Below, piece after piece: positions 1 to 56,195 of a stretch of DNA of 56,195 bases (position 1 is its first letter; the number at the start of each line of letters is the position of its first letter). This stretch comes from a virus, in the IMG/VR virus record IMGVR_UViG_3300030060_000209, positions 1-56,195 of that record; one strand, given 5' to 3'. Both the position numbers and the translations under genes were made by a program. Under the pieces are notes generated by a model that ran no database searches, had not been told where the DNA came from, and was given only the letters and a program-made list of their open reading frames with translations.

Positions 1-119
1 CTAGTTTTGAATATATGGCAGGAAACAAGATTGTCATGGAGACTGGGCATAGTTTGATTGTACAGAGTGACACGGCAAATAGCTTGGACACAGTAGCGAG
101 TATAATGGAGATCACCTAA
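1..119 (+). CDS. C-terminal part of small virion protein (allele of the 55545-55874 gene)
   Basis: The first codons are missing at the window edge. The remaining frame begins at base 3 and ends at TAA 117-119, overlapping the next ATG. Its 38 or so residues are identical in sequence to the C-terminus of the complete 109-residue protein at 55545-55874, although eight bases differ, all synonymous. It is therefore the same gene seen again at the other end of a circular or terminally redundant genome, from a slightly different allele. Function unknown; it sits among tail and virion genes. Confidence 0.85.
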   Translation, partial: SFEYMAGNKIVMETGHSLIVQSDTANSLDTVASIMEIT

Positions 120-440
120 TGCCACTTCTTGGAAACACATTAGTATCCAGTTTCAAGGCTAGGCCTACTCGGCAGGAGTTTAGTGGTGATGGGTCTACCA
201 CCACCTTTACCTTGAATCAGACAGTTCGTGCAGAGGATATTGTGGTTTCTGTAGACGGTGTGGTTCAAGAGCCGACAGGTGCTTATACAGTGCCAGATGG
301 GACTACCCTTACCTTTACTGCTGCGCCATCCAGCAATTCAGGTAATAACATCTTTGTGATTTACATGGGTGTGACCAGTGGCTCTATTTCTCCTGCTGTA
401 GAAAATCGAGGTAACTTCAAGTCTGGCGGTATTTTTCGCA
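1..440 (+). repeat. Window-end overlap, copy 1 (non-identical)
   Basis: Bases 1-440 align without gaps to 55756-56195. I count 15 differences (positions 41, 53, 54, 68, 80, 84, 89, 116, 163, 193, 241, 256, 301, 331, 363). Only 363 changes an amino acid (Tyr82 to Phe in the 119-571 protein). This suggests circular closure of a 55,755-bp unit assembled from co-occurring relatives, rather than an exact direct terminal repeat. Confidence 0.85.
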
Positions 441-571
441 CAAACAATCAAAGCCTGACAACAGATACAACCATCCTAGCCACAGAGAACGCCAACGTAA
501 CTGGTCCGTTTACTGTGGCTTCTGGTGTAACGCTAACCGTTGAAAGCGGTGGGACATTGGTGACGCTATGA
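119..571 (+). CDS. Tail-fibre-type structural protein, first gene of duplicated block 1
   Basis: 150 residues. The N-terminal part (about 18-85) is a beta-rich domain with GDGSTTTFTL and a VDGVVQEP turn, a pattern widespread in small tail proteins of marine phages; the rest is Thr/Ser/Gly-rich. The ATG overlaps the previous stop. The gene precedes three small paralogous fibre-like genes, the same order as the MPYIGK gene at 3427 in block 2, so the two are probably diverged copies. Likely a distal tail or fibre component; the role is inferred from composition and position. Confidence 0.6.
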   Translation: MPLLGNTLVSSFKARPTRQEFSGDGSTTTFTLNQTVRAEDIVVSVDGVVQEPTGAYTVPDGTTLTFTAAPSSNSGNNIFVIYMGVTSGSISPAVENRGNFKSGGIFRTNNQSLTTDTTILATENANVTGPFTVASGVTLTVESGGTLVTL

Positions 572-963
572 GTACATTAAAAGCAGATACCATACAAAGC
601 ACAGGCGGTGGTGCGGCTACGCTAACTAATCAAGAGGCAGCAAAAGTTTTAGCTCTATATGACCAAGATACTCCACAAGTTCGTGGTTCTACTAACGTAT
701 CTAGTGTGACAGATACATCAACAGGCATATTTAAAGTAAATCTTACAAACGCCATGAGTTCTACTTCTGATACATACATTTCAGGAGTATCTAATCATAC
801 TACTGGATTGAGTTTTGCGAGAACATTAACTTTTGCACACGATAACACTAGTGGATACACAACCGGTGTTATACCCATGGAAACTTCTTACACAACTACG
901 AGTGCAAATAATGTTAGTGACCAAGAGTGGACTAGTGTAATCATACATGGAGACCTAGCATGA
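568..963 (+). CDS. Small fibre-like paralog A (block 1)
   Basis: 131 residues, beginning MSTLKADTIQ and ending IIHGDLA. The middle carries a RGSTNVSSVTDTSTGIF segment that recurs in recognisable form in the paralogs at 1358 and 4744. It overlaps both neighbours by 4 bases, so translation is probably coupled. The final codons GGAGACCTAGCA also provide the Shine-Dalgarno GGAG for the next ATG. Likely a tail-fibre or receptor-facing component; function is inferred from paralogy and neighbours. Confidence 0.6.
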   Translation: MSTLKADTIQSTGGGAATLTNQEAAKVLALYDQDTPQVRGSTNVSSVTDTSTGIFKVNLTNAMSSTSDTYISGVSNHTTGLSFARTLTFAHDNTSGYTTGVIPMETSYTTTSANNVSDQEWTSVIIHGDLA

Positions 964-1358
964 GTGAGATAAAAACAGACAAACTCACTGGCGTAGGCAC
1001 TGCTGGGTCTATTGTAGTCACAGGTGAAGGTAATAGCACGACCACTAACTTGCAGCAGGGTCTGGCGAAGGTTTGGTCGCATATTCAAGGGTCAGATGCC
1101 GCTATACAAGATAGTTTTAACGTATCTTCCTCTACTGATGTAGGAACTGGAAGAGAAACGATAACTTTTTCTAACAATATGAATAATGATGACTATTCAG
1201 GACACATTAGTTCTTCTGGTGCTGGGAGTCCTGCTTTGTTTTATTCTCGTATCAGGGTACTTTCTACGTCACAGTTTGGTGATGATGCTGTAAATAGTGG
1301 TGGAGCATATACTGATGCAGCGGATATTTGTTACAGCATTAACGGAGACCTAGCATAA
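960..1358 (+). CDS. Small fibre-like paralog B (block 1)
   Basis: 132 residues. The first 40 residues (TGEGNSTTTNLQQGLAKVW core) are almost the same as those of the protein at 4313-4744, while the C-terminal half is quite different except for the final NGDLA. This pattern, constant N-terminus and variable C-terminal body, suits an adsorption protein with exchangeable tips. Its stop (TAA 1356-1358) overlaps the next ATG. A tail-fibre role is inferred. Confidence 0.6.
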   Translation: MSEIKTDKLTGVGTAGSIVVTGEGNSTTTNLQQGLAKVWSHIQGSDAAIQDSFNVSSSTDVGTGRETITFSNNMNNDDYSGHISSSGAGSPALFYSRIRVLSTSQFGDDAVNSGGAYTDAADICYSINGDLA

Positions 1359-1771
1359 TGGCACTAGGAAAAATAAAAGCAGATACCCTAGAACACAGCA
1401 CCGCTGGGTCACTTGATACATCTTATGTTGTTAATGGTAGTGCAAAGGTGTGGGTGAACTTTAATGGAACTAGTACTGTTGCAATTCGTGGAAGCAATAA
1501 CGTAACAAGTATTACGGATAATGGTACTGGTGATTACACGGCAAACTTTACGACTGCAATAACTGATGCAAATTATGCAGTTACAAATGGCTTTACGCCC
1601 TATACATCTACAAACTTTACAACATATGGAGCCATTCATGGAAGCGCAGCAAGTGGTGCAACTACAAAGACAACATCTACTATTCGTGTTGAGTACAAGA
1701 ACGTGGCAAACGACAGTAATTTTTATGATGCCGCAGAAATCAATGTAGTAATTCATGGAGACCTAACATAA
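1358..1771 (+). CDS. Small fibre-like paralog C (block 1)
   Basis: 137 residues with VVNGSAKVWVNFNGTST near residues 24-40 and NNVTSITDNGTGDYT after it, a module seen in many marine phage fibre proteins. It resembles the protein at 4744-5139 in N-terminal layout (FNGSAKAWINFN there) and ends IHGDLT. Overlapping start and stop with its neighbours mark it as part of a co-translated run. Probable tail-fibre component. Confidence 0.62.
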   Translation: MALGKIKADTLEHSTAGSLDTSYVVNGSAKVWVNFNGTSTVAIRGSNNVTSITDNGTGDYTANFTTAITDANYAVTNGFTPYTSTNFTTYGAIHGSAASGATTKTTSTIRVEYKNVANDSNFYDAAEINVVIHGDLT

Positions 1772-2247
1772 TGCAGACACCAGAATTTCAAGGCACACAC
1801 CTATTTGACAGACTATGCTGGGCAAAGGAAAACCTTGAGCCGCATCAGTCAGACTATCGTGTGGTCTATGAGGACAGCGTTGATGAGTGTGCAAAGATAC
1901 TTGTGCCTGATCCAAACTGGATGGCTTGCGCTTTGCAGGGCGGTATTCTGCCACCTGTGCAGGTATACTGGGAACTAGCTAAAGATGAGGCACAGCCCGA
2001 CTTTGTAAAGCACACAAGGGGTTATTTGCTCCATAATACTGAGCCTGTCGAGGCGATGACAGAAGAGCAAGCAATCGAGTATTTAATTATGAAAGACTGC
2101 CCACAGCACGTTTGGCGTGAGTGGGATAGCGGAAATAAACCAAAACTGGTAATATGCCGCAAAGAACAGCTTCCAGCGACAAGAGAGTGGCGCAATGCTT
2201 GGAAGATTAGTGAAGAGTTAGCCACTGATGAAACCGTAGCCGCATAG
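1771..2247 (+). CDS. Conserved-type phage protein of unknown function in the tail cluster
   Basis: 158 residues, acidic and non-repetitive, unlike the fibre-like genes before it. It contains PDPNWMACALQGG near residue 47 and a C-terminal half that could be globular (WREWDSGNKPKLVICRKEQ). No catalytic motif or membrane segment is visible. It overlaps the preceding stop by one base and lies just before a tail-assembly-chaperone-like gene, so a role in fibre assembly is possible but unproven. Confidence 0.5.
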   Translation: MQTPEFQGTHLFDRLCWAKENLEPHQSDYRVVYEDSVDECAKILVPDPNWMACALQGGILPPVQVYWELAKDEAQPDFVKHTRGYLLHNTEPVEAMTEEQAIEYLIMKDCPQHVWREWDSGNKPKLVICRKEQLPATREWRNAWKISEELATDETVAA

Positions 2248-2257
2248 GAGAAACCTC

Positions 2258-2632
2258 ATGGCACCAACAACATATATCGTAGATAAGGACGGTAATCAGA
2301 TTGATGCTTCAACCGCTACCGTTCCATCTGATCGTCATTTCCGTGGAGCATGGACTTTGAGTGGTAAAGTTATCTCTGAGGACATGACAGAAGCAAAAAA
2401 GATCTTTCAGGATAAAATCCGTGAAGTTCGCGCACCGCTACTTGATGCAGAGGATGTCGTGTACATGAAAGCTCTTGAAGCTGATGATGCGACTGCAAAG
2501 ACTAATTCTGTGAACAAGAAAAAGGCATTGCGTGACGCACCTGCCGCTTCAGCAATTAGCGATGCAGATACAATCGCAAAGCTAAAGGCAGCTTGGGATA
2601 CATCTGTGTTGGGTGATAGCCCTTACGCATAA
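2258..2632 (+). CDS. Putative tail-assembly-chaperone-like protein
   Basis: 124 residues. The N-terminus reads as a small beta domain (TYIVDKDGNQID). The middle is helical (EAKKIFQDKIREVRAPLLDA), a pattern found in small phage proteins encoded next to tail-fibre genes and often called fibre assembly or attachment chaperones. An AGGAG Shine-Dalgarno lies at 2247-2251. A second protein of this kind is encoded at 3173. The family assignment is by resemblance only. Confidence 0.45.
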   Translation: MAPTTYIVDKDGNQIDASTATVPSDRHFRGAWTLSGKVISEDMTEAKKIFQDKIREVRAPLLDAEDVVYMKALEADDATAKTNSVNKKKALRDAPAASAISDADTIAKLKAAWDTSVLGDSPYA

Positions 2633-2642
2633 GGATAAGTAG

Positions 2643-3167
2643 ATGGCTCTGACCACAATTTTAAATGATGGATTGGCTATTGGTAGTCAAGGGTTTACAG
2701 AAAGTTCAAAGATTACTCTTGACTCCGCATCTCACTCTGTAACAGGCATACCCGATGGGGTGCGTGAAGTTCATCTTCTTTGGAACGGATTTAGCACCAG
2801 TAGTGGTGGCCCTGGTACAACTATTCGTGTTGGCACTAGTTCTGGTTTGGTAACTTCTGGCTATAATTGTCAATACGCATATATCTATGACAGCAGTGCG
2901 CTAGGAAGAAGCGCATCATCTGCTGGAATAGAAATTGGAAATTGGGGTGCTGGTATAGTCATGTATGGTTATGCGTCTTTATATAGAACTAACGGGACAG
3001 ATGACCTTTGGAATTTCCATTATTTTACCTCTATGTTTACTGACTATGCAGGACAAATATTTGGAACAGGCAATATAGATTTGTCTGCACCATTAGACAG
3101 AATTGCTATGGTTTGCGTTAGCGCAGGAACATTTGATGCTGGTACAATGCAAGTTTTATTTAGGTAA
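2643..3167 (+). CDS. Tail/fibre structural protein
   Basis: 174 residues, Gly/Ser/Thr-rich, beta-predicted, with no transmembrane or catalytic motifs. The N-terminus has a LDSASHSVTGIPDGVREV segment reminiscent of receptor-facing phage domains that place a hydrophobic edge strand before a beta sandwich. The C-terminus ends on alternating hydrophobics (MQVLFR), suggesting a closing strand. It is flanked by two chaperone-like genes, so it may be a client fibre protein. Function inferred. Confidence 0.5.
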   Translation: MALTTILNDGLAIGSQGFTESSKITLDSASHSVTGIPDGVREVHLLWNGFSTSSGGPGTTIRVGTSSGLVTSGYNCQYAYIYDSSALGRSASSAGIEIGNWGAGIVMYGYASLYRTNGTDDLWNFHYFTSMFTDYAGQIFGTGNIDLSAPLDRIAMVCVSAGTFDAGTMQVLFR

Positions 3168-3172
3168 AAATT

Positions 3173-3427
3173 ATGGCAAAAGCAAAACAACATAACATAG
3201 TTACTGGTGAAGTTACTGAAATAGATTTCACGCAAACTGACTATAGTGCATCTGAAAAGTTGGATATTCTCCGTGAAAAACGTGATGCCAAACTTGCAGA
3301 AACTGATTGGTGGGCATCTAGTGACCTTACCATAACAGACGCACAAAAGAAATATCGTCAAGACCTACGAGACATTACTAAGACAGCCACATCCCTAGAC
3401 GATGTTACTTGGCCGGAGAAACCATAA
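3173..3427 (+). CDS. Phage tail assembly chaperone-like protein
   Basis: 84 residues. The C-terminal half, REKRDAKLAETDWWASSDLT followed by KKYRQDLRDI and VTWPEKP at the end, matches the arrangement of the tail-assembly-chaperone family that ends in short fibre-associated proteins (Phage_tail_APC type). Such proteins help fold or attach fibres. Its TAA overlaps the next ATG at 3427. Confidence 0.65.
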   Translation: MAKAKQHNIVTGEVTEIDFTQTDYSASEKLDILREKRDAKLAETDWWASSDLTITDAQKKYRQDLRDITKTATSLDDVTWPEKP

Positions 3428-3888
3428 TGCCATACATAGGTAAATCCCCAGAGTTCGGTGTTCGCAACCGCTTCGTGTATCAGGCAACCGCTGGTCAAAC
3501 CAGCTTTTCTGGATCTGATGGTGATGCGAAAACACTGAAATATACGGATAGTCTGTATATGGACGTTTATCAAAACGGTGTGCTTCTCAAGCCCGGAACT
3601 GACTATGCCGCTACGACAGGTACAACGGTTGTACTAGTTACAGGCGCATCACTCAATGACGTAGTTGAGATGGTGGTTTATGACACCTTTGCTATATCGA
3701 GTAGTTACACCAAGACAGAGGCAGATACACGTTACCCATTCAAGGGCAACAACAGCATCATCCGCTTGAATGGTCAGACCATCAGCGCGGACATTACGAT
3801 TGACAGCGATGAGAATGGCGTATCGGCTGGGCCTATTACACAGGACAATGCCACTGTCACTGTTAACGGATATTGGAGTATCGTATGA
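3427..3888 (+). CDS. Tail-fibre-type structural protein, first gene of duplicated block 2
   Basis: 153 residues starting MPYIGKSPEFG. I chose the ATG that overlaps the preceding stop rather than an upstream non-ATG codon. The TSFSGSDGDAKTLKY and YQNGVLLKPGTDY elements are the same type of beta domain as in the 119-571 protein (MPLLGN), and both stand in front of three small paralogs. The C-terminal NGQTISADITIDSDENG segment is typical of fibre tips in marine phages. Likely a fibre or baseplate-distal protein. Confidence 0.62.
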   Translation: MPYIGKSPEFGVRNRFVYQATAGQTSFSGSDGDAKTLKYTDSLYMDVYQNGVLLKPGTDYAATTGTTVVLVTGASLNDVVEMVVYDTFAISSSYTKTEADTRYPFKGNNSIIRLNGQTISADITIDSDENGVSAGPITQDNATVTVNGYWSIV

Positions 3889-4313
3889 CCAGTCAGTTAA
3901 ATGTAGATACCATTGTAGATAAGGCTGGCTCTGGCGGTTCCAATGTCAAGATGGCTAATACATCTACCTATGTGTCAGATGGTGGCAGTGCTACGCAGAA
4001 TACTGTGCAGGGGCTGTGTAAAGCATTTGTTGTTTATGGAGAAGATACAGTCATTGATGCTGGTAGTTTTAATATGGCATCTCTTACTGATTCAAACACA
4101 GGACAAACACACCACAATTTTACGAATAGTTTTGTAGGTGCTGAAAGTTACACTGTTGCTATTTCTTGTATTCCCGGCACTGATGTAGCAGAAAGACCTA
4201 GATTGTCATCATGTCTAGCTGGCAGCACTATAACACAAAATGAAGAAGTTGATACTAGCACTGACAGAGATGCTGACCAATTTCATTTCTCAGCACACGG
4301 AGACCTTGCATAA
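3885..4313 (+). CDS. Small fibre-like paralog A' (block 2)
   Basis: 142 residues beginning MTSQLNVDTIVDKAG and ending SAHGDLA; the start overlaps the previous TGA. VQGLCKAFVVY is the counterpart of LQQGLAKVW in the other paralogs. It occupies the same relative place as the 568-963 gene in block 1. One end junction (GGAGACCTTGCA, 4299-4310) has a single base change from the common form. Tail-fibre role inferred. Confidence 0.6.
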   Translation: MTSQLNVDTIVDKAGSGGSNVKMANTSTYVSDGGSATQNTVQGLCKAFVVYGEDTVIDAGSFNMASLTDSNTGQTHHNFTNSFVGAESYTVAISCIPGTDVAERPRLSSCLAGSTITQNEEVDTSTDRDADQFHFSAHGDLA

Positions 4314-4744
4314 TGGCTAGTATTCTAAAAGTAGATACCCTGACAGGTGTAACCACCGCTGGCTCTATCTCAGTTACTGGCGAGGGCAACTCAACCACGA
4401 CTAATCTTCAGCAGGGTTTGGCAAAGGCTTGGTGCAGTTATAACGGTTCTGGAACAACTTTTGCCGACAGTTTTAATATGACATCTGCAACAGACAATGG
4501 AACAGGAAACTATACTTTTACCATTGCTAATGACATGAGTAACGCTAATTATGCAGCATCAACAATTGTTCATCCCGGCACTTCTACTTCTACTGCCATA
4601 CATACTTGTGAGGCAGATTGTAGCAGCGGATATTTAGCGGGTAGCTTGCGAGTGGAAGTTGCTTTTGGAAACGCAGCGTCTTCGGATAGGGCTGAATTTG
4701 ACCCAACAAAGTGTGCAGTAACATTTCACGGAGACCTAGCATAA
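4313..4744 (+). CDS. Small fibre-like paralog B' (block 2)
   Basis: 143 residues. The N-terminal 40 residues (LTGVTTAGSISVTGEGNS core) nearly repeat the protein at 960-1358, but the DNA has many silent differences, so the duplication is old or came from a relative. Two cysteines occur in the variable C-terminal half (HTCEADCSSG). It ends FHGDLA and overlaps both neighbours by one base. Probably a fibre component. Confidence 0.6.
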   Translation: MASILKVDTLTGVTTAGSISVTGEGNSTTTNLQQGLAKAWCSYNGSGTTFADSFNMTSATDNGTGNYTFTIANDMSNANYAASTIVHPGTSTSTAIHTCEADCSSGYLAGSLRVEVAFGNAASSDRAEFDPTKCAVTFHGDLA

Positions 4745-5139
4745 TGGCAAGCGAACTTAGAGTTAACACCCTTAAGGATGCCAGCGGTAATAACAGCGTG
4801 GCTACAAGTGTTGTATTTAATGGTAGCGCAAAGGCTTGGATTAATTTTAACCAAACAGGCACTCAAGCAATTAGAGATTCATATAATATTTCAAGCATAA
4901 CAGATGCAGCAACAGGACAAACAAGTCCGATAGCTTTTACTAGCAGTATGTCTGATGCTAACTTCAGTCCTACCCATTTCAATAATGCTAACACAGGTAA
5001 TAATCACACAGCGTTTGGTAATAATTTTGCTGGGGGATGCGGTGGTTTAGCAACAGGTTCTTTTGGTACATCATCGTATAATACGGGGTATGTTGATGCA
5101 GAGTTAAATTATAATTCTATCAATGGAGACCTAGCATGA
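4744..5139 (+). CDS. Small fibre-like paralog C' (block 2)
   Basis: 131 residues from the ATG that overlaps the preceding TAA. It contains VVFNGSAKAWINFNQTGT and YNISSITDAATGQ, matching paralog C at 1358-1771. The C-terminal half is Asn/Gly-rich and ends INGDLA. It directly precedes the largest fibre protein of the cluster, overlapping by 4 bases. Probably a fibre or tip component. Confidence 0.6.
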   Translation: MASELRVNTLKDASGNNSVATSVVFNGSAKAWINFNQTGTQAIRDSYNISSITDAATGQTSPIAFTSSMSDANFSPTHFNNANTGNNHTAFGNNFAGGCGGLATGSFGTSSYNTGYVDAELNYNSINGDLA

Positions 5140-6239
5140 GTAAAGCAGCAGAACTAGCCGCATTGATTGGTTCAGGTCAGGCGCAGACTGCGTCCAATCT
5201 TATAATTAATGGTTCTAATCAAATTGCACAAAGGTCCACAAGTTCTACATCAAGCGGTTATCAAACTGTAGATAGAACAAGGGCAGAGTTTAGTGGTGCT
5301 TCCGTTACACAATCGCAACAAGCATTGACTTCTGGCGGTCCGTATAATGATGGTCATAGGTTTTTCTTTAGATGTGCTAATACAAGTACATCGTCAGCTA
5401 CAAGTGCTTACCTACAGATAAACCAAGAGATTGAAGCACAAAACGTAGCCACTTCAGGTTGGGATGCTACCTCCAGTAGTTCATTTATCACAATGTCATT
5501 TTGGGCAAGGTCTAGTTTAGCTGGAACCTATAATATACATTTACGAACCCATGATGGAACAGCAAGAAGTTTTAGCACCACATTTACTTTAGTAGCTGAT
5601 ACATGGAAAAAAGTAACTGCGACAATTCCCGGCAACTCTGGAATTACGGTAACTAATGACAACGGAATTGGATTACGCTGTTATATAATAGTTCATTATG
5701 GAACAAATTATACAAGTTCAGGACACACAAGTGACGCTTGGCAAACTGTGGACACAGCCGATTTGACAGCCGATTTTGCACAAAACTGGTCTAATACAGC
5801 TAGTGCTACATTTGACATGACGGGCTGGCAGCTTGAGGTTGGACAAGTTAGCACCCCTTATCCGCATGAGGACATAGAAACTACGTTAGCTAAGTGTCAG
5901 CGGTACTTTGAAACTGTGGAATGGAACTCTTATGTTATAACAGGAAATTCCTATTCAACAGCACAAGCGAATCTGGGTCCGATTGTTTGGAAGGTAAATA
6001 AAAGAGCCAATCCAACATTAACTTTTCCAACAATAGGAACTTCGTCTGGCACTATTGGAGTGACAAGTGCAAACGGAAACTTTATTACTCAGGGCAGTGC
6101 GTTTTTGGCAACTACTACAGTAACAAGCGCACAGATGTACAATGCCGCTGATGCTGGGTTTTCTGGATACACTGATGATGGAGTTTGTATGTTGTTTTCT
6201 TATGGGGGTACAACCCTTAAAGTTGATTCGGAGCTATAG
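5136..6239 (+). CDS. Large tail fibre / candidate receptor-binding protein
   Basis: 367 residues. The N-terminus (AAELAALIGSG) is a short helix typical of fibre genes in marine phages. Residues about 25-250 form a jelly-roll-like carbohydrate-binding region (SFWARSSLAGTYNIHLRT, GWQLEVGQVSTPYPHEDIE). The QLEVG...TPYP...LAKCQRYFE signature is well known in phage fibre proteins, followed by a tip domain. It is the best candidate for host recognition in this region. Start overlaps the previous stop. Host receptor unknown. Confidence 0.7.
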   Translation: MSKAAELAALIGSGQAQTASNLIINGSNQIAQRSTSSTSSGYQTVDRTRAEFSGASVTQSQQALTSGGPYNDGHRFFFRCANTSTSSATSAYLQINQEIEAQNVATSGWDATSSSSFITMSFWARSSLAGTYNIHLRTHDGTARSFSTTFTLVADTWKKVTATIPGNSGITVTNDNGIGLRCYIIVHYGTNYTSSGHTSDAWQTVDTADLTADFAQNWSNTASATFDMTGWQLEVGQVSTPYPHEDIETTLAKCQRYFETVEWNSYVITGNSYSTAQANLGPIVWKVNKRANPTLTFPTIGTSSGTIGVTSANGNFITQGSAFLATTTVTSAQMYNAADAGFSGYTDDGVCMLFSYGGTTLKVDSEL

Positions 6240-6425
6240 ATGATTATTAAAGATGCAAAATGGCAAAAAGGTCCACCTCCGATACAGAGTGATGTTGTAA
6301 TATGTTTTACTGCAACGATTAATGACGAAAAAGTAGTAGTACCAAAAGTTGTTGGAAACAGCCATTACGATGAGGCTATGCGCCAAGTAGAGGCTGGTGA
6401 GCTAACTATAGCAGACGCGGATTGA
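6240..6425 (+). CDS. Small protein following the fibre gene
   Basis: 61 residues, starting the base after the fibre stop. Mixed charge, no cysteine, no membrane segment. Position right after a receptor-binding fibre is where fibre chaperones often sit, but nothing in the sequence proves that. Hypothetical. Confidence 0.45.
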   Translation: MIIKDAKWQKGPPPIQSDVVICFTATINDEKVVVPKVVGNSHYDEAMRQVEAGELTIADAD

Positions 6426-6428
6426 TGA

Positions 6429-8297
6429 ATGCCTCTAAGCAAATTACAGTTCAAACCCGGAATCAACAGAGAGGGTACAAATTACTCTAATGAAGGCGGT
6501 TGGTTTGATGGTGATAAAATCAGGTTTCGTAACGGTCTACCAGAGCGCATAGGCGGTTGGGTTCGTGTATCCAACACACAAGTAACTGGCACTCCTCGTA
6601 AAATCTTTGACTTCGTGACGTTGTCTTCTCAAAACCTGTTGTTTATAGGCACCGAACAAAAAGTATTTTTAGAAAATGCAGGTACGTTCAACGATATTAC
6701 ACCTATTAGATCCACAGTTAGTCTTGGTGCTAATCCAGTAAATACTAGCGGAGGCGCAGGTAGTGGTGTTGTAACGATTAGCACGCAATCCGCGCATAAT
6801 GCCATAGCTGGAGATTTTGTTACATTAGCCAGTCTTACGGCTACGGACGGTATAACAACCGCACAGCTTAACAAAGAACAAACAATTCTTTCGGTTCCAA
6901 CTACAACTACTTTTACCATTGATACAGGTGGTTCTGCAACTTCTGGTAGCACCGCAGGTGGCGGTTCTAGTGGAACAGCAGCATTTCAAATAAACATAGG
7001 AATAAACACCACGGTTCTTGGTGCAGGTTGGGGTGCAGGTACATGGGGTCGTTTTACTTGGGGTTCCGCGTCAGGATCATTAGCAGGTCAAACCTTACGA
7101 TTGTGGTCAGCAGACAACTTTGGCGAGGATTTAATTTTTAACATTGCGGATAGCACCATTTACTATTGGGACGCGACTAACGGAACAAACACTAGAGCAA
7201 TTGAACTATCTAGTTTAACAGGCGCAAGTGATGTTCCTGCTAAAGCTCGTAAGATACTCGTTTCAGATGTTGATCGACATTGTATAGCTTTTGGAACAAC
7301 TCCAATAGGAAGCGCTGTTCTTGATCCTCTGTTAATTCGTTTTTCAAGCCAAGAAGAGCCTCAAAATTGGACTCCATCTGCTACTAACACTGCTGGTGAT
7401 TTACGTTTATCAAAGGGCAGCGAGATTATTACGGCTGTACAAACCAGTCGTCAGATATTGGTCTGGACAGATCAATCTCTGTACTCAATGCAGTTCCTTG
7501 GACCGCCATTTACTTTTGGTGTGTCAATGCTTGGTGATAACATACGAATAGCTGGTCCCAACACCGCATTAGCAGTCAATGATGTGGTATTCTGGATGGG
7601 ACAGGAAAACTTCTATCTGTATGATGGACGTATTCAAGCCATACCATGCAGTGTTCGTGACTATGTGTTTGGAGACATGAACAATCAACAATCATTTAAG
7701 TTTCATGCTGGTTCAATTGGTAGTCAGACTGAAATATGGTGGTTCTATTGTTCTTCTAGTGCAACAGAAGTGGATCGTTATGTAGTCTATAACTACGGAC
7801 AAAAGGTTTGGTATTACGGTACACTTGTTCGTACTGCATGGAACGACAGAGCCTCTGGCCTTCGTAGCTTCCCGCAAGCCACAGGTGCAGATTTTTATCT
7901 ATATGATCATGAAAATGGTTTAGATGATTTTAGCACGGGCAGCGCTGTTGCAATCAATGCGTTTGTTGAGTCCTCTGATTTTGACATAGGCGATGGGCAA
8001 CAATTTATGCTAGTTCGTAGAATATTGCCAGATTTAAGCTTTAGTGGCTCTTCTGCTAGTAGTCCTGCCGCCTTATTTACTGTAAAAAGTCGTGATTTTG
8101 GTGGTGACAACTTTACCGAATCTCCGTCTGGCAGCGCCGTTAGAACAGCCACAAGTCCTGTTGAGCAATACACTGACAAGATTGATCTTCGCGCTCGTGG
8201 TAGACAAATGGCTATTCGTGTAGAGAATACAGCAGTTGGCGTTAACTGGAGACTTGGCGCTCCTAGACTTGATGCGAGGGCAGATGGTAGGCGATGA
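6429..8297 (+). CDS. Packaged-DNA stabilisation-type / tail hub protein (P22 gp10-like, tentative)
   Basis: 622 residues. The opening LQFKPGINREGTNYSNEGG and then WFDGDKIRFRNGLPERIGGW form the conserved N-terminus of a large virion protein in many short-tailed marine phages, often annotated as DNA stabilisation protein. A long beta-rich body contains ALAVNDVVFWMGQENFYLYD. Residues about 110-190 are a Thr/Gly-rich insertion (SAHNAIAGDFVTLAS), a separate repeated beta unit. It probably closes the portal channel or forms the tail hub. The homology to P22 gp10 is a tentative recall. Confidence 0.6.
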   Translation: MPLSKLQFKPGINREGTNYSNEGGWFDGDKIRFRNGLPERIGGWVRVSNTQVTGTPRKIFDFVTLSSQNLLFIGTEQKVFLENAGTFNDITPIRSTVSLGANPVNTSGGAGSGVVTISTQSAHNAIAGDFVTLASLTATDGITTAQLNKEQTILSVPTTTTFTIDTGGSATSGSTAGGGSSGTAAFQINIGINTTVLGAGWGAGTWGRFTWGSASGSLAGQTLRLWSADNFGEDLIFNIADSTIYYWDATNGTNTRAIELSSLTGASDVPAKARKILVSDVDRHCIAFGTTPIGSAVLDPLLIRFSSQEEPQNWTPSATNTAGDLRLSKGSEIITAVQTSRQILVWTDQSLYSMQFLGPPFTFGVSMLGDNIRIAGPNTALAVNDVVFWMGQENFYLYDGRIQAIPCSVRDYVFGDMNNQQSFKFHAGSIGSQTEIWWFYCSSSATEVDRYVVYNYGQKVWYYGTLVRTAWNDRASGLRSFPQATGADFYLYDHENGLDDFSTGSAVAINAFVESSDFDIGDGQQFMLVRRILPDLSFSGSSASSPAALFTVKSRDFGGDNFTESPSGSAVRTATSPVEQYTDKIDLRARGRQMAIRVENTAVGVNWRLGAPRLDARADGRR

Positions 8298-8581
8298 CAA
8301 AAAAAATTGTAAGACCTATATTACCAATAGCGCCATCAGAATATGACGCAGTTTTTGTAAATCAACTTGCAAGAACATTAGAACAGTTAATAGACGAGGT
8401 AAGATCAGCAGACGTTAACTTTCAAGGTATATCTAGTTCAGGTGCTGCAAACGTATTAGAGGCTGGTGATTTTTATGTTGGAGAGGCTGGGTTTTTACGA
8501 ATAGTAGAGAAGAATGAAATTTATTCAGGGAGCGTTGAAGGAACCACATCTTTGGGAACTGTCACCGTAACAGTGTCATAA
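8294..8581 (+). CDS. Small virion-associated protein
   Basis: 95 residues, overlapping the previous stop by 4 bases. The first half is helical (DAVFVNQLARTLEQLIDEV), the second beta (EAGDFYVGEAGFLRIV). Similar two-part proteins sit near tail genes in marine podoviruses. Possibly a fibre attachment or trimerisation protein; function unknown. Confidence 0.5.
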   Translation: MTKKIVRPILPIAPSEYDAVFVNQLARTLEQLIDEVRSADVNFQGISSSGAANVLEAGDFYVGEAGFLRIVEKNEIYSGSVEGTTSLGTVTVTVS

Positions 8582-8628
8582 TTGACGATACTTGTAGAGA
8601 AAGCGTAATGATGTTAAAGTCTAAACAC

Positions 8629-8640
8629 GAACAATTGTTC
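8629..8640. repeat. 12-bp perfect palindrome GAACAATTGTTC between operons
   Basis: GAACAATTGTTC in the 78-base gap before the next gene. It is the core of the longer palindrome family found repeatedly at 27.8-31.7 kb. Here the flanks (ACAC, TTAA) do not continue the palindrome. Possibly a protein-binding site; function unknown. Confidence 0.6.
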
Positions 8641-8659
8641 TTAATTAAAGGATCCAGTT

Positions 8660-9547
8660 ATGGGATTTCTTGATGATCTTGTAAAAGTTGCTCTTCCTGC
8701 TGTTGCTGGTACTTTTCTTGGCCCCGTTGCTGGCAAAGCTTTGGGTGCTAGTGGCATAATGGGAAGCCCATTTATACAAAGCGCTTTAACATCTGGTGCC
8801 ATAGGTTTGTTAACAGGACAAAAGCCTAAAGATGCTCTTAAATCAGCGTTACTTGGTGGACTAGGACAATCAGTTTTTGGCGGCATGGGGCAAGCTGGAA
8901 ACATAGCTGATCAAGCTACAACTTCTACAAGTCTTCCTAATTTAATGGGAACTGGACAAGATCTTCAATTTATGGGTCAGGGAAATAAGGCATTAGACAC
9001 TGCTCAAAAAATAGCAGCAGCAACAGGCGGTGGCGGCGCAATAGAACCCACTGCTGCAAAAACAATGTCTGCTGAATTATTACAGGGTCTTGGATTTGCA
9101 GGTGATCCAGGTAAAGAAAATTTATTATTTAGACTCGCTAATACAAAAGTTGGAGAAGGTATTCTCGCGGGATTAGCAGCGCAAGCTGCGGATTCTTTAT
9201 TTGGTGGTGATGAAGATGAAGACACTAGAGGGGCATTTGAACGCCGACCCTATGCCGCTGGAGGCCCGGGCGGAAAGCTTGGCGGTATAAATTACAATCA
9301 AGGCGGTGTGGTTCAGTATTTCAATCAAGGTGGTGCGATGGATAATTATCCAGCAAATCCTCCTAGAAGAGATGGCCCTATTAATCCGTATGAGGGATCT
9401 GGAACTAAAGATGATGTGCCAGCACTATTAACGGCTGGTGAATTTGTCATGACTCGTGATGCTGTTGAAGGCGCGGGTGGAGGTGATGTAAATCGAGGTC
9501 TTAATCGAATGTACAGTATGATGGATAAATTTGAGGGGATGGCATAA
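8660..9547 (+). CDS. Internal virion / tail-associated protein with GG motifs
   Basis: 295 residues. Gly/Ala-rich hydrophobic stretches at about 10-60 could insert into membrane. The second half carries two copies of the NQGGVVQYF / NQGGAMDNY motif and then DDVPALLTAGEFVMTRDAVE, a segment found in many marine phage virion proteins. The preceding AAAGGA (8646-8651) is the likely Shine-Dalgarno. First of four genes that look like internal or ejected proteins before the lysozyme. Confidence 0.55.
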   Translation: MGFLDDLVKVALPAVAGTFLGPVAGKALGASGIMGSPFIQSALTSGAIGLLTGQKPKDALKSALLGGLGQSVFGGMGQAGNIADQATTSTSLPNLMGTGQDLQFMGQGNKALDTAQKIAAATGGGGAIEPTAAKTMSAELLQGLGFAGDPGKENLLFRLANTKVGEGILAGLAAQAADSLFGGDEDEDTRGAFERRPYAAGGPGGKLGGINYNQGGVVQYFNQGGAMDNYPANPPRRDGPINPYEGSGTKDDVPALLTAGEFVMTRDAVEGAGGGDVNRGLNRMYSMMDKFEGMA

Positions 9548-10449
9548 TGTCTACACAAACAGTAGAATCAGTACAACGTCTAGCCCCTTATCTTGAGGGA
9601 CTTGAGCAAAGATTGCTTGGCACAGCATTTGGTGAGTTTAGTGGTGCAACGCAAACCAGTCCCGGTCTTCTTGATACGCCTCTTGCTCTTCCCACTCAAA
9701 AAGTAGCTGGCCTTGATCCCTTACAGCAACAAGCCTTTTCTATGGCACCCGGTATGGTTGGCTCATACGCTCCTTTTGTTGCGGGAGCATCTGGTCAGAC
9801 CCTTGGTGGACAAGCTGCTTTAGGCGGCGGTCTTGGGCTTCTATCAAGTCCTGCGGCGGCTGTTCAGCAGTACATGAACCCATACGAAAACTTTGTGATT
9901 GACGAGATTAACCGTCAGGCACAAATAGGTAAACAGAAAAGAGCGGCACAGGCTGTTCGATCTGGTGCTTTTGGTGGTTCAAGACAGGGTATCATGGAAG
10001 GAGAGGCAGAAGGGCGTAGATTAGCTGCTATAGGTGATGCACGACGTAAGGGCTTTGGTGACGCTTTAACAGCTTCTCAGAGGGCTGCACAGCTTATGGG
10101 CGGTATCGGACAGGCATTTGGCGGTCTTGCCAGTACAACGGCTGATTTAGGGCGTGTGCAGTCCGAGCTTGGTCGTGCTGATCTTGGTATGCTTTCACAG
10201 CTAGGCGAAACAGGACGTAACTTTCAGTCGCAGGTTCTTGAGGCACAACGTCAAAATCAAGTGCAAGCTGCTCAAGAGCCATTTACACGGTTGGAGATTG
10301 GTCAGAACCTTCTTAAAGGCATTCCTAGCGCGGGGTTATCTTCTACATTTAAAACTTCAACCACTCCAGCTACCAACCCGTTCTTGGCTGGAATTGGTGC
10401 ATACACTGCGCTTCAGGGTATTAAGCCTTCTGGCCCTGTAGGGAATTAG
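9547..10449 (+). CDS. Virion structural protein (internal or tail)
   Basis: 300 residues, Gly/Ala/Gln-rich. It contains LAPYLEGLEQRLLG at the N-terminus, LDPLQQQAFSMAPGM near residue 58, and NPYENFVIDEINRQAQIGKQ with RSGAFGGSRQ near residues 110-145. This last pairing is a hallmark of a virion protein seen across marine short-tailed phages. The helical, glutamine-rich composition fits an internal or ejected protein. Exact role unknown. Confidence 0.55.
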   Translation: MSTQTVESVQRLAPYLEGLEQRLLGTAFGEFSGATQTSPGLLDTPLALPTQKVAGLDPLQQQAFSMAPGMVGSYAPFVAGASGQTLGGQAALGGGLGLLSSPAAAVQQYMNPYENFVIDEINRQAQIGKQKRAAQAVRSGAFGGSRQGIMEGEAEGRRLAAIGDARRKGFGDALTASQRAAQLMGGIGQAFGGLASTTADLGRVQSELGRADLGMLSQLGETGRNFQSQVLEAQRQNQVQAAQEPFTRLEIGQNLLKGIPSAGLSSTFKTSTTPATNPFLAGIGAYTALQGIKPSGPVGN

Positions 10450-10459
10450 GAGAGCGTAA

Positions 10460-12361
10460 ATGGCTATTGGAGATCCAATTAACGCTGGAATAGGCAGTTA
10501 TGATCCAACGAAAAATTATTTTGCACAACCTCAAAGACGAGGCGCTGGTTTATTAAGTCCTAGCGATCTAAATCTATCTACAGTTCCCGGTCAAAGTCAG
10601 ATGGATGCTTTAAACGCTATCCGTGAAAGATTGGGAATGCGACCTTTAGATCAAGGTTTAGGTTCTAAATTTTCTATAGCCCCTACAGGCATGACAAAGG
10701 GGCAAGCAAAACAACAACAGATGACTGTTGGTGAATATGACATTGGTAGAAAATTAGCTGCGTTAGACAGGCCAAACACAATGACGCAAGTGACTTCTGC
10801 GTTGCAAGATGATCCAGGAGATAGATTTCCTTTAGCTGATATTTTTGATGTTGAAGGTGGTGGCGGTCTTGGTGGAAGTAATGAAAACCAACCTCTCGTG
10901 TTTTCTGAAAGAGATCCGAACCTAGATGTTGATATTGGAGCCGCTGGTCTTGGCGTAGAGCCTCCTGCTGACAGTGGAGGATCTACTCCGTCCACGGCAA
11001 CCACTGGCGGCGCTGGTAGCGGCGAAGAGGCTGGTGGGCTTGGTGAGGCTAATGCAGATCAAGCTCTTGTGTTTAGTGGTACGTCTGAAGACGACAAGAA
11101 AAAAACTTCTACAGATCCGTTTGAAGCAGCTTTAGTGGAAGCTATGAAAGATTATGAAGACGCTAAAGCTGGAGAAGACACTGGCATTAAAGACATTGAT
11201 TACTATAAACAAAAATTTTCAGAGGCCACTGGCATAGACACATCTGGAAAAGTAGATAAATCACAAGCTCTGATGGCTTTTGGTTTAGCCCTTATGCAAA
11301 ACAAAGCTGGCAAAGGGTTTGATGTTGGTAATATATTAGGGGCAGTTGGAGCGGCTGGTGAAAAAGCTATGCCAGAACTTACGAGAGCGCGATCAGAAGC
11401 TCGTGCTGCTCAATTAGCTGGTGGTAAATATGCTCTTAATCAAATTGCAAAAGATAAAGCTGCGGAGGCGGCTATTCTGGCTGAAAAACGATCAAATATA
11501 CAAGAAATTAGAAAATTAAAAATGAGCGCTTTAGCAGATTCTGCTCTTAAACAACAAGAACATGAAAACAATATGAGAGTAAAAAGACTTGAAATTTCAG
11601 GAAAAATTGCAGAATCTGCTGCTAAAAGTAGAGAAGATTTAAATAAACTTTCAAATGAGTTCACTGGAGAAAAGGATTACAATCCAGTAGACACAAAGAA
11701 AAATATTAAAGTGCATGTTGCGAACAGAAAAAGTGATGGTGCTGAAATATTTACAAAGCCTTTAGCAGATGTTCCGTTAATAGCTAAAGGATATGCTGAT
11801 TCACTTGATGGATCTGCTTCAATAGATAAAATGATTAACTTGATAACAGAGGCTTCACAAGCTTCTGCAACTGGTGGTTTGGCAGGACAACAATTGTTTG
11901 AATTTATTAATAATAGGTCTGCTGCTTTTGGTTTAAATTTACTAGAAGACGAGAGTGGTAAAAAAGTCGGACCTGTGACCGAAGCAAATGCTATTAGAGA
12001 AAGACTTATTGCTCAATATAAAAGATTTTTAACACAAGAAACTGGAAACGGAATATCTAACACCGACGTTGAGAGATTAGCCAGATCTTTAGGAAGTATT
12101 GATTTCCTTACTAATCCGAATGAAGCCATAACAAAATTAAGAGAAACAAGAAGAATATTTGAATCTTCAACTAAAGCTTTTCAAACTGCTCTTATAGAAT
12201 TTTCTGATAAAGATAGATTTTTTAATGAAGAAATTTATGAAAAAACTCAACGAAAATTACAAGAAGCAGCTACAGGGGCGCTTTATGAAGGTCTTGGAAC
12301 AGAGTCTGCTAATATAACCACAGACCCAGACACTGGCGTAACAACCATAAAGCTTTCTTAG
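10460..12361 (+). CDS. Large internal virion / ejection-type protein
   Basis: 633 residues. Residues 1-210 are low complexity with Gly/Pro-rich linkers; DKSQALMAFGLALMQNKAG starts a helical section around 265 with a long charged coiled coil (about 320-400, AEKRSNIQEIRKLKMSALAD). The C-terminal third is mainly helical. It stands between two other large virion proteins and before the lysozyme, as ejection proteins often do. No peptidoglycan hydrolase motif seen. Role inferred from layout. Confidence 0.55.
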   Translation: MAIGDPINAGIGSYDPTKNYFAQPQRRGAGLLSPSDLNLSTVPGQSQMDALNAIRERLGMRPLDQGLGSKFSIAPTGMTKGQAKQQQMTVGEYDIGRKLAALDRPNTMTQVTSALQDDPGDRFPLADIFDVEGGGGLGGSNENQPLVFSERDPNLDVDIGAAGLGVEPPADSGGSTPSTATTGGAGSGEEAGGLGEANADQALVFSGTSEDDKKKTSTDPFEAALVEAMKDYEDAKAGEDTGIKDIDYYKQKFSEATGIDTSGKVDKSQALMAFGLALMQNKAGKGFDVGNILGAVGAAGEKAMPELTRARSEARAAQLAGGKYALNQIAKDKAAEAAILAEKRSNIQEIRKLKMSALADSALKQQEHENNMRVKRLEISGKIAESAAKSREDLNKLSNEFTGEKDYNPVDTKKNIKVHVANRKSDGAEIFTKPLADVPLIAKGYADSLDGSASIDKMINLITEASQASATGGLAGQQLFEFINNRSAAFGLNLLEDESGKKVGPVTEANAIRERLIAQYKRFLTQETGNGISNTDVERLARSLGSIDFLTNPNEAITKLRETRRIFESSTKAFQTALIEFSDKDRFFNEEIYEKTQRKLQEAATGALYEGLGTESANITTDPDTGVTTIKLS

Positions 12362-12369
12362 GGGTCGTT

Positions 12370-15324
12370 ATGGGTGAAATAAACATACAACTTCCAAACG
12401 AAACTTTAAAATTTGAATTTGCTGGTGATAAGCCAACCATTGAAGAGCAATTTAAAATTTCCAATATCATTCGTGAAAAAAGAAGACAACTCAAAGTACA
12501 AGAGTCTGCTGGAAGATCTGCTAAACAAGAACAATTGTTTGATACTAAATCTGGTATTAAGGATGCTGGATTTCGTGCTGCTTTATCTGTCGCTGAAACT
12601 AATGAAGAGCAAGATGCTATCCTTAAAGAGAGATATGGTTTTGGAGAAGGTGATTTTACTCGTGATAAACGTGGTAGACTTGCGATCACTCAATCTGGCG
12701 GTCAAAAATTAGGTATTGATTTAGAAAAAGATACGCTTGTAGATGAAACAGGTTTCTCTCGTTATGATTTTGCTGATTTAGCTGGTATAGCTCCAGAAGT
12801 TATTGGAGGTGTTGGCGGTGCTATAGCTGGCATACCGCTTGGACCTGCTGGTATCATTGGTGGTTCTGTTCTTGGAGCTATGGGAGGCGCAGGGGCTGAA
12901 GAAGCTGGTGAAGCGTTACTTGGAGTTTCCAAACAAACTGGATCGGAAATAGCAAAGGACATAGCTGTTGAAGGCGCTATCACGCTTGCTGGAGAACTCA
13001 CATTTGGTTTAGCTGGAGTGGCTTTTAGAGCGGGTCGCAAAGGGCTTTCTGTGAAAAAATTACCAGATGAAGATGTAACGGCAATTGGTGAAGCTCTCAC
13101 ATACAAAATAAAAGATCCAACCACTGGCGAATTAATTGATGTTCCTATAACTCCAGAGCTTGGTGCTGTTGGCGCACCCGGACTTATTGCAAGACAAACA
13201 AAAATCATGGAGAGAGTTATTGGCTCTTCTGACCGTCTAAAAAACAATTATGATAATATGGGAAAAATTTTAGATGATTTTAGAGGTAGATCTAACGCCG
13301 CTAAAGCCTCAACAACAGAAGATACTGGTGAGGCAGTCCTTGACTCTGTTTTCAACGCAAATCAGGCGTTAGTTGCTAGTGAAAAAGCCGCAAGGGAGGC
13401 CGTAGTAAAAACTTTATCTGGAGCAACAGATCAATTCATGACAGCAGCTTCAAAAGGAGTTGATGTTGATGAGGAGGCGTTCAAAATACTTGCTGATGCT
13501 AGTAAAGGTTTTGATGACATTGCTGCAACTAAATTTAGTCAAATAGAAGATTTAGTTGGCTCCGCTACAGGAACAAAAAAATTTATTAATACATCAGCAT
13601 TAAAGGACATATCTAAACGTCTTGAGGATGAATATGGAGCCTCTATAGCCGCATCAAGATCTACGTCAGAATCAGTTAGAGAGAGCGTAGCTGGTGATGT
13701 CTCTGCCATCATTAACGGTATTAATGGTCTTGGTGACAAAACAGGTTTTCTACAGCTTTACAATTTACGCAAAGCATTAAACGATGGAAAAATGGCAACT
13801 AACTCAACCACTGGAGTTAGAGAGATACAGAAAGCCATTGATGAAATTGACCGAATGCTCGAACCTAAAATGTTAGAGTATTATGCAAAAGCATCGGCTG
13901 GCGCTCTTGATGGTCAAGCGTTAGACACTTTGCAATCAGCGGCTTCTAGTTTAGGAGCGGCTCGTGGATTTTTCAAAGATGGACAAACAGCCATTGACAA
14001 CTTGCAAGATGCAATAAGAATTAAAGATTTAGCTCAACGTGCTAGAGATGGAACTATACCACCAAATGTTGATTTTCTGTCTACCCTTGTTAAAAATGGA
14101 AAACCCGAATCATTGAAAAGAGCCATTAAAGTTGTTGAAGATTTTAGTGGAGCGGGACAAGCCGAACAATTGCGCGGTTTGGTTGCGACTCGTTGGTTGC
14201 AAGAAGCATTGAAAAGAACGATGCCTGATGGTGTTGACGCAGCTTCATTCTCTGGTAAGTCTTTTGCCAAATCAATTGATGATTTAGGCAATACCGCTGA
14301 TGTATTATTTGGTAGTCAAGTTGGACAAGTTCGTGCTTTAGCCAAACAAATAGAGAAAGCATCTTCATCAAACATGACAGAAGAAGCCATCCTTAGAGCC
14401 GTTCAAGAAGGAGGAGGTGAAGCTGGTGGAGTGGCAGGAATATTAAGATCTGTTAAAGAACAGCAAGATGCCTTGAATCAGTTCACGACTGATAGAACAT
14501 TAAGAAAATTATCTTCTGGTAACATCACTGCAATTGAAGCAGCAGAGTATGTTGCAAGTCCTAAATCACAACCAGAAACAATTCGTTCTGTTTTAAGTTT
14601 ATTAAGAAAACAGGGAGATGATGAAGCGGTTGATAAGATTCAATCTTTTTACATGAATAATATTCTTAAAGATTTTGGCGCAGATACTTTTGTTGATGGA
14701 AACGCAATCAAGACATTTGCAAAGAACTTTAATGAGGCTGGCAAGAGCGGTAAATTTAGAATAATTTTTGGACAAGAGATGGGTAAAGACATGGAAAAAT
14801 TTGGTCGTGTCCTTGCTGTTAATGCTAAAACAGCACAAGGCGGTGATCTCGTAGCTGCTAACATTGCTGCCAGTCCTTTGAATAACCTTGGGAAAATTGC
14901 AAAATATGGTTTGTTTACAAGGTTTTTAACTTCGGCTCCTTATTATAGACAAGTTTTAAATCAGTATGAGGCCTTATCAGGAAACTTGCCGCCAAAGAAA
15001 AAGTCAGAAATACTCGGCAAAATAATGAGTCAATTGTTTGTGCAAACACCCGGACAAATTACACAAGAGGCTGTCGATGAAGGCAACAGACAAATTGATG
15101 CTTTAATGAAAAACACTCAAGTCGGTCAACAATTGTCCGCAATCCGAAGTCAGATGACTCCACCAAACGTAGCATCTAGTCTTGGAGGCATAAACGTAAC
15201 ACAACCAACGGCTCCAGCAGGAACCAGTACAATTCGACAACAGGCAGCAGCGAACCCCGGTGTAGCTCAAACCTTGGGCATTAGAGGTCCAACGGCAGGT
15301 CTGTTAGGAACAGGGAACCCGTAA
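12370..15324 (+). CDS. Very large internal virion / ejection-type protein
   Basis: 984 residues, the largest protein here. After a charged N-terminus there is a Gly/Ala-rich hydrophobic stretch at about residues 138-178 (VIGGVGGAIAGIPLGPAGII), which could be a membrane-inserting segment. A long alpha-helical body follows. Such a design fits the DNA-ejection proteins of short-tailed phages, which form a channel across the envelope. No lytic transglycosylase motif was found. The assignment is by size, composition and place before the lysozyme. Confidence 0.55.
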   Translation: MGEINIQLPNETLKFEFAGDKPTIEEQFKISNIIREKRRQLKVQESAGRSAKQEQLFDTKSGIKDAGFRAALSVAETNEEQDAILKERYGFGEGDFTRDKRGRLAITQSGGQKLGIDLEKDTLVDETGFSRYDFADLAGIAPEVIGGVGGAIAGIPLGPAGIIGGSVLGAMGGAGAEEAGEALLGVSKQTGSEIAKDIAVEGAITLAGELTFGLAGVAFRAGRKGLSVKKLPDEDVTAIGEALTYKIKDPTTGELIDVPITPELGAVGAPGLIARQTKIMERVIGSSDRLKNNYDNMGKILDDFRGRSNAAKASTTEDTGEAVLDSVFNANQALVASEKAAREAVVKTLSGATDQFMTAASKGVDVDEEAFKILADASKGFDDIAATKFSQIEDLVGSATGTKKFINTSALKDISKRLEDEYGASIAASRSTSESVRESVAGDVSAIINGINGLGDKTGFLQLYNLRKALNDGKMATNSTTGVREIQKAIDEIDRMLEPKMLEYYAKASAGALDGQALDTLQSAASSLGAARGFFKDGQTAIDNLQDAIRIKDLAQRARDGTIPPNVDFLSTLVKNGKPESLKRAIKVVEDFSGAGQAEQLRGLVATRWLQEALKRTMPDGVDAASFSGKSFAKSIDDLGNTADVLFGSQVGQVRALAKQIEKASSSNMTEEAILRAVQEGGGEAGGVAGILRSVKEQQDALNQFTTDRTLRKLSSGNITAIEAAEYVASPKSQPETIRSVLSLLRKQGDDEAVDKIQSFYMNNILKDFGADTFVDGNAIKTFAKNFNEAGKSGKFRIIFGQEMGKDMEKFGRVLAVNAKTAQGGDLVAANIAASPLNNLGKIAKYGLFTRFLTSAPYYRQVLNQYEALSGNLPPKKKSEILGKIMSQLFVQTPGQITQEAVDEGNRQIDALMKNTQVGQQLSAIRSQMTPPNVASSLGGINVTQPTAPAGTSTIRQQAAANPGVAQTLGIRGPTAGLLGTGNP

Positions 15325-15325
15325 A

Positions 15326-15772
15326 ATGAATAAAGATGTATTACGCGAAGAAATAGCCGCTGATGAGGGCTGTAAGTATGAGGTGTATTTAGACCATCTT
15401 GGCTTACCCACCTGCGGCATAGGACATTTGATAACTGAAAATGACGAAGAACACGGCAAACCCGTGGGTACGGTGGTTGAACAAGAACGTGTTAAGAAAT
15501 TGTTCGCATTGGATATGTCTGTAACTATTGACGAGTGCAAAGTATTGTACCCGGATTTTGATGACTTACCCGAAGAGGCACAGCATATCATTTGCAATAT
15601 GATGTTTAATATGGGCCGTCCGCGCCTCTCCAAATTCAAGGGTATGAAGGCTGGTGTAGACGCTAGAGACTGGGACAAGGCCGCAGATGAAATGGTTGAT
15701 TCCAGGTGGTACACACAAGTTCCGAACCGTGCAAGACGCTTGGTTGACCGCATGAGAGCGCTGGCTGACTAA
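15326..15772 (+). CDS. T4-type lysozyme (endolysin)
   Basis: 148 residues. Hydrolyses the N-acetylmuramic acid-N-acetylglucosamine bond of peptidoglycan (GH24-type). The catalytic triad of T4 lysozyme (Glu11, Asp20, Thr26) is matched here by Glu14 (AADEG), Asp23 (YLDHLG) and Thr29 (PTCGIGHLI). The C-terminal W...VPNRARRLVDRMRAL is also typical. No signal peptide, so export would need a holin; one is encoded at 42790. Its stop codon overlaps the stop of the convergent gene. Confidence 0.9.
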   Translation: MNKDVLREEIAADEGCKYEVYLDHLGLPTCGIGHLITENDEEHGKPVGTVVEQERVKKLFALDMSVTIDECKVLYPDFDDLPEEAQHIICNMMFNMGRPRLSKFKGMKAGVDARDWDKAADEMVDSRWYTQVPNRARRLVDRMRALAD

Positions 15773-15948
15773 GCATTAACAGCCGCAGACCCTATCCCAC
15801 CCTGTCCGTATTTCTTATCAAAAGCATCAGCAGTTAGCTTGGCTATTTGCTGGCGCACATTCCTGTGTTCATCTGCACAAAGCTTTTGAAGCTTGTTATA
15901 AGTAGAAATATCTACAGCAACAGACTTGTATTGTGTTGTGTCTGGCAT
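15769..15948 (-). CDS. Small ribbon-helix-helix-like DNA-binding protein
   Basis: 59 residues and the only clear minus-strand gene. VAVDISTYNKLQKLCADEH followed by a helix NVRQQIAKLTADAF fits a ribbon-helix-helix fold (strand, helix, helix). I chose the second in-frame ATG, which has GGGA nine bases upstream on the minus strand; an upstream ATG at 15963 would add five residues. It is divergent from the early nuclease gene at 15993, so it may regulate that intergenic region. DNA target unknown. Confidence 0.55.
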   Translation of the reverse strand: MPDTTQYKSVAVDISTYNKLQKLCADEHRNVRQQIAKLTADAFDKKYGQGGIGSAAVNA

Positions 15949-15992
15949 TATACTAATTCCCATTGTTAACCATTAATGTCCATATTTATACC

Positions 15993-16373
15993 ATGTACAA
16001 CTATAAACGCAAGACAAACAAGTATGGTGCCAGAAAGACAACTTTCATGGGAATCAAGTTTGATTCCAAGTGGGAGGCAGAGCGTTGGGGCGAACTCACA
16101 GCTATGGAAAAGGCTGGTTACATAACAGACCTACAAAGACAAATCTCATATGAGATTGTGGTCAACGATCAAAAGATTTGTAAATATGTGGCTGACTTTC
16201 GATATAATAAAGTAGATGAATACGGTAGTCTTGAAGAGGTTGTTGAAGATGCCAAGGGCGTGGAAACCGCTGAATTTAAACTCAAAAAGAAACTCATGAA
16301 AGCCGTTCATGGAGTTGAGATTTACCTCTCTAAAAATAATAATAACAATTTTCTCAAAATTCCCTTGACTTGA
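15993..16373 (+). CDS. DUF1064-type nuclease-like protein
   Basis: 126 residues. Conserved order KYGARKTTFMGIKFDSKWEA, then KYVADFRY and VVEDAKGVETAEFKLKKKLM, is the pattern of DUF1064, a PD-(D/E)xK-like family in phages thought to include Holliday-junction-type nucleases. The Asp in VADF and the Glu-Asp-x-Lys in EDAKG are the probable active-site residues. The start chosen is ATG 15993; a TTG 30 bases upstream is in frame but less likely. It opens the replication region. Confidence 0.7.
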   Translation: MYNYKRKTNKYGARKTTFMGIKFDSKWEAERWGELTAMEKAGYITDLQRQISYEIVVNDQKICKYVADFRYNKVDEYGSLEEVVEDAKGVETAEFKLKKKLMKAVHGVEIYLSKNNNNNFLKIPLT

Positions 16374-16393
16374 AAAGATTGCATGCTTACCTT
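16365..16393 (+). promoter_or_regulatory. Early promoter of the replication operon
   Basis: TTGACT (16365-16370) is followed after 17 bases by TACCTT (16388-16393), a weak -10, just after the DUF1064 gene's coding end and 42 bases before the next ATG. The spacer carries a half-match (TGCATGC) to the operator-like palindrome of the later promoters. Likely sigma70-like promoter. Confidence 0.55.
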
Positions 16394-16434
16394 TCAGTTG
16401 TATCTAGCGATATTCAACTCTGAAAGGAAAAGCA

Positions 16435-16866
16435 ATGAACGCTATTACTTTGAATAATGATCTAACTGCTTTGTTTGACAAGCGTGAAGATCTCAAATCT
16501 CAAATTGACGATCTGCAAAAAGAATTGAAGATCGTTAACAATTCTCTCAAAGACCAGTTTGAGGAAACTGCCAAGATGCAACTTGCCCAACAAGGCAAGG
16601 ATTTTGGTCAGACTTCTATGAACAGTGGTGATTTCAAAGTCACTGTTGATTTTCGTAAGAAGGTCTTATGGGATGAAACTATTCTGTTGCGTGTTCTTAA
16701 CTCTTTGGATGAGGACACGGCTAGGCATCTTGCCACTGTGAAATACAGTGTGCCGGAAGCAAAGTTTCAGAATGCCACACCAGATCTCAAAGCAGCATTG
16801 TCTGAGGCTCGTACCGTTGAGTTGCAGGGCATTTCTGTTGATCTAAAAAGAAGGGAGGAAAGTTAA
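16435..16866 (+). CDS. Coiled-coil protein at the head of the replication operon
   Basis: 143 residues. Residues 10-55 form a heptad-like helix (FDKREDLKSQIDDLQKELKI), then a compact domain with VDFRKKVLWDET. GAAAGGA at 16421-16427 is the Shine-Dalgarno. It overlaps by one base the Sak4-like gene, with which it is probably co-translated. In other phages small coiled-coil proteins precede recombination ATPases. No enzyme motif found. Confidence 0.55.
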   Translation: MNAITLNNDLTALFDKREDLKSQIDDLQKELKIVNNSLKDQFEETAKMQLAQQGKDFGQTSMNSGDFKVTVDFRKKVLWDETILLRVLNSLDEDTARHLATVKYSVPEAKFQNATPDLKAALSEARTVELQGISVDLKRREES

Positions 16867-17729
16867 TGCTAAAAATAATTAGCGCAGAAGAGCGGTTGGC
16901 TGAAAAACGCGGACATAAGATCGTGATTGGCGGACCGTCAGGTGTGGGGAAGACATCACTAGTGCGTACCTTGGACATGGACAAAACATTGTTCATGGAC
17001 TTGGAAGCTGGTGATGCCGCTATCGAAGGGTGTAAAGTTGACGTTATCAGGCCGCGTACATGGCCTGAGTGCCGAGACTTTGCATGCTTCCTTGGTGGGG
17101 GCAACCCTGCACTAAATGAGGACTCACCGTATAGCATGGCGCATTATGAATATGTGTGTCAGACCTATGGTGATCCAGAAAAGCTGTTGAGCAAATACGA
17201 TACAATCTTCATTGATAGTATTACTGTAGCTGGTCGGCTTTGCTTTTCATATAATCAAAATCAACCAGAAGCCAGATCAGATCGAACAGGCAAGCTAGAC
17301 ACTCGTGCAGTTTATGGCGCTCAAGGTCGTGAGATGATGCAATGGTTGACACACCTTCAACATATTCGTGAGAAGAACGTGATCTTTGTCGGCATCCTTG
17401 ATGAAAAGACGGATGACTATGGACGCATCACTTACGACTTGCAGATTGAAGGTGCAAAGACTGGGCGTGAATTGCCGGGGATCGTTGATGAACTAATCAC
17501 AATGACAACGCTGACTGCTGACGATGGCACTAAATTCAGAGCCTTTGTTTGTGATACGCTTAATCAGTGGGGCTATCCTGCTAAAGACAGAAGCGGCAGA
17601 CTTGACGCTGTTGAAGAGCCGCATCTTAATAAGTTGCTTGAGAAAATGTCTGGTCCAAGGCCAGAAGCAATGAACTTTGTAAATCCAAAAACGGTCAATA
17701 ATAAAGAAGAGGAAAACGTAGATGCTTGA
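16866..17729 (+). CDS. RecA/Sak4-like AAA ATPase (recombination)
   Basis: 287 residues. Walker A GGPSGVGKTSL is at about residues 22-32, FMDLEAGD follows, and a Walker B-like segment YDTIFIDSI is near 115. This is the layout of the phage Sak4/RecA-core ATPases that act in single-strand annealing with a partner SSB. The next gene is a DUF669-type protein, the usual partner. Probably binds DNA or loads an annealing protein during replication-linked recombination. Confidence 0.75.
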   Translation: MLKIISAEERLAEKRGHKIVIGGPSGVGKTSLVRTLDMDKTLFMDLEAGDAAIEGCKVDVIRPRTWPECRDFACFLGGGNPALNEDSPYSMAHYEYVCQTYGDPEKLLSKYDTIFIDSITVAGRLCFSYNQNQPEARSDRTGKLDTRAVYGAQGREMMQWLTHLQHIREKNVIFVGILDEKTDDYGRITYDLQIEGAKTGRELPGIVDELITMTTLTADDGTKFRAFVCDTLNQWGYPAKDRSGRLDAVEEPHLNKLLEKMSGPRPEAMNFVNPKTVNNKEEENVDA

Positions 17730-18354
17730 CCTAAACAATGTACCGCCAATGGAAGGCGGAAGTGGAGACTTTGAACTCATCCCTGATGGTACTGTAGTTA
17801 GCGCCATCATCAAGCTTGAAGGTGGCGACACTGAGATTCCTGAGTATGGTGCTGGCACCTACTTCAAGCAATCTCAAACCACTAGCGCAAAATGGTTGCC
17901 GATTGAGTTGACAATTATGGGCGGTAACTTTGACAAGCGTAAAGTCTGGCAGAACATCTTTGTTGATGGCGATGCCAAGGATGAGAATGGTATGTCTAAA
18001 GCCCGAAAGATTGGTTTGAACACCATCAAGCAGATGGTTGATAGTGGTTTTGGTATCTCTCCAAAAGACGAGAGTGATGACGCTAGGGCAAAACGTGCGT
18101 CTATCCAAGGTATCCATATGATCAATGGTATGACTATATGTTGCACTTTAGGAATTGAAAAAGGCAATAATGGTTACGCTGATCGCAACAAGATCAAGAC
18201 AGTCTTGACACCAGACTCGCCTAATTATATTCAAAGTACAGGACAGGCTGCACCTGTCGCGCAAGCGCCAGTTGCACAAGCACCAGTGGCTCAGTCTCCT
18301 GCACCGCAACCGACTACAGCAACAGCGGGGGTAGCACCATCATGGGCGCGTTAG
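17722..18354 (+). CDS. DUF669-type ssDNA-binding-like protein
   Basis: 210 residues. The body (LDLNNVPPMEGGSGDFELIP, WLPIELTIMGG, RKVWQNIFVDGD) matches the DUF669 class usually found beside Sak4-type ATPases and thought to bind single-stranded DNA. A disordered Ala/Pro/Gln tail with three APVAQ repeats precedes the C-terminus, like the flexible tails of SSBs, though it lacks an acidic tip. It overlaps the previous gene by 8 bases. Confidence 0.65.
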   Translation: MLDLNNVPPMEGGSGDFELIPDGTVVSAIIKLEGGDTEIPEYGAGTYFKQSQTTSAKWLPIELTIMGGNFDKRKVWQNIFVDGDAKDENGMSKARKIGLNTIKQMVDSGFGISPKDESDDARAKRASIQGIHMINGMTICCTLGIEKGNNGYADRNKIKTVLTPDSPNYIQSTGQAAPVAQAPVAQAPVAQSPAPQPTTATAGVAPSWAR

Positions 18355-18692
18355 AGACACTGTGGGCATATATTAGCGGCAAACCTTCAGAGGTCGCTAG
18401 ATCCAGTAAGGGGGGCGCTGGAGCCGTAAAGCCCCCCACTTTCGACATCAAGTTTGAAGATGGTGTTCCGCCATACATGACTCATTCTGTTGATGACATT
18501 CCTAAACTTGCAAAGAAAACATTCAAGATGATTTCGCGTAAGAAGGGAGCAACAATTGATGAGGTGCATGCTGTTGTTGGAAAGAAGCGATCATCTGTCT
18601 ACAATCATATCTACCTGATTAAAAAGGCTGGCTATGAGATTGTGAAGACCTACGATAAAAAGTCAGGTACTCACAGGTACAGACTAGGCTAG
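18342..18692 (+). CDS. Winged-helix-like DNA-binding protein
   Basis: 116 residues. The C-terminal half (KKGATIDEVHAVVGKKRSSV then YNHIYLIKKAGYEIVK and HRYRLG) has the helix-turn-helix and wing arrangement of small wHTH domains. The N-terminus is Gly/Ser-rich and may be flexible. It overlaps the DUF669-type gene and precedes the helicase. The amidoligase at 30455 carries a similar C-terminal wHTH. Could regulate or target the replication module; ligand unknown. Confidence 0.6.
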   Translation: MGALETLWAYISGKPSEVARSSKGGAGAVKPPTFDIKFEDGVPPYMTHSVDDIPKLAKKTFKMISRKKGATIDEVHAVVGKKRSSVYNHIYLIKKAGYEIVKTYDKKSGTHRYRLG

Positions 18693-18696
18693 TACG

Positions 18697-20376
18697 ATGA
18701 TTCTCCGTGAGTATCAGGAAGTCGCTGTAAACGATGCTTCTGATGCACTGGATAAGCACAACAATACTTTAGTCGTTGCACCAACTGGGGCTGGAAAGAC
18801 AATCATGCTTTCCGCCTTGGTTGGCAAACGCTACAAAAGTTCACAAAATGTGCTTGTGCTACAGCATCGTGACGAACTCGTTTCACAGAACTCCAATAAA
18901 TTTCACCTTGTAAATCCATCCTTGAGGACCAGTGAAGTAAACGCTGCACAAAAGGATTGGTCAGGTGACGCTGTATTTGCAATGGTGCAAACACTTTGCC
19001 GCGAGAAAAACTTGGACAAAATGCCCAAGATTGACCTTATCGTGGTTGATGAAGCGCATCATACCATTGCGGATACATATCAACGCATCATTAACGCCGC
19101 AAAGAAGGCCAATGAGGGGGTTCAAATCGTTGGCTTTACCGCCACCCCTAACCGTGGCGATAAGAAGGGCTTACGGGACGTATTTACAAACTGTAGCCAC
19201 CAGATAGAAATTTCCACGTTAATTCGTGAAGGGTTCCTTGTACCGCCAAAGACATATGTAATTGATGTTGGTGTGCGGAGTGAGTTGAACGAAGTACGCA
19301 AAACTATATCAGACTTTGACATGGCGCAGGTTGAGCGGATCATGAATCGCCGCGCCATTAACAAGCGTGTGGTTGAAGAGTGGGAGGATAAAGCTGGTGA
19401 TCGCCAGACGATTGTATTCTGCTCAACTGTGCAGCATGCCGAAGATCTGTGTGAAGAGTTTGTGGCTTACGGTGTTGATGCTGAAACAGTTACGGGCGAA
19501 ACGCCAAAAGATGAACGTGAGCAAATCTTACATGATCTAAGCACTGGAGACATTCAGGTTGTTGTCAACGTGGCTGTGTTGACAGAGGGCTTTGATGCTC
19601 CGCCTGTGTCCTGCATCGTATTGACCAGACCATGCTCATACAAAGCAACTATGGTTCAGATGATTGGTCGTGGTCTGCGTACAGTAGATCAGGAAGAATT
19701 TCCCGGTGTTGTTAAATCTGATTGCATTGTCATGGATTTTGGTACGTCTGTATTAACACATGGATCGCTTGACGATGCTGTTAATCTGGATGGCGCTCAG
19801 AGTGATGTAGATGGCGAGGCTCCGTTAAAAATATGCCCTAACTGCGATGGCGAGATACCGTTGAATGCACGAGAATGTCCTATGTGCGGTCATGAAGGGC
19901 AGCGTCCAGAACCAGAAATATTAGAAGATTTTGTTCTGACCGAAGTAGATCTCATGGAACGATCTCCGTTTCGATGGATGGATTTGTTCGGTAATGGGGT
20001 GTGCATGTCTGCATCTGGATTTAACGGTTTTGCAATGATTGCCGATGTTGATGGGCTTTGTATTGCCGTTGTTAAAAAGAAAGAGGGCAAGACACGAGTG
20101 ATCTCTATTGGAACTAAGAGACAAGTTATGGCGGCTGCTGATGACTTTATGAGACAGAATGAGACTGGAGATAGCGCGAAAAAGACCAAGCGTTGGCTGA
20201 ATGATGCAGTTAGCCCTAAACAACGGGAATTGTTAGCAAAAAATGGTGTTCATGTAAGTCCTATTGATTTTTCATGGACTAAGTATAGAGCCGCTTGTAT
20301 GTTGAATTATGTCTGGAACAAGACGTTTATTGATAATTTAGTCAATAATGTAGTGTCAGAAAAGAGAAGTGCATGA
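18697..20376 (+). CDS. DEAD/DEAH-box SF2 helicase with zinc ribbon
   Basis: 559 residues. ATP-driven DNA (or RNA) helicase. Motif I APTGAGKT is at about 28-35, DEAH (VVDEAHHT) at 118-123, motif III FTATP near 147, and motif VI QMIGRGLRT near 326. A CPNCDGEIPLNARECPMCGH zinc ribbon follows at about 385, and a unique C-terminal domain ends the protein. Related SF2 helicases of phages remodel replication forks or displaced strands (UvsW-like); the exact substrate is not shown. Confidence 0.85.
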   Translation: MILREYQEVAVNDASDALDKHNNTLVVAPTGAGKTIMLSALVGKRYKSSQNVLVLQHRDELVSQNSNKFHLVNPSLRTSEVNAAQKDWSGDAVFAMVQTLCREKNLDKMPKIDLIVVDEAHHTIADTYQRIINAAKKANEGVQIVGFTATPNRGDKKGLRDVFTNCSHQIEISTLIREGFLVPPKTYVIDVGVRSELNEVRKTISDFDMAQVERIMNRRAINKRVVEEWEDKAGDRQTIVFCSTVQHAEDLCEEFVAYGVDAETVTGETPKDEREQILHDLSTGDIQVVVNVAVLTEGFDAPPVSCIVLTRPCSYKATMVQMIGRGLRTVDQEEFPGVVKSDCIVMDFGTSVLTHGSLDDAVNLDGAQSDVDGEAPLKICPNCDGEIPLNARECPMCGHEGQRPEPEILEDFVLTEVDLMERSPFRWMDLFGNGVCMSASGFNGFAMIADVDGLCIAVVKKKEGKTRVISIGTKRQVMAAADDFMRQNETGDSAKKTKRWLNDAVSPKQRELLAKNGVHVSPIDFSWTKYRAACMLNYVWNKTFIDNLVNNVVSEKRSA

Positions 20377-20657
20377 ACAGGGGTGAGATAAAATTAAAGA
20401 TATTGTTTGAGGATGATGTATGCGTTGAAGCGACATACTTCATGTTGTTCAATGATCCTAATGACAGAGACGAATTGCAAACTGCGATTACAAACATGTT
20501 GTACAAATTTATTGAGGGCAAAGAAGAAACTTTTGAGGGTGCGGTGGCAGAAGTCGATGTTCAGGATGTAGAGGATGTTTATGTCTGCACATACGGACCG
20601 TTGTCAAAGGAGGTTATAGAATGGATACGGGAGGAGGAGTACGAGACTCTTCATTAA
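20373..20657 (+). CDS. Small acidic protein
   Basis: 94 residues, strongly acidic (many Glu/Asp), no cysteine motif or membrane segment. Starts 4 bases inside the helicase gene. The RBS of the next gene, AAAGGAGG, is inside its 3' end. Function unknown; it could be a partner or inhibitor of the helicase or nuclease beside it. Confidence 0.55.
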   Translation: MNRGEIKLKILFEDDVCVEATYFMLFNDPNDRDELQTAITNMLYKFIEGKEETFEGAVAEVDVQDVEDVYVCTYGPLSKEVIEWIREEEYETLH

Positions 20658-20863
20658 AACAAGTAGGAGAATTGTTCGGGAATATTGGCTGGGAAAAACG
20701 ATTATGTGATTTAAATGAGGAAGAGGTGTTAGCTATAACACTAATCCTAAAACGAATATCAGAAGGGCTTGATGATGAATACTCTAGCACAGACCTTACA
20801 GAAATTTACTTCCGATACGGAGGCGGCAGAATCGGCCTCACAGACTCGGACATCCCTTTCTGA
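20621..20863 (+). CDS. Small protein overlapping both neighbours
   Basis: 80 residues. The ATG at 20621 has AGGAGG at 20609-20614, a strong Shine-Dalgarno. The gene overlaps the end of the previous gene and the start of the nuclease gene (which begins at about 20772 in another frame). Acidic C-terminus (YSSTDLTEIYFRYGGGRIG). Unknown function. Confidence 0.5.
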   Translation: MDTGGGVRDSSLKQVGELFGNIGWEKRLCDLNEEEVLAITLILKRISEGLDDEYSSTDLTEIYFRYGGGRIGLTDSDIPF

Positions 20864-21575
20864 TGCAGAAAATATAATTAAAGAGCTTGATCGGGCGATT
20901 GTAGAAAAAGAACGCAAGCAACCAAAGCGCAGGTATCTTGGTGCCTCAAGCCTTGGTGATCCCTGCTCACGAAAGCTCCAGTACCGTTACATGAACCAAG
21001 AAGTTGATGAAGGTAAAGGGTTTCCTGCGAAGACATTACGCATATTTGGACTCGGGCATACCATCGAAGATATGATGATTATGTACTTCCGTGACGCTGG
21101 CTTTGACCTGCGGACAGAGAAAAAAGGCGAACAATTTGGTTTTGAGACTGCTGGCGGCGAAGTCAGAGGTCATATTGATGGGGTCATATGTGGTGGTCCG
21201 CTGCACCTTTCATACCCTATGTTGTGGGAATGTAAGTCAGCATCTGAAAAGAAGTTTAATGAATTTGTTCGTAAAGGTGTAGCCGAAGCCAACCCGGTGT
21301 ACGCAGCGCAGGTTGCACTGTATCAAGCCTACATGGATCTTACTGAAAATCCTTGTGTATTCACGGTGTTAAACAAAAACACAAGCGAGATATACATTGA
21401 AATGGTTCCGTTCAACAGTGAGCTTGCACAAGCCACCAGTGACAAAGCAGTACAAATCCTGAAAGCTACAGAAGCTAACGACATGCTGCCGCGTGTCGCA
21501 CAAAATGATGATTATTTTGTTTGTAAGTGGTGCGAGTTCCGCAACACTTGCTGGCAAAAAGAAGGGGCGGTATGA
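20772..21575 (+). CDS. Cas4/AddB-like PD-(D/E)xK exonuclease with Fe-S cysteines
   Basis: 267 residues. A conserved cysteine in SSLGDPCSRKLQYRY (C65), active-site Asp136 (GHIDGV), Glu153/Lys155 (WECKSA) and the Q-x3-Y motif AQVALYQAY (about 179-187) define a RecB-family nuclease. CKWCEFRNTC at 251-260 supplies three more cysteines, giving the four of a Cas4-type iron-sulphur cluster. Probably resects DNA ends during recombination or replication. The start is ATG 20772 or 20775; both fit the AAGGG upstream. Confidence 0.8.
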   Translation: MMNTLAQTLQKFTSDTEAAESASQTRTSLSDAENIIKELDRAIVEKERKQPKRRYLGASSLGDPCSRKLQYRYMNQEVDEGKGFPAKTLRIFGLGHTIEDMMIMYFRDAGFDLRTEKKGEQFGFETAGGEVRGHIDGVICGGPLHLSYPMLWECKSASEKKFNEFVRKGVAEANPVYAAQVALYQAYMDLTENPCVFTVLNKNTSEIYIEMVPFNSELAQATSDKAVQILKATEANDMLPRVAQNDDYFVCKWCEFRNTCWQKEGAV

Positions 21576-21618
21576 GCCGCCCCTAGTTGGAAAACAATAC
21601 TTAACGAGGATCAATATA

Positions 21619-23781
21619 ATGAGTGTGGTAAGGTTTGGCAATACTATATCTAGTAGTAATGACATAGTTGAGGAGATTTCCCGTAAAGTCCCCAAAAGCG
21701 AACAAATTAGGATTTTGCAGGATACGTTTCCTGCCGGGCGTGTTCACGGCAAAACATTTTATATCGGTTCATTGCTTGGTGATCCGGGGCAATCGTTAAA
21801 AATAAACATTGATACTGCCTCGCAGCACTTCATGCAGGGTCAGGATTTCAACGGCGGTGTTGGCATCGGGGGCATTGTAAAGATTTTAATGGAAGCTCGT
21901 GGCATGAAGTTTCCAGAAATAAAAGAGATGTTTGCCAGTTACCTCGACAGCACTGGTCCTGAAATTGTTCGGGATAATGCGCCGATAGAAAATCCTATTA
22001 GGCCGCAGTACAACGCTAATTCACCGTATGATGCAGAATATGTGTACACCAATGCTGATGGTGAGGTGCTTGTCACAGTCCGTAGATACAATGTAAAGGA
22101 TATTGCTGGCAATCCCATGTTGAATACCAAGGGCAAGCCAAAGAAAGAGTTTAGGCCGTTTGTCGAAGGCTCACCATATTCCAAGTTCCCAGATATACGC
22201 CCGTTGTATAACATTCCGAATGTATTAGCATCTGATCGTGTTATATGGGTTGAGGGCGAAAAGTGTGCTGATGCTCTAAACCATGCTGGATACACAGCTA
22301 CCTGTACAATTGGTGGGGCTGGTGCGCTAACAAAGAAGACTGCTCCTCAGTTTGACTTTTCTCCATTACAGAACAAAGAGCTTATTTTGTGGCCTGATAA
22401 TGATCCTGCTGGCAAAAAACTAGCTGATCTCATACAGGACTTTGCTTTGGCTGCTGGCGCTAGGTCGGTCACAATGCTTACGCCGCCAATGGGTAAACCC
22501 GAAGGTTGGGATGCTTCAGATGCTTTATCTGAGGGCTATAACATTGAAGAATTTGTTAACACTAAAGCAAAGATAACCAAAACAAATATTAACCTTCTTG
22601 ATGATTCTTTTCTTGTCAGTCGGTTTGCCGGGGCTGCACCCGAACAAAAGTTCTTGATTGATGGCACGTTTCCGCTCGGAGTTCCTATTCTTTTTGCTGC
22701 GGCAGGTGATGCTGGTAAGGGCATGATGACACTGGATATGGGCATGAAGGTGGCATCTGGAAAGCCAATGACAAACACGTTTGGCGGTCTGGTCAAGGAG
22801 TTCGGAAACGTGGTTATCTTTACTGCTGAAGATGATGAAGCTGAGATGCACAGGCGCGTTGAGCGGCTTGATCCGTTTGAAGAGCGGCGTGGTTATCCGC
22901 ATGATTTAAAGATTGTGTCGCTTCCAAATGTGGGCGGTGTGTTTGCAATTATGAACGAGTCCAACGGCGAGTTCAGCACAACAGCAGAGTTTGAAAAGAT
23001 ATACGAACAAATCTTACAGATGAGTAATTTGAAATTGATCGTGTTTGATCCGCTGGCATCATTTGTTCATGCAGATGTCAACGCTGATCCTGCGGCTGGT
23101 GCTGCTTTAACAGGTCTGCTGGCTCGTATGGCAACAGAAACAGGTGCATCTGTATTGGTTTGCCACCATATGACCAAGATCAAAGACGATGCAGTTGTTA
23201 AAACACCAGAACAAGCTCGTAACCTGATCAGGGGTACAACGGCTTTGGTTGATGGTGTCAGGTCTTCATTCGCCATGTGGCAGGTCGATACGGCTCGTGG
23301 CAAAAAGACATGTGAGCGGTTGGGTTTGCCATATCAACGCAACAGTTGTTTTGATGGTGCTGTAGTCAAGTCTAACGGGCCAGCCAGTAGAAATGTTCGG
23401 CATTTTGTCCGGGATCCAATGACTGGGCTGCTAAATGATCGCACTGAAGAAATTAAATCACTAAGCAGTGGCACGATGCTTGAGATGAAACTAGATGCCA
23501 TGTTTGATTGGATCATCCATTGTGAGCGCGAAGGTGTGGCTCTAACTCATATGAGTGGCAACAACGGGGTTCATAAGCGGTCAGAAGATGCTGATGCTCC
23601 TGAGATACTGCAAGGCATCGGGAAGCAGACGTTAGAGGGATATGTTCGGACATTGCAGCAGGATGGTCGGATTGATAAGTTTCAGTTGACCGCAACAGGC
23701 GGCAGGGTATGGCTAGGAGCAGTTGATGGTCCTATGAGTCGGGGTGAATATGAAGCTGTTACAGCGAGGGATAACGTATAA
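21619..23781 (+). CDS. TOPRIM primase fused to RepA-like hexameric helicase
   Basis: 720 residues. An N-terminal region with a TOPRIM domain (WVEGEKCADAL at about 210-220, then LWPDNDPAGKK near 258, giving Glu and DxD-type acidic residues) joins a RecA-fold ATPase with Walker A AAGDAGKGMM at about 361-370 and FTAEDDEAEMH and VFDPLA after it. This is the layout of phage primase-helicases that act at replication forks. I chose ATG 21619 after GAGG rather than an upstream non-ATG start inside the nuclease gene. Confidence 0.8.
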   Translation: MSVVRFGNTISSSNDIVEEISRKVPKSEQIRILQDTFPAGRVHGKTFYIGSLLGDPGQSLKINIDTASQHFMQGQDFNGGVGIGGIVKILMEARGMKFPEIKEMFASYLDSTGPEIVRDNAPIENPIRPQYNANSPYDAEYVYTNADGEVLVTVRRYNVKDIAGNPMLNTKGKPKKEFRPFVEGSPYSKFPDIRPLYNIPNVLASDRVIWVEGEKCADALNHAGYTATCTIGGAGALTKKTAPQFDFSPLQNKELILWPDNDPAGKKLADLIQDFALAAGARSVTMLTPPMGKPEGWDASDALSEGYNIEEFVNTKAKITKTNINLLDDSFLVSRFAGAAPEQKFLIDGTFPLGVPILFAAAGDAGKGMMTLDMGMKVASGKPMTNTFGGLVKEFGNVVIFTAEDDEAEMHRRVERLDPFEERRGYPHDLKIVSLPNVGGVFAIMNESNGEFSTTAEFEKIYEQILQMSNLKLIVFDPLASFVHADVNADPAAGAALTGLLARMATETGASVLVCHHMTKIKDDAVVKTPEQARNLIRGTTALVDGVRSSFAMWQVDTARGKKTCERLGLPYQRNSCFDGAVVKSNGPASRNVRHFVRDPMTGLLNDRTEEIKSLSSGTMLEMKLDAMFDWIIHCEREGVALTHMSGNNGVHKRSEDADAPEILQGIGKQTLEGYVRTLQQDGRIDKFQLTATGGRVWLGAVDGPMSRGEYEAVTARDNV

Positions 23782-24563
23782 TGATCATATCTTGGTGGTC
23801 GGCTGGCGTTACCAGTGCGGTGGCAACAAAGCTGGCGATAGATAAACATGGTAAGGAAAACGTACTGCCAATCTATTTTCATATAGACACGGCGCACGAT
23901 GATAATGAGAGATTTATTCGGGAATGCGAAGAGTGGTATGATCGGGACATTATGGTGACCAAATCGCATAAGCACAACAATCAGTTTGAGGTCATTACTA
24001 AGGATAAATATGTTAATGGCCCCGGAGGTGCGCGGTGTACTCTTGTGTTGAAAAAACGAGTCCGGCAGCGGCTGGAGAAAGAAATGAGTTATGACGCACA
24101 AGTGTTCGGGTTTGAGTATTCCAAAAAGGAGGTCAATCGCGCTATTCGATTTAAGGAACAATATCCAGATGCCAAGCCCATCTTCCCGCTAATTGAAAAG
24201 AAACTAACCAAGCCAGAGTGTTTGTTCTACCTTGAACAAGCTGGCATTAAACGTCCTACAATGTACACGTTGGGTTATGGCAACAATAACTGCATTGGAT
24301 GTGTAAAAGGCGGTAAAGGATACTGGAATAAAATACGAAAAGATTTTCCCGAACAATTTGATCGTATGGCTGCGGCAGAACGTGAAGTGGGTAACTCCTG
24401 TATTCGCGGAGTTTATCTGGACGAGTTGCATCCAAGAGAGGGTGTTGAGCAAAAATTTGTCATGGCTGATTGTGGTAACTTTTGTGATATTGAATTTACA
24501 GAAATTATGCACAAAGACATTGATTTAATTATGCGTGAACCAGAACAATTAAGTTTATTTTGA
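23781..24563 (+). CDS. PAPS-reductase / PP-loop-like protein with altered P-loop
   Basis: 260 residues. Adenylation-type PP-loop fold of the PAPS reductase family, widespread in phages. The usual SGGxDS loop is changed to WWSAGVTSAVATKLA at residues 5-18. Further conserved parts are YFHIDTAHDDNERF and a Cys-rich NNCIGCVKGG, with later cysteines in NSC and DCGNFCD that may bind a metal or Fe-S cluster. Role may be nucleotide or tRNA modification rather than sulphate assimilation. Start overlaps the previous stop. Confidence 0.7.
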   Translation: MIISWWSAGVTSAVATKLAIDKHGKENVLPIYFHIDTAHDDNERFIRECEEWYDRDIMVTKSHKHNNQFEVITKDKYVNGPGGARCTLVLKKRVRQRLEKEMSYDAQVFGFEYSKKEVNRAIRFKEQYPDAKPIFPLIEKKLTKPECLFYLEQAGIKRPTMYTLGYGNNNCIGCVKGGKGYWNKIRKDFPEQFDRMAAAEREVGNSCIRGVYLDELHPREGVEQKFVMADCGNFCDIEFTEIMHKDIDLIMREPEQLSLF

Positions 24564-24573
24564 GGGGCATAAG

Positions 24574-24840
24574 ATGAAAAGGGCTGAAGTGCTGGACACA
24601 GCGAAGAAGTATGTAACGAAGGACAGAGCAGCAGACCACGGGGCGATGGAGGATAATTTCCGAACAATTGCTCGTTACTGGTCAATTCACCTGGGAACGA
24701 ATGTTACTCCAGGTGATGTGGGTGTAATGATGAGTCTGCTCAAAATTGCTCGTATTAAAAGCAACGTGAGTCACGAAGATAACTATGTTGATGGATGTGG
24801 TTATCTTGCATGCGCGGCGGAATGTGAAAAAAATACTTAG
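24574..24840 (+). CDS. DUF6378-type phage protein
   Basis: 88 residues. The layout RAEVLDTAKKYVTKDRAADH, then MEDNFRTIARYW and VMMSLLKIARIKSN with a conserved C-terminal H/D-rich region (HEDNYVDGCGYLACAAE), is the DUF6378 family, common in phages. Its helical fold resembles small all-alpha nucleotide pyrophosphohydrolases, suggesting a nucleotide-linked role. GAGGGG at 24562-24567 is the RBS. Confidence 0.6.
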   Translation: MKRAEVLDTAKKYVTKDRAADHGAMEDNFRTIARYWSIHLGTNVTPGDVGVMMSLLKIARIKSNVSHEDNYVDGCGYLACAAECEKNT

Positions 24841-24848
24841 TTTTTTTG

Positions 24849-24877
24849 TTGACAAGTATGCAATCACTTCTTATATC
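24849..24877 (+). promoter_or_regulatory. Promoter of the 24908-27575 gene group
   Basis: TTGACA (24849-24854), spacer of exactly 17, TATATC (24872-24877). The spacer includes TGCAATCACTTCT (24859-24871), matching the first half of the operator-like palindromes but not the second. RBS GGAGG follows at 24898-24902, and the next ATG is at 24908. Strong sigma70-like promoter. Confidence 0.75.
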
Positions 24878-24907
24878 TGTTATCAGCGACTATCAATGGA
24901 GGTTTAT

Positions 24908-25096
24908 ATGCAAAGATCAACAAATTATCTGGAGGCACAGGCGTTGCTCAATCAAACGATCAACGCTGTGCATGGATTGGTGACAAGCGATGCTACTGAA
25001 GCTGAAGTTGAGTTGTTGCTTGGCGCGGCAGGTGGATTGCAGGAAGCGCAGTCAATGTTAATTAAAGCTAGGTTGAGGGTGGAAAACGATGGCTGA
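24908..25096 (+). CDS. Small helical protein
   Basis: 62 residues, starting at ATG 24908 with GGAGG 6 bases upstream; an in-frame ATG at 24896 would add four residues but lacks spacing. Predicted helix-helix (YLEAQALLNQTINAVHGLV and LLLGAAGGLQEAQSMLIKA). Overlaps the next gene by 8 bases. Unknown. Confidence 0.55.
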   Translation: MQRSTNYLEAQALLNQTINAVHGLVTSDATEAEVELLLGAAGGLQEAQSMLIKARLRVENDG

Positions 25097-26267
25097 GACA
25101 AATACATGGAATGGCGTTGAGCGTATGGCTGATGACATGAAAAAGCGCAAATTGGGCGTTGAGGAAGACGGTCCTGTTTTAGCGAACATGGTGCAAGCGG
25201 CTTTGGCTGAACCAAAGAAGGGTTTTGCTATGTATACTGGCGGCAGTGTCGCTGAAGCTATGAGACGCAATATGCAAGCTGATATGGCAACGATGCAAAA
25301 ATTTATGGTGGACAATACGCTTCTGGACGAGATTGTTAAAGCGTCTTTTGTTAAGCCACAAACATTGCTTGCAATGTTGCATAGGGCTATGCCGTGCTTT
25401 GATAGCATGTGGGTAGAGTGGGATGAACATGCACGTTTGGAATCAAGAAAAAAGGCGCATGATAAATATACCCCAGATATGTATATCCAGTTTAATGATA
25501 GGTTTATTGATGGTTCACGAGTTGGGTATCACATCCGCAAAGTAAACGACAAAATCATTTACGCTAAATATCAAATAACAACACAAAACGGTGTGGAGCA
25601 AATTGGAGCCTATCCATTAGGTTTTTCGATTTCTAATAGTGACAGAATGTTCTCTGATCAAAATGAGATGCTTGCGTCAAATTATAATCAAGTAACTTCT
25701 GATATTATTTTCGCGCCTTGGTATTACGCAAAGCATAGTAAAGATCCTGTTCAAAGAGAGTATTTGGACGATATTATGTTTAAATGTGGCATCGTTCAAA
25801 CAGCGGCTATGCACTGGTCTATACCTGCACAAAAGTTCAAAATGGGCTGGGAAAAAGATGAAATGTCTGAATTAGTCAGGCGTAACTTTTTGCCCGGTCA
25901 TGGTGATGAGCAAGGTTTTGGAATGGGCGATGTCAGGTTTTTAATCGCGCTACTTAGTACGCTTAATTACGATCAGGTTATTCATCTAAGCACAACACCG
26001 CCAAAGAAAATTGATCATATGCGTTTTGGTCGTGTGGTGCCGAAGAACGAATACAAGCTGGTGACAATTCAGTTGCCCAAGCCTCGTGGTGTAAAGATCT
26101 ATGAACAGATGTTTACAGGTCATGGAACGCCTAAGAGAGAGCATTGGGTAAGAGGACACCATAGACGTATCAGAGGGCGTAGTGAGCCAACGTGGATACC
26201 GCCTCACATAAGAGGCAATCCAGAGTTGGGCACTATCGTTCATGATTATAAGTTAGAAGCTAAATAA
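25089..26267 (+). CDS. Large hypothetical protein with very basic tail
   Basis: 392 residues. No recognised enzyme motif. The N-terminal 100 residues look helical, the middle contains DGSRVGYHIRKVNDKIIYAK (a beta region), and the C-terminal 55 residues are Arg/His-rich (REHWVRGHHRRIRGRSEP followed by HIRGNPELGTIVHDY), an arrangement that resembles a nucleic-acid-contact tail seen in phage proteins of unknown function. It may be a DNA- or RNA-binding host-takeover protein. Confidence 0.5.
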   Translation: MAETNTWNGVERMADDMKKRKLGVEEDGPVLANMVQAALAEPKKGFAMYTGGSVAEAMRRNMQADMATMQKFMVDNTLLDEIVKASFVKPQTLLAMLHRAMPCFDSMWVEWDEHARLESRKKAHDKYTPDMYIQFNDRFIDGSRVGYHIRKVNDKIIYAKYQITTQNGVEQIGAYPLGFSISNSDRMFSDQNEMLASNYNQVTSDIIFAPWYYAKHSKDPVQREYLDDIMFKCGIVQTAAMHWSIPAQKFKMGWEKDEMSELVRRNFLPGHGDEQGFGMGDVRFLIALLSTLNYDQVIHLSTTPPKKIDHMRFGRVVPKNEYKLVTIQLPKPRGVKIYEQMFTGHGTPKREHWVRGHHRRIRGRSEPTWIPPHIRGNPELGTIVHDYKLEAK

Positions 26268-26285
26268 GGGCAAAAGGAGGGATCA

Positions 26286-26960
26286 ATGCCATATTACGCA
26301 TTAGTGAATGAACGTCACGCAACGATGGGACTGGAGAGCGTTGAAGAGGTCAAAAAATTTGTGGCGATGGGTTTGAAAAATCGCCATTGGCCTCAAGGCG
26401 ACTCTGGTTCTGATGGAACGTGGGACATGGTGGAGATTTATGACATGGAGGTAAAGCCTAATGGTAGGCATGATCTTGTGACAAAATATTTTCACAAAGA
26501 TGGTAAAATAGATGAGGCTGATAAATCAACTTCACTGATCCATACCCATACAAAGGATGACATAAACAAAATGTTGGGATTGAGTAATGTGCATGATCGT
26601 ATGCAAAATCCAGACAAATTGTTCGTGGATATTACGATGATCGTAGATCCAACGACTTTTTCAGATGATGGCTCGTTTGCCATGAATTTTGAAAAAAACT
26701 ACCTTGATGACAATGGCAGCGAAGACGCTGAAGAAAAAACAATATCACGCATTCTGGATCACAGGATGTTTGATATTATCATTGATGTTGTCAGTAAGGA
26801 CTTTGTTGATAATCACCTTGATGGCAAAAATATTCTGAAAATAGAATATGGTGTAAAGGGTAAGTCATTCATTGATGAGGATACATACGTTAAAGGATGG
26901 ATCTACAACAAGCAGGGCAAGCTTATTGAACAACATGGATACCCTAGAAAGGGGTTTTAA
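26286..26960 (+). CDS. Hypothetical acidic protein
   Basis: 224 residues, with AAGGAGGGA at 26273-26281 as a strong Shine-Dalgarno. A mixed alpha/beta composition with many Asp/His residues (WDMVEIYDMEVKPNGRHDLV; HTHTKDDINKMLG) but no clear family. Early gene by position. Function unknown. Confidence 0.5.
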   Translation: MPYYALVNERHATMGLESVEEVKKFVAMGLKNRHWPQGDSGSDGTWDMVEIYDMEVKPNGRHDLVTKYFHKDGKIDEADKSTSLIHTHTKDDINKMLGLSNVHDRMQNPDKLFVDITMIVDPTTFSDDGSFAMNFEKNYLDDNGSEDAEEKTISRILDHRMFDIIIDVVSKDFVDNHLDGKNILKIEYGVKGKSFIDEDTYVKGWIYNKQGKLIEQHGYPRKGF

Positions 26961-27182
26961 ATGACTAATTACGCAAGACATGGAGATGATGAATTTTGGC
27001 AAGAATATTATGGTCAATTGGTAGGAGGAAAAATACTACAGTTCTGGATGAATGATGACGGTTATCCAAGTTTTGAAATAGCACATCCAAGATATGGATT
27101 GTTGACCATTGAGGTTAGTCGTGACCCAGAAGGCAATGATCCGGGGTTTCTGTTTATTAACGATCAAAAGGATGGCGAGTGA
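26961..27182 (+). CDS. Small hypothetical protein
   Basis: 73 residues, acidic, no cysteines. The start follows the previous TAA at once and the stop overlaps the next ATG. Composition suggests a compact domain (WQEYYGQLVGGKILQFWM). No known family. Confidence 0.5.
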   Translation: MTNYARHGDDEFWQEYYGQLVGGKILQFWMNDDGYPSFEIAHPRYGLLTIEVSRDPEGNDPGFLFINDQKDGE

Positions 27183-27358
27183 TGGGATTTAAAACAGGAA
27201 ATTATGTTACTGGCGCAGGATTTGTTCTTGTGTTGCTGATGTCAGCAGTCGAGCCTATGCCGCACAGCTTTGAATTGTTCTGGTTACATGTCGGAACGCT
27301 AATGATCGGAGCGGTGTTAATGGTGTCTGGTACATATCTTACATGGAAAGGAAAATAG
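27182..27358 (+). CDS. Two-helix small membrane protein
   Basis: 58 residues, overlapping the previous stop. It has two hydrophobic segments: VTGAGFVLVLLMSAV (about 9-23) and LFWLHVGTLMIGAVLMVSG (about 32-50), with a charged KTGNY start and WKGK end. A two-pass membrane protein in an early region could act on the host envelope, for example in superinfection exclusion. Function unproven. Confidence 0.6.
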   Translation: MGFKTGNYVTGAGFVLVLLMSAVEPMPHSFELFWLHVGTLMIGAVLMVSGTYLTWKGK

Positions 27359-27359
27359 G

Positions 27360-27575
27360 ATGAAGGTGCCTACAGTAGAAGAAATCAAGGATGCTCTTAG
27401 ATTGGTGAGTGACAATCCATCGTATAAGCAAAAGATCAGTCGTGATAAAGCCAAAGAACAGGGATTAAAAACATTCTTTACTGGTAATGCCTGTGTACAT
27501 GGACATGTTTCAGATCGTCTGGTTTCAAACGGCAATTGCGTAGATTGTTATTATGTAAATGGGGGGTGTTCTTGA
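27360..27575 (+). CDS. Small Cys/His protein resembling the zinc part of HNH nucleases
   Basis: 71 residues. It carries FFTGNACVHGHVSDR followed by NGNCVDCYYVNGGC: Cys-His-x-His and Cys-x2-Cys groups resembling the zinc-binding N-terminus of phage HNH endonucleases, but with no HNH catalytic core. It may be a truncated or stand-alone zinc-knuckle protein. Function unknown. Confidence 0.55.
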   Translation: MKVPTVEEIKDALRLVSDNPSYKQKISRDKAKEQGLKTFFTGNACVHGHVSDRLVSNGNCVDCYYVNGGCS

Positions 27576-27585
27576 TACGTTCTTG

Positions 27586-27752
27586 TTTGGGTTTAGAAGT
27601 TTAGAAACCCAAAGTTGGTACCCCAAAGTTCATAAAGTTGTTATGTATCAATGGGTTAAGAGGTTTTGGTTTGGGTTTGCAATGATAGCACAAACAAAGC
27701 AAAATAGGGGTGTTAAGTCATTGAAAAGGCTCAAAGTTTAAGGTTTGGGTTT
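27586..27752 (+). repeat. Iteron-like TTTGGGTTT cluster
   Basis: TTTGGGTTT occurs at 27586-27594, 27670-27678 and 27744-27752, and its inverse AAACCCAAA at 27605-27613. The first pair forms a hairpin with a 10-base loop. No credible gene covers these repeats. Such clusters suggest a replication origin or a cluster of protein-binding sites, but no initiator gene has been proven. Confidence 0.5.
27678..27690 (+). promoter_or_regulatory. Operator-like palindrome TGCAATGATAGCA
   Basis: Twelve of 13 bases match TGCAATGATTGCA, the core of the palindromes inside the later promoters. No convincing -35/-10 pair surrounds it. It overlaps the second TTTGGGTTT repeat. Possibly a regulator site near an origin. 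Confidence 0.45.
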
Positions 27753-27769
27753 TTCTCCCTATTACATAG

Positions 27770-27797
27770 GGGTATAGGTATAAACAAACCTATACCC
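27770..27797. repeat. Strong 10-bp inverted repeat before the small terminase gene
   Basis: GGGTATAGGT and ACCTATACCC flank an 8-base A/T-rich loop; no T-run follows, so a terminator is less likely than a binding site or origin hairpin. It lies 60 bases before the terS start. Confidence 0.6.
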
Positions 27798-27822
27798 TGT
27801 AACGTGTGGTTGCTGCACCAGT

Positions 27823-27840
27823 AACCAGAAGAATTGTTCT
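27823..27840 (+). repeat. Boundary palindrome copy before terS
   Basis: AACCAGAAGAATTGTTCT, a variant of the ACCMGWACAATTGTTCKGGT element. It lies 16 bases before the terS ATG, directly upstream of the RBS AGGAGGGG. Confidence 0.5.
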
Positions 27841-27856
27841 ACTTAGGAGGGGCGTA

Positions 27857-28384
27857 ATGCCGAATGTCGGAGAAGATCTACCAAAGGAACAGCGGTTAGC
27901 TGGACACAAAAGATTAACACCACAACAGCAACAGTTTCTGGATATGTATCTGCACAAGGATATGACACAGACTGAAGCGGCTCGTCAGGCAGGGTACAAA
28001 AACCCCACAGTGCAAGCTGTAAGGCTACTGCGTAATCCAGTTGTAGCGGAACGCCTACAGGAGATGAGACTGGAGACACAGGCTCGTTTCGGGGTAACAA
28101 TCGACAAATCTATTCGGGATCTAAAAAAGATCAGAGACCAGGCTTGGGAGATGGGTAAATTTAGCGATGCGTTAAGGGCAGAGGAACTGCGGCTGAAGGC
28201 TGCGGGACTACTTATCAACAAGCAGCACGTTGTCAAAGAGGAGATCACAGCGAACACAAAGCAGGATATTGCGAACAAATTGGCTGAGTACAAGCGTTTA
28301 GCTGAGTCGCGGATGAGGAACGTAACACCAGATATGGACATAATAGAACATGAGCCACAAGATATAGTCAAAGATAGCGTATAG
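27857..28384 (+). CDS. terS: Terminase small subunit (putative)
   Basis: 175 residues from the ATG preceded by TAGGAGGGG. The N-terminal LTPQQQQFLDMYLHKDMTQT and EAARQAGYKNPTVQAVRLLR with VVAERLQEM forms the helix-turn-helix and helix layout of small terminase subunits of the Terminase_2 type; the rest is helical, as expected of an oligomerising domain. It would recognise the phage DNA for packaging with the large subunit, encoded about 7 kb further along. An intergenic region full of repeats follows. Confidence 0.7.
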   Translation: MPNVGEDLPKEQRLAGHKRLTPQQQQFLDMYLHKDMTQTEAARQAGYKNPTVQAVRLLRNPVVAERLQEMRLETQARFGVTIDKSIRDLKKIRDQAWEMGKFSDALRAEELRLKAAGLLINKQHVVKEEITANTKQDIANKLAEYKRLAESRMRNVTPDMDIIEHEPQDIVKDSV

Positions 28385-28405
28385 CCCAGATATTCCCATA
28401 AAACA

Positions 28406-28417
28406 CCCCGCGCGGGG
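28406..28417. repeat. GC-rich perfect palindrome after terS
   Basis: CCCCGCGCGGGG, a 12-bp self-complementary sequence 22 bases after the terS stop. No T-run follows. It may be a weak terminator or packaging-related site. Confidence 0.45.
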
Positions 28418-28429
28418 GGAGGGAACGGC

Positions 28430-28566
28430 GACCATCGGGCTTTCCGGGCCTGTACCAGTAGAATTGTTCGGGTTCGGGGTCTTCGGGGTCTTCGGGCTGC
28501 TGCTCGGGGCATCGGGATCGGGGTTTGATCGGGATCGGGCTTGACATCGGGGCTGAATCGGGGTCA
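28430..28566 (+). repeat. TCGGG-rich block with a G-quadruplex motif
   Basis: About 12 TCGGG units in 130 bases, all on the + strand; GGG-ATC-GGGG-TTTGATC-GGG-ATC-GGG at 28514-28539 satisfies the G3+N1-7 quadruplex rule. It lies just after the small terminase gene. It could be a packaging recognition or replication-control site. No gene is credible here. Confidence 0.55.
28454..28473 (+). repeat. Boundary palindrome copy 2
   Basis: ACCAGTAGAATTGTTCGGGT, a 20-base member of the family inside the TCGGG-rich block. Matching members occur at 28634, 28732, 29234, 30186 and 31716. Confidence 0.6.
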
Positions 28567-28604
28567 TCCTGTCCTCTCCTCCCTTAGAAGAAACTCCTCG
28601 GTGG

Positions 28605-28626
28605 CCCCGTGCTGCCGGGGTTTTTT
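28605..28626 (+). terminator. Rho-independent terminator after the terS region
   Basis: CCCCG-TGCTGC-CGGGG stem-loop followed by TTTTTT (28621-28626). It closes any transcript coming from terS before the next cassette. Confidence 0.7.
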
Positions 28627-28633
28627 CTTCGGA

Positions 28634-28653
28634 ACCCGTACAATTGTTCGGGA
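28634..28653 (+). repeat. Boundary palindrome copy 3
   Basis: ACCCGTACAATTGTTCGGGA, seven bases after the T-run of the terminator at 28605-28626. Confidence 0.65.
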
Positions 28654-28696
28654 TCGGGGTACTGGTCCCTGGCGACTCCCCCTAGATCTAGTTGAA

Positions 28697-28718
28697 CGCC
28701 TGGCGAATCCCCCAGGCG
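28697..28718 (+). repeat. CGCCTGG/CCAGGCG inverted repeat
   Basis: A 7-bp stem with an 8-base loop between two boundary palindromes. No T-run follows. It may be a remnant of another terminator-type structure or a protein-binding site. Confidence 0.4.
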
Positions 28719-28731
28719 CAGCCTCCCAGTA

Positions 28732-28751
28732 ACCAGTACAATTGTTCGTAT
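28732..28751 (+). repeat. Boundary palindrome copy 4
   Basis: ACCAGTACAATTGTTCGTAT; the left arm and core match the family, the right arm is altered. Confidence 0.6.
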
Positions 28752-28824
28752 TGTTTTCTCCGTCCCAGTTGTCAGCGGTTTTGTACCAAATGATACTTTT
28801 TTTATTTTTTTGTTCTTTTTATGC

Positions 28825-28853
28825 TTGACCCTGGTCGCAATGATTGCTATATA
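28825..28853 (+). promoter_or_regulatory. Promoter with internal operator, unit 1
   Basis: TTGACC (28825-28830), 17-base spacer, TATATA (28848-28853). The spacer and first -10 base form CGCAATGATTGCT (28836-28848), an inverted repeat with GCAAT/ATTGC arms. A protein bound there would block RNA polymerase. Confidence 0.75.
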
Positions 28854-28905
28854 TAATAAGTAAGCCAAAAGTATAATGCCGTTAGGTGATTATAATCGTG
28901 GCTAG

Positions 28906-28944
28906 GCCAGTGAGATGGGTTAATGGGTTATCCCGCTCACTGGC
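28906..28944 (+). promoter_or_regulatory. Leader hairpin upstream of the 58-residue gene
   Basis: GCCAGTGAG (28906-28914) pairs perfectly with CTCACTGGC (28936-28944), with a 21-base loop. It is in the untranslated leader of the unit 1 transcript and ends 25 bases before the ATG, so it could affect mRNA stability or translation. Confidence 0.55.
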
Positions 28945-28969
28945 TGCACTTAAACAGGAGGGTTGCACA

Positions 28970-29146
28970 ATGACATACGATGAATACGTCAAAACTTATG
29001 AAGCAATGCTTTCCATCTATCTTGATGGTTACAAACCAACCAACATACCATCCGAAGTTAAGGCGTTGGCTGCAGCGGCTGATAAGTTAGTTGATTTTGA
29101 AGAGACTCACCCAGCGCATGCTGCAAAATATGAGGCGCAATTCTAA
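28970..29146 (+). CDS. Small helical protein (unit 1)
   Basis: 58 residues, AGGAGGG eight bases before the ATG. Helical composition (YDEYVKTYEAMLSIYLDGYK; EVKALAAAADKLVDFEE), no cysteine or membrane segment. It has its own promoter and terminator, like an independently expressed accessory gene. Function unknown. Confidence 0.6.
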   Translation: MTYDEYVKTYEAMLSIYLDGYKPTNIPSEVKALAAAADKLVDFEETHPAHAAKYEAQF

Positions 29147-29181
29147 ACACGACTAGAGGGGAGAAACATTTTCATTACCTG

Positions 29182-29207
29182 ACCCGGCGAGAGCCGGGTA
29201 TTTTTTT
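29182..29207 (+). terminator. Rho-independent terminator, unit 1
   Basis: ACCCGGC-GAGA-GCCGGGT stem-loop followed by ATTTTTTT. A perfect 7-bp GC-rich stem with tetraloop, 35 bases after the gene stop. Confidence 0.85.
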
Positions 29208-29233
29208 GTCCCAGCGGCTGCGTCCCGGCGCTA

Positions 29234-29253
29234 ACCAGTACAATTGTTCTGGT
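29234..29253 (+). repeat. Boundary palindrome copy 5 (best symmetric copy)
   Basis: ACCAGTACAATTGTTCTGGT; only one pair breaks perfect 20-bp symmetry. Located between the unit 1 terminator and the unit 2 promoter. Confidence 0.75.
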
Positions 29254-29316
29254 TGTTCCCCGGCGCTGCTGACTGGCACCCGTTGAAAAAAAATTCTTTT
29301 TTTCTTTCTTTTCCTG

Positions 29317-29345
29317 TTGACAGTGTGTGCAATGATTGCTATATA
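29317..29345 (+). promoter_or_regulatory. Promoter with internal operator, unit 2
   Basis: TTGACA (29317-29322), 17-base spacer, TATATA (29340-29345), with TGCAATGATTGCT (29328-29340) in the spacer. It drives the 29371 gene and the cyclotransferase-like gene. Confidence 0.8.
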
Positions 29346-29370
29346 TAAGTACAGAAGGAGGGCAAAAGCC

Positions 29371-29676
29371 ATGTATTACAAGTACGACGAAATCAAAGAA
29401 CACTTTGTAGACTGGATGAAAGAGCAGGACGCGGAGTGGCTAAAAGACAACAAAGACGATTGGCACCACCACGCATTCAATATGGACTATTACATTATTG
29501 GAACGCAAAAAGCGATTGAGTGGATGGGTGATCAAGTATTCAAAATCATAGAAACTATCAAAGAATATGAGCAAGACAACTTTGGTGAGGTAACAACTGA
29601 CCTGTCCAGCCCTGAAAAGCTGGTGAATATGTACGCTTACATCGTAGGTGAACAGGTTGTTAATGAATGGAGGTAG
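29371..29676 (+). CDS. Hypothetical protein (unit 2)
   Basis: 101 residues, with GGAGGGC 14-8 bases before the ATG. Acidic and aromatic-rich (HFVDWMKEQDAEWLKDNKDD; MDYYIIGTQKAIEWMGDQV), mainly helical. No known family. It precedes the cyclotransferase-like gene by four bases, so it may be functionally linked to it. Confidence 0.6.
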   Translation: MYYKYDEIKEHFVDWMKEQDAEWLKDNKDDWHHHAFNMDYYIIGTQKAIEWMGDQVFKIIETIKEYEQDNFGEVTTDLSSPEKLVNMYAYIVGEQVVNEWR

Positions 29677-29680
29677 ACAA

Positions 29681-30106
29681 ATGAGTAAACTATATTTCGC
29701 CTATGGCTCTAACTTGAACAAGAGCCAGATGGCATTGCGTAGCCCCACCGCCAAGGCGTTGGGGTCTGCGTACTTTCCAAACTGGCGGCTTGTCTTTCGG
29801 GGCGTAGCCGACATAGAAGAAGGGGACGAGCAGGACTTGTTGCCTGTCGGGATCTGGAGCATTGAAGAAGCAGACGAGGCGGCACTTGATCGGTATGAAG
29901 GCGTGAGTTCGGGACTCTATCGCAAGGTAGAGATCAACGGGATGCTAACGTATCGGATGAATCACGCGGGATATTACGGGCCGAGTCATCATTACTTCAG
30001 AACAATTTTAGATGGCTATCGGGACTTTGAACTCGATACTTCTGAACTCTATAATGCACGGGACAATGCAAGGTTCGGTGAGCAGGAGAATCGGATATGG
30101 ATGTAA
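29681..30106 (+). CDS. Gamma-glutamylcyclotransferase-like (AIG2/GGCT-fold) protein
   Basis: 141 residues. The signature YGSNL is at 8-12 (FAYGSNLNKSQM), GIWSIEEADEAALDRYEGV at 57-75 contains the conserved catalytic Glu (E73), and a buried core follows. GGCT-fold enzymes release 5-oxoproline from gamma-glutamyl amines and are often encoded beside amidoligases. The start at 29681 uses GGAGG at 29669-29673. The substrate cannot be read from the sequence. Confidence 0.8.
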   Translation: MSKLYFAYGSNLNKSQMALRSPTAKALGSAYFPNWRLVFRGVADIEEGDEQDLLPVGIWSIEEADEAALDRYEGVSSGLYRKVEINGMLTYRMNHAGYYGPSHHYFRTILDGYRDFELDTSELYNARDNARFGEQENRIWM

Positions 30107-30123
30107 ATTGTTCGGGTTCTACC

Positions 30124-30157
30124 GGGCTGCAGCCAGGCGCTGCGGCCCATTTTTTTT
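30124..30157 (+). terminator. Rho-independent terminator, unit 2
   Basis: A 10-bp stem (GGGCTGCAGC with GCTGCGGCCC, one U-G pair) with a 5-base loop, followed by eight T. Ends the cyclotransferase transcript. Confidence 0.8.
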
Positions 30158-30185
30158 GCCCAGTCCCAGGCTGCAACAGGTCATA

Positions 30186-30205
30186 ACCCGAACAATTGTT
30201 CTGGT
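30186..30205 (+). repeat. Boundary palindrome copy 6
   Basis: ACCCGAACAATTGTTCTGGT, 28 bases after the unit 2 terminator. The core GAACAATTGTTC is a perfect 12-bp palindrome. Confidence 0.7.
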
Positions 30206-30239
30206 TTTACCGAGATCAGCCAGGCAGCACCAGTGAATC

Positions 30240-30275
30240 GGGCTTCGGGTCGGGCTTCGGGCTTCGGGGTCGGGG
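30240..30275 (+). repeat. G-quadruplex motif from CTTCGGG repeats
   Basis: Six G-runs of three or four separated by CTTC or TC loops. Directly after the boundary palindrome and before the unit 3 promoter. A + strand quadruplex or an R-loop site is plausible. Confidence 0.6.
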
Positions 30276-30378
30276 TTCGCTGCCGCTGCCAGTTACTGGA
30301 TCTCCTTTCTTTCACGCGCACATGCACCCGCCCTCCCGATCAATAATAAAAAAAATACGAACAATTGCACTTTTTTGT

Positions 30379-30407
30379 TTGTTTATGCAGTGTTTGCATG
30401 GTATAGA
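30379..30407 (+). promoter_or_regulatory. Promoter with internal operator, unit 3 (amidoligase)
   Basis: TTGTTT (30379-30384), spacer of 17, TATAGA (30402-30407). The spacer holds TGCAGTGTTTGCA (30386-30398), with A and T on the outside extending the symmetry (ATGCA/TGCAT). Confidence 0.65.
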
Positions 30408-30454
30408 ATAAGACAAGAGGCCGGAGGTAGGCCCACAACACTAGAAAAAAGGTA

Positions 30455-31648
30455 ATGAAAACAATGACTTATTTAACAAACACAAGCTGGTTACTCGCTG
30501 GCGTTGAGCTAGAATTCCACAATAAGCGCGGTTTATATCGTTCTGTTGACCAATGGCGCACACTTTTGAGTGATGCCGGTTTTGATTGGATACAGGTTAA
30601 ATATGACGCTTCCGCTAATGTAGATGTGGAAATAGTCTTTCCACCAATGCCAGCGCATGGTGCCGGTGGCGCATTGGAAGATATAAACGCGGTTATGCAG
30701 TTTATTGAAACCAATGGTGGCAAGGTATCAAAAAAAGGTTGCGGCTTGCATGTTCATATTGGCAATCGTGCGGTAAAAGATATATCACCGGCTTACTATT
30801 GGACGCATTCCAAAGCTAGCATTGCATCAGGTAACGGTTATTTTATGCCTACTGATGATCAATGTCATGATGTAATGCCAATGGCATTAGTGAAAGACGT
30901 TCTTATCAGATACGCTAACCAACAAAACGATGTTGATTTATTGCTAGCACCGTCGCGGCGCGAGAATGGTTGCCAAGCTAGGTTTTGCCATTCTATCCGA
31001 CGCATTGGTGACAGTGGACGCAATCAAAACGAATTCAACAACGCGACTAGCGCGAATGAATTAAACCAAATACTAGGCAGAAAATTTGCTAGCGTTTCAC
31101 TTGATACATGGGCAAGGGTTGGCACCATTGAGTTTAGACAACATCAAGCTACATTAGAGATTGCCAAGCTTGAGGCATGGTGCTTACTTATTGATGCCAT
31201 GTTTAGGCATAGCGACGCTAACCGTATTGACTACACCGCGTCGCGCACTGTTGAAACATCTACACCGGAACAACCCTACCGCAACGGTTCTCGCATTGGC
31301 ATTTTGTGGGAAACAATCCGACGCGACGGTGGCGCGACGGTTTCAGAAATATCCAATGTAACAGGATGGGATGCTAGCACCATTCGCGCTAGGGTTTCAG
31401 AAATGCGTCAACAACATGGTGACGATGCTATCATTTGCCATAATCAGCAAGCTTATGGTCATTCGTATGGTACTAGCCAAGGCAATCACGATTTAAATGG
31501 TTATGAGGCAATCCAATCTGTCACTCGCACCATTGAAGGCGAGGCGGCATTGTTACCAGAAAATAGGCTAGGCATTGCTTCAATCTTTGCTGGATTGAAT
31601 GACCAAACATTTGAATATCTCAATTCAAGACGTAATGCGCTAAACTAG
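30455..31648 (+). CDS. Amidoligase-like enzyme fused to a winged helix
   Basis: 397 residues. The GVELEF motif (16-21), HVHIG (99-103) and TIEFRQH (224-230) are the signature parts of the amidoligase_2 family (COOH-NH2 ligases of glutamine-synthetase fold), which form amide or peptide bonds. After a helical linker, residues about 280-325 (ILWETIRRDGGATVSEISNV) are a winged-helix domain. The paired GGCT-like gene is upstream. A role in modifying proteins or peptides, or in cell-wall chemistry, is the working guess. The wHTH fusion is unusual. RBS is weak (AAAAAAGG). Confidence 0.8.
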   Translation: MKTMTYLTNTSWLLAGVELEFHNKRGLYRSVDQWRTLLSDAGFDWIQVKYDASANVDVEIVFPPMPAHGAGGALEDINAVMQFIETNGGKVSKKGCGLHVHIGNRAVKDISPAYYWTHSKASIASGNGYFMPTDDQCHDVMPMALVKDVLIRYANQQNDVDLLLAPSRRENGCQARFCHSIRRIGDSGRNQNEFNNATSANELNQILGRKFASVSLDTWARVGTIEFRQHQATLEIAKLEAWCLLIDAMFRHSDANRIDYTASRTVETSTPEQPYRNGSRIGILWETIRRDGGATVSEISNVTGWDASTIRARVSEMRQQHGDDAIICHNQQAYGHSYGTSQGNHDLNGYEAIQSVTRTIEGEAALLPENRLGIASIFAGLNDQTFEYLNSRRNALN

Positions 31649-31672
31649 CGCATTACACAACAACGCGACTGG

Positions 31673-31699
31673 GGCGCTTTACAGCGCCTCTTTTTTTTT
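31673..31699 (+). terminator. Rho-independent terminator, unit 3
   Basis: GGCGCT-TTAC-AGCGCC stem-loop followed by a long T-run. Located 24 bases after the amidoligase stop. Confidence 0.85.
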
Positions 31700-31715
31700 G
31701 CGGTAGGTTACCAGT

Positions 31716-31733
31716 ACCCGAACAATTGTACGG
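31716..31733 (+). repeat. Boundary palindrome copy 7
   Basis: ACCCGAACAATTGTACGG, with a short ACCAGT just before it. Again directly after a terminator. The right arm has changed from GTTC to GTAC, so the core is imperfect. Confidence 0.65.
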
Positions 31734-31760
31734 CATAGGCGCGGCTCTATGGGCGACTAA

Positions 31761-31773
31761 TGCAGTCTTTGCA
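31761..31773 (+). promoter_or_regulatory. Operator-like palindrome TGCAGTCTTTGCA
   Basis: Perfect outer arms (ATGCA/TGCAT). The -35/-10 pair around it is weak (TACTCT or TATAGA downstream). It is the first of two operator copies upstream of the regulator unit. Confidence 0.6.
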
Positions 31774-31933
31774 TCTAAGGTACTCTATAGACATTTGACA
31801 AAATACAAAATCGGGATGCGGGACGGTATGGCACCCCCCGCAAAATAAATCTTGACAGGGCGACACGTTGCGCCAACTTCCCCACAAACAACTCCCAAAA
31901 AATTTTAAAAAAAAATTTTATATCATATTTCCC

Positions 31934-31962
31934 TTGATTGTTTGCAATCTTTGCACTATGTT
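31934..31962 (+). promoter_or_regulatory. Promoter with internal operator, regulator unit
   Basis: TTGATT (31934-31939), 17-base spacer, TATGTT (31957-31962); operator TGCAATCTTTGCA (31943-31955) has perfect TGCAA/TTGCA arms. The two genes downstream include the Cro/CI-like regulator, so this site could be its own autoregulatory operator. The 31774-31930 part of the gap holds no gene I can support. Confidence 0.75.
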
Positions 31963-31988
31963 ATGTGAAACAACTGAAGGAGGGGTAA

Positions 31989-32240
31989 ATGCCTAAGTAT
32001 TTATTAAAGATCAGCGAGGATCCTATTGAGTTTGAGGCTCCTACTGCTGAAGCGTTCTTGGAAGCATGGAAGGGCGTGTTTCCGTGGGAATATGACAATG
32101 ACAACACATTCATGCGTATGGCAGCGAGGTCTGCATGCGACTGGAGCGGCAAGCCTATTAGGTTTGATAACATCTCCAGTTTTACAGCCGACATGATTGA
32201 CGCTGGTATGCTGGAGGAGGTGGGGAATGTACAAAGCTAA
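31989..32240 (+). CDS. Small protein ahead of the regulator
   Basis: 83 residues, AAGGAGGGG before the ATG. Mixed alpha/beta (MPKYLLKISEDPIEFEAPTA; EAWKGVFPWEYDNDN). Overlaps the regulator gene by 14 bases, so the two are co-translated. Function unknown; it may modulate the regulator. Confidence 0.6.
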   Translation: MPKYLLKISEDPIEFEAPTAEAFLEAWKGVFPWEYDNDNTFMRMAARSACDWSGKPIRFDNISSFTADMIDAGMLEEVGNVQS

Positions 32241-32592
32241 AGACTCTTACAGCATGTGGAACGGAGATGTTCTACTAGAAAAACGCAAGTACCTTGATAG
32301 AACGCAGATGTCGATGGCTCGTGATTTAGGCATTAGCCATCGCATGTACTGTTACTATGAGAGTGGTGAGCAGGAGATACCGCGTTCAATAGAGTTGTCT
32401 GTGCGTTACATGGAGAACACGAAGGGCAGTGACGTTTTGATGCCGACAGGTACGTTGAGTAACTTTGACAAGGATCGTATTGCTCGTTTGTGTAGTGCGT
32501 TGAATGGAATGGAGGGTACAGATGCTCATATAGACAAGGTTTTGAGGCAGTCTAAGACCGAATTAGAGTATCTGTTGTCAAAGTTTGAATAA
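32227..32592 (+). CDS. Cro/CI-like helix-turn-helix regulator
   Basis: 121 residues from ATG 32227 (GGAGGTGGGG upstream). RTQMSMARDLGISHRMYCYY (about 25-44), then GEQEIPRSIELSVRYM, forms an XRE-type helix-turn-helix, with a C-terminal helical region for dimerisation. It is the best candidate for the protein that binds the TGCARTSWTTGCA palindromes, including one at its own promoter. No integrase is present, so this is unlikely to be a lysogeny repressor; it may time accessory expression. Confidence 0.75.
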   Translation: MYKAKDSYSMWNGDVLLEKRKYLDRTQMSMARDLGISHRMYCYYESGEQEIPRSIELSVRYMENTKGSDVLMPTGTLSNFDKDRIARLCSALNGMEGTDAHIDKVLRQSKTELEYLLSKFE

Positions 32593-32636
32593 TAAACTAT
32601 CATTGGCCCTGTGTATTCTTCATAGAGGGTTATAGC

Positions 32637-35285
32637 ATGACAAGTTTCATGGGGCCAATGGCACCTCCGCCGCCAGCACAGCCGCAGCCACAGGCGTTAG
32701 ATATTCGTACAGATCCTAACCAGAGGCAACAATTCAAACAGTTTATGAGGCAGCGCATGATGCCGATGACATCTGCGCCGATAGCACAGCCCCCTATGCA
32801 GCCCATGATGCAGTCTCCAGCTATGTTTAACATGGGTGGTGGAGTTGATATTTTTGATCCCATGTATTCAGCGCCGATGATGGCACCTCCAGCCCCTATG
32901 GGTTTTGATGATGGCGGTGCAGTTCCATCTACTTTACCTAGATCAAAAAGAGATGCCATAGCACAAAAGGTAGCCGAAATGATGGCTATTAGTGCTGAAA
33001 GAGTTAGGGCGGCTCAACAGAATGCTGAGTACAATCGTCTTTTGAGAGACCAAGATGCAATAGATCGACAAGTGGCGCTTGATAGGTTAAAGGCGGATCA
33101 AGCAGAGTCTCGACAAAATATGACGTTAGACTCGATTCTTTCTGATATTGATTACGAAAGAAGAGGTTTATTAAGAAAAGAAGACGGCGGTGCAGTTCCA
33201 CCGCGTCGTGCTGACATTGGTGGTCAGGATCACATGTTGTCGTATATCACGCCAGATGAAGCTGATATTCTAAAAGCTTTAGGTGGATCTGGCGAAGCTG
33301 GTCCTATGGGCATTCCTGCTTTTAGGGCTGATCCCGGTCAAATGGCTGAAGCTCAAGAAAGTCTTGGTCAGACTGATTATGGCGGCGGTGATGACGGTGG
33401 CGATAGCGGTGACACTTATTCAGACATGGGCATGTCTCCGGGTCGTTCACAGGCACAGTTTGGCACAACTGAATTTGCAGGAAAGTCTGAGCAAGAAGCG
33501 CAAAACATAGTAGATTCAGGTGGTGGTTCTGATGAGGCGCAAGCTGTTCAGCAATCAATAGCCACGCAACAGAGAGCAGACGCACAAAGGGCGGCGGCGG
33601 CAGAGGCAGCGCGGCAAACACAAATCAGAAACCAGCAAATTGCTCAAGACAATATAAACAGGACTCGTGACAGGGTTCAGGCTGGTCTTGCACAGAGGAA
33701 CGTAGGTGTAGGTACGACTCCAGAGGTCAATTTAACTGTTACTAGAAATCCCACGCCCACAACTTTTAATGTTGCAGATACGTTAGGCACTGGCATTGCG
33801 CCTACTGTACAAGCTGGTCCTCGTGGGCCTACGGATGGAGATGTTGATAGCCTTGATCTTCTTGATTTAGATAATTTGTTAGATCTGCAAGGCCCACCAT
33901 CATACTCTCAAATACAAAGAGTAAAAGCTGGCCCAGGTAGATCAGGTGTAACTGCGGCACTGGATTATCCTGGTGTTAATAGAGATACGTTAGCTACGGG
34001 AGTTATTCCTCGTGATCAAAGCCAAGTTCTTTTAAGTGATTTGACTGCGGATCCATCAGGCACTGAAAGATTTGGTGCAGACTATTTACCTGATTTAGCA
34101 GCGTCTGATATGGCTCGTATGGCTACGGCTGATGCAGGCATGATTACGGATGCGTCTCCAAGGAGCAATCAAGTAGTTCTTGGTGGCGGCACAGATGATA
34201 TGGGTTCAGGCGTTCCTCTTGGTGGGTCTTATGATCGTTTTGCACCTGCCGCACCAACAGGCACAACAACCACAACGACTCCTGCACAAGACGTTTTTGG
34301 CATGGAAGATGAGTATCTTGATGAGGATATTGCTGCTGGCTTTGGTCAGTATGATGGCGGCTATCGTGATTCGGAAGGGCGGAGTCGGTCATTTGGTGAT
34401 ATAAGCGGTCCCGGTGGCGGTCCCGGACGTAGTGGTTTAAGTACATTTGCTGACAGACAGCAACGAGCGCAAGATTACGCCAAAGAAATGGGTTATGACC
34501 TTACTGATCGCTCCATGTACAAAGAGGGTGCGGAGCGTGGCTTTAGTGGCATTACACAAGAGCAGTTAGATGAATTAAAAGATCGTGCCGCAGGGTCAAT
34601 ATTTGGTGATACGTTTATGAATACTCCAAGAAACATTAGTAACATATTAGAAGATAAGAGAGCCACGGGTATTTATACGAATCCTGATGGTACGGTTCGC
34701 GGTGTAACAGGTTTACCGGATCCTGACGCTTTTGGCGGTTTGATGCAGAGCGCAGTTAATTTCCTTGGTGGATTTATGCCCAACTTTATTGGTGAGACAT
34801 ACACTGGAACAGGTCCAAATCCTTTTGATCGTGGTCAAGATCCGGGCGGCGGTGGTGAAGATCGGCCTGTGAAAGCTCCAACAGATCCATGTCCAGATGG
34901 ATTTGTAATGAAGAACGGTGCTTGCACACCTATAGATACTGGTAGCGGTGTTCCTGATCAGATAGGCGGAATAGGCACAGGACAGCCTCCGCCACCTCCT
35001 GCTCCAGTTATTGTTCCGTCACCGCGTCAACCTGTTCAGACTAATTTGCAGGGTCCAGTTGGTTATGGTAGCCCGATAGCTGGGCAGATGGCACCGTCTG
35101 TGGCTAGTAATGCTGCTTTGTATCAGCAGATGTTAAATCAACAGGCCATGAACGCAGGCAGAAACATGCCTGTTGGTACTATGCCTTTACCAGCGCCTAC
35201 GAGGTTACAACAGGGCGGACCTGTATCCTCTAATCTGGATAGAGCAGCGGATAACTTTCTAAAGGCATTGATGCCAGCGGCTTAG
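32637..35285 (+). CDS. Large low-complexity virion-type protein before the terminase
   Basis: 882 residues, Pro/Gln/Met-rich at the start (MAPPPPAQPQPQ), then Gly/Asp-rich with charged helices (VAEMMAISAERVRAAQQNAE). Three GG motifs: DDGGAVPS, EDGGAVPP and QQGGPVSS. Mostly disordered-looking, with a Pro-rich end. Its place immediately before terL suggests a head or portal-vertex role, or an internal protein. It has no enzyme motif. Confidence 0.5.
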   Translation: MTSFMGPMAPPPPAQPQPQALDIRTDPNQRQQFKQFMRQRMMPMTSAPIAQPPMQPMMQSPAMFNMGGGVDIFDPMYSAPMMAPPAPMGFDDGGAVPSTLPRSKRDAIAQKVAEMMAISAERVRAAQQNAEYNRLLRDQDAIDRQVALDRLKADQAESRQNMTLDSILSDIDYERRGLLRKEDGGAVPPRRADIGGQDHMLSYITPDEADILKALGGSGEAGPMGIPAFRADPGQMAEAQESLGQTDYGGGDDGGDSGDTYSDMGMSPGRSQAQFGTTEFAGKSEQEAQNIVDSGGGSDEAQAVQQSIATQQRADAQRAAAAEAARQTQIRNQQIAQDNINRTRDRVQAGLAQRNVGVGTTPEVNLTVTRNPTPTTFNVADTLGTGIAPTVQAGPRGPTDGDVDSLDLLDLDNLLDLQGPPSYSQIQRVKAGPGRSGVTAALDYPGVNRDTLATGVIPRDQSQVLLSDLTADPSGTERFGADYLPDLAASDMARMATADAGMITDASPRSNQVVLGGGTDDMGSGVPLGGSYDRFAPAAPTGTTTTTTPAQDVFGMEDEYLDEDIAAGFGQYDGGYRDSEGRSRSFGDISGPGGGPGRSGLSTFADRQQRAQDYAKEMGYDLTDRSMYKEGAERGFSGITQEQLDELKDRAAGSIFGDTFMNTPRNISNILEDKRATGIYTNPDGTVRGVTGLPDPDAFGGLMQSAVNFLGGFMPNFIGETYTGTGPNPFDRGQDPGGGGEDRPVKAPTDPCPDGFVMKNGACTPIDTGSGVPDQIGGIGTGQPPPPPAPVIVPSPRQPVQTNLQGPVGYGSPIAGQMAPSVASNAALYQQMLNQQAMNAGRNMPVGTMPLPAPTRLQQGGPVSSNLDRAADNFLKALMPAA

Positions 35286-35288
35286 TAA

Positions 35289-36773
35289 ATGGATGATGTC
35301 CTTGATATAGCTACCGAGTTTCTGACTGATGCAGAGCTTGAGTCTCTTGGCAAGCATTTAGACAAGTACAAAGAGTTGCATGAGCGAGAAGAGCTTCAGA
35401 CAAGCTTTCTTGATTTTGTAAGGCATGTCTGGCCTTCATTCATAGCTGGTAGTCATCACAAGATTTTTGGTGAAAAGCTGGAGCGTGTGGCAAGGGGCGA
35501 GTTAAAGCGTCTGATTGTCAACATGCCGCCAAGACATACGAAGTCCGAGTTTGCGAGTTATCTGTTTCCTGCTTGGGTCATGGGACAGAGGCCAGAAACA
35601 AAGATTATTCAGGCAACGCACACGGCGGAGTTGGCTGTAGGTTTTGGTCGAAAGGTCAAGAACCTGCTTGATAGTGAGATCTATCGTGATGTTTTTCCTG
35701 ACATACAATTAGCTAGAGATGCGAAGGCCAGTGGTCGTTGGTCTACGGATATGGGTGGAGAGTATTACGCTGTTGGTGTAGGCGGTGCGCTTGCTGGTCG
35801 TGGTGCTGATCTGTGTATTATTGACGATCCTGTATCAGAACAGGATGCGTTATCACCAGCCGCGCTGGATAATATTTACGAATGGTACACATCAGGACCG
35901 AGACAGCGACTACAACCGGGCGGATCAATAATCATCGTGATGACACGATGGAGCATCCGCGATTTGACAGCGAAGGTTTTGCAGAAGCAAGCCGAGGGCG
36001 GAGCGGATCAATGGGAGGTTGTGGAGTTTCCAGCGATATTTCCCGATACAGACAACGTGTTGTGGCCCGAGTTCTGGAGCAGGGACGAGCTAGAAGGCGT
36101 TAGGGCTTCCATACCTGTAGCCAAGTGGAACGCACAGTATCTTCAGAATCCTACTGCTGAAGAGGGTGCGATTATTAAAAGGGAGTGGTGGAATGTTTGG
36201 GATCATGATGATCCACCTGTCGTTGATTACGTCATCCAGTCGTATGACACCGCCTTCACCAAATCCGAAAGGGCCGATTACTCGGCTATTACGACTTGGG
36301 GCGTGTTTTATCCTGACGAGGGTGATGAGGCTGCGATCATATTGCTGGATTCAGAAAAAGGTCGATGGGAGTTTCCAGAGCTTAAAGACGCGGCAATGCG
36401 CTTGTATGAAGAATTTGAACCAGACATGGTGTTGATAGAGCAAAAGGCATCTGGAACACCGTTAACGCAGGATTTGCGTAAGATGGGTATTCCTGTGTCT
36501 GGTTTTACGCCGGGTCGTGGAGCAGATAAGTTTTCTCGTATGAACGCCTGTGCGCCTGTGTTTGAGTCAGGTATGGTCTGGTGTCCAGAGACTAGATGGG
36601 CAGAAGAGGTTATTGAGGAATGTGCGTCATTTCCCAATGGAGAGCATGATGACTTGGCGGATAGCATGACACAGGCTATACTGCGTTTTAGGCAGGGCAG
36701 TTTTATACGCACTCGTTCTGATTACGAAGACGATGATTTAGCAACTTACAGGCGTAGCAGGGAGTATTACTGA
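35289..36773 (+). CDS. terL: Terminase large subunit
   Basis: 494 residues. ATPase part: MPPRHTKSE (79-87) is the Walker A-like motif, LCIIDDP (175-181) the Walker B with acidic residues. The nuclease part has IQSYDTAFTKSERADYSA (about 322-339), LIEQKASGTP, and HDDLADSMTQA near the C-terminus; the Asp/Glu residues there bind catalytic metals. Together with TerS it cuts concatemers and pumps DNA through the portal. The ATG follows the previous stop by two bases. Confidence 0.9.
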   Translation: MDDVLDIATEFLTDAELESLGKHLDKYKELHEREELQTSFLDFVRHVWPSFIAGSHHKIFGEKLERVARGELKRLIVNMPPRHTKSEFASYLFPAWVMGQRPETKIIQATHTAELAVGFGRKVKNLLDSEIYRDVFPDIQLARDAKASGRWSTDMGGEYYAVGVGGALAGRGADLCIIDDPVSEQDALSPAALDNIYEWYTSGPRQRLQPGGSIIIVMTRWSIRDLTAKVLQKQAEGGADQWEVVEFPAIFPDTDNVLWPEFWSRDELEGVRASIPVAKWNAQYLQNPTAEEGAIIKREWWNVWDHDDPPVVDYVIQSYDTAFTKSERADYSAITTWGVFYPDEGDEAAIILLDSEKGRWEFPELKDAAMRLYEEFEPDMVLIEQKASGTPLTQDLRKMGIPVSGFTPGRGADKFSRMNACAPVFESGMVWCPETRWAEEVIEECASFPNGEHDDLADSMTQAILRFRQGSFIRTRSDYEDDDLATYRRSREYY

Positions 36774-37078
36774 TGGCTGACGAGGACAAAAAATTCAGGC
36801 ACCCAGCAGGTGTGGCTATACGGAAAGGCTTGGATGCTATTCGTTATAAGCGTTCTGATGAGGGCAAGGCAGAGAAAAAAGCTCGTAAGGAGCATAATAA
36901 AAAATTTGGTCCTACCGATAAAAAGACTAAAAGAAAGCTTCGTAGTGACGCTAAGAAGTCTGATGCTGCAAAGGGTAAGACAATGCGAGAAAGAGGCTCT
37001 TATTCTTATTATGAAGAGATGAATCATGGCGGCGCTGTTATGAAGGGCCGTGGCGGTAAGTTTAAGGGGATTAGCTAA
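36773..37078 (+). CDS. Small basic protein with C-terminal GG motif
   Basis: 101 residues, very Lys/Arg-rich (KAEKKARKEHNKKFGPTDKK), with a C-terminal NHGGAVMKGRGGKFKG. Overlaps the terL stop. Highly charged, probably binds DNA or an internal head protein. Function unknown. Confidence 0.6.
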   Translation: MADEDKKFRHPAGVAIRKGLDAIRYKRSDEGKAEKKARKEHNKKFGPTDKKTKRKLRSDAKKSDAAKGKTMRERGSYSYYEEMNHGGAVMKGRGGKFKGIS

Positions 37079-37521
37079 TGGCACCTCGCATGGGAAAAAA
37101 ATTACCTCCTAGTCTTAAAAAGACTAAGCAGACTGGCAAACGGAAACAGCCTCGTATGGTTCCTGGTGGTAAGCTTGGTGCAACTCCAAAGGCTCAAAAG
37201 TCCACTGCTCAAATACGCAGACTGACCGTTGACGGTAAGGCTGTAACTGACGCTCCTTTTGTTCCTGATACTCGTAAAGGTAAATTTAAAAACATTGAGA
37301 TTGGCATGAAGGATATGCCAGCAGGTTATAATGGGGGCGGCAAAGTAATTGGTAAGAAAAAAGTCATTATTGGCCCTAATTCAAATTTAACAGATGAAGA
37401 GCTTGATCGTTATATTGCACAGCTTAGAGGTGAAGTAAAACCTGTTAAGAAGAACAGGGGCGGAGCGATTAAAGGCTTCAGCCCCATAGCCCGTCCACAA
37501 CGATTTAAAGGAGTATTCTAA
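37078..37521 (+). CDS. Basic GG-motif protein
   Basis: 147 residues. The N-terminal Lys-rich part (MAPRMGKKLPPSLKKTKQTG) precedes an internal NGGGKVIGKKK and a C-terminal RGGAIKGFSPIARPQRFKG, a tail also found in other genes of this cluster. Overlaps its neighbours by one base. Likely a virion or packaging-associated protein of unknown role. Confidence 0.55.
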   Translation: MAPRMGKKLPPSLKKTKQTGKRKQPRMVPGGKLGATPKAQKSTAQIRRLTVDGKAVTDAPFVPDTRKGKFKNIEIGMKDMPAGYNGGGKVIGKKKVIIGPNSNLTDEELDRYIAQLRGEVKPVKKNRGGAIKGFSPIARPQRFKGVF

Positions 37522-38138
37522 TGGAAGGCGGATTTTCACGGAAAAGAAAGCTTGGTAAAGCTTTGTCTGGCGGTTTGTTAGGTCAATTGTTGGGAGAGGC
37601 TGGCAATACTATATCAGACGCTGACAGAGCTAGGTTGCAAGCGATGATGGGTTCCGCAGGTGCGGGGGCTGGAGCAGCCGCAGCTTTAGGAGAAACTGGA
37701 AAGTCTATATCAAATGCTGATAGGGCTAGGCTTCAAGAACTTTTAGGCTCTATGACAAGTCCACGGCGTAAAACTGACAGACAGCTTATGCAGTTTGAAA
37801 AAGGCGGCAAAGTCAAGAAACCTAAAACACTTCCAAAGCCAAAGCCAAAGATTGGTGATCGTAACGAAATGGGTCCAATCTACACAGACACTAAAACTGG
37901 TAAGAAAGTTAAGCGCCTCAATAAAGGCGGTGGCCTTAATGCTGCAATTAATAGAGTTAAAAAGGCACAAGGCATGGAAAAAGGCGGCGCGGCATTTCCT
38001 GATCTGACAGGTGACGGTAAGGTTACGCAGAAGGATATTCTTAAAGGCCGTGGTGTTGATCTTAAACAAGATGGCGGCGCAGTTCGTGGTATGGGCAGGG
38101 CTTATATGGGTGCGCCTAGAAAAGTTAAGATAAGGTGA
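37521..38138 (+). CDS. GG-motif protein with EF-hand-like loop
   Basis: 205 residues. It includes two repeats with EAGNTISDADRARLQAMMGS and GETGKSISNADRARLQELLG, a lysine-rich linker with several GG motifs, then FPDLTGDGKVTQKDILKGRG, which fits a calcium-binding EF-hand or dockerin-type loop, and QDGGAVRGMGRAYMGAPRK at the end. Virion role inferred. The C-terminal tail resembles that of the 40948 protein. Confidence 0.6.
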   Translation: MEGGFSRKRKLGKALSGGLLGQLLGEAGNTISDADRARLQAMMGSAGAGAGAAAALGETGKSISNADRARLQELLGSMTSPRRKTDRQLMQFEKGGKVKKPKTLPKPKPKIGDRNEMGPIYTDTKTGKKVKRLNKGGGLNAAINRVKKAQGMEKGGAAFPDLTGDGKVTQKDILKGRGVDLKQDGGAVRGMGRAYMGAPRKVKIR

Positions 38139-38258
38139 TGTTATTTAACTTTGGTGTTATAGTGCGAGAGAGGCTGGCTTATGGCTTTGCGGTCATGCTT
38201 GATGCCCTTCTCGTGACTGCGCCGAAGTCAGTCTCACCTAAATCGGAAAGGACCAGAC
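38139..38258 (+). promoter_or_regulatory. Leader region before the portal gene
   Basis: A 120-base gap with TATAGT at 38158-38163 as a possible -10; no matching TTGACA -35 is found, but an activator-dependent late promoter is possible. CGAGA...TCTCG and GACTG...CAGTC pairs suggest weak leader folding. RBS GGAAAGGA is near the gap end. Confidence 0.4.
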
Positions 38259-40697
38259 ATGGCTGTTGAAAAAGGAATAGGGGCTGGCAATCCAGAAATG
38301 GTTGCCCAAGAACAGGCCGAGATTGATATTATAGAATTTCCTGCCCAGCCCGGTGTTATGGAAATGGATGATGGTTCTGCCATTGTTGGTGAAATCGTTG
38401 AAGAACAAATTGTTCAAGATATTCCTTTTGATGCAAATCTGGCTGAATTTGTCGATGATGGTGATTTAGGTGTTATTGCATCTGATCTATCTGGAGACAT
38501 TGAAGATGATTTGTCCTCCCGTCAGGATTGGGAGGACACATATAAACGCGGTATTGAGCTTCTGGGCATGAACTACGAAGAGCGTAGCCAGCCGTTTGAG
38601 GGTGCTACTGGTGTTGTTCATCCGCTTCTTGCCGAGTCAGTGACGCAGTTTCAAGCACAAGCTTACCGTGAGATGTTACCATCTGGTGGCCCTGTTCGCA
38701 CACAGACTATGGGCGCAGAGACACCCCAGCTTGTACAGCAAGCTCAACGTGTTAAAGATTACATGAACTATATGATTACCTACGAGATGGAAGAGTATGA
38801 TCCTGAAACAGATCAGATGCTATTTTATCTACCGATTGTAGGTTCAACATTTAAAAAGGTTTATTTTGACCCACTGTTACAGAGAGCGGTTAGCAAATTT
38901 GTACATGCTGAAGATGTTGTTGTTCCTTATGGCGCAACTGATTTGCTTACTACGCCGCGTATTACGCATATTATTCGCATGGATAAGAACGAAATTCTGA
39001 AGTTACAACTTGCAGGGTTTTACAAAGCCATTGATCTGCCAGGTGGATCTCCTAACACAGAGGATTATAGTGGCGTAAAAGAAGCTTTAAATGAAGCTCA
39101 AGGCGTACAATTGTCCGGCTCTGGATCTGAAGAGCTTATTCTTCATGAGGTTCATACGTCTTTGGATTTAACTGGCTTTGAAGATATGGATATGGCGGGT
39201 GAACCTACTGGTTTGAAAATGCCATATGTAGTTACCATCCTAGAGGCCACCAACGAGATATTGTCCATTCGCAGGAATTATAGCGAAATGGATCCGCTAA
39301 TGCGTAGACAGCAGTATTTTGTGCATTATAAGTTTTTGCCCGGTCTAGGCTTCTATGGTTTTGGACTTACACACATGATTGGCGGTCTATCTCAAGCTTC
39401 TACAAGCATTTTAAGGCAATTAATTGACGCTGGCACGTTATCTAACCTACCTGCTGGCTTTAAAGCCCGTGGCGCTCGTATTCGTGATGAAGATGAGCCG
39501 CTGCGCCCCGGTGAGTTCCGCGATATAGACTCCGCTGGCATGGATATTCGTCAATCTATCATGACATTGCCGTTTAAAGAGCCTTCACAGACGCTATACA
39601 GCCTCTTAGGAGGGCTTGTAGAGGCTGGTAGGCGGTTTGCGTCTATGGCAGACATGAAAATAGGTGAAATGGGCGGAGAAACGCCTGTAGGGACTACAAT
39701 GGCGATTATGGAGCGTGGCACAAAGGTCATGTCAGCCATTCATAAGCGTCTTCATTACTCTCAAAAGCAGGAATTTAAGATTTTAGCCAATATTTTTGCC
39801 AGAAACATGGCTCCTGTGTATCCATATTCTGTTCCAGGTGCGCCTCCAGAGATAAAACAGGCTGATTTTGATGATCGTATTGATGTTTTGCCTGTTTCTG
39901 ACCCAAATATCTTCTCTATGTCGCAACGTATCGCCTTGGCACAGACAGAATTGCAGTTAGTCCAGTCTAATCCAGAAATACATGGCGCAGAACAAGGCTT
40001 GTATCAGGCATATAGGAAGATGTACGAGGCGCTTGGCGTTACCAATATTGACGCTATTTTGCCCATTCCACCACAGCCACAGCCAGCTAATCCAGCCAAG
40101 GAAAATCAAGAAGCTATGCGTGGTCAGCGTTTGCAAGCGTTCCCTGATCAAAACCATGAGGCTCATATTGAGGCTCACCTTGCCATTTTATCAACGCCAG
40201 TAGCGCAAGCAAACGCAACGATTGTTATGACCTTGCAGGGTCATATTCAGGAACACATTGGCATGATGGCAGAAATCCAAGCACAGCAGGAAATCATGTC
40301 TCAACTTGATCCAGAGGCTGGAATGGTATTGCAGGAAAACCCACAAATGGCTCAACAGCTACAAGGGCAAATAGCTAACAAAGCTGCGGAGCTAATTGGT
40401 GAACTGACTGAGCAATATGCACAAGCTGTTGCACCTGCCGACTCAGCCCAGACAGATCCACTTGTTCAAATTAGGCAACAGGAACTGTCCTTGAGAGGCG
40501 CAGAGATTCAAGAAAAAGCTCGACAATTTGAAGAAAGACAAGAGCTTGAAAAACAAAAAGAGCGCAATGATGTTTTGTTGGCTCAACAAAGACTTGATTT
40601 AACCGAGGAGGCTACTGCGGAGAAAACCCGTGTGGCTGAAGAGAGAATCCAGACCCAGCGAGATATTGCTGCGGCAAACTTACAAAGGAAAATGTGA
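38259..40697 (+). CDS. Portal protein (P22-type)
   Basis: 812 residues. Forms the dodecameric channel for DNA. The conserved region GIELLGMNYEERSQPFEGAT (about 97-116), LLAESVTQFQAQAYREMLPS and later LPGLGFYGFGLTHMIGGLSQ is characteristic of P22-type portals. A long Gln/Glu-rich coiled coil closes the protein (from about residue 700), like the barrel or crown region of such portals. Its stop overlaps the next ATG. Confidence 0.85.
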   Translation: MAVEKGIGAGNPEMVAQEQAEIDIIEFPAQPGVMEMDDGSAIVGEIVEEQIVQDIPFDANLAEFVDDGDLGVIASDLSGDIEDDLSSRQDWEDTYKRGIELLGMNYEERSQPFEGATGVVHPLLAESVTQFQAQAYREMLPSGGPVRTQTMGAETPQLVQQAQRVKDYMNYMITYEMEEYDPETDQMLFYLPIVGSTFKKVYFDPLLQRAVSKFVHAEDVVVPYGATDLLTTPRITHIIRMDKNEILKLQLAGFYKAIDLPGGSPNTEDYSGVKEALNEAQGVQLSGSGSEELILHEVHTSLDLTGFEDMDMAGEPTGLKMPYVVTILEATNEILSIRRNYSEMDPLMRRQQYFVHYKFLPGLGFYGFGLTHMIGGLSQASTSILRQLIDAGTLSNLPAGFKARGARIRDEDEPLRPGEFRDIDSAGMDIRQSIMTLPFKEPSQTLYSLLGGLVEAGRRFASMADMKIGEMGGETPVGTTMAIMERGTKVMSAIHKRLHYSQKQEFKILANIFARNMAPVYPYSVPGAPPEIKQADFDDRIDVLPVSDPNIFSMSQRIALAQTELQLVQSNPEIHGAEQGLYQAYRKMYEALGVTNIDAILPIPPQPQPANPAKENQEAMRGQRLQAFPDQNHEAHIEAHLAILSTPVAQANATIVMTLQGHIQEHIGMMAEIQAQQEIMSQLDPEAGMVLQENPQMAQQLQGQIANKAAELIGELTEQYAQAVAPADSAQTDPLVQIRQQELSLRGAEIQEKARQFEERQELEKQKERNDVLLAQQRLDLTEEATAEKTRVAEERIQTQRDIAAANLQRKM

Positions 40698-40951
40698 TGT
40701 CTGCAAGTTCTGTACGTTCAAAATTTATGGAAGTTGAAAAAGAAAAAAAGCGTCAAACTCGTTTGAAGGAAGCTGGTGTTGTTGCTGCTCCTGTTAAGGA
40801 AGAAGCTCCAAAACCTTTTAAGCCTGTTCGTGCTAGAAATGAAGATGGCACATTGAAGTCTGATGACAAATCAACTCCTAATGTGAATGAGGCTTGGGTA
40901 GGCGGAAAAGCACCCAAGAAAAAAGCTTCATCTAAAAAGAAGAAGTCATGA
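40697..40951 (+). CDS. Small Lys-rich protein after the portal
   Basis: 84 residues from ATG 40697, overlapping the portal TGA. Charged, with a helical N-terminus (SSVRSKFMEVEKEKKRQTRL) and a Lys/Ser tail. Disordered-looking. Function unknown; virion-associated by position. Confidence 0.55.
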   Translation: MSASSVRSKFMEVEKEKKRQTRLKEAGVVAAPVKEEAPKPFKPVRARNEDGTLKSDDKSTPNVNEAWVGGKAPKKKASSKKKKS

Positions 40952-41163
40952 CTGACAAAAAAGATACACCTCCGTTGAAAGATCTAATGCTGGGTCTTAG
41001 CGATGAGCAGATAAAGATAATCAAGGAGGCTATAGAAGCGGGTAAGAAAGGCTTTAAGTATGATACGAAGACTGGTCAACGCGATTTTGGATTTAGTAAA
41101 GGCGGTGGTGTCTGCCGTGGGCAAGGTCGTGTCTCGCGTAAAAGAGAGTTTAAAATCTATTAA
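40948..41163 (+). CDS. Small protein with C-terminal GGGVCRGQGR tail
   Basis: 71 residues. The KGGGVCRGQGRVSRKREFKI C-terminus is the counterpart of DGGAVRGMGR...RKVKI in the 37521 protein. Overlaps both neighbours. The recurring tail may be a virion-targeting or assembly signal. Confidence 0.55.
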   Translation: MTDKKDTPPLKDLMLGLSDEQIKIIKEAIEAGKKGFKYDTKTGQRDFGFSKGGGVCRGQGRVSRKREFKIY

Positions 41164-41480
41164 TGGTTAAAAAGCTTTCAGAAAACTCTAGGTTTGCACA
41201 GTTTGACCTAGATGATGATGGAACCGTGACGGATGAGGAAATCGCTCACGCAAAGGATATGCTTGAGTTAGAGCTTCGTGAGGAAAAAGCGGACGCACAA
41301 AAGCGCATGGCTTGGATTGCTGTGGCTAGTATGGTTGGCTTTGCCTTATTGCCGTTGGTTCCAATGATACCAGAAAGCAGATTGCAGTTTTTAGCAAGTT
41401 TAAGTGATATGTTATTTTTAAGTCAGGCATCTATTGTGGGATTTTATTTTGGCGCACAGGCTTATATGGCTAAAAAATGA
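41163..41480 (+). CDS. EF-hand plus two-transmembrane-helix protein (holin-like, tentative)
   Basis: 105 residues. Residues about 14-26 (FDLDDDGTVTDEEIA) match the EF-hand Ca-binding loop D-x-D-x-D-G-x-V-x-x-x-E. It is followed by a charged helix and two hydrophobic segments (WIAVASMVGFALLPLVPMIP, and LASLSDMLFLSQASIVGFYF). This combination of Ca-binding and membrane helices has been noted in small marine phage proteins. It begins a membrane cluster, so it may be a holin or antiholin. Confidence 0.6.
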   Translation: MVKKLSENSRFAQFDLDDDGTVTDEEIAHAKDMLELELREEKADAQKRMAWIAVASMVGFALLPLVPMIPESRLQFLASLSDMLFLSQASIVGFYFGAQAYMAKK

Positions 41481-41689
41481 TACACGCATTTCTATTGGTT
41501 GTGGTGTTAGGAGGGAAAATCCAGAGCCAAGATATGTACTTCAGGTCCGTTGTTGATTGTAATTTTTTTGCATCACAAGTGACCAAAAGGTACGGAAACT
41601 ACCAACATTATAATAGCGTTCCCTCAGAGCATAAAGTTACGGCATATTGCAAACCAGTTAAAGTGAGTCCAAATAAAGAGTTATATTAA
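41477..41689 (+). CDS. Small secreted-type protein with cysteines
   Basis: 70 residues. MIHAFLLVVVLGG is a signal-like or anchor segment, followed by SVVDCNFFASQVTKRYGN and KVTAYCKPVK, so two cysteines lie in the exported part. Related small proteins in phages sit among lysis genes. Function unknown. Confidence 0.5.
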   Translation: MIHAFLLVVVLGGKIQSQDMYFRSVVDCNFFASQVTKRYGNYQHYNSVPSEHKVTAYCKPVKVSPNKELY

Positions 41690-41910
41690 TGGCCTTGAGA
41701 GAGTACATTTTGGTAATTTCAATGTGGGGAAATGATGGATCCATTGATCATTATATTGGGCAAATGTCACTTCAGCAACCTATGAGTCAAAAACAATGTC
41801 ACTGGATGTTGGAAGATGAAAGATGGTCAGCCGCTTACGATAATAAGCATTATAAAATGGCTATGCACTGTTTTCCAAAAGATTGCGCGGGGAAATCAAC
41901 TTGTGAGTGA
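41689..41910 (+). CDS. Small Cys/Trp-rich protein
   Basis: 73 residues. The layout (YILVISMWGNDGSIDHYIGQ; QKQCHWMLEDERWSAAY; HCFPKDCAGKSTC) resembles the preceding protein in size and cysteine spread. No N-terminal signal with a clear cleavage site. Unknown. Confidence 0.5.
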   Translation: MALREYILVISMWGNDGSIDHYIGQMSLQQPMSQKQCHWMLEDERWSAAYDNKHYKMAMHCFPKDCAGKSTCE

Positions 41911-42115
41911 AGAAAAGAAAAAACCAGTATCTATAGCGGTTGGCGAAAACAGTTTTGAACTTGTTTTGCGTATATTGGGCAACGAATTTGTGGCTATAAA
42001 GATAGGATCCACTAATTTTAGCGGTAAGCTAATCGCTGGTGGTATTTTGTTGTTGTTTTTTACATTTATGCTTATGGAGGTTTTTGGTCTATCACGAATT
42101 ATGGGTGTTGAGTGA
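41903..42115 (+). CDS. Small single-pass membrane protein
   Basis: 70 residues from GTG 41903, which overlaps the previous stop; the long upstream frame is probably not translated. C-terminal hydrophobic segment KLIAGGILLLFFTFMLMEVF. Stop overlaps the next ATG. Part of the membrane cluster. Confidence 0.5.
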   Translation: MSEEKKKPVSIAVGENSFELVLRILGNEFVAIKIGSTNFSGKLIAGGILLLFFTFMLMEVFGLSRIMGVE

Positions 42116-42177
42116 TGTTTTATTTATTGCCAGTTTTATGGCTTTTGGGATTTGTTGGCGGGTATTATTTAGGATAA
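42115..42177 (+). CDS. 20-residue hydrophobic microprotein
   Basis: MFYLLPVLWLLGFVGGYYLG: a single transmembrane-length segment. Start overlaps the previous TGA, and the next ATG follows its TAA by three bases, so it is inside a continuous translation chain. Comparable tiny membrane peptides act as antiholins or lysis modulators in other phages; here the role is unknown. Confidence 0.5.
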   Translation: MFYLLPVLWLLGFVGGYYLG

Positions 42178-42180
42178 GTG

Positions 42181-42585
42181 ATGGCTACCAAGTTAAGCGA
42201 AAACACTGAATTAGCCATGCCTATCCGCAATTTGATTGCATTGCTTATCGCTGCAACCGTTGGCACTTGGGCGTATTTTGGTGTTATTGAACGCCTTAAC
42301 ACTATAGAGAATAAAATTCTGTTGATGGAGACAGATTTAGGCATGAATACAGAGTTTCGCATCAAATGGCCTAGAGGTGAAATGGGGAGCTTACCCGCTG
42401 ATTCTGAACAGTTTATGCTAATAGAGCATCTGTCAGATCAGCTTGCAAAACTACAAGAACAGATAGACGAAGGTCGCGCCCCACATGATCAGCAGCAAAA
42501 ACTGACTTTAGATTTTTTTGAAAAACGGTTAACGAATATAGAAGGACAAATCGAAAAATTAAGGAACGGGCAACGTGGTAACTGA
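42181..42585 (+). CDS. Membrane-anchored coiled-coil protein
   Basis: 134 residues from ATG 42181. Transmembrane segment near 17-37 (LIALLIAATVGTWAYFGV), then a periplasmic-type coiled coil (FMLIEHLSDQLAKLQEQIDE; FEKRLTNIEGQIEKLR). A spanin-like lysis role is possible because of the anchor-plus-coiled-coil design and the holin gene downstream, but no partner lipoprotein was recognised. Confidence 0.5.
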   Translation: MATKLSENTELAMPIRNLIALLIAATVGTWAYFGVIERLNTIENKILLMETDLGMNTEFRIKWPRGEMGSLPADSEQFMLIEHLSDQLAKLQEQIDEGRAPHDQQQKLTLDFFEKRLTNIEGQIEKLRNGQRGN

Positions 42586-42793
42586 AACAATAACATTGAT
42601 ACTCTACATGGGCGGTGATATTGCAGAGCATACAGCGTTTGAAAAAATATCCAAATGCCTTAAAACCAAGCGCAAAATCGAGCGCAACTTGTACAAGAAA
42701 TCAACAGCGGTTCGCTACGCTTGCGAAAACAAAACCGTTGTGATTGAAAAAAATGATGATGGTTCAAATTATATCGTGAGGATAGTTGAATGA
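42575..42793 (+). CDS. Small basic protein
   Basis: 72 residues, GTG start 42575 inside the previous gene end. Lys/Arg-rich (EKISKCLKTKRKIERNLYKK). No membrane segment. Unknown. Confidence 0.45.
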   Translation: MVTETITLILYMGGDIAEHTAFEKISKCLKTKRKIERNLYKKSTAVRYACENKTVVIEKNDDGSNYIVRIVE

Positions 42794-43176
42794 TACAAGC
42801 ATTGATTGGTCCTATATCCTCTCTAGCTGGTACATGGCTAGAAGGTAAGGTTGAAAAGACAAAGGCTGAAGCTGGTGCAAAAGTAGCAAAAGCCAAAGCT
42901 GAAGCAGTGATAATGGAAAAGAAAGCCACAGGCGAGATTGATTGGGATCTCAAGATGGCTGATGCTTCTGCACATAGCTGGAAAGATGAATGGATTACAA
43001 TTTTGTTTAGTATCCCGCTTATCCTAGCCTTCTGTGGTGATTGGGGTAGGCAAATAGTGTCAGAGGGTTTTGCGGCTCTTGAGGCCATGCCGCAGTACTA
43101 TCAATATACGCTTGGAGTTATCGTGAGCGCGAGTTTTGGAACACGGGCGGCAACAAAGTTTTTTGGTAAGAAATAA
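42790..43176 (+). CDS. Holin of the 3TM family
   Basis: 128 residues. The first 50 are a charged helix (EGKVEKTKAEAGAKVAKAKA). After WKDEWITILFSIPLILAFCG (about 68-87) comes GFAALEAMPQYYQYTLGVIV and SASFGTRAATKFF, the pattern of the 3TM holin family seen in phages and gene transfer agents. It would permit the lysozyme encoded at 15326 to reach the cell wall. Overlaps its neighbours by 1-4 bases. Confidence 0.75.
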   Translation: MIQALIGPISSLAGTWLEGKVEKTKAEAGAKVAKAKAEAVIMEKKATGEIDWDLKMADASAHSWKDEWITILFSIPLILAFCGDWGRQIVSEGFAALEAMPQYYQYTLGVIVSASFGTRAATKFFGKK

Positions 43177-43373
43177 TGGACGCAATTACACTTGCGGAAT
43201 ATTTGTTAAAGAACATACGTCAAGACAAAGCTGATTATACACAGCGTCTTGCGGATGGTGCGATAGAGGATCACTCCGACTATCGGTTCATGGTGGGTCA
43301 AATACGCGGCTTGACTCAATGTGAGGAACATATAAAGACCGCGATGAAAGGCATAGAGCTAGAAGATGGCTAA
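43176..43373 (+). CDS. Small helical protein
   Basis: 65 residues (LAEYLLKNIRQDKADYTQRL; GQIRGLTQCEEHIKTAMKGI). Small helical proteins of this type are common between holin and co-chaperonin or head genes. Function unknown. Confidence 0.5.
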   Translation: MDAITLAEYLLKNIRQDKADYTQRLADGAIEDHSDYRFMVGQIRGLTQCEEHIKTAMKGIELEDG

Positions 43374-43854
43374 AAAACTATTCGTACCAGACAGGTACGC
43401 GAATAAACAAAAATCAAAACCTCCAGTTTCAGAAGTACCAAAAGCAATATCAAAGGGTTTTGAGTCTCCAGAAGAAAACAAACAAAATACAGAAGACCCA
43501 TCTAAGATGGAGGCTTCTGCTATTGATAGGTTGCCTAATCCTGTGGGTTATAGGCTGCTTGTTATTCCCTATTACATGAAACAGAAGACTGCTGGGGGTA
43601 TTATTATTCCTGAAACTATCCGTGAGCGTGAAAATCATGCAACTGTTGCAGCTTATGTTGTGAAGATGGGGCCAGATGCTTACTGTGATGCCAATAAATT
43701 CCCAACAGGAGCTTGGTGTGATGAGAAATCATGGGTATTAATGGGCAGATATGCTGGAAATAGGTTTAAAGTGGACGGTTTAGAAGTTAGGCTTATAAAT
43801 GACGATAATGTTATAGCCACGATACTTGACCCCGCTGATATTTCTTATGTATAG
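43366..43854 (+). CDS. GroES-like co-chaperonin
   Basis: 162 residues. After a disordered 55-residue N-terminus, PVGYRLLVIPYYMKQKTAGG leads into GIIIPETIRERENHATVAAY, the core and mobile loop of Cpn10/GroES; later VLMGRYAGNRFKVDGLEV continues the beta barrel. Phage GroES analogues (such as T4 Gp31) help host GroEL fold a capsid protein. Scaffold and capsid genes follow immediately. Confidence 0.8.
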   Translation: MAKKLFVPDRYANKQKSKPPVSEVPKAISKGFESPEENKQNTEDPSKMEASAIDRLPNPVGYRLLVIPYYMKQKTAGGIIIPETIRERENHATVAAYVVKMGPDAYCDANKFPTGAWCDEKSWVLMGRYAGNRFKVDGLEVRLINDDNVIATILDPADISYV

Positions 43855-43873
43855 TCCAGAACAGGAGCATATA

Positions 43874-44803
43874 ATGCAACAGGAAGAATTAGTGAAAAAC
43901 GAAGCCGAACAAGAAACTGTTTCCTTTGAAATAGAGGATGATCAGCCTCAACAAGTTGAAGTTTCTGAAAAAGTTGAAGCTGCTCAAGAGGAGCCTGAAG
44001 AAAAAACCAGTACAATTGTACAGGAAGAAGATTCTTCAGAGCTTGAAAACTACAGTGAAAATGTTCAGAAAAGAATTAATCAGTTAACTGCAAAGCGTAA
44101 ACAGGCTCTTGAAGAGGCAGAGGCTGCATATACTTACGCACAGCAAGTGCAACAACAAAACGAAGAGATGAAACAGCGTATAGCTCAGTTAGATCAGGGT
44201 TATATTGCTGAATATGATGGTCGTGTCGAAAGTCAAACTGCTGCGGCAAAAAGAATGCTTCAGGAGGCTTATGATAATGGCGACATGGAAAAAATGGCAC
44301 AAGCTCAAGAAGTTATTTCTGGTTTGGCTATTGAAAAAGAACGACTTCGTATTCAAAAAAATCGCCAACAAAGACAGGCACAGGCTCCTGCTCAACAACA
44401 GGCACCTCAACAAGTTGCTCAACCACAACAACAGGAACTTGATCCAAAGCTTAAAAGCTGGATGAGTAAAAATTCGTGGTTTGGCACTGATATGTTTATG
44501 ACTCGTGGAGCCACAGCGCTGCACGAACAATTAGTGGCTCAAGAGGGATTTGATCCTTCGTCTGACGAGTATTACGCAGAGATTGACAGGCGTATGCGTC
44601 AAGAGATGCCTCACAAGTTTCAGGAGCAAAGGCAAAGCGCTCAAGCCGTTGCCCCTGCGTCTAATGGACGGTCATCAAGTAAAACTGGGCGGAAAAAGAC
44701 GGTGGAGTTAACACCGGGTCAAGTAGCTTTTGCTACTAAAATGAAAATACCTCTTGAGAGGTATGCAAAAGAGGTTGCAAAACTAGAGAGGAAGGTCAAA
44801 TGA
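43874..44803 (+). CDS. Scaffold-type coiled-coil protein
   Basis: 309 residues from ATG 43874 (AGGAG upstream). The N-terminal 75 residues are acidic, then a long charged coiled coil (VQKRINQLTAKRKQALEEAE...) and a Gln/Pro-rich linker, and a C-terminal helical region ending RYAKEVAKLERKVK. This is the layout of phage scaffolding proteins, and it lies three genes before the major capsid gene. A 20-bp boundary-type palindrome variant is inside the gene at 44006-44025. Confidence 0.65.
   Translation: MQQEELVKNEAEQETVSFEIEDDQPQQVEVSEKVEAAQEEPEEKTSTIVQEEDSSELENYSENVQKRINQLTAKRKQALEEAEAAYTYAQQVQQQNEEMKQRIAQLDQGYIAEYDGRVESQTAAAKRMLQEAYDNGDMEKMAQAQEVISGLAIEKERLRIQKNRQQRQAQAPAQQQAPQQVAQPQQQELDPKLKSWMSKNSWFGTDMFMTRGATALHEQLVAQEGFDPSSDEYYAEIDRRMRQEMPHKFQEQRQSAQAVAPASNGRSSSKTGRKKTVELTPGQVAFATKMKIPLERYAKEVAKLERKVK
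44006..44025. repeat. Palindrome family copy inside the scaffold gene
   Basis: ACCAGTACAATTGTACAGGA; the left arm and core GTACAATTGTAC match the intergenic family. The sequence is also coding, so it may be chance or may act as a binding site. Confidence 0.4.
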
Positions 44804-45261
44804 CTGATCGCGCAAGTAGGGATTCGCAAACCCGTGAAAAAACAGCGAGAGTTGCAGATTGGCGACCACCTTCAACTTTGGAGGCACCTGAAGCCCCGGT
44901 AGGCTACAAACACCGTTGGATCCGTGAGTCCGTAATGGGCTACGATGACAAGAATAACGTACATAAGAGGCGTAGAGAAGGATGGGAGCTTGTAAGAGCG
45001 GAAGAATACCCTGATTTTGATGCCCCTGTTTTGGATGAAGGAAAAAACGCTGGCGTGATTGGCGTAGGAGGTTTGGTTTTAGCCAGAATCCCTGAAGAGA
45101 TCGTGGATCAAAGAACTGCTCACTATCAAAATGTGACGCAAAATCAAATGGAAGCTGTGGATCGTGATTGGATGCGTGAAAACAATCCAAACATGCCAAA
45201 GCAAAAACCTCAACGCTCCTCTTCCGTATCCTTTGGTGGACCAAAGGGAGGGGACAGTTAG
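44800..45261 (+). CDS. Head-associated protein of unknown function
   Basis: 153 residues. Conserved-type stretches (RVADWRPPSTLEAPEAPVGY; HRWIRESVMGYDDKNNVHKR; GWELVRAEEYPDF) recall a small protein encoded between scaffold and capsid in many marine phages, where it is unclassified. Overlaps the scaffold stop by 4 bases. Confidence 0.5.
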   Translation: MTDRASRDSQTREKTARVADWRPPSTLEAPEAPVGYKHRWIRESVMGYDDKNNVHKRRREGWELVRAEEYPDFDAPVLDEGKNAGVIGVGGLVLARIPEEIVDQRTAHYQNVTQNQMEAVDRDWMRENNPNMPKQKPQRSSSVSFGGPKGGDS

Positions 45262-45277
45262 TCAAGGAGACTAGATC

Positions 45278-45862
45278 ATGGCGAATAATGATGCCGCATT
45301 TGGCATGCGCCCTGTCAAAAGAATAGGGGGAACTCCCTATACTGGTGGGCAAAGCCGTTATCGTATCGCCGCTAACTACGGAACAGCCATTTTCCAAGGA
45401 GACATGGTTGCTCAAGTTACTGGTGGTGGAATTGAAGTTCACGCTGATGGTGGCACTGTGCCAATCGTTGGTGTGTTCAATGGATGTATGTACACTGATC
45501 CAACAACAAAGGAGCAGAAGTTTTCAAATTTCTATCCTGCAAGCACTAATGCTTCTGACATTATTGCTTTTGTCATTGATGATCCTATGGTCATTTTTGA
45601 AATTCAGTGTAATGCTGCATTCCCTGTTGCCGACTTGTTTGGCAACTTTGACATTGTTTACACTTCCGCTGGAAGCACAACAACTGGCATCTCTGGTGCA
45701 GAGTTGAATGTGTCTGACGGTGCGACAACTGCAAACTTGTCACTCAAGGTGATAGACATCTCTGAAGATCCAGAGAATAGCGATGTATCTTCTGATGCAA
45801 CGAATGTCTATTGTGTCATTCAAAATCATGTCTTCGGCCAGAAGGCCGCTGGCTTGGCATAA
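45278..45862 (+). CDS. Head decoration / minor capsid protein
   Basis: 194 residues. The opening NNDAAFGMRPVKRIGGTPYT and the beta-rich, Gly/Thr body fit a capsid decoration protein seen upstream of a Mu-type capsid in many marine phages. AAGGAGA precedes the ATG. Probably stabilises the mature head; the role is inferred. Confidence 0.6.
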   Translation: MANNDAAFGMRPVKRIGGTPYTGGQSRYRIAANYGTAIFQGDMVAQVTGGGIEVHADGGTVPIVGVFNGCMYTDPTTKEQKFSNFYPASTNASDIIAFVIDDPMVIFEIQCNAAFPVADLFGNFDIVYTSAGSTTTGISGAELNVSDGATTANLSLKVIDISEDPENSDVSSDATNVYCVIQNHVFGQKAAGLA

Positions 45863-45874
45863 GGAGGCTGAAAA

Positions 45875-46783
45875 ATGGCTATTTCTCGCGCCCAACTAGC
45901 GAAAGAGCTAGAACCCGGCCTAAACGCTCTGTTCGGAATGGAATATGATCGTTATGATGCCGAGCATGCTGAAATCTATGACACCGAAGCTTCAGATCGT
46001 GCATTTGAAGAAGAAGTGATGATCACTGGTTTTGGTAACGCAAACACTAAAACAGAGGGATCTGGAGTCGTTTTTGATTCTGCCTCTGAAGCATACACAG
46101 CACGTTATACGCATGAGACAATTGCTCTCGCATTCGCGTTGACGGAAGAAGCGATGGAAGACAACCTTTATGATCGCCTTGGCGCTCGTTACACAAAGGC
46201 TCTTGCTCGTTCAATGGCTCATACAAAGCAAGTTAAAGCTGCCGCAGTTCTTAACAATGCTTTTGATAGCAGCTTTACAGGTGGTGACGGTAAGGAGCTT
46301 TGCGCTACTGACCATCCTCTGTCTGGTGGCGGAACTTTCCGTAATGAGCCTTCAACTGCTGCTGACCTCAACGAAACTTCACTTGAGAATGCCTTAATTG
46401 ACATCTCAACATTCGTTGATGAGCGGAACATGATTATTGCGCTTCGTGGCGTAAAATTGATTGTTCCACCACAGCTTCAGTTCATTGCTGATCGTTTGCT
46501 TGAGTCAACACTTCGTCCAGGCACAGCCGACAACGATGTGAACGCTCATAGAAACATGGGCATGCTCCCAGAGGGCTATGTCGTTAACCATTTCCTGACT
46601 GATACAGATGCTTTCTTTATCAAGACGGATACACCTAACGGCTTCAAGCACTTTGAGCGCACACCAATGTCAACTGGTATGGAAGCTGACTTCGATACTG
46701 GTAACATGCGTTTCAAGGCTCGTGAGCGTTACAGCTTTGGATTTAGTGATCCTCGCGCAGTGTTCGGTTCACCGGGCGCATAA
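45875..46783 (+). CDS. Major capsid protein (Mu gpT-like, tentative)
   Basis: 302 residues. The start AISRAQLAKELEPGLNALFG, then TGFGNANTKTEGSGVVFDSA and TRYTHETIALAFALTEEAME (variant in frame at about residue 78), fits a HK97-fold capsid of the Mu gpT type. The later part has LCATDHPLSGGGTF and IVPPQLQFIADRLLESTLRP. A strong terminator follows directly, as is usual for the most highly expressed gene. The fold was recalled, not computed. Confidence 0.75.
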   Translation: MAISRAQLAKELEPGLNALFGMEYDRYDAEHAEIYDTEASDRAFEEEVMITGFGNANTKTEGSGVVFDSASEAYTARYTHETIALAFALTEEAMEDNLYDRLGARYTKALARSMAHTKQVKAAAVLNNAFDSSFTGGDGKELCATDHPLSGGGTFRNEPSTAADLNETSLENALIDISTFVDERNMIIALRGVKLIVPPQLQFIADRLLESTLRPGTADNDVNAHRNMGMLPEGYVVNHFLTDTDAFFIKTDTPNGFKHFERTPMSTGMEADFDTGNMRFKARERYSFGFSDPRAVFGSPGA

Positions 46784-46903
46784 CGCACAATTGTACTTGT
46801 TTGGAGAGGGCGGCAGTTGCCGCCCTTTCTTTTTTCATGTATAGTTTTTTTATCCCTGACAGATTCAAGGTGGATCTGACACTAGCCACGACAGGAGATC
46901 AAA
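46784..46903 (+). promoter_or_regulatory. Post-capsid intergenic region
   Basis: It contains a boundary-type core (CACAATTGTAC at 46786-46796), the terminator described separately, and TATAGT at 46840-46845 as a possible -10 without a clear -35. AGGAGA is the RBS for the next gene. Confidence 0.45.
46807..46836 (+). terminator. Rho-independent terminator after the major capsid gene
   Basis: AGGGCGGC-AGTT-GCCGCCCT, a perfect 8-bp stem with a tetraloop, followed by TTCTTTTTT. Strong terminator. Confidence 0.85.
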
Positions 46904-47533
46904 ATGGCTACAACTACTTTTACTGGACCAGTCCGTTCCGAGGGCGGTTTCCAAGTAACCAATAAAAATGGCACCACTGGTGCAATCACTCAAACAGGCT
47001 ATTCTGTAAATGCAACAGGTCAGCTTATTTCTTTAGGAACCCGCAAGATTCAAACATTCGCAGTTAGTTTAGCTGATACTAATGCAGCATCAGTAACTTA
47101 CACAGATGATGATGTTCTTGTTGAATTGGGTGCGTTAAATACAGATCATCCAGATGCTCTAGTGACAGCTAGTAAGTTTTTCATTCACAAAGTCGTGCTT
47201 GGAATTACAACAGCCGCTGCTAGTGATGCTAATTCTATCGCAAACTTACAGTTGAGCGCTACTTCTGGCACAGCTACAAACGCAGCTATATCTTCTGGTA
47301 CAGAAATTGTAGGCGCTGGCGTTGCTTCGTTTAACCCACGCATTTCGGCTACCGATTCTGTAACTGAGATTGACATTGATCTTGATGCTACTGCTGGCAC
47401 TTTTCATGTGTTTGAGCCAAATATTAGTGCAGCGATTGCAAGTAATAATTTGTACATGTGTGCAGGAGATGCTTGTGACACGGCTTTGACAGCTTTCCGT
47501 GCCACTCTTGAAATAGAATATTCTGTTTACTAG
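46904..47533 (+). CDS. Virion structural protein
   Basis: 209 residues, beta-rich and Thr/Ala-rich (TTFTGPVRSEGGFQVTNKNG at the start). This type is common after the capsid gene in marine phages and may be a head fibre or decoration protein. No membrane or catalytic motif. Confidence 0.55.
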   Translation: MATTTFTGPVRSEGGFQVTNKNGTTGAITQTGYSVNATGQLISLGTRKIQTFAVSLADTNAASVTYTDDDVLVELGALNTDHPDALVTASKFFIHKVVLGITTAAASDANSIANLQLSATSGTATNAAISSGTEIVGAGVASFNPRISATDSVTEIDIDLDATAGTFHVFEPNISAAIASNNLYMCAGDACDTALTAFRATLEIEYSVY

Positions 47534-47545
47534 AGGGAGATTAAC

Positions 47546-47947
47546 ATGGCGGATGCTGTAACATCACAGACGCTTGTTGATGGTGAAAAAACTGCTGTAT
47601 TGAAGTTCACCAATATTTCTGATGGCTCTGGAGAAAGCGCTGTTAAAAAAGTAGATGTATCTGCTTTATCTAACAATGCCGTAGGCCAAGCTTGCGCTAG
47701 AGCGACTATAGAAAAGATTTGGTGGCAGTGTAATGGCATGAAGGTCAAAATTTTATTTGATGCTTCAACTGATGATTTTTGTATTGAGTTAGGTGAAAAT
47801 CAAAGTGGTCATCACGATTACACCAGTTTTGGTGGTTTGACTAATCCAGCTAGTTCTGGTGTTACAGGTGACATCATGTTCACAACTGTAGGTCATTCTT
47901 CTGCTGATACATATACCATCATTATGCAAGTAAGAAAGAGCTATTAA
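47546..47947 (+). CDS. Virion structural protein
   Basis: 133 residues, beta-rich (ISDGSGESAVKKVDVSALSN; KIWWQCNGMKVKILFDAS). Gene context and composition suggest a head or neck component. GAGGGAG precedes the ATG. Function unknown. Confidence 0.5.
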   Translation: MADAVTSQTLVDGEKTAVLKFTNISDGSGESAVKKVDVSALSNNAVGQACARATIEKIWWQCNGMKVKILFDASTDDFCIELGENQSGHHDYTSFGGLTNPASSGVTGDIMFTTVGHSSADTYTIIMQVRKSY

Positions 47948-47948
47948 A

Positions 47949-48233
47949 ATGGCTCGTGCGAGGGATAAACAACCTCCTAAAACAAAAAAGTATTTCCGCT
48001 CCACTAAGTCTGGAGCGGGAATGACTAAAGCTGGTGTCGCTCGATATAGACGCGAAAATCCGGGTAGTAAGTTAAAAACTGCTGTTACTGGCAAAGTTAA
48101 AAAGGGTAGTAAAGCAGCAAAAAGGCGTAAATCATTTTGCGCTAGATCTGCTGGTCAGATGAAAAAATTTCCAAAGGCGGCAAAGAATCCAAATTCACGT
48201 TTGCGTCAGGCAAGGAGAAGGTGGAAATGTTAA
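47949..48233 (+). CDS. Small basic DUF6321-type protein
   Basis: 94 residues, about a third Lys/Arg. SKAAKRRKSFCARSAGQMKK and NPNSRLRQARRRWKC are the conserved core of a small basic protein family seen in many marine phages (DUF6321 type). It might condense DNA or bind nucleic acid in the head. Two cysteines are conserved in that motif. Confidence 0.65.
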   Translation: MARARDKQPPKTKKYFRSTKSGAGMTKAGVARYRRENPGSKLKTAVTGKVKKGSKAAKRRKSFCARSAGQMKKFPKAAKNPNSRLRQARRRWKC

Positions 48234-48502
48234 GTGCTAACTTTGTAGCAGGAACGATCTTTGTTGCTTTTATAGGTGTATGTGTAACTGGTCTTACATG
48301 GATTTCTTCAACTCTTATCACAGTTGATAAAAACGTAGCTGTTATGGCGGCAAAAATTGATGCTAATAATGAAAAGATAGATCAGCTTCATGACATGATC
48401 AGACCCATGTGGGAAGATTTTACAGGGAGAACATATGATGGCAATCTCGCGCAGTTCAATTCCCAAACAAATTTCAAACCCACCGTCAAAAAGGAGTTCT
48501 AA
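48227..48502 (+). CDS. Small membrane-anchored protein
   Basis: 91 residues from ATG 48227 with AAGGAGAAGG upstream. The first 27 residues (ANFVAGTIFVAFIGVCVTGL) are a membrane segment, followed by a charged coiled coil (NVAVMAAKIDANNEKIDQLH). Overlaps the previous gene by 7 bases. Possibly a spanin-like or entry-related protein. Confidence 0.5.
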   Translation: MLSANFVAGTIFVAFIGVCVTGLTWISSTLITVDKNVAVMAAKIDANNEKIDQLHDMIRPMWEDFTGRTYDGNLAQFNSQTNFKPTVKKEF

Positions 48503-48503
48503 G

Positions 48504-48785
48504 GTGCCAAAAGACGCTTGTTATAGAAAGGTAAAAGCCCGATACAGGGTTTTTCCAAGCGCTTATGCTTCAGGCGCTATCGCAAAATGCAGAAAGGTTG
48601 GTGCCGCTAATTATGGCACTGGCGGCAAGAAGAAAAAAGCCAAGAAAAAAGCTCTTGGTGGTGCAGTTACAATGAATAATGGAGGGGCAGTTACAAGGGC
48701 AAAACGGCCTTCTAGCAATCCAAATGTTGCTAGAGGTTGCGGTGTTGTCATGAGTAACAAAAGAAAAGCAACTAAATACTCGTAG
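48504..48785 (+). CDS. Small basic Cys-containing phage protein with GG motifs
   Basis: 93 residues if the GTG at 48504, preceded by AAGGAG, is the start; an in-frame ATG at 48438 would overlap the upstream gene. The pattern PKDACYRKVKARYRVFPSAY, then SGAIAKCRKVGAANYG, recurs in marine phages. GGAVTMNNGGAVTRAKRPSS gives two GG motifs, and the end has more cysteines. Probably DNA- or virion-bound. Confidence 0.6.
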   Translation: MPKDACYRKVKARYRVFPSAYASGAIAKCRKVGAANYGTGGKKKKAKKKALGGAVTMNNGGAVTRAKRPSSNPNVARGCGVVMSNKRKATKYS

Positions 48786-48791
48786 GAAAAA

Positions 48792-49286
48792 ATGGAACCA
48801 ATTTCGACTGCTCTAGCAGGATTCGCATTATTTAAAAGTGCAGTCGATGGCATTAAGGGTGTCATTGGAACGGCTAATGATGTATCTGAAATCGCTGGAT
48901 ATATTGATAACCTTTTTGAAGGCGAAAAGCAGGTTCAGCAAAAACGTAACAAAAAGTCTGGTGTAGGAGTAGGAGATCAATTTGGAGTCGGCAATGTTGC
49001 CAGAGAGATTATAGATGCTAAATTAGCTCAAGAGCAAATGCAGGAGATAGCCACTATGGTGGACATGCGTTTTGGTCCTGGAACTTGGAGAAGTATAGTG
49101 GATGAGAGAGCAAAACGTATTCAGGAGGCCAGAGAGCAAGCTGCCATAGCTAGAAGAGAGCAAATGAGAAAAGCGCGAGAGACAGAGGAAAATGTAAAAA
49201 CTGCGCTTTTGATTGTAGGGGTAATTATAGTTTCAGCAGGTTTGTTTTTTTTAATGATGATTTCTATTGCAAAAGGGGCAAGGTAG
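48792..49286 (+). CDS. C-terminally anchored membrane protein
   Basis: 164 residues. Helical body with a charged coiled coil (RIQEAREQAAIARREQMRKA), then a C-terminal membrane segment (TALLIVGVIIVSAGLFFLMM). Resembles tail-anchored proteins. Function unknown; it lies among head-tail genes. Confidence 0.5.
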   Translation: MEPISTALAGFALFKSAVDGIKGVIGTANDVSEIAGYIDNLFEGEKQVQQKRNKKSGVGVGDQFGVGNVAREIIDAKLAQEQMQEIATMVDMRFGPGTWRSIVDERAKRIQEAREQAAIARREQMRKARETEENVKTALLIVGVIIVSAGLFFLMMISIAKGAR

Positions 49287-49289
49287 TAG

Positions 49290-49568
49290 ATGGCGGTGAG
49301 GAAAACCAAAAGTGGGTTGGCACTCAAGAGATGGTTTAAGGAAGACTGGAAGGACGTTTCCACGGGGAAACCGTGTGGGCGTCGCAAAGGTGAAAAACGG
49401 GGTACTCCATATTGCCGCCCCACCAAACGTGTCTCTTCTAAGACCCCAAAAACCACCAAAGAAATGACAGCCGCTGAAAAGCGCAGTAGGGTATCGCAAA
49501 AAAAGAGGCTTGGGCAACCAGCAGGTAAACCAAGAAGGGTGAAGGCATTAAAGAGAAAGAAGAAATAA
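49290..49568 (+). CDS. Small basic DUF5872-type protein
   Basis: 92 residues, very basic. LALKRWFKEDWKDVSTGKPC, then GRRKGEKRGTPYCRPTKRVS, is the conserved core of a small family seen in marine phages (DUF5872 type). The Lys-rich tail (RRVKALKRKKK) would bind nucleic acid. Together with 47949 and 48504 it forms a cluster of small basic proteins. Confidence 0.65.
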   Translation: MAVRKTKSGLALKRWFKEDWKDVSTGKPCGRRKGEKRGTPYCRPTKRVSSKTPKTTKEMTAAEKRSRVSQKKRLGQPAGKPRRVKALKRKKK

Positions 49569-49591
49569 AAGACATTATTGAAAACTGGATA

Positions 49592-50047
49592 ATGACAGAT
49601 TTAAGTGTGGTAGATCCTGATTTGGGTTTTGCTCCTTGTCCTTATGCAAAAAAAGCATTTATAGATAAAAAACTGTTGGTTATTGAGTGTCTTGATAGAG
49701 AGGATTTGTGGAAAACTATATCAGGTCGATGCAAAAATTTTAGCGACAAACATTCTGTTATAATTTGTTTTGAAGAGGAGCCATCACAGACATATGAAGA
49801 AGTTGAAGCAGCTTGTATAGCCATGAATGAATGGTTTGCTTACAATAAAATGGATGTTTGGTTGCTTGCTTTTCAAACAAATTTTACGATGGTATTTATA
49901 CAAAGACTGTCAGAATTAGATGATGCTAGTCAAAGGCTAGAAAAAATGGGATACTATAAAAACTATAATACAGAAGACTATGTTAATCTAATCTTAAACC
50001 GTAGATACAGGAGACATGAAAATGCCAGGTGCGAAAAAACAAGCTAG
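49592..50047 (+). CDS. Hypothetical protein
   Basis: 151 residues. Mixed alpha/beta with four cysteines, two near the start (DPDLGFAPCPYAKKAFIDKK, then VIECLD). An acidic centre (FEEEPSQTYEEVEAACIAMN). No family recognised. Overlaps the next gene by 26 bases. Function unknown. Confidence 0.5.
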   Translation: MTDLSVVDPDLGFAPCPYAKKAFIDKKLLVIECLDREDLWKTISGRCKNFSDKHSVIICFEEEPSQTYEEVEAACIAMNEWFAYNKMDVWLLAFQTNFTMVFIQRLSELDDASQRLEKMGYYKNYNTEDYVNLILNRRYRRHENARCEKTS

Positions 50048-50240
50048 ACGTATGCGTGGCGGTGGTGCAACAGCCCCTAAAAAAATGATGGGTGGCGGCG
50101 CAGCTAAAAAAGCCAGACGTATGCGTGGCGGTGGGAAAGTTGCCCCTAAAAAGATGATGGGCGGCGGTGCTACAAAAGCAGTATCTCCTCGTAAACGCAT
50201 GGCTATGGGCATGATGCGTGGCGGTAAGGTCAAGAAATAA
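50022..50240 (+). CDS. Repetitive small basic protein (RMRGGG repeats)
   Basis: 72 residues from ATG 50022 (GGAG 8 bases upstream; ATG 50016 is an alternative). It is built from RMRGGGATAPKKMMGGGAAK repeated about twice and ends RGGKVKK. A Lys/Arg/Gly-rich disordered protein; binds nucleic acid or virion parts by charge. Function unknown. Confidence 0.55.
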   Translation: MPGAKKQARRMRGGGATAPKKMMGGGAAKKARRMRGGGKVAPKKMMGGGATKAVSPRKRMAMGMMRGGKVKK

Positions 50241-50908
50241 TGGCTGTTTCTGGGTCAACTGATTTTGAGCTAGATGTAAGTGATTACATTGAGGAGGCTT
50301 TTGAGCGTTGTGGCTTGGAAGTCAAAACAGGTTATGACCTAAAAACTGCAAAGCGTTCCTTGAATTTAATGTTTGCTGATTGGGCTAATCGTGGTTTGAA
50401 TCAATGGACCATAACTCAAAGAACGCAAGCGTTAACATCAGGAACATCAAGTTATAATCTGGATGCGGACGTTATAGATGTTTTGTCAATGGTGGTGAGG
50501 CGCAGTGGATCTGACTTATCCATGAGTCGAATAAGCAGGGACACTTATCTTTCCATTAATTCAAAAACTACTGAGGGTAGGCCATCTCAATTTTTTGTTG
50601 ATAGGCAAATTACACCTGCAATAAAAATATGGCCTACTCCTGAAAACAGTACGGATGTACTGGTTTATGACTGTTTAACAAGGATTGATGACGCTGATAC
50701 TTTTACTAATACAGTAGAAGTGCCTTTTCGTTTTTACCCATGTTTAGCGGCTGGGTTGGCTTATTACCTTGCAATTAAGAAAGCCCCAGACAGAATACAG
50801 TTGTTAAAAACAATATATGATGAGGAGTTTGATAAGGCTCAAGCAGAAGATCGTGATAGAGCTTCGTTCAGTGTGAGTCCTAATCTGCAATTCTACAGGA
50901 TAGCGTAA
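50240..50908 (+). CDS. Head-tail adaptor-type protein (tentative)
   Basis: 222 residues. The pattern ELDVSDYIEEAFERCGLEVK, LNLMFADWANRGLNQWTITQ, then RPSQFFVDRQITPAIKIWPT resembles a tail-accessory (adaptor) protein found downstream of capsid genes in short-tailed phages (P22 gp4-like in location). It would join portal to tail. The function is inferred from length and context. Confidence 0.6.
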   Translation: MAVSGSTDFELDVSDYIEEAFERCGLEVKTGYDLKTAKRSLNLMFADWANRGLNQWTITQRTQALTSGTSSYNLDADVIDVLSMVVRRSGSDLSMSRISRDTYLSINSKTTEGRPSQFFVDRQITPAIKIWPTPENSTDVLVYDCLTRIDDADTFTNTVEVPFRFYPCLAAGLAYYLAIKKAPDRIQLLKTIYDEEFDKAQAEDRDRASFSVSPNLQFYRIA

Positions 50909-51648
50909 TGAGTAAATTTGCTGTTGGAAAAGATGCTTATGGTATTTCTGACAGATCTGGTTTCCGATACAGATTGCGTGATATGCGTAAAGAATGGAAC
51001 GGATTGCTTGTAGGAAAGGATGAGTACGAAGAAAAACATCCTCAAATACAACCTGTCCGCCGCGCCATAGATGCCGAGGCTTTAAGAGATCCTCGTCCAG
51101 ATACTAATAACATAGTTAGTGTCACGGTTTCTTTTCCAACATTTGATGTAATAACATTGTTGTTTCAATCTTCAATTCCTGCAATGCAGGGGCAAATTGG
51201 TACTGTTACTTTTGGCGGTAGTGTCATTACGCCAACTAGCGCAACAATTATAGGGGTTACAGGAACAGGGTCTGTTGGCACTGTTACGGCTTCTGGTACT
51301 GGTGGAGTAACGATAGCAGCGACATACACTGTTACAGTCCAGTCTTACTTGGGAGCTAATAAGTATTACATTAATGGAGTTAGGCAAGACACGGTTAGTT
51401 TAACAGAAGGTAGCACATTTAGATTTGATCAGTCAGACAGTAGTAACTCTGGTCATCCTTTAAGGTTCTCTACAACTTCTGGTGGCACTCATAGTGGTGG
51501 ATCACAGTACACAACTGGTGTGACTACAAGCGGAACTCCCGGCTCTTCTGGAGCCTATACTCAAATAACAGTAGCCTCTGGCGCACCAACACTGTATTAC
51601 TATTGTACTAATCATAGCGGCATGGGCGGACAGGCGAACACACCATGA
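50908..51648 (+). CDS. Structural protein with degenerate zinc-ribbon N-terminus and cupredoxin-like C-terminus
   Basis: 246 residues. The N-terminal DRSGFRYRLRDMRKEWNGLL and HPQIQPVRRAIDAEALRDPR form a domain common in marine phages; relatives carry a CxxC zinc ribbon there, but the cysteines are missing in this copy (SDRSG, GKDEY). A beta/Thr-rich linker follows. The C-terminal GHPLRFSTTSGGTHSGG...YYYCTNHSGMGGQ places His, Cys, His and Met as in a type 1 copper site. Virion protein; Cu binding is untested. Confidence 0.65.
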   Translation: MSKFAVGKDAYGISDRSGFRYRLRDMRKEWNGLLVGKDEYEEKHPQIQPVRRAIDAEALRDPRPDTNNIVSVTVSFPTFDVITLLFQSSIPAMQGQIGTVTFGGSVITPTSATIIGVTGTGSVGTVTASGTGGVTIAATYTVTVQSYLGANKYYINGVRQDTVSLTEGSTFRFDQSDSSNSGHPLRFSTTSGGTHSGGSQYTTGVTTSGTPGSSGAYTQITVASGAPTLYYYCTNHSGMGGQANTP

Positions 51649-52496
51649 GTTATACATACACGACATTAAAAACTGCTATTCAAGATTGGACAGAAAACAC
51701 TGAGTCTACGTTTAAAAACAATTTAAGTGTTTTTATTGATAATGCAGAAGAAAAAATTCTTAAAGAAGTTGATTTAGATTATTTTCGTAAAAATGTTACT
51801 GGAACAACTACCTCTGGTAATCAATTCCTAGCAGTGCCAACTGATTATTTAGCTTCTTTTAGTTTAAGCATGACTAATTCTGGTACTAAGGAATTTTTGT
51901 TACTAAAAGATGTTAATTTCATACAAGAGTTCAATCCTACAGGAGCAACTGGTTTTCCAAAATATTATGCTCTTTATGATTTCCAAAACTTCATTCTTGC
52001 ACCAGTCCCTAATGCAGCTATTTCGTCTGAATTACATTATTTCTACAGACCAGACAGTTTAACCGTAAGCACATTTACACTTACTGTTAGTAGTGTTAGC
52101 GGAACATTTGTTGCTGGAGAAACAATTACTGGAGGCACCAGTGGCACAAGCACAACTGTAAACTCAGTGCCAAGTGGCACCACTATGATCATTGTTATAC
52201 CAAGCAATGATTTAACAGTTGGCGAGACTGTTACAGGAGGGACAAGCGGAGCTACAGGAACCGTTGTTTCCACAAGTGCAGATACAACCACGACTTGGTT
52301 AAGCGAAAACGCTCCTAATACGTTGTTATACGGCTCTTTGATTGAAGCATACACCTTCATGAAAGGTGAGACTGATATGCTTCAACTTTATATTGCTAGA
52401 TACACTGAATCCATTGGCAGATTGAAAAACTACGCTAGTGGCGTTGAGAACACAGACGCATATCGTGAAGGGTTAGTAAGGGCAAACAAAACATGA
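51645..52496 (+). CDS. Adaptor / neck protein with inserted beta repeats
   Basis: 283 residues. Residues 1-140 (TTLKTAIQDWTENTESTFKN; FIDNAEEKILKEVDLDYFRK; PTDYLASFSLSM) match a neck/adaptor protein family in short-tailed marine phages (gp6-like in role). An insertion of about 60 residues (SVSGTFVAGETITGGTSGTS, then SNDLTVGETVTGGTSGATGT) is a tandem beta unit also seen in fibre-type proteins. The domain fusion is notable. Function inferred. Confidence 0.65.
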   Translation: MSYTYTTLKTAIQDWTENTESTFKNNLSVFIDNAEEKILKEVDLDYFRKNVTGTTTSGNQFLAVPTDYLASFSLSMTNSGTKEFLLLKDVNFIQEFNPTGATGFPKYYALYDFQNFILAPVPNAAISSELHYFYRPDSLTVSTFTLTVSSVSGTFVAGETITGGTSGTSTTVNSVPSGTTMIIVIPSNDLTVGETVTGGTSGATGTVVSTSADTTTTWLSENAPNTLLYGSLIEAYTFMKGETDMLQLYIARYTESIGRLKNYASGVENTDAYREGLVRANKT

Positions 52497-53185
52497 AAAT
52501 AGCCATTGTTGGGCTTGGTGGCAGCTACGCTGATTACATATCTGCGCGTATTGCCTCTCAAGATTTTGATGAGGTGTGGGGTATAAATTGCATAGGTGCA
52601 ATACTTCATGTTGATAGAACATTTATGATGGATCCTGTGTCTCGATTTATAGACACAGAAAACGCAGGATCTCAAACTGGTGTGGCGCGAGAATTTCTTG
52701 CAAAGAATGAAGCCCCAATTTATTCCTGTATTGAGCATAAAGATTATCCATCCATAGAGCTATATCCATTAGAAAAAGTGGTGAAAGATACAGGCATTTG
52801 CTATTTTAATAATACAGTTGCATACGCTATTGCTTACGCTGTATGGAAAAAAGTTAAAAAAATTTGTTTGTATGGGATAGATTTTACATACAAAAATGTG
52901 AATATGGCTGAGTCAGGCAGAGCTTGTGTTGAATTTTGGTGTGCCACAGCCATAGCTAAAGGAATAAAAATAGAGGTGGCTCATCGTTCAGGTTTGTTGG
53001 ATACAAATGTTCCAGATAATGAAAAGCTGTATGGTTATCACAGATTAGATGATCCTTTGATTCAAACAGTTCAAGAGGGTAATCTTTTAATTACAAAACA
53101 ATCACAATTTGATCCCCCAGAGCCAGTTGATGGCGCTTTGGGGGAGTCTGAACCTATAATATTTGGAAGGCATGATCATGTTTGA
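52493..53185 (+). CDS. Rossmann-like (DUF115-type) hypothetical enzyme
   Basis: 230 residues. IAIVGLGGSYADYISARIAS at the start is a nucleotide- or NAD-binding loop; YFNNTVAYAIAYAVWKKVKK (about 104-125) and ICLYGIDFTYK are typical of the DUF115/glycosyltransferase-like Rossmann proteins in marine phages. It may make a surface glycan or modify virion proteins. Catalytic residues could not be assigned. Confidence 0.55.
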   Translation: MKIAIVGLGGSYADYISARIASQDFDEVWGINCIGAILHVDRTFMMDPVSRFIDTENAGSQTGVAREFLAKNEAPIYSCIEHKDYPSIELYPLEKVVKDTGICYFNNTVAYAIAYAVWKKVKKICLYGIDFTYKNVNMAESGRACVEFWCATAIAKGIKIEVAHRSGLLDTNVPDNEKLYGYHRLDDPLIQTVQEGNLLITKQSQFDPPEPVDGALGESEPIIFGRHDHV

Positions 53186-53465
53186 AGTTAATGTTGGATC
53201 AGTGGGATCAGTTAATGTTGTTTCGTCTGATAACGGCGGCTTATCCAACGATCAAATAGCTGATATGGCAGCAAATAAGATAATGTACATATCTGATGAA
53301 GCTCCAGAGCCTATTCGATTACAGGCAGAAGCTTTTAAAGATAAAGTAAGAAATTTAGTGCAATATTATGTAGAGTTGGCTAGAAGAGAAGAACGTGCTA
53401 CAATTTGCGCGAAGGTCCGTGAGGCGGGTCAACATCAACTAGCTGACGCTATAGGGAGACTGTAA
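53178..53465 (+). CDS. Small helical protein in the tail region
   Basis: 95 residues. ATG 53178 has GGAAGG seven bases upstream; two earlier in-frame starts are less likely. Predicted mainly helical (DQIADMAANKIMYISDEAPE; RNLVQYYVELARREERATIC). Related genes are widespread in marine phages, function unknown. Confidence 0.5.
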   Translation: MFEVNVGSVGSVNVVSSDNGGLSNDQIADMAANKIMYISDEAPEPIRLQAEAFKDKVRNLVQYYVELARREERATICAKVREAGQHQLADAIGRL

Positions 53466-53917
53466 TGGCAATAGCACAAGCAATGTGTACCGCATTCAAG
53501 CAAGAATTGATGTTGGGTACGCACAATTTCGCAACAAACGGTAACGCTTTTAAACTTGCCCTGTACGCAGAAAGCAGCGGTGGAAAGTCTAGCACAACTG
53601 CGACTTTAGGTGCTGCTACCACAGCTTTTGTTACAACAGGTGAAGTGGCCTCTAGCGGTACATATGCAACAGGCGGTGGAACACTTACCAAAGTGGCTCC
53701 AACGACATCTGGAACCACCGCTTTCACTGATTTTGCGGATCTTAGTTTTACAACAGCCACCATCACAGCGATGGGTGCTTTGATTTATAATAGTACCAAC
53801 AGTAATAAAGCTGTCGCGGTGTTAGACTTTTCTTCAAACAAAACGTCTACGTCTGGGACATTCACTATTCAGTTTCCAACAGCCGATGCAAGTAACGCTA
53901 TTATTCGTATAGCGTAA
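53465..53917 (+). CDS. Small virion/tail beta protein
   Basis: 150 residues. MAIAQAMCTAFKQELMLGTH is a very widely shared opening in marine phage structural proteins; Thr/Ser/Ala-rich beta body. Probably tail or fibre related. One-base overlap with the previous stop. Confidence 0.6.
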   Translation: MAIAQAMCTAFKQELMLGTHNFATNGNAFKLALYAESSGGKSSTTATLGAATTAFVTTGEVASSGTYATGGGTLTKVAPTTSGTTAFTDFADLSFTTATITAMGALIYNSTNSNKAVAVLDFSSNKTSTSGTFTIQFPTADASNAIIRIA

Positions 53918-53929
53918 CGGAGTGATACG

Positions 53930-54550
53930 GTGACTGTATCTGGATGGGGTCGAGGCACCTGGGGCCAAGGAGCTTGGAACCAAGCCATACCTGTTACTGT
54001 CACGGGTGTTGCCGCAACAACTGCGGTTGGTAATGTAATTGTCATACCCTCCATCGCTGGCGTTGCCACAGGCGTTGTTGCTTCAGGTCTTATAAATTCC
54101 GTTACCGTTACAGGCACAGGTCTTATATCGCCCACAGGTGTTGTTGGCACAAGTGCCGTAGGTGACGAGACAACCAATTGTTCTGCAAATGTTGCGGGTG
54201 TTGGCGTTACAGCCACTGTCAGCTTTGGTGATGAGTCAGTCGCAGCAGGCGCGAAGGCCACAGCCACAGGTAATGTAGGCACTAGCGCATTAGGCACATC
54301 CACACAAATAGGAACTTCTGTTCTGTCTGTGACAGGAAATGTTGCAACCAGTGCATTAGGAACAGCAACACAAAACACTAAGTACCCAGTTACGGGGGTT
54401 ACAGCCACAGGAAATAGTGGTATAGTTCTCGTGTACACGGATATAATTTCAACTCAGAACCCAAATTGGGTGTCTGTGAGTGGAGTTTCTACAACTTGGA
54501 CGCAGACAACTCCATCTCAAACTCCAAATTGGACCGATATAGCGGCGTAG
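53930..54550 (+). CDS. Repetitive Val/Thr/Gly tail protein
   Basis: 206 residues from GTG 53930 (ACGGAGTG upstream). SGWGRGTWGQGAWNQAIPVT at the start, then imperfect repeats (GNVGTSALGTSTQ, GNVATSALGTATQ), then IISTQNPNWVSVSGVSTTW. Such repeat proteins are typical of phage fibres in marine samples. Could be a fibre shaft. Confidence 0.55.
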   Translation: MTVSGWGRGTWGQGAWNQAIPVTVTGVAATTAVGNVIVIPSIAGVATGVVASGLINSVTVTGTGLISPTGVVGTSAVGDETTNCSANVAGVGVTATVSFGDESVAAGAKATATGNVGTSALGTSTQIGTSVLSVTGNVATSALGTATQNTKYPVTGVTATGNSGIVLVYTDIISTQNPNWVSVSGVSTTWTQTTPSQTPNWTDIAA

Positions 54551-54559
54551 GAGCAATAT

Positions 54560-55072
54560 ATGGCTAGTTCGTTTAGTACAAACCTTGGCATAGAAAAGCC
54601 AGCCACGGGCGAACTGTCTGGTAGTTGGGGTGATGTTACCAATTTTAACTTTGACATATTTGACAGAGTGTTAGGTGCTTCAGACCTTACCGCTTCTGAT
54701 CTTACTACAGACCTTACAATAAGAGCCGCCTCTCCCACCTCTGGACAAAGTAATGTGCAGACTGGAATGTTTGCGGTTATCAATCTTAAAGATAGCGGAT
54801 CTGATCTAGGCGGCGTAAATGTCGTGACTATTGCACCAAATACCGCTACTAAGTTCTTTATTATTAAAAATTCTTTGACTGGTAGCAGGGCAGCTACCAT
54901 AACACAAGGAACAGGAGCCACAGTGTCTATACCAAATGGAACAACAGACATTGTGTTTTGTGATGGGGCTGGGTCTGGAGCCGCTGTTACGGGGGTTGCG
55001 GCCTCACTGAATATTGCAGATAACACAGAGGTCGCTGGCACAGCGACCGCATTAGCAATCGCGCTTGGTTGA
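54560..55072 (+). CDS. Tail fibre structural protein
   Basis: 170 residues. SFSTNLGIEKPATGELSGSW plus GDVTNFNFDIFDRVLG is a very common N-terminal attachment module of marine phage tail-fibre and structural proteins. The rest is beta-rich. Starts with GGAGCAATAT upstream. The role in the fibre is inferred from family pattern. Confidence 0.65.
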   Translation: MASSFSTNLGIEKPATGELSGSWGDVTNFNFDIFDRVLGASDLTASDLTTDLTIRAASPTSGQSNVQTGMFAVINLKDSGSDLGGVNVVTIAPNTATKFFIIKNSLTGSRAATITQGTGATVSIPNGTTDIVFCDGAGSGAAVTGVAASLNIADNTEVAGTATALAIALG

Positions 55073-55084
55073 TAGGAGTATAAG

Positions 55085-55534
55085 ATGGCAAATGATGCTC
55101 AAGTGACAATGCAAGTGACAGTTTTGCCAGATGAGATCGCAAAGACTTTTTCGGCAAGCATGACTGTTACCCCTGATGATGCCAACGATAAGTGGTATTA
55201 CAAAAAGACTAGCGTATCTAACTCTAGCACAGATTTAATTGCTGGAAATTTTCTTGATTATACAGCCGTTGATGATGACACTGCACCAACTGCTGTAGCT
55301 ACAGGCGATAAGGTAAAGTTCTTGTTTATTAAGAATGTAGATACCAACAGCCGTAGCATTTATATAGTTTTGGATGCTGGCACAGCCTCATCTAGCGCAA
55401 CAGACGGCATTACCATAGGTCCAAGCGAGTCTTTTGCAGCGAGATTACCTAACACAACAGTAGCAGATATACATGCTATATCGTCTGCATCAACCGCAGA
55501 GGTCATCGTATGCGCTTTGCTTGATGATGTATAA
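55085..55534 (+). CDS. Virion structural protein
   Basis: 149 residues, beta-rich, Thr/Ser/Ala-rich (MTVTPDDANDKWYYKKTSVS; AGTASSSATDGITIGPSESF). Located among fibre-type genes. Function unknown. Confidence 0.5.
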   Translation: MANDAQVTMQVTVLPDEIAKTFSASMTVTPDDANDKWYYKKTSVSNSSTDLIAGNFLDYTAVDDDTAPTAVATGDKVKFLFIKNVDTNSRSIYIVLDAGTASSSATDGITIGPSESFAARLPNTTVADIHAISSASTAEVIVCALLDDV

Positions 55535-55544
55535 GGAGTAGGAC

Positions 55545-55874
55545 ATGGCTAATACCTTTAAAAATAAGGTGTTTAACGGTGATAGCAGCCTAGCTAATTC
55601 AGATATGGCTGTTTACACCGTGCCAAGTTCTACCACTACAGTTGTAATTGGTTTAACGCTGGCAAACACTTCCACCGCTCAAATCACTGCCGACATTAAG
55701 CTAAACGCTGGTGACATGGTGTTTTTAGCAAAGGACATCCCGATTCCTGCCGCATCTAGTTTTGAATATATGGCAGGAAACAAGATTGTCATGGAAACTG
55801 GGCATAGCCTGATTGTACAGAGCGACACGGCAAACAGCCTGGATACAGTAGCGAGTATAATGGAGATCACTTAA
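55545..55874 (+). CDS. Small virion protein (complete copy of the gene cut at base 1)
   Basis: 109 residues. TFKNKVFNGDSSLANSDMAV and STTTVVIGLTLANTSTAQIT are beta strands of a small structural protein often found before fibre genes in marine phages. The C-terminal 38 residues are the same protein sequence as the window start. TAA 55872-55874 overlaps the next ATG. Confidence 0.6.
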   Translation: MANTFKNKVFNGDSSLANSDMAVYTVPSSTTTVVIGLTLANTSTAQITADIKLNAGDMVFLAKDIPIPAASSFEYMAGNKIVMETGHSLIVQSDTANSLDTVASIMEIT

Positions 55875-56195
55875 TGCCACTTCTTGGAAACACATTAGTA
55901 TCCAGTTTCAAGGCTAGACCTACTCGGCAGGAGTTTAGTGGTGATGGATCTACCACCACCTTTACCTTGAATCAGACAGTTCGTGCAGAGGATATCGTGG
56001 TTTCTGTAGATGGTGTGGTTCAAGAGCCGACAGGTGCTTATACAGTGCCAGATGGAACTACCCTTACCTTTACTGCTGCGCCATCTAGCAATTCAGGTAA
56101 TAACATCTTTGTGATTTTCATGGGTGTGACCAGTGGCTCTATTTCTCCTGCTGTAGAAAATCGAGGTAACTTCAAGTCTGGCGGTATTTTTCGCA
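55756..56195 (+). repeat. Window-end overlap, copy 2 (non-identical)
   Basis: Matches bases 1-440 without gaps and with 15 substitutions. It supports a circularly closed or terminally redundant genome, though the mismatch pattern shows two alleles rather than one molecule read twice. Confidence 0.85.
55874..56195 (+). CDS. N-terminal part of the MPLLGN tail protein, second allele
   Basis: Starts at the ATG overlapping the previous TAA and runs off the window. It is the same gene as 119-571. The only amino-acid difference over the shared part is Tyr82 to Phe; the other changes are silent. Tail-fibre-type protein by family pattern. Confidence 0.75.
   Translation, partial: MPLLGNTLVSSFKARPTRQEFSGDGSTTTFTLNQTVRAEDIVVSVDGVVQEPTGAYTVPDGTTLTFTAAPSSNSGNNIFVIFMGVTSGSISPAVENRGNFKSGGIFR

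Follow-up and report, generated by a model that had tools for sequence, protein, structure and literature searches.

What does a phage do with an amide-forming ligase that carries a winged helix and lies beside an enzyme of the kind that undoes such bonds? In the portions of the literature that we consulted, the function of the widespread phage amidoligase/GGCT pairs is only proposed, and no measured activity of such a pair was found. The pair analysed here is encoded between the small and large terminase genes of a virus (IMG/VR record IMGVR_UViG_3300030060_000209), and by the window we mean the whole stretch of 56,195 nucleotides from that record. We favour, with a probability of roughly 0.4, a two-gene module that makes and breaks an amide, whose ligase most likely doubles as a BirA-like autoregulator.

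Two predicted enzymes and a fused winged helix

The gene at 30455–31648 on the plus strand encodes a 397-aa protein made up of a core (residues 1–256), a linker (257–276), a winged helix (277–355) and a tail (356–397). Against Pfam Amidoligase_2 (PF12224) it scored 46.2 bits (E 7e-12), above the curated cut-off of 22, and the signature residues of this family (ExE, D-x-S...E, HxH, SRR and EFR) are all present. In an alignment of 33 homologues, reaching down to 40% identity with the window, E59, H99, R168, R169, E226 and R228 are invariant, E18 and E20 are conserved in every homologue that covers that part, and H101 is kept in 30, the remaining three carrying asparagine (HxN). A full-length AlphaFold2 model, generated from an alignment of 26 relatives (pLDDT 82), presented a glutamate–cysteine ligase/glutamine synthetase-like fold. 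When this model was compared using Foldseek, the best match in the PDB was YbdK (7.5e-4), followed by glutamine synthetases and GshA, all with low TM-scores (0.3–0.4), so that it supports the fold class and not a close relation to any of the three; the best named viral matches were phage amidoligases. A sequence search of solved structures gave nothing significant for the fusion protein. Taken together, profile and model support well that the protein is a real amidoligase by family and fold class, with predicted catalytic activity.

The partner gene (29681–30106, plus strand) encodes a 141-aa cyclotransferase of the GGCT/AIG2 fold, which scored 26.9 bits against PF06094 (cut-off 22.8), contains the YGSNL loop and matched both phrog_2520 (2.4e-21) and human GGCT. 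Its Glu73, invariant in 16 sequences, corresponds in the alignment to the glutamate of the human GGCT motif QEGV, which we take to be the catalytic residue. PHROG matches back the assignment of both enzymes.

Residues 280–360 of the ligase were predicted, both in the full model and when the domain was folded alone, as a helix, a strand, two helices and a wing, that is, a winged helix with three helices and a two-strand wing. Nearly all matches of the isolated domain in the PDB were winged helices (MarR, Lrp/AsnC and ArsR types), none of them significant (E of at least 0.2), and a viral DUF3489 structure was among the matches in the fold search. The DUF3489 (PF11994) profile matched the domain (31283–31519, plus strand) with an E value of 2.3e-5 and 24.8 bits, below the curated cut-off of 29.5, and we describe the domain as resembling DUF3489 in sequence without filing it as a member. 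The TGW-x-TIR recognition-helix region is common to the domain and to DUF3489 proteins, whereas its conserved wing (QQxYGxxYGxSxGxHDLNGYE) is longer and it is fused to an enzyme. The winged helix is under strong purifying selection, with mean dN/dS values of 0.06–0.09 in core, winged helix, tail and GGCT, and mean pairwise identity was 0.64 for both the winged helix and its wing as compared with 0.485 for the enzyme core. Three arginines that lie in the recognition helix or next to it (R311, R313 and R318) are invariant. The domain is not basic, its net charge being −3 in the window protein and about 0 over the family, and we infer only tentatively that it binds DNA. A second window protein (18342–18692) also ends in a DUF3489-like domain (E 7.5e-5); kinship between the two domains was rejected, as BLASTP gave no meaningful similarity.

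The sequence-only reading had proposed these two open reading frames, both present at 29681–30106 and 30455–31648, as a GGCT and an amidoligase with a C-terminal wHTH, and had suggested that the wHTH may bring the enzyme to DNA or to a DNA-bound protein. Profile matches, predicted folds and some 80 homologues uphold both enzyme identities, their pairing and the fusion of the winged helix to the ligase, but not the recruitment of the enzyme to DNA: the domain has a net charge near 0, scores below the DUF3489 cut-off and gave weak fold matches.

Distribution of the module and a close relative without it

In two scans, the fusion family was found in 81 different viral contigs, all related and marine, and the C-terminal domain was detected in 80 of them, so that the fusion recurs outside the window; the contig without a detected domain is most likely L024, which ends inside the gene at residue 282. 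L269, a divergent member, also has the domain. Of the 69 contigs that extend 2 kb or more upstream of the amidoligase, 64 have a same-strand GGCT gene upstream, comprising 63 and a further contig, L032, where it lies about 5.5 kb upstream; by similarity, the five contigs whose available stretch has no GGCT fall with L032. Sampled canonical amidoligase loci of gut phages, which are close relatives of one another, had GGCT directly downstream in 76 of 80 cases and no winged helix, so that the pairing is general, as stated in the earlier reading, and the fusion is specific to the marine lineage in our sample.

Pairing of GGCT with amidoligase in phages is thus already known, and the fusion is the new part. 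One pattern-based scan of cellular genomes found no such fusion, the C-terminal domain alone was not found in annotated phage records, and a literature search, incomplete for key amidoligase papers, returned no paper describing a winged-helix amidoligase. The fusion is a conserved domain architecture, apparently unreported, in a type of phage module that is itself known. Phage amidoligases of Amidoligase_2, such as gp41 of Bacillus phage 035JT001 and those of Heliusvirales gut phages, belong to the same family and have the same motif order and a nearby GGCT, but those examined comprise 288–318 aa and lack the winged helix present in the 397-aa window protein, and in those phages the amidoligase precedes GGCT, whereas in the window it follows. 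The putative peptidoglycan-modification cassette of phiEco32, LUZ24, RIO-1 and PSA-HP1 also holds amidoligase and GGCT/AIG2 in one module (PMC3890496, PMC5498523). That cassette includes a glutamine amidotransferase, an ATP-grasp protein and a second COOH-NH2 ligase, which were not found in the window, whereas the window adds the winged helix.

The window belongs to a marine-type phage, with a terminase about 60% identical to that of Pelagibacter phage HTVC027P and 63% to that of Phage DSL-LC04. The nearest annotated relatives by terminase (55–63%), namely Pelagibacter phages HTVC027P and HTVC023P, phage 023Pt_psg01 and Phage DSL-LC04, are related to it also in portal and capsid. The module genes were not found in the searched stretches of HTVC027P, 023Pt_psg01 and DSL-LC04, and HTVC023P was absent among the matches listed in the phage search for amidoligase and in the GGCT search.

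A much closer relative, L325, has flanks 92–95% identical to the window and keeps the small terminase and a 131-aa HTH protein (32197–32592 in the window). Missing from it are a 101-aa ORF, GGCT, the amidoligase and an 83-aa ORF, and in their place stand a GP88-like gene (PF17338, L325:5419–7992) and small ORFs. This substitution by a GP88-like gene, in a phage nearly identical to that of the window, identifies the interval between terS and terL as a cargo site. Neither GGCT nor amidoligase was found elsewhere in the 36.7-kb, incomplete record of L325, and their joint absence supports that the two genes are one functional unit. Both genes are carried by 11 other long records, and one further record has neither but starts past the module, and so carries no information on this point.

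Transcription signals and intergenic repeats

The GGCT gene starts five bases past the 101-aa ORF (29371–29676, plus strand; phrog_10208, 1.6e-17), which is kept in many relatives, and the two form one transcription unit with a common promoter, read from the sequence as TTGACA-17-TATATA (29317–29345, plus strand). A probable amidoligase promoter, TTGTTT-17-TATAGA (30379–30407, plus strand), was identified in the same way and is similar in relatives. Terminators follow GGCT (30124–30148) and the amidoligase (31671–31690), both on the plus strand. The earlier claim that each gene has its own promoter and terminator therefore held for the terminators, whereas the promoter of GGCT serves the upstream 101-aa gene as well. 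A plain consensus promoter scan gave a result not above chance; the promoters, with their internal repeat, are conserved across relatives.

Two repeated elements were found around these genes. Palindrome A (AACCCGWACAATTGTTCGGGTT) is an intergenic, 22-base palindrome with the core GWACAATTGTTC, typical of this phage lineage (family loci L003–L098). Its copies in the window lie at 28638–28649 (core GTACAATTGTTC), 28736–28747, 29238–29249 (AACCAGTACAATTGTTCTGGTT), 30190–30201 (perfect core GAACAATTGTTC) and, downstream of the amidoligase, 31720–31731, with a degenerate copy just upstream of the amidoligase promoter (30359–30370) and a further site at 8629. In 49 of 50 family loci a copy precedes the 101-aa ORF by no more than 250 bases. 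The palindrome is present in 79 of the 81 loci of the family, and all 338 strict sites lie outside the module coding regions. By comparison, among 80 terL relatives without the module only two loci contained it, in one copy each. The 50 kb searched in each of HTVC027P and DSL-LC04 are essentially free of it, and the searched stretches of HTVC027P, 023Pt_psg01 and DSL-LC04 held at most one weak core. An RNA hairpin was rejected, as pairing between the arms is not more frequent than expected from column composition, and the lack of covariation argues for a protein-binding DNA site.

Element B (TTGCAATNNTTGCA) is an inverted repeat (TGCAATNNTTGCA) located in the −35/−10 spacer of several promoters and conserved in relatives. 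It is found in the spacer of the promoter of the 101-aa ORF and GGCT (29328–29339, TGCAATGATTGC), in that of the amidoligase promoter (30386–30398, TGCAGTGTTTGCA) and in the promoter of the 83-aa ORF (31943–31955, plus strand, TGCAATCTTTGCA), and its presence among relatives amounts to 49 of 50 loci for the 101-aa ORF, 35 of 72 for the amidoligase with a strict pattern and 42 of 66 for the 83-aa ORF. In L325, palindrome A is missing from the swapped interval and its single copy lies 20 kb away, at a site matching window position 8629, whereas this relative has kept element B along with the 131-aa HTH protein, suggesting that element B is more likely the operator of that protein. Palindrome A would be the better candidate site for a protein of the cassette, with which it is associated across the family, although this correlation is partly confounded by lineage history and physical linkage.

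Possible roles of the module

In the reading that we favour, the amidoligase would act as an ATP-dependent enzyme of the glutamate–cysteine ligase/glutamine synthetase fold, linking an amine to a carboxylate, which is probably the gamma-carboxyl of glutamate or of a peptide, and GGCT would undo a bond of that kind, with the glutamyl group leaving as 5-oxoproline. The fused winged helix would most likely make the ligase bifunctional in the manner of BirA, a biotin ligase and repressor. The Escherichia coli protein combines an amide-forming ligase and a winged helix in one chain and is both enzyme and repressor of its operon; the likeness is one of analogy only, since its catalytic fold differs, its winged helix lies at the opposite end and its substrate is known. 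In the phage, the winged helix would bind the intergenic sites of its own cassette, palindrome A being the leading candidate, and binding would adjust cassette expression to the substrate. Such a regulator would explain both a conserved winged helix on a ligase and a palindrome that tracks the cassette. It is weakened by the winged helix not being basic and by L325, which keeps one copy of palindrome A with no amidoligase in its 36.7-kb record; the absence of the other copies there is partly explained by their being physically linked to the cassette. Palindrome A could also be bound by the 131-aa HTH protein or by a different protein of the phage. In its most specific form, a viral BirA-like ligase-repressor that recognises a palindrome specific to the family and thereby controls the cassette encoding it, while its partner erases the product, we consider the proposal rather unlikely.

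Remodelling of the host envelope offers a different account, in which the module would, for instance, attach and remove glutamyl links in peptidoglycan precursors and so block superinfection, with the winged helix as a protein-binding or dimerisation domain that stays off DNA. An envelope change that blocks superinfection is what PMC5498523, PMC10580990 and PMC11945000 propose for phiEco32, RIO-1, LUZ24 and PSA-HP1, with their cassettes of amidoligase, GGCT, GATase and ATP-grasp genes, and a domain that is not basic fits this account, as does the frequency of plain amidoligase and GGCT pairs in gut phages. However, a winged helix would be unusual in a cell-wall enzyme, and the window record gave no match to COOH-NH2_lig, GATase_6 or R2K_3 ATP-grasp, in searches where COOH-NH2_lig (PF14395) had no working positive control, the ATP-grasp families were tried in part and the record is possibly incomplete. 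On balance we regard this account as somewhat doubtful. Binding of the protein to its own intergenic DNA would set a regulatory role in the cytoplasm apart from the cell-wall role that is usually proposed.

Two further explanations keep the winged helix at the centre. It might direct the ligase to DNA, or to a protein complex bound there (host RNA polymerase, for example), where a neighbouring protein would be amidated and GGCT would reverse the mark; the strong conservation of the winged helix, its fusion to an enzyme that retains its active-site residues, and the three invariant arginines are what this would lead one to expect. The present observations do not separate it from autoregulation, it has no known target and the domain is not basic; we hold it to be improbable. 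Alternatively, the ligase fold might serve a regulator as a ligand sensor that has lost catalysis, as in ROK-family repressors, which would suit a winged helix more conserved than the core and the asparagine at position 101 in three homologues. The invariance of the other signature residues and the retention of a cyclotransferase partner with its catalytic residue make this very improbable. For the autoregulatory reading, the fusion lineage, a candidate operator and a relative without the module provide a direct experimental handle.

A role of the module as a defence system was rejected, as a PADLOC search gave no meaningful match. Elsewhere in the window, a gene at 23781–24563 resembles phosphoadenosine phosphosulfate reductase (phrog_424, 5.7e-46). 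Upstream of the large terminase, an 882-aa low-complexity protein (32637–35285) is highly variable among relatives, and the block formed by its residues 179–229 matches more than once in several loci.
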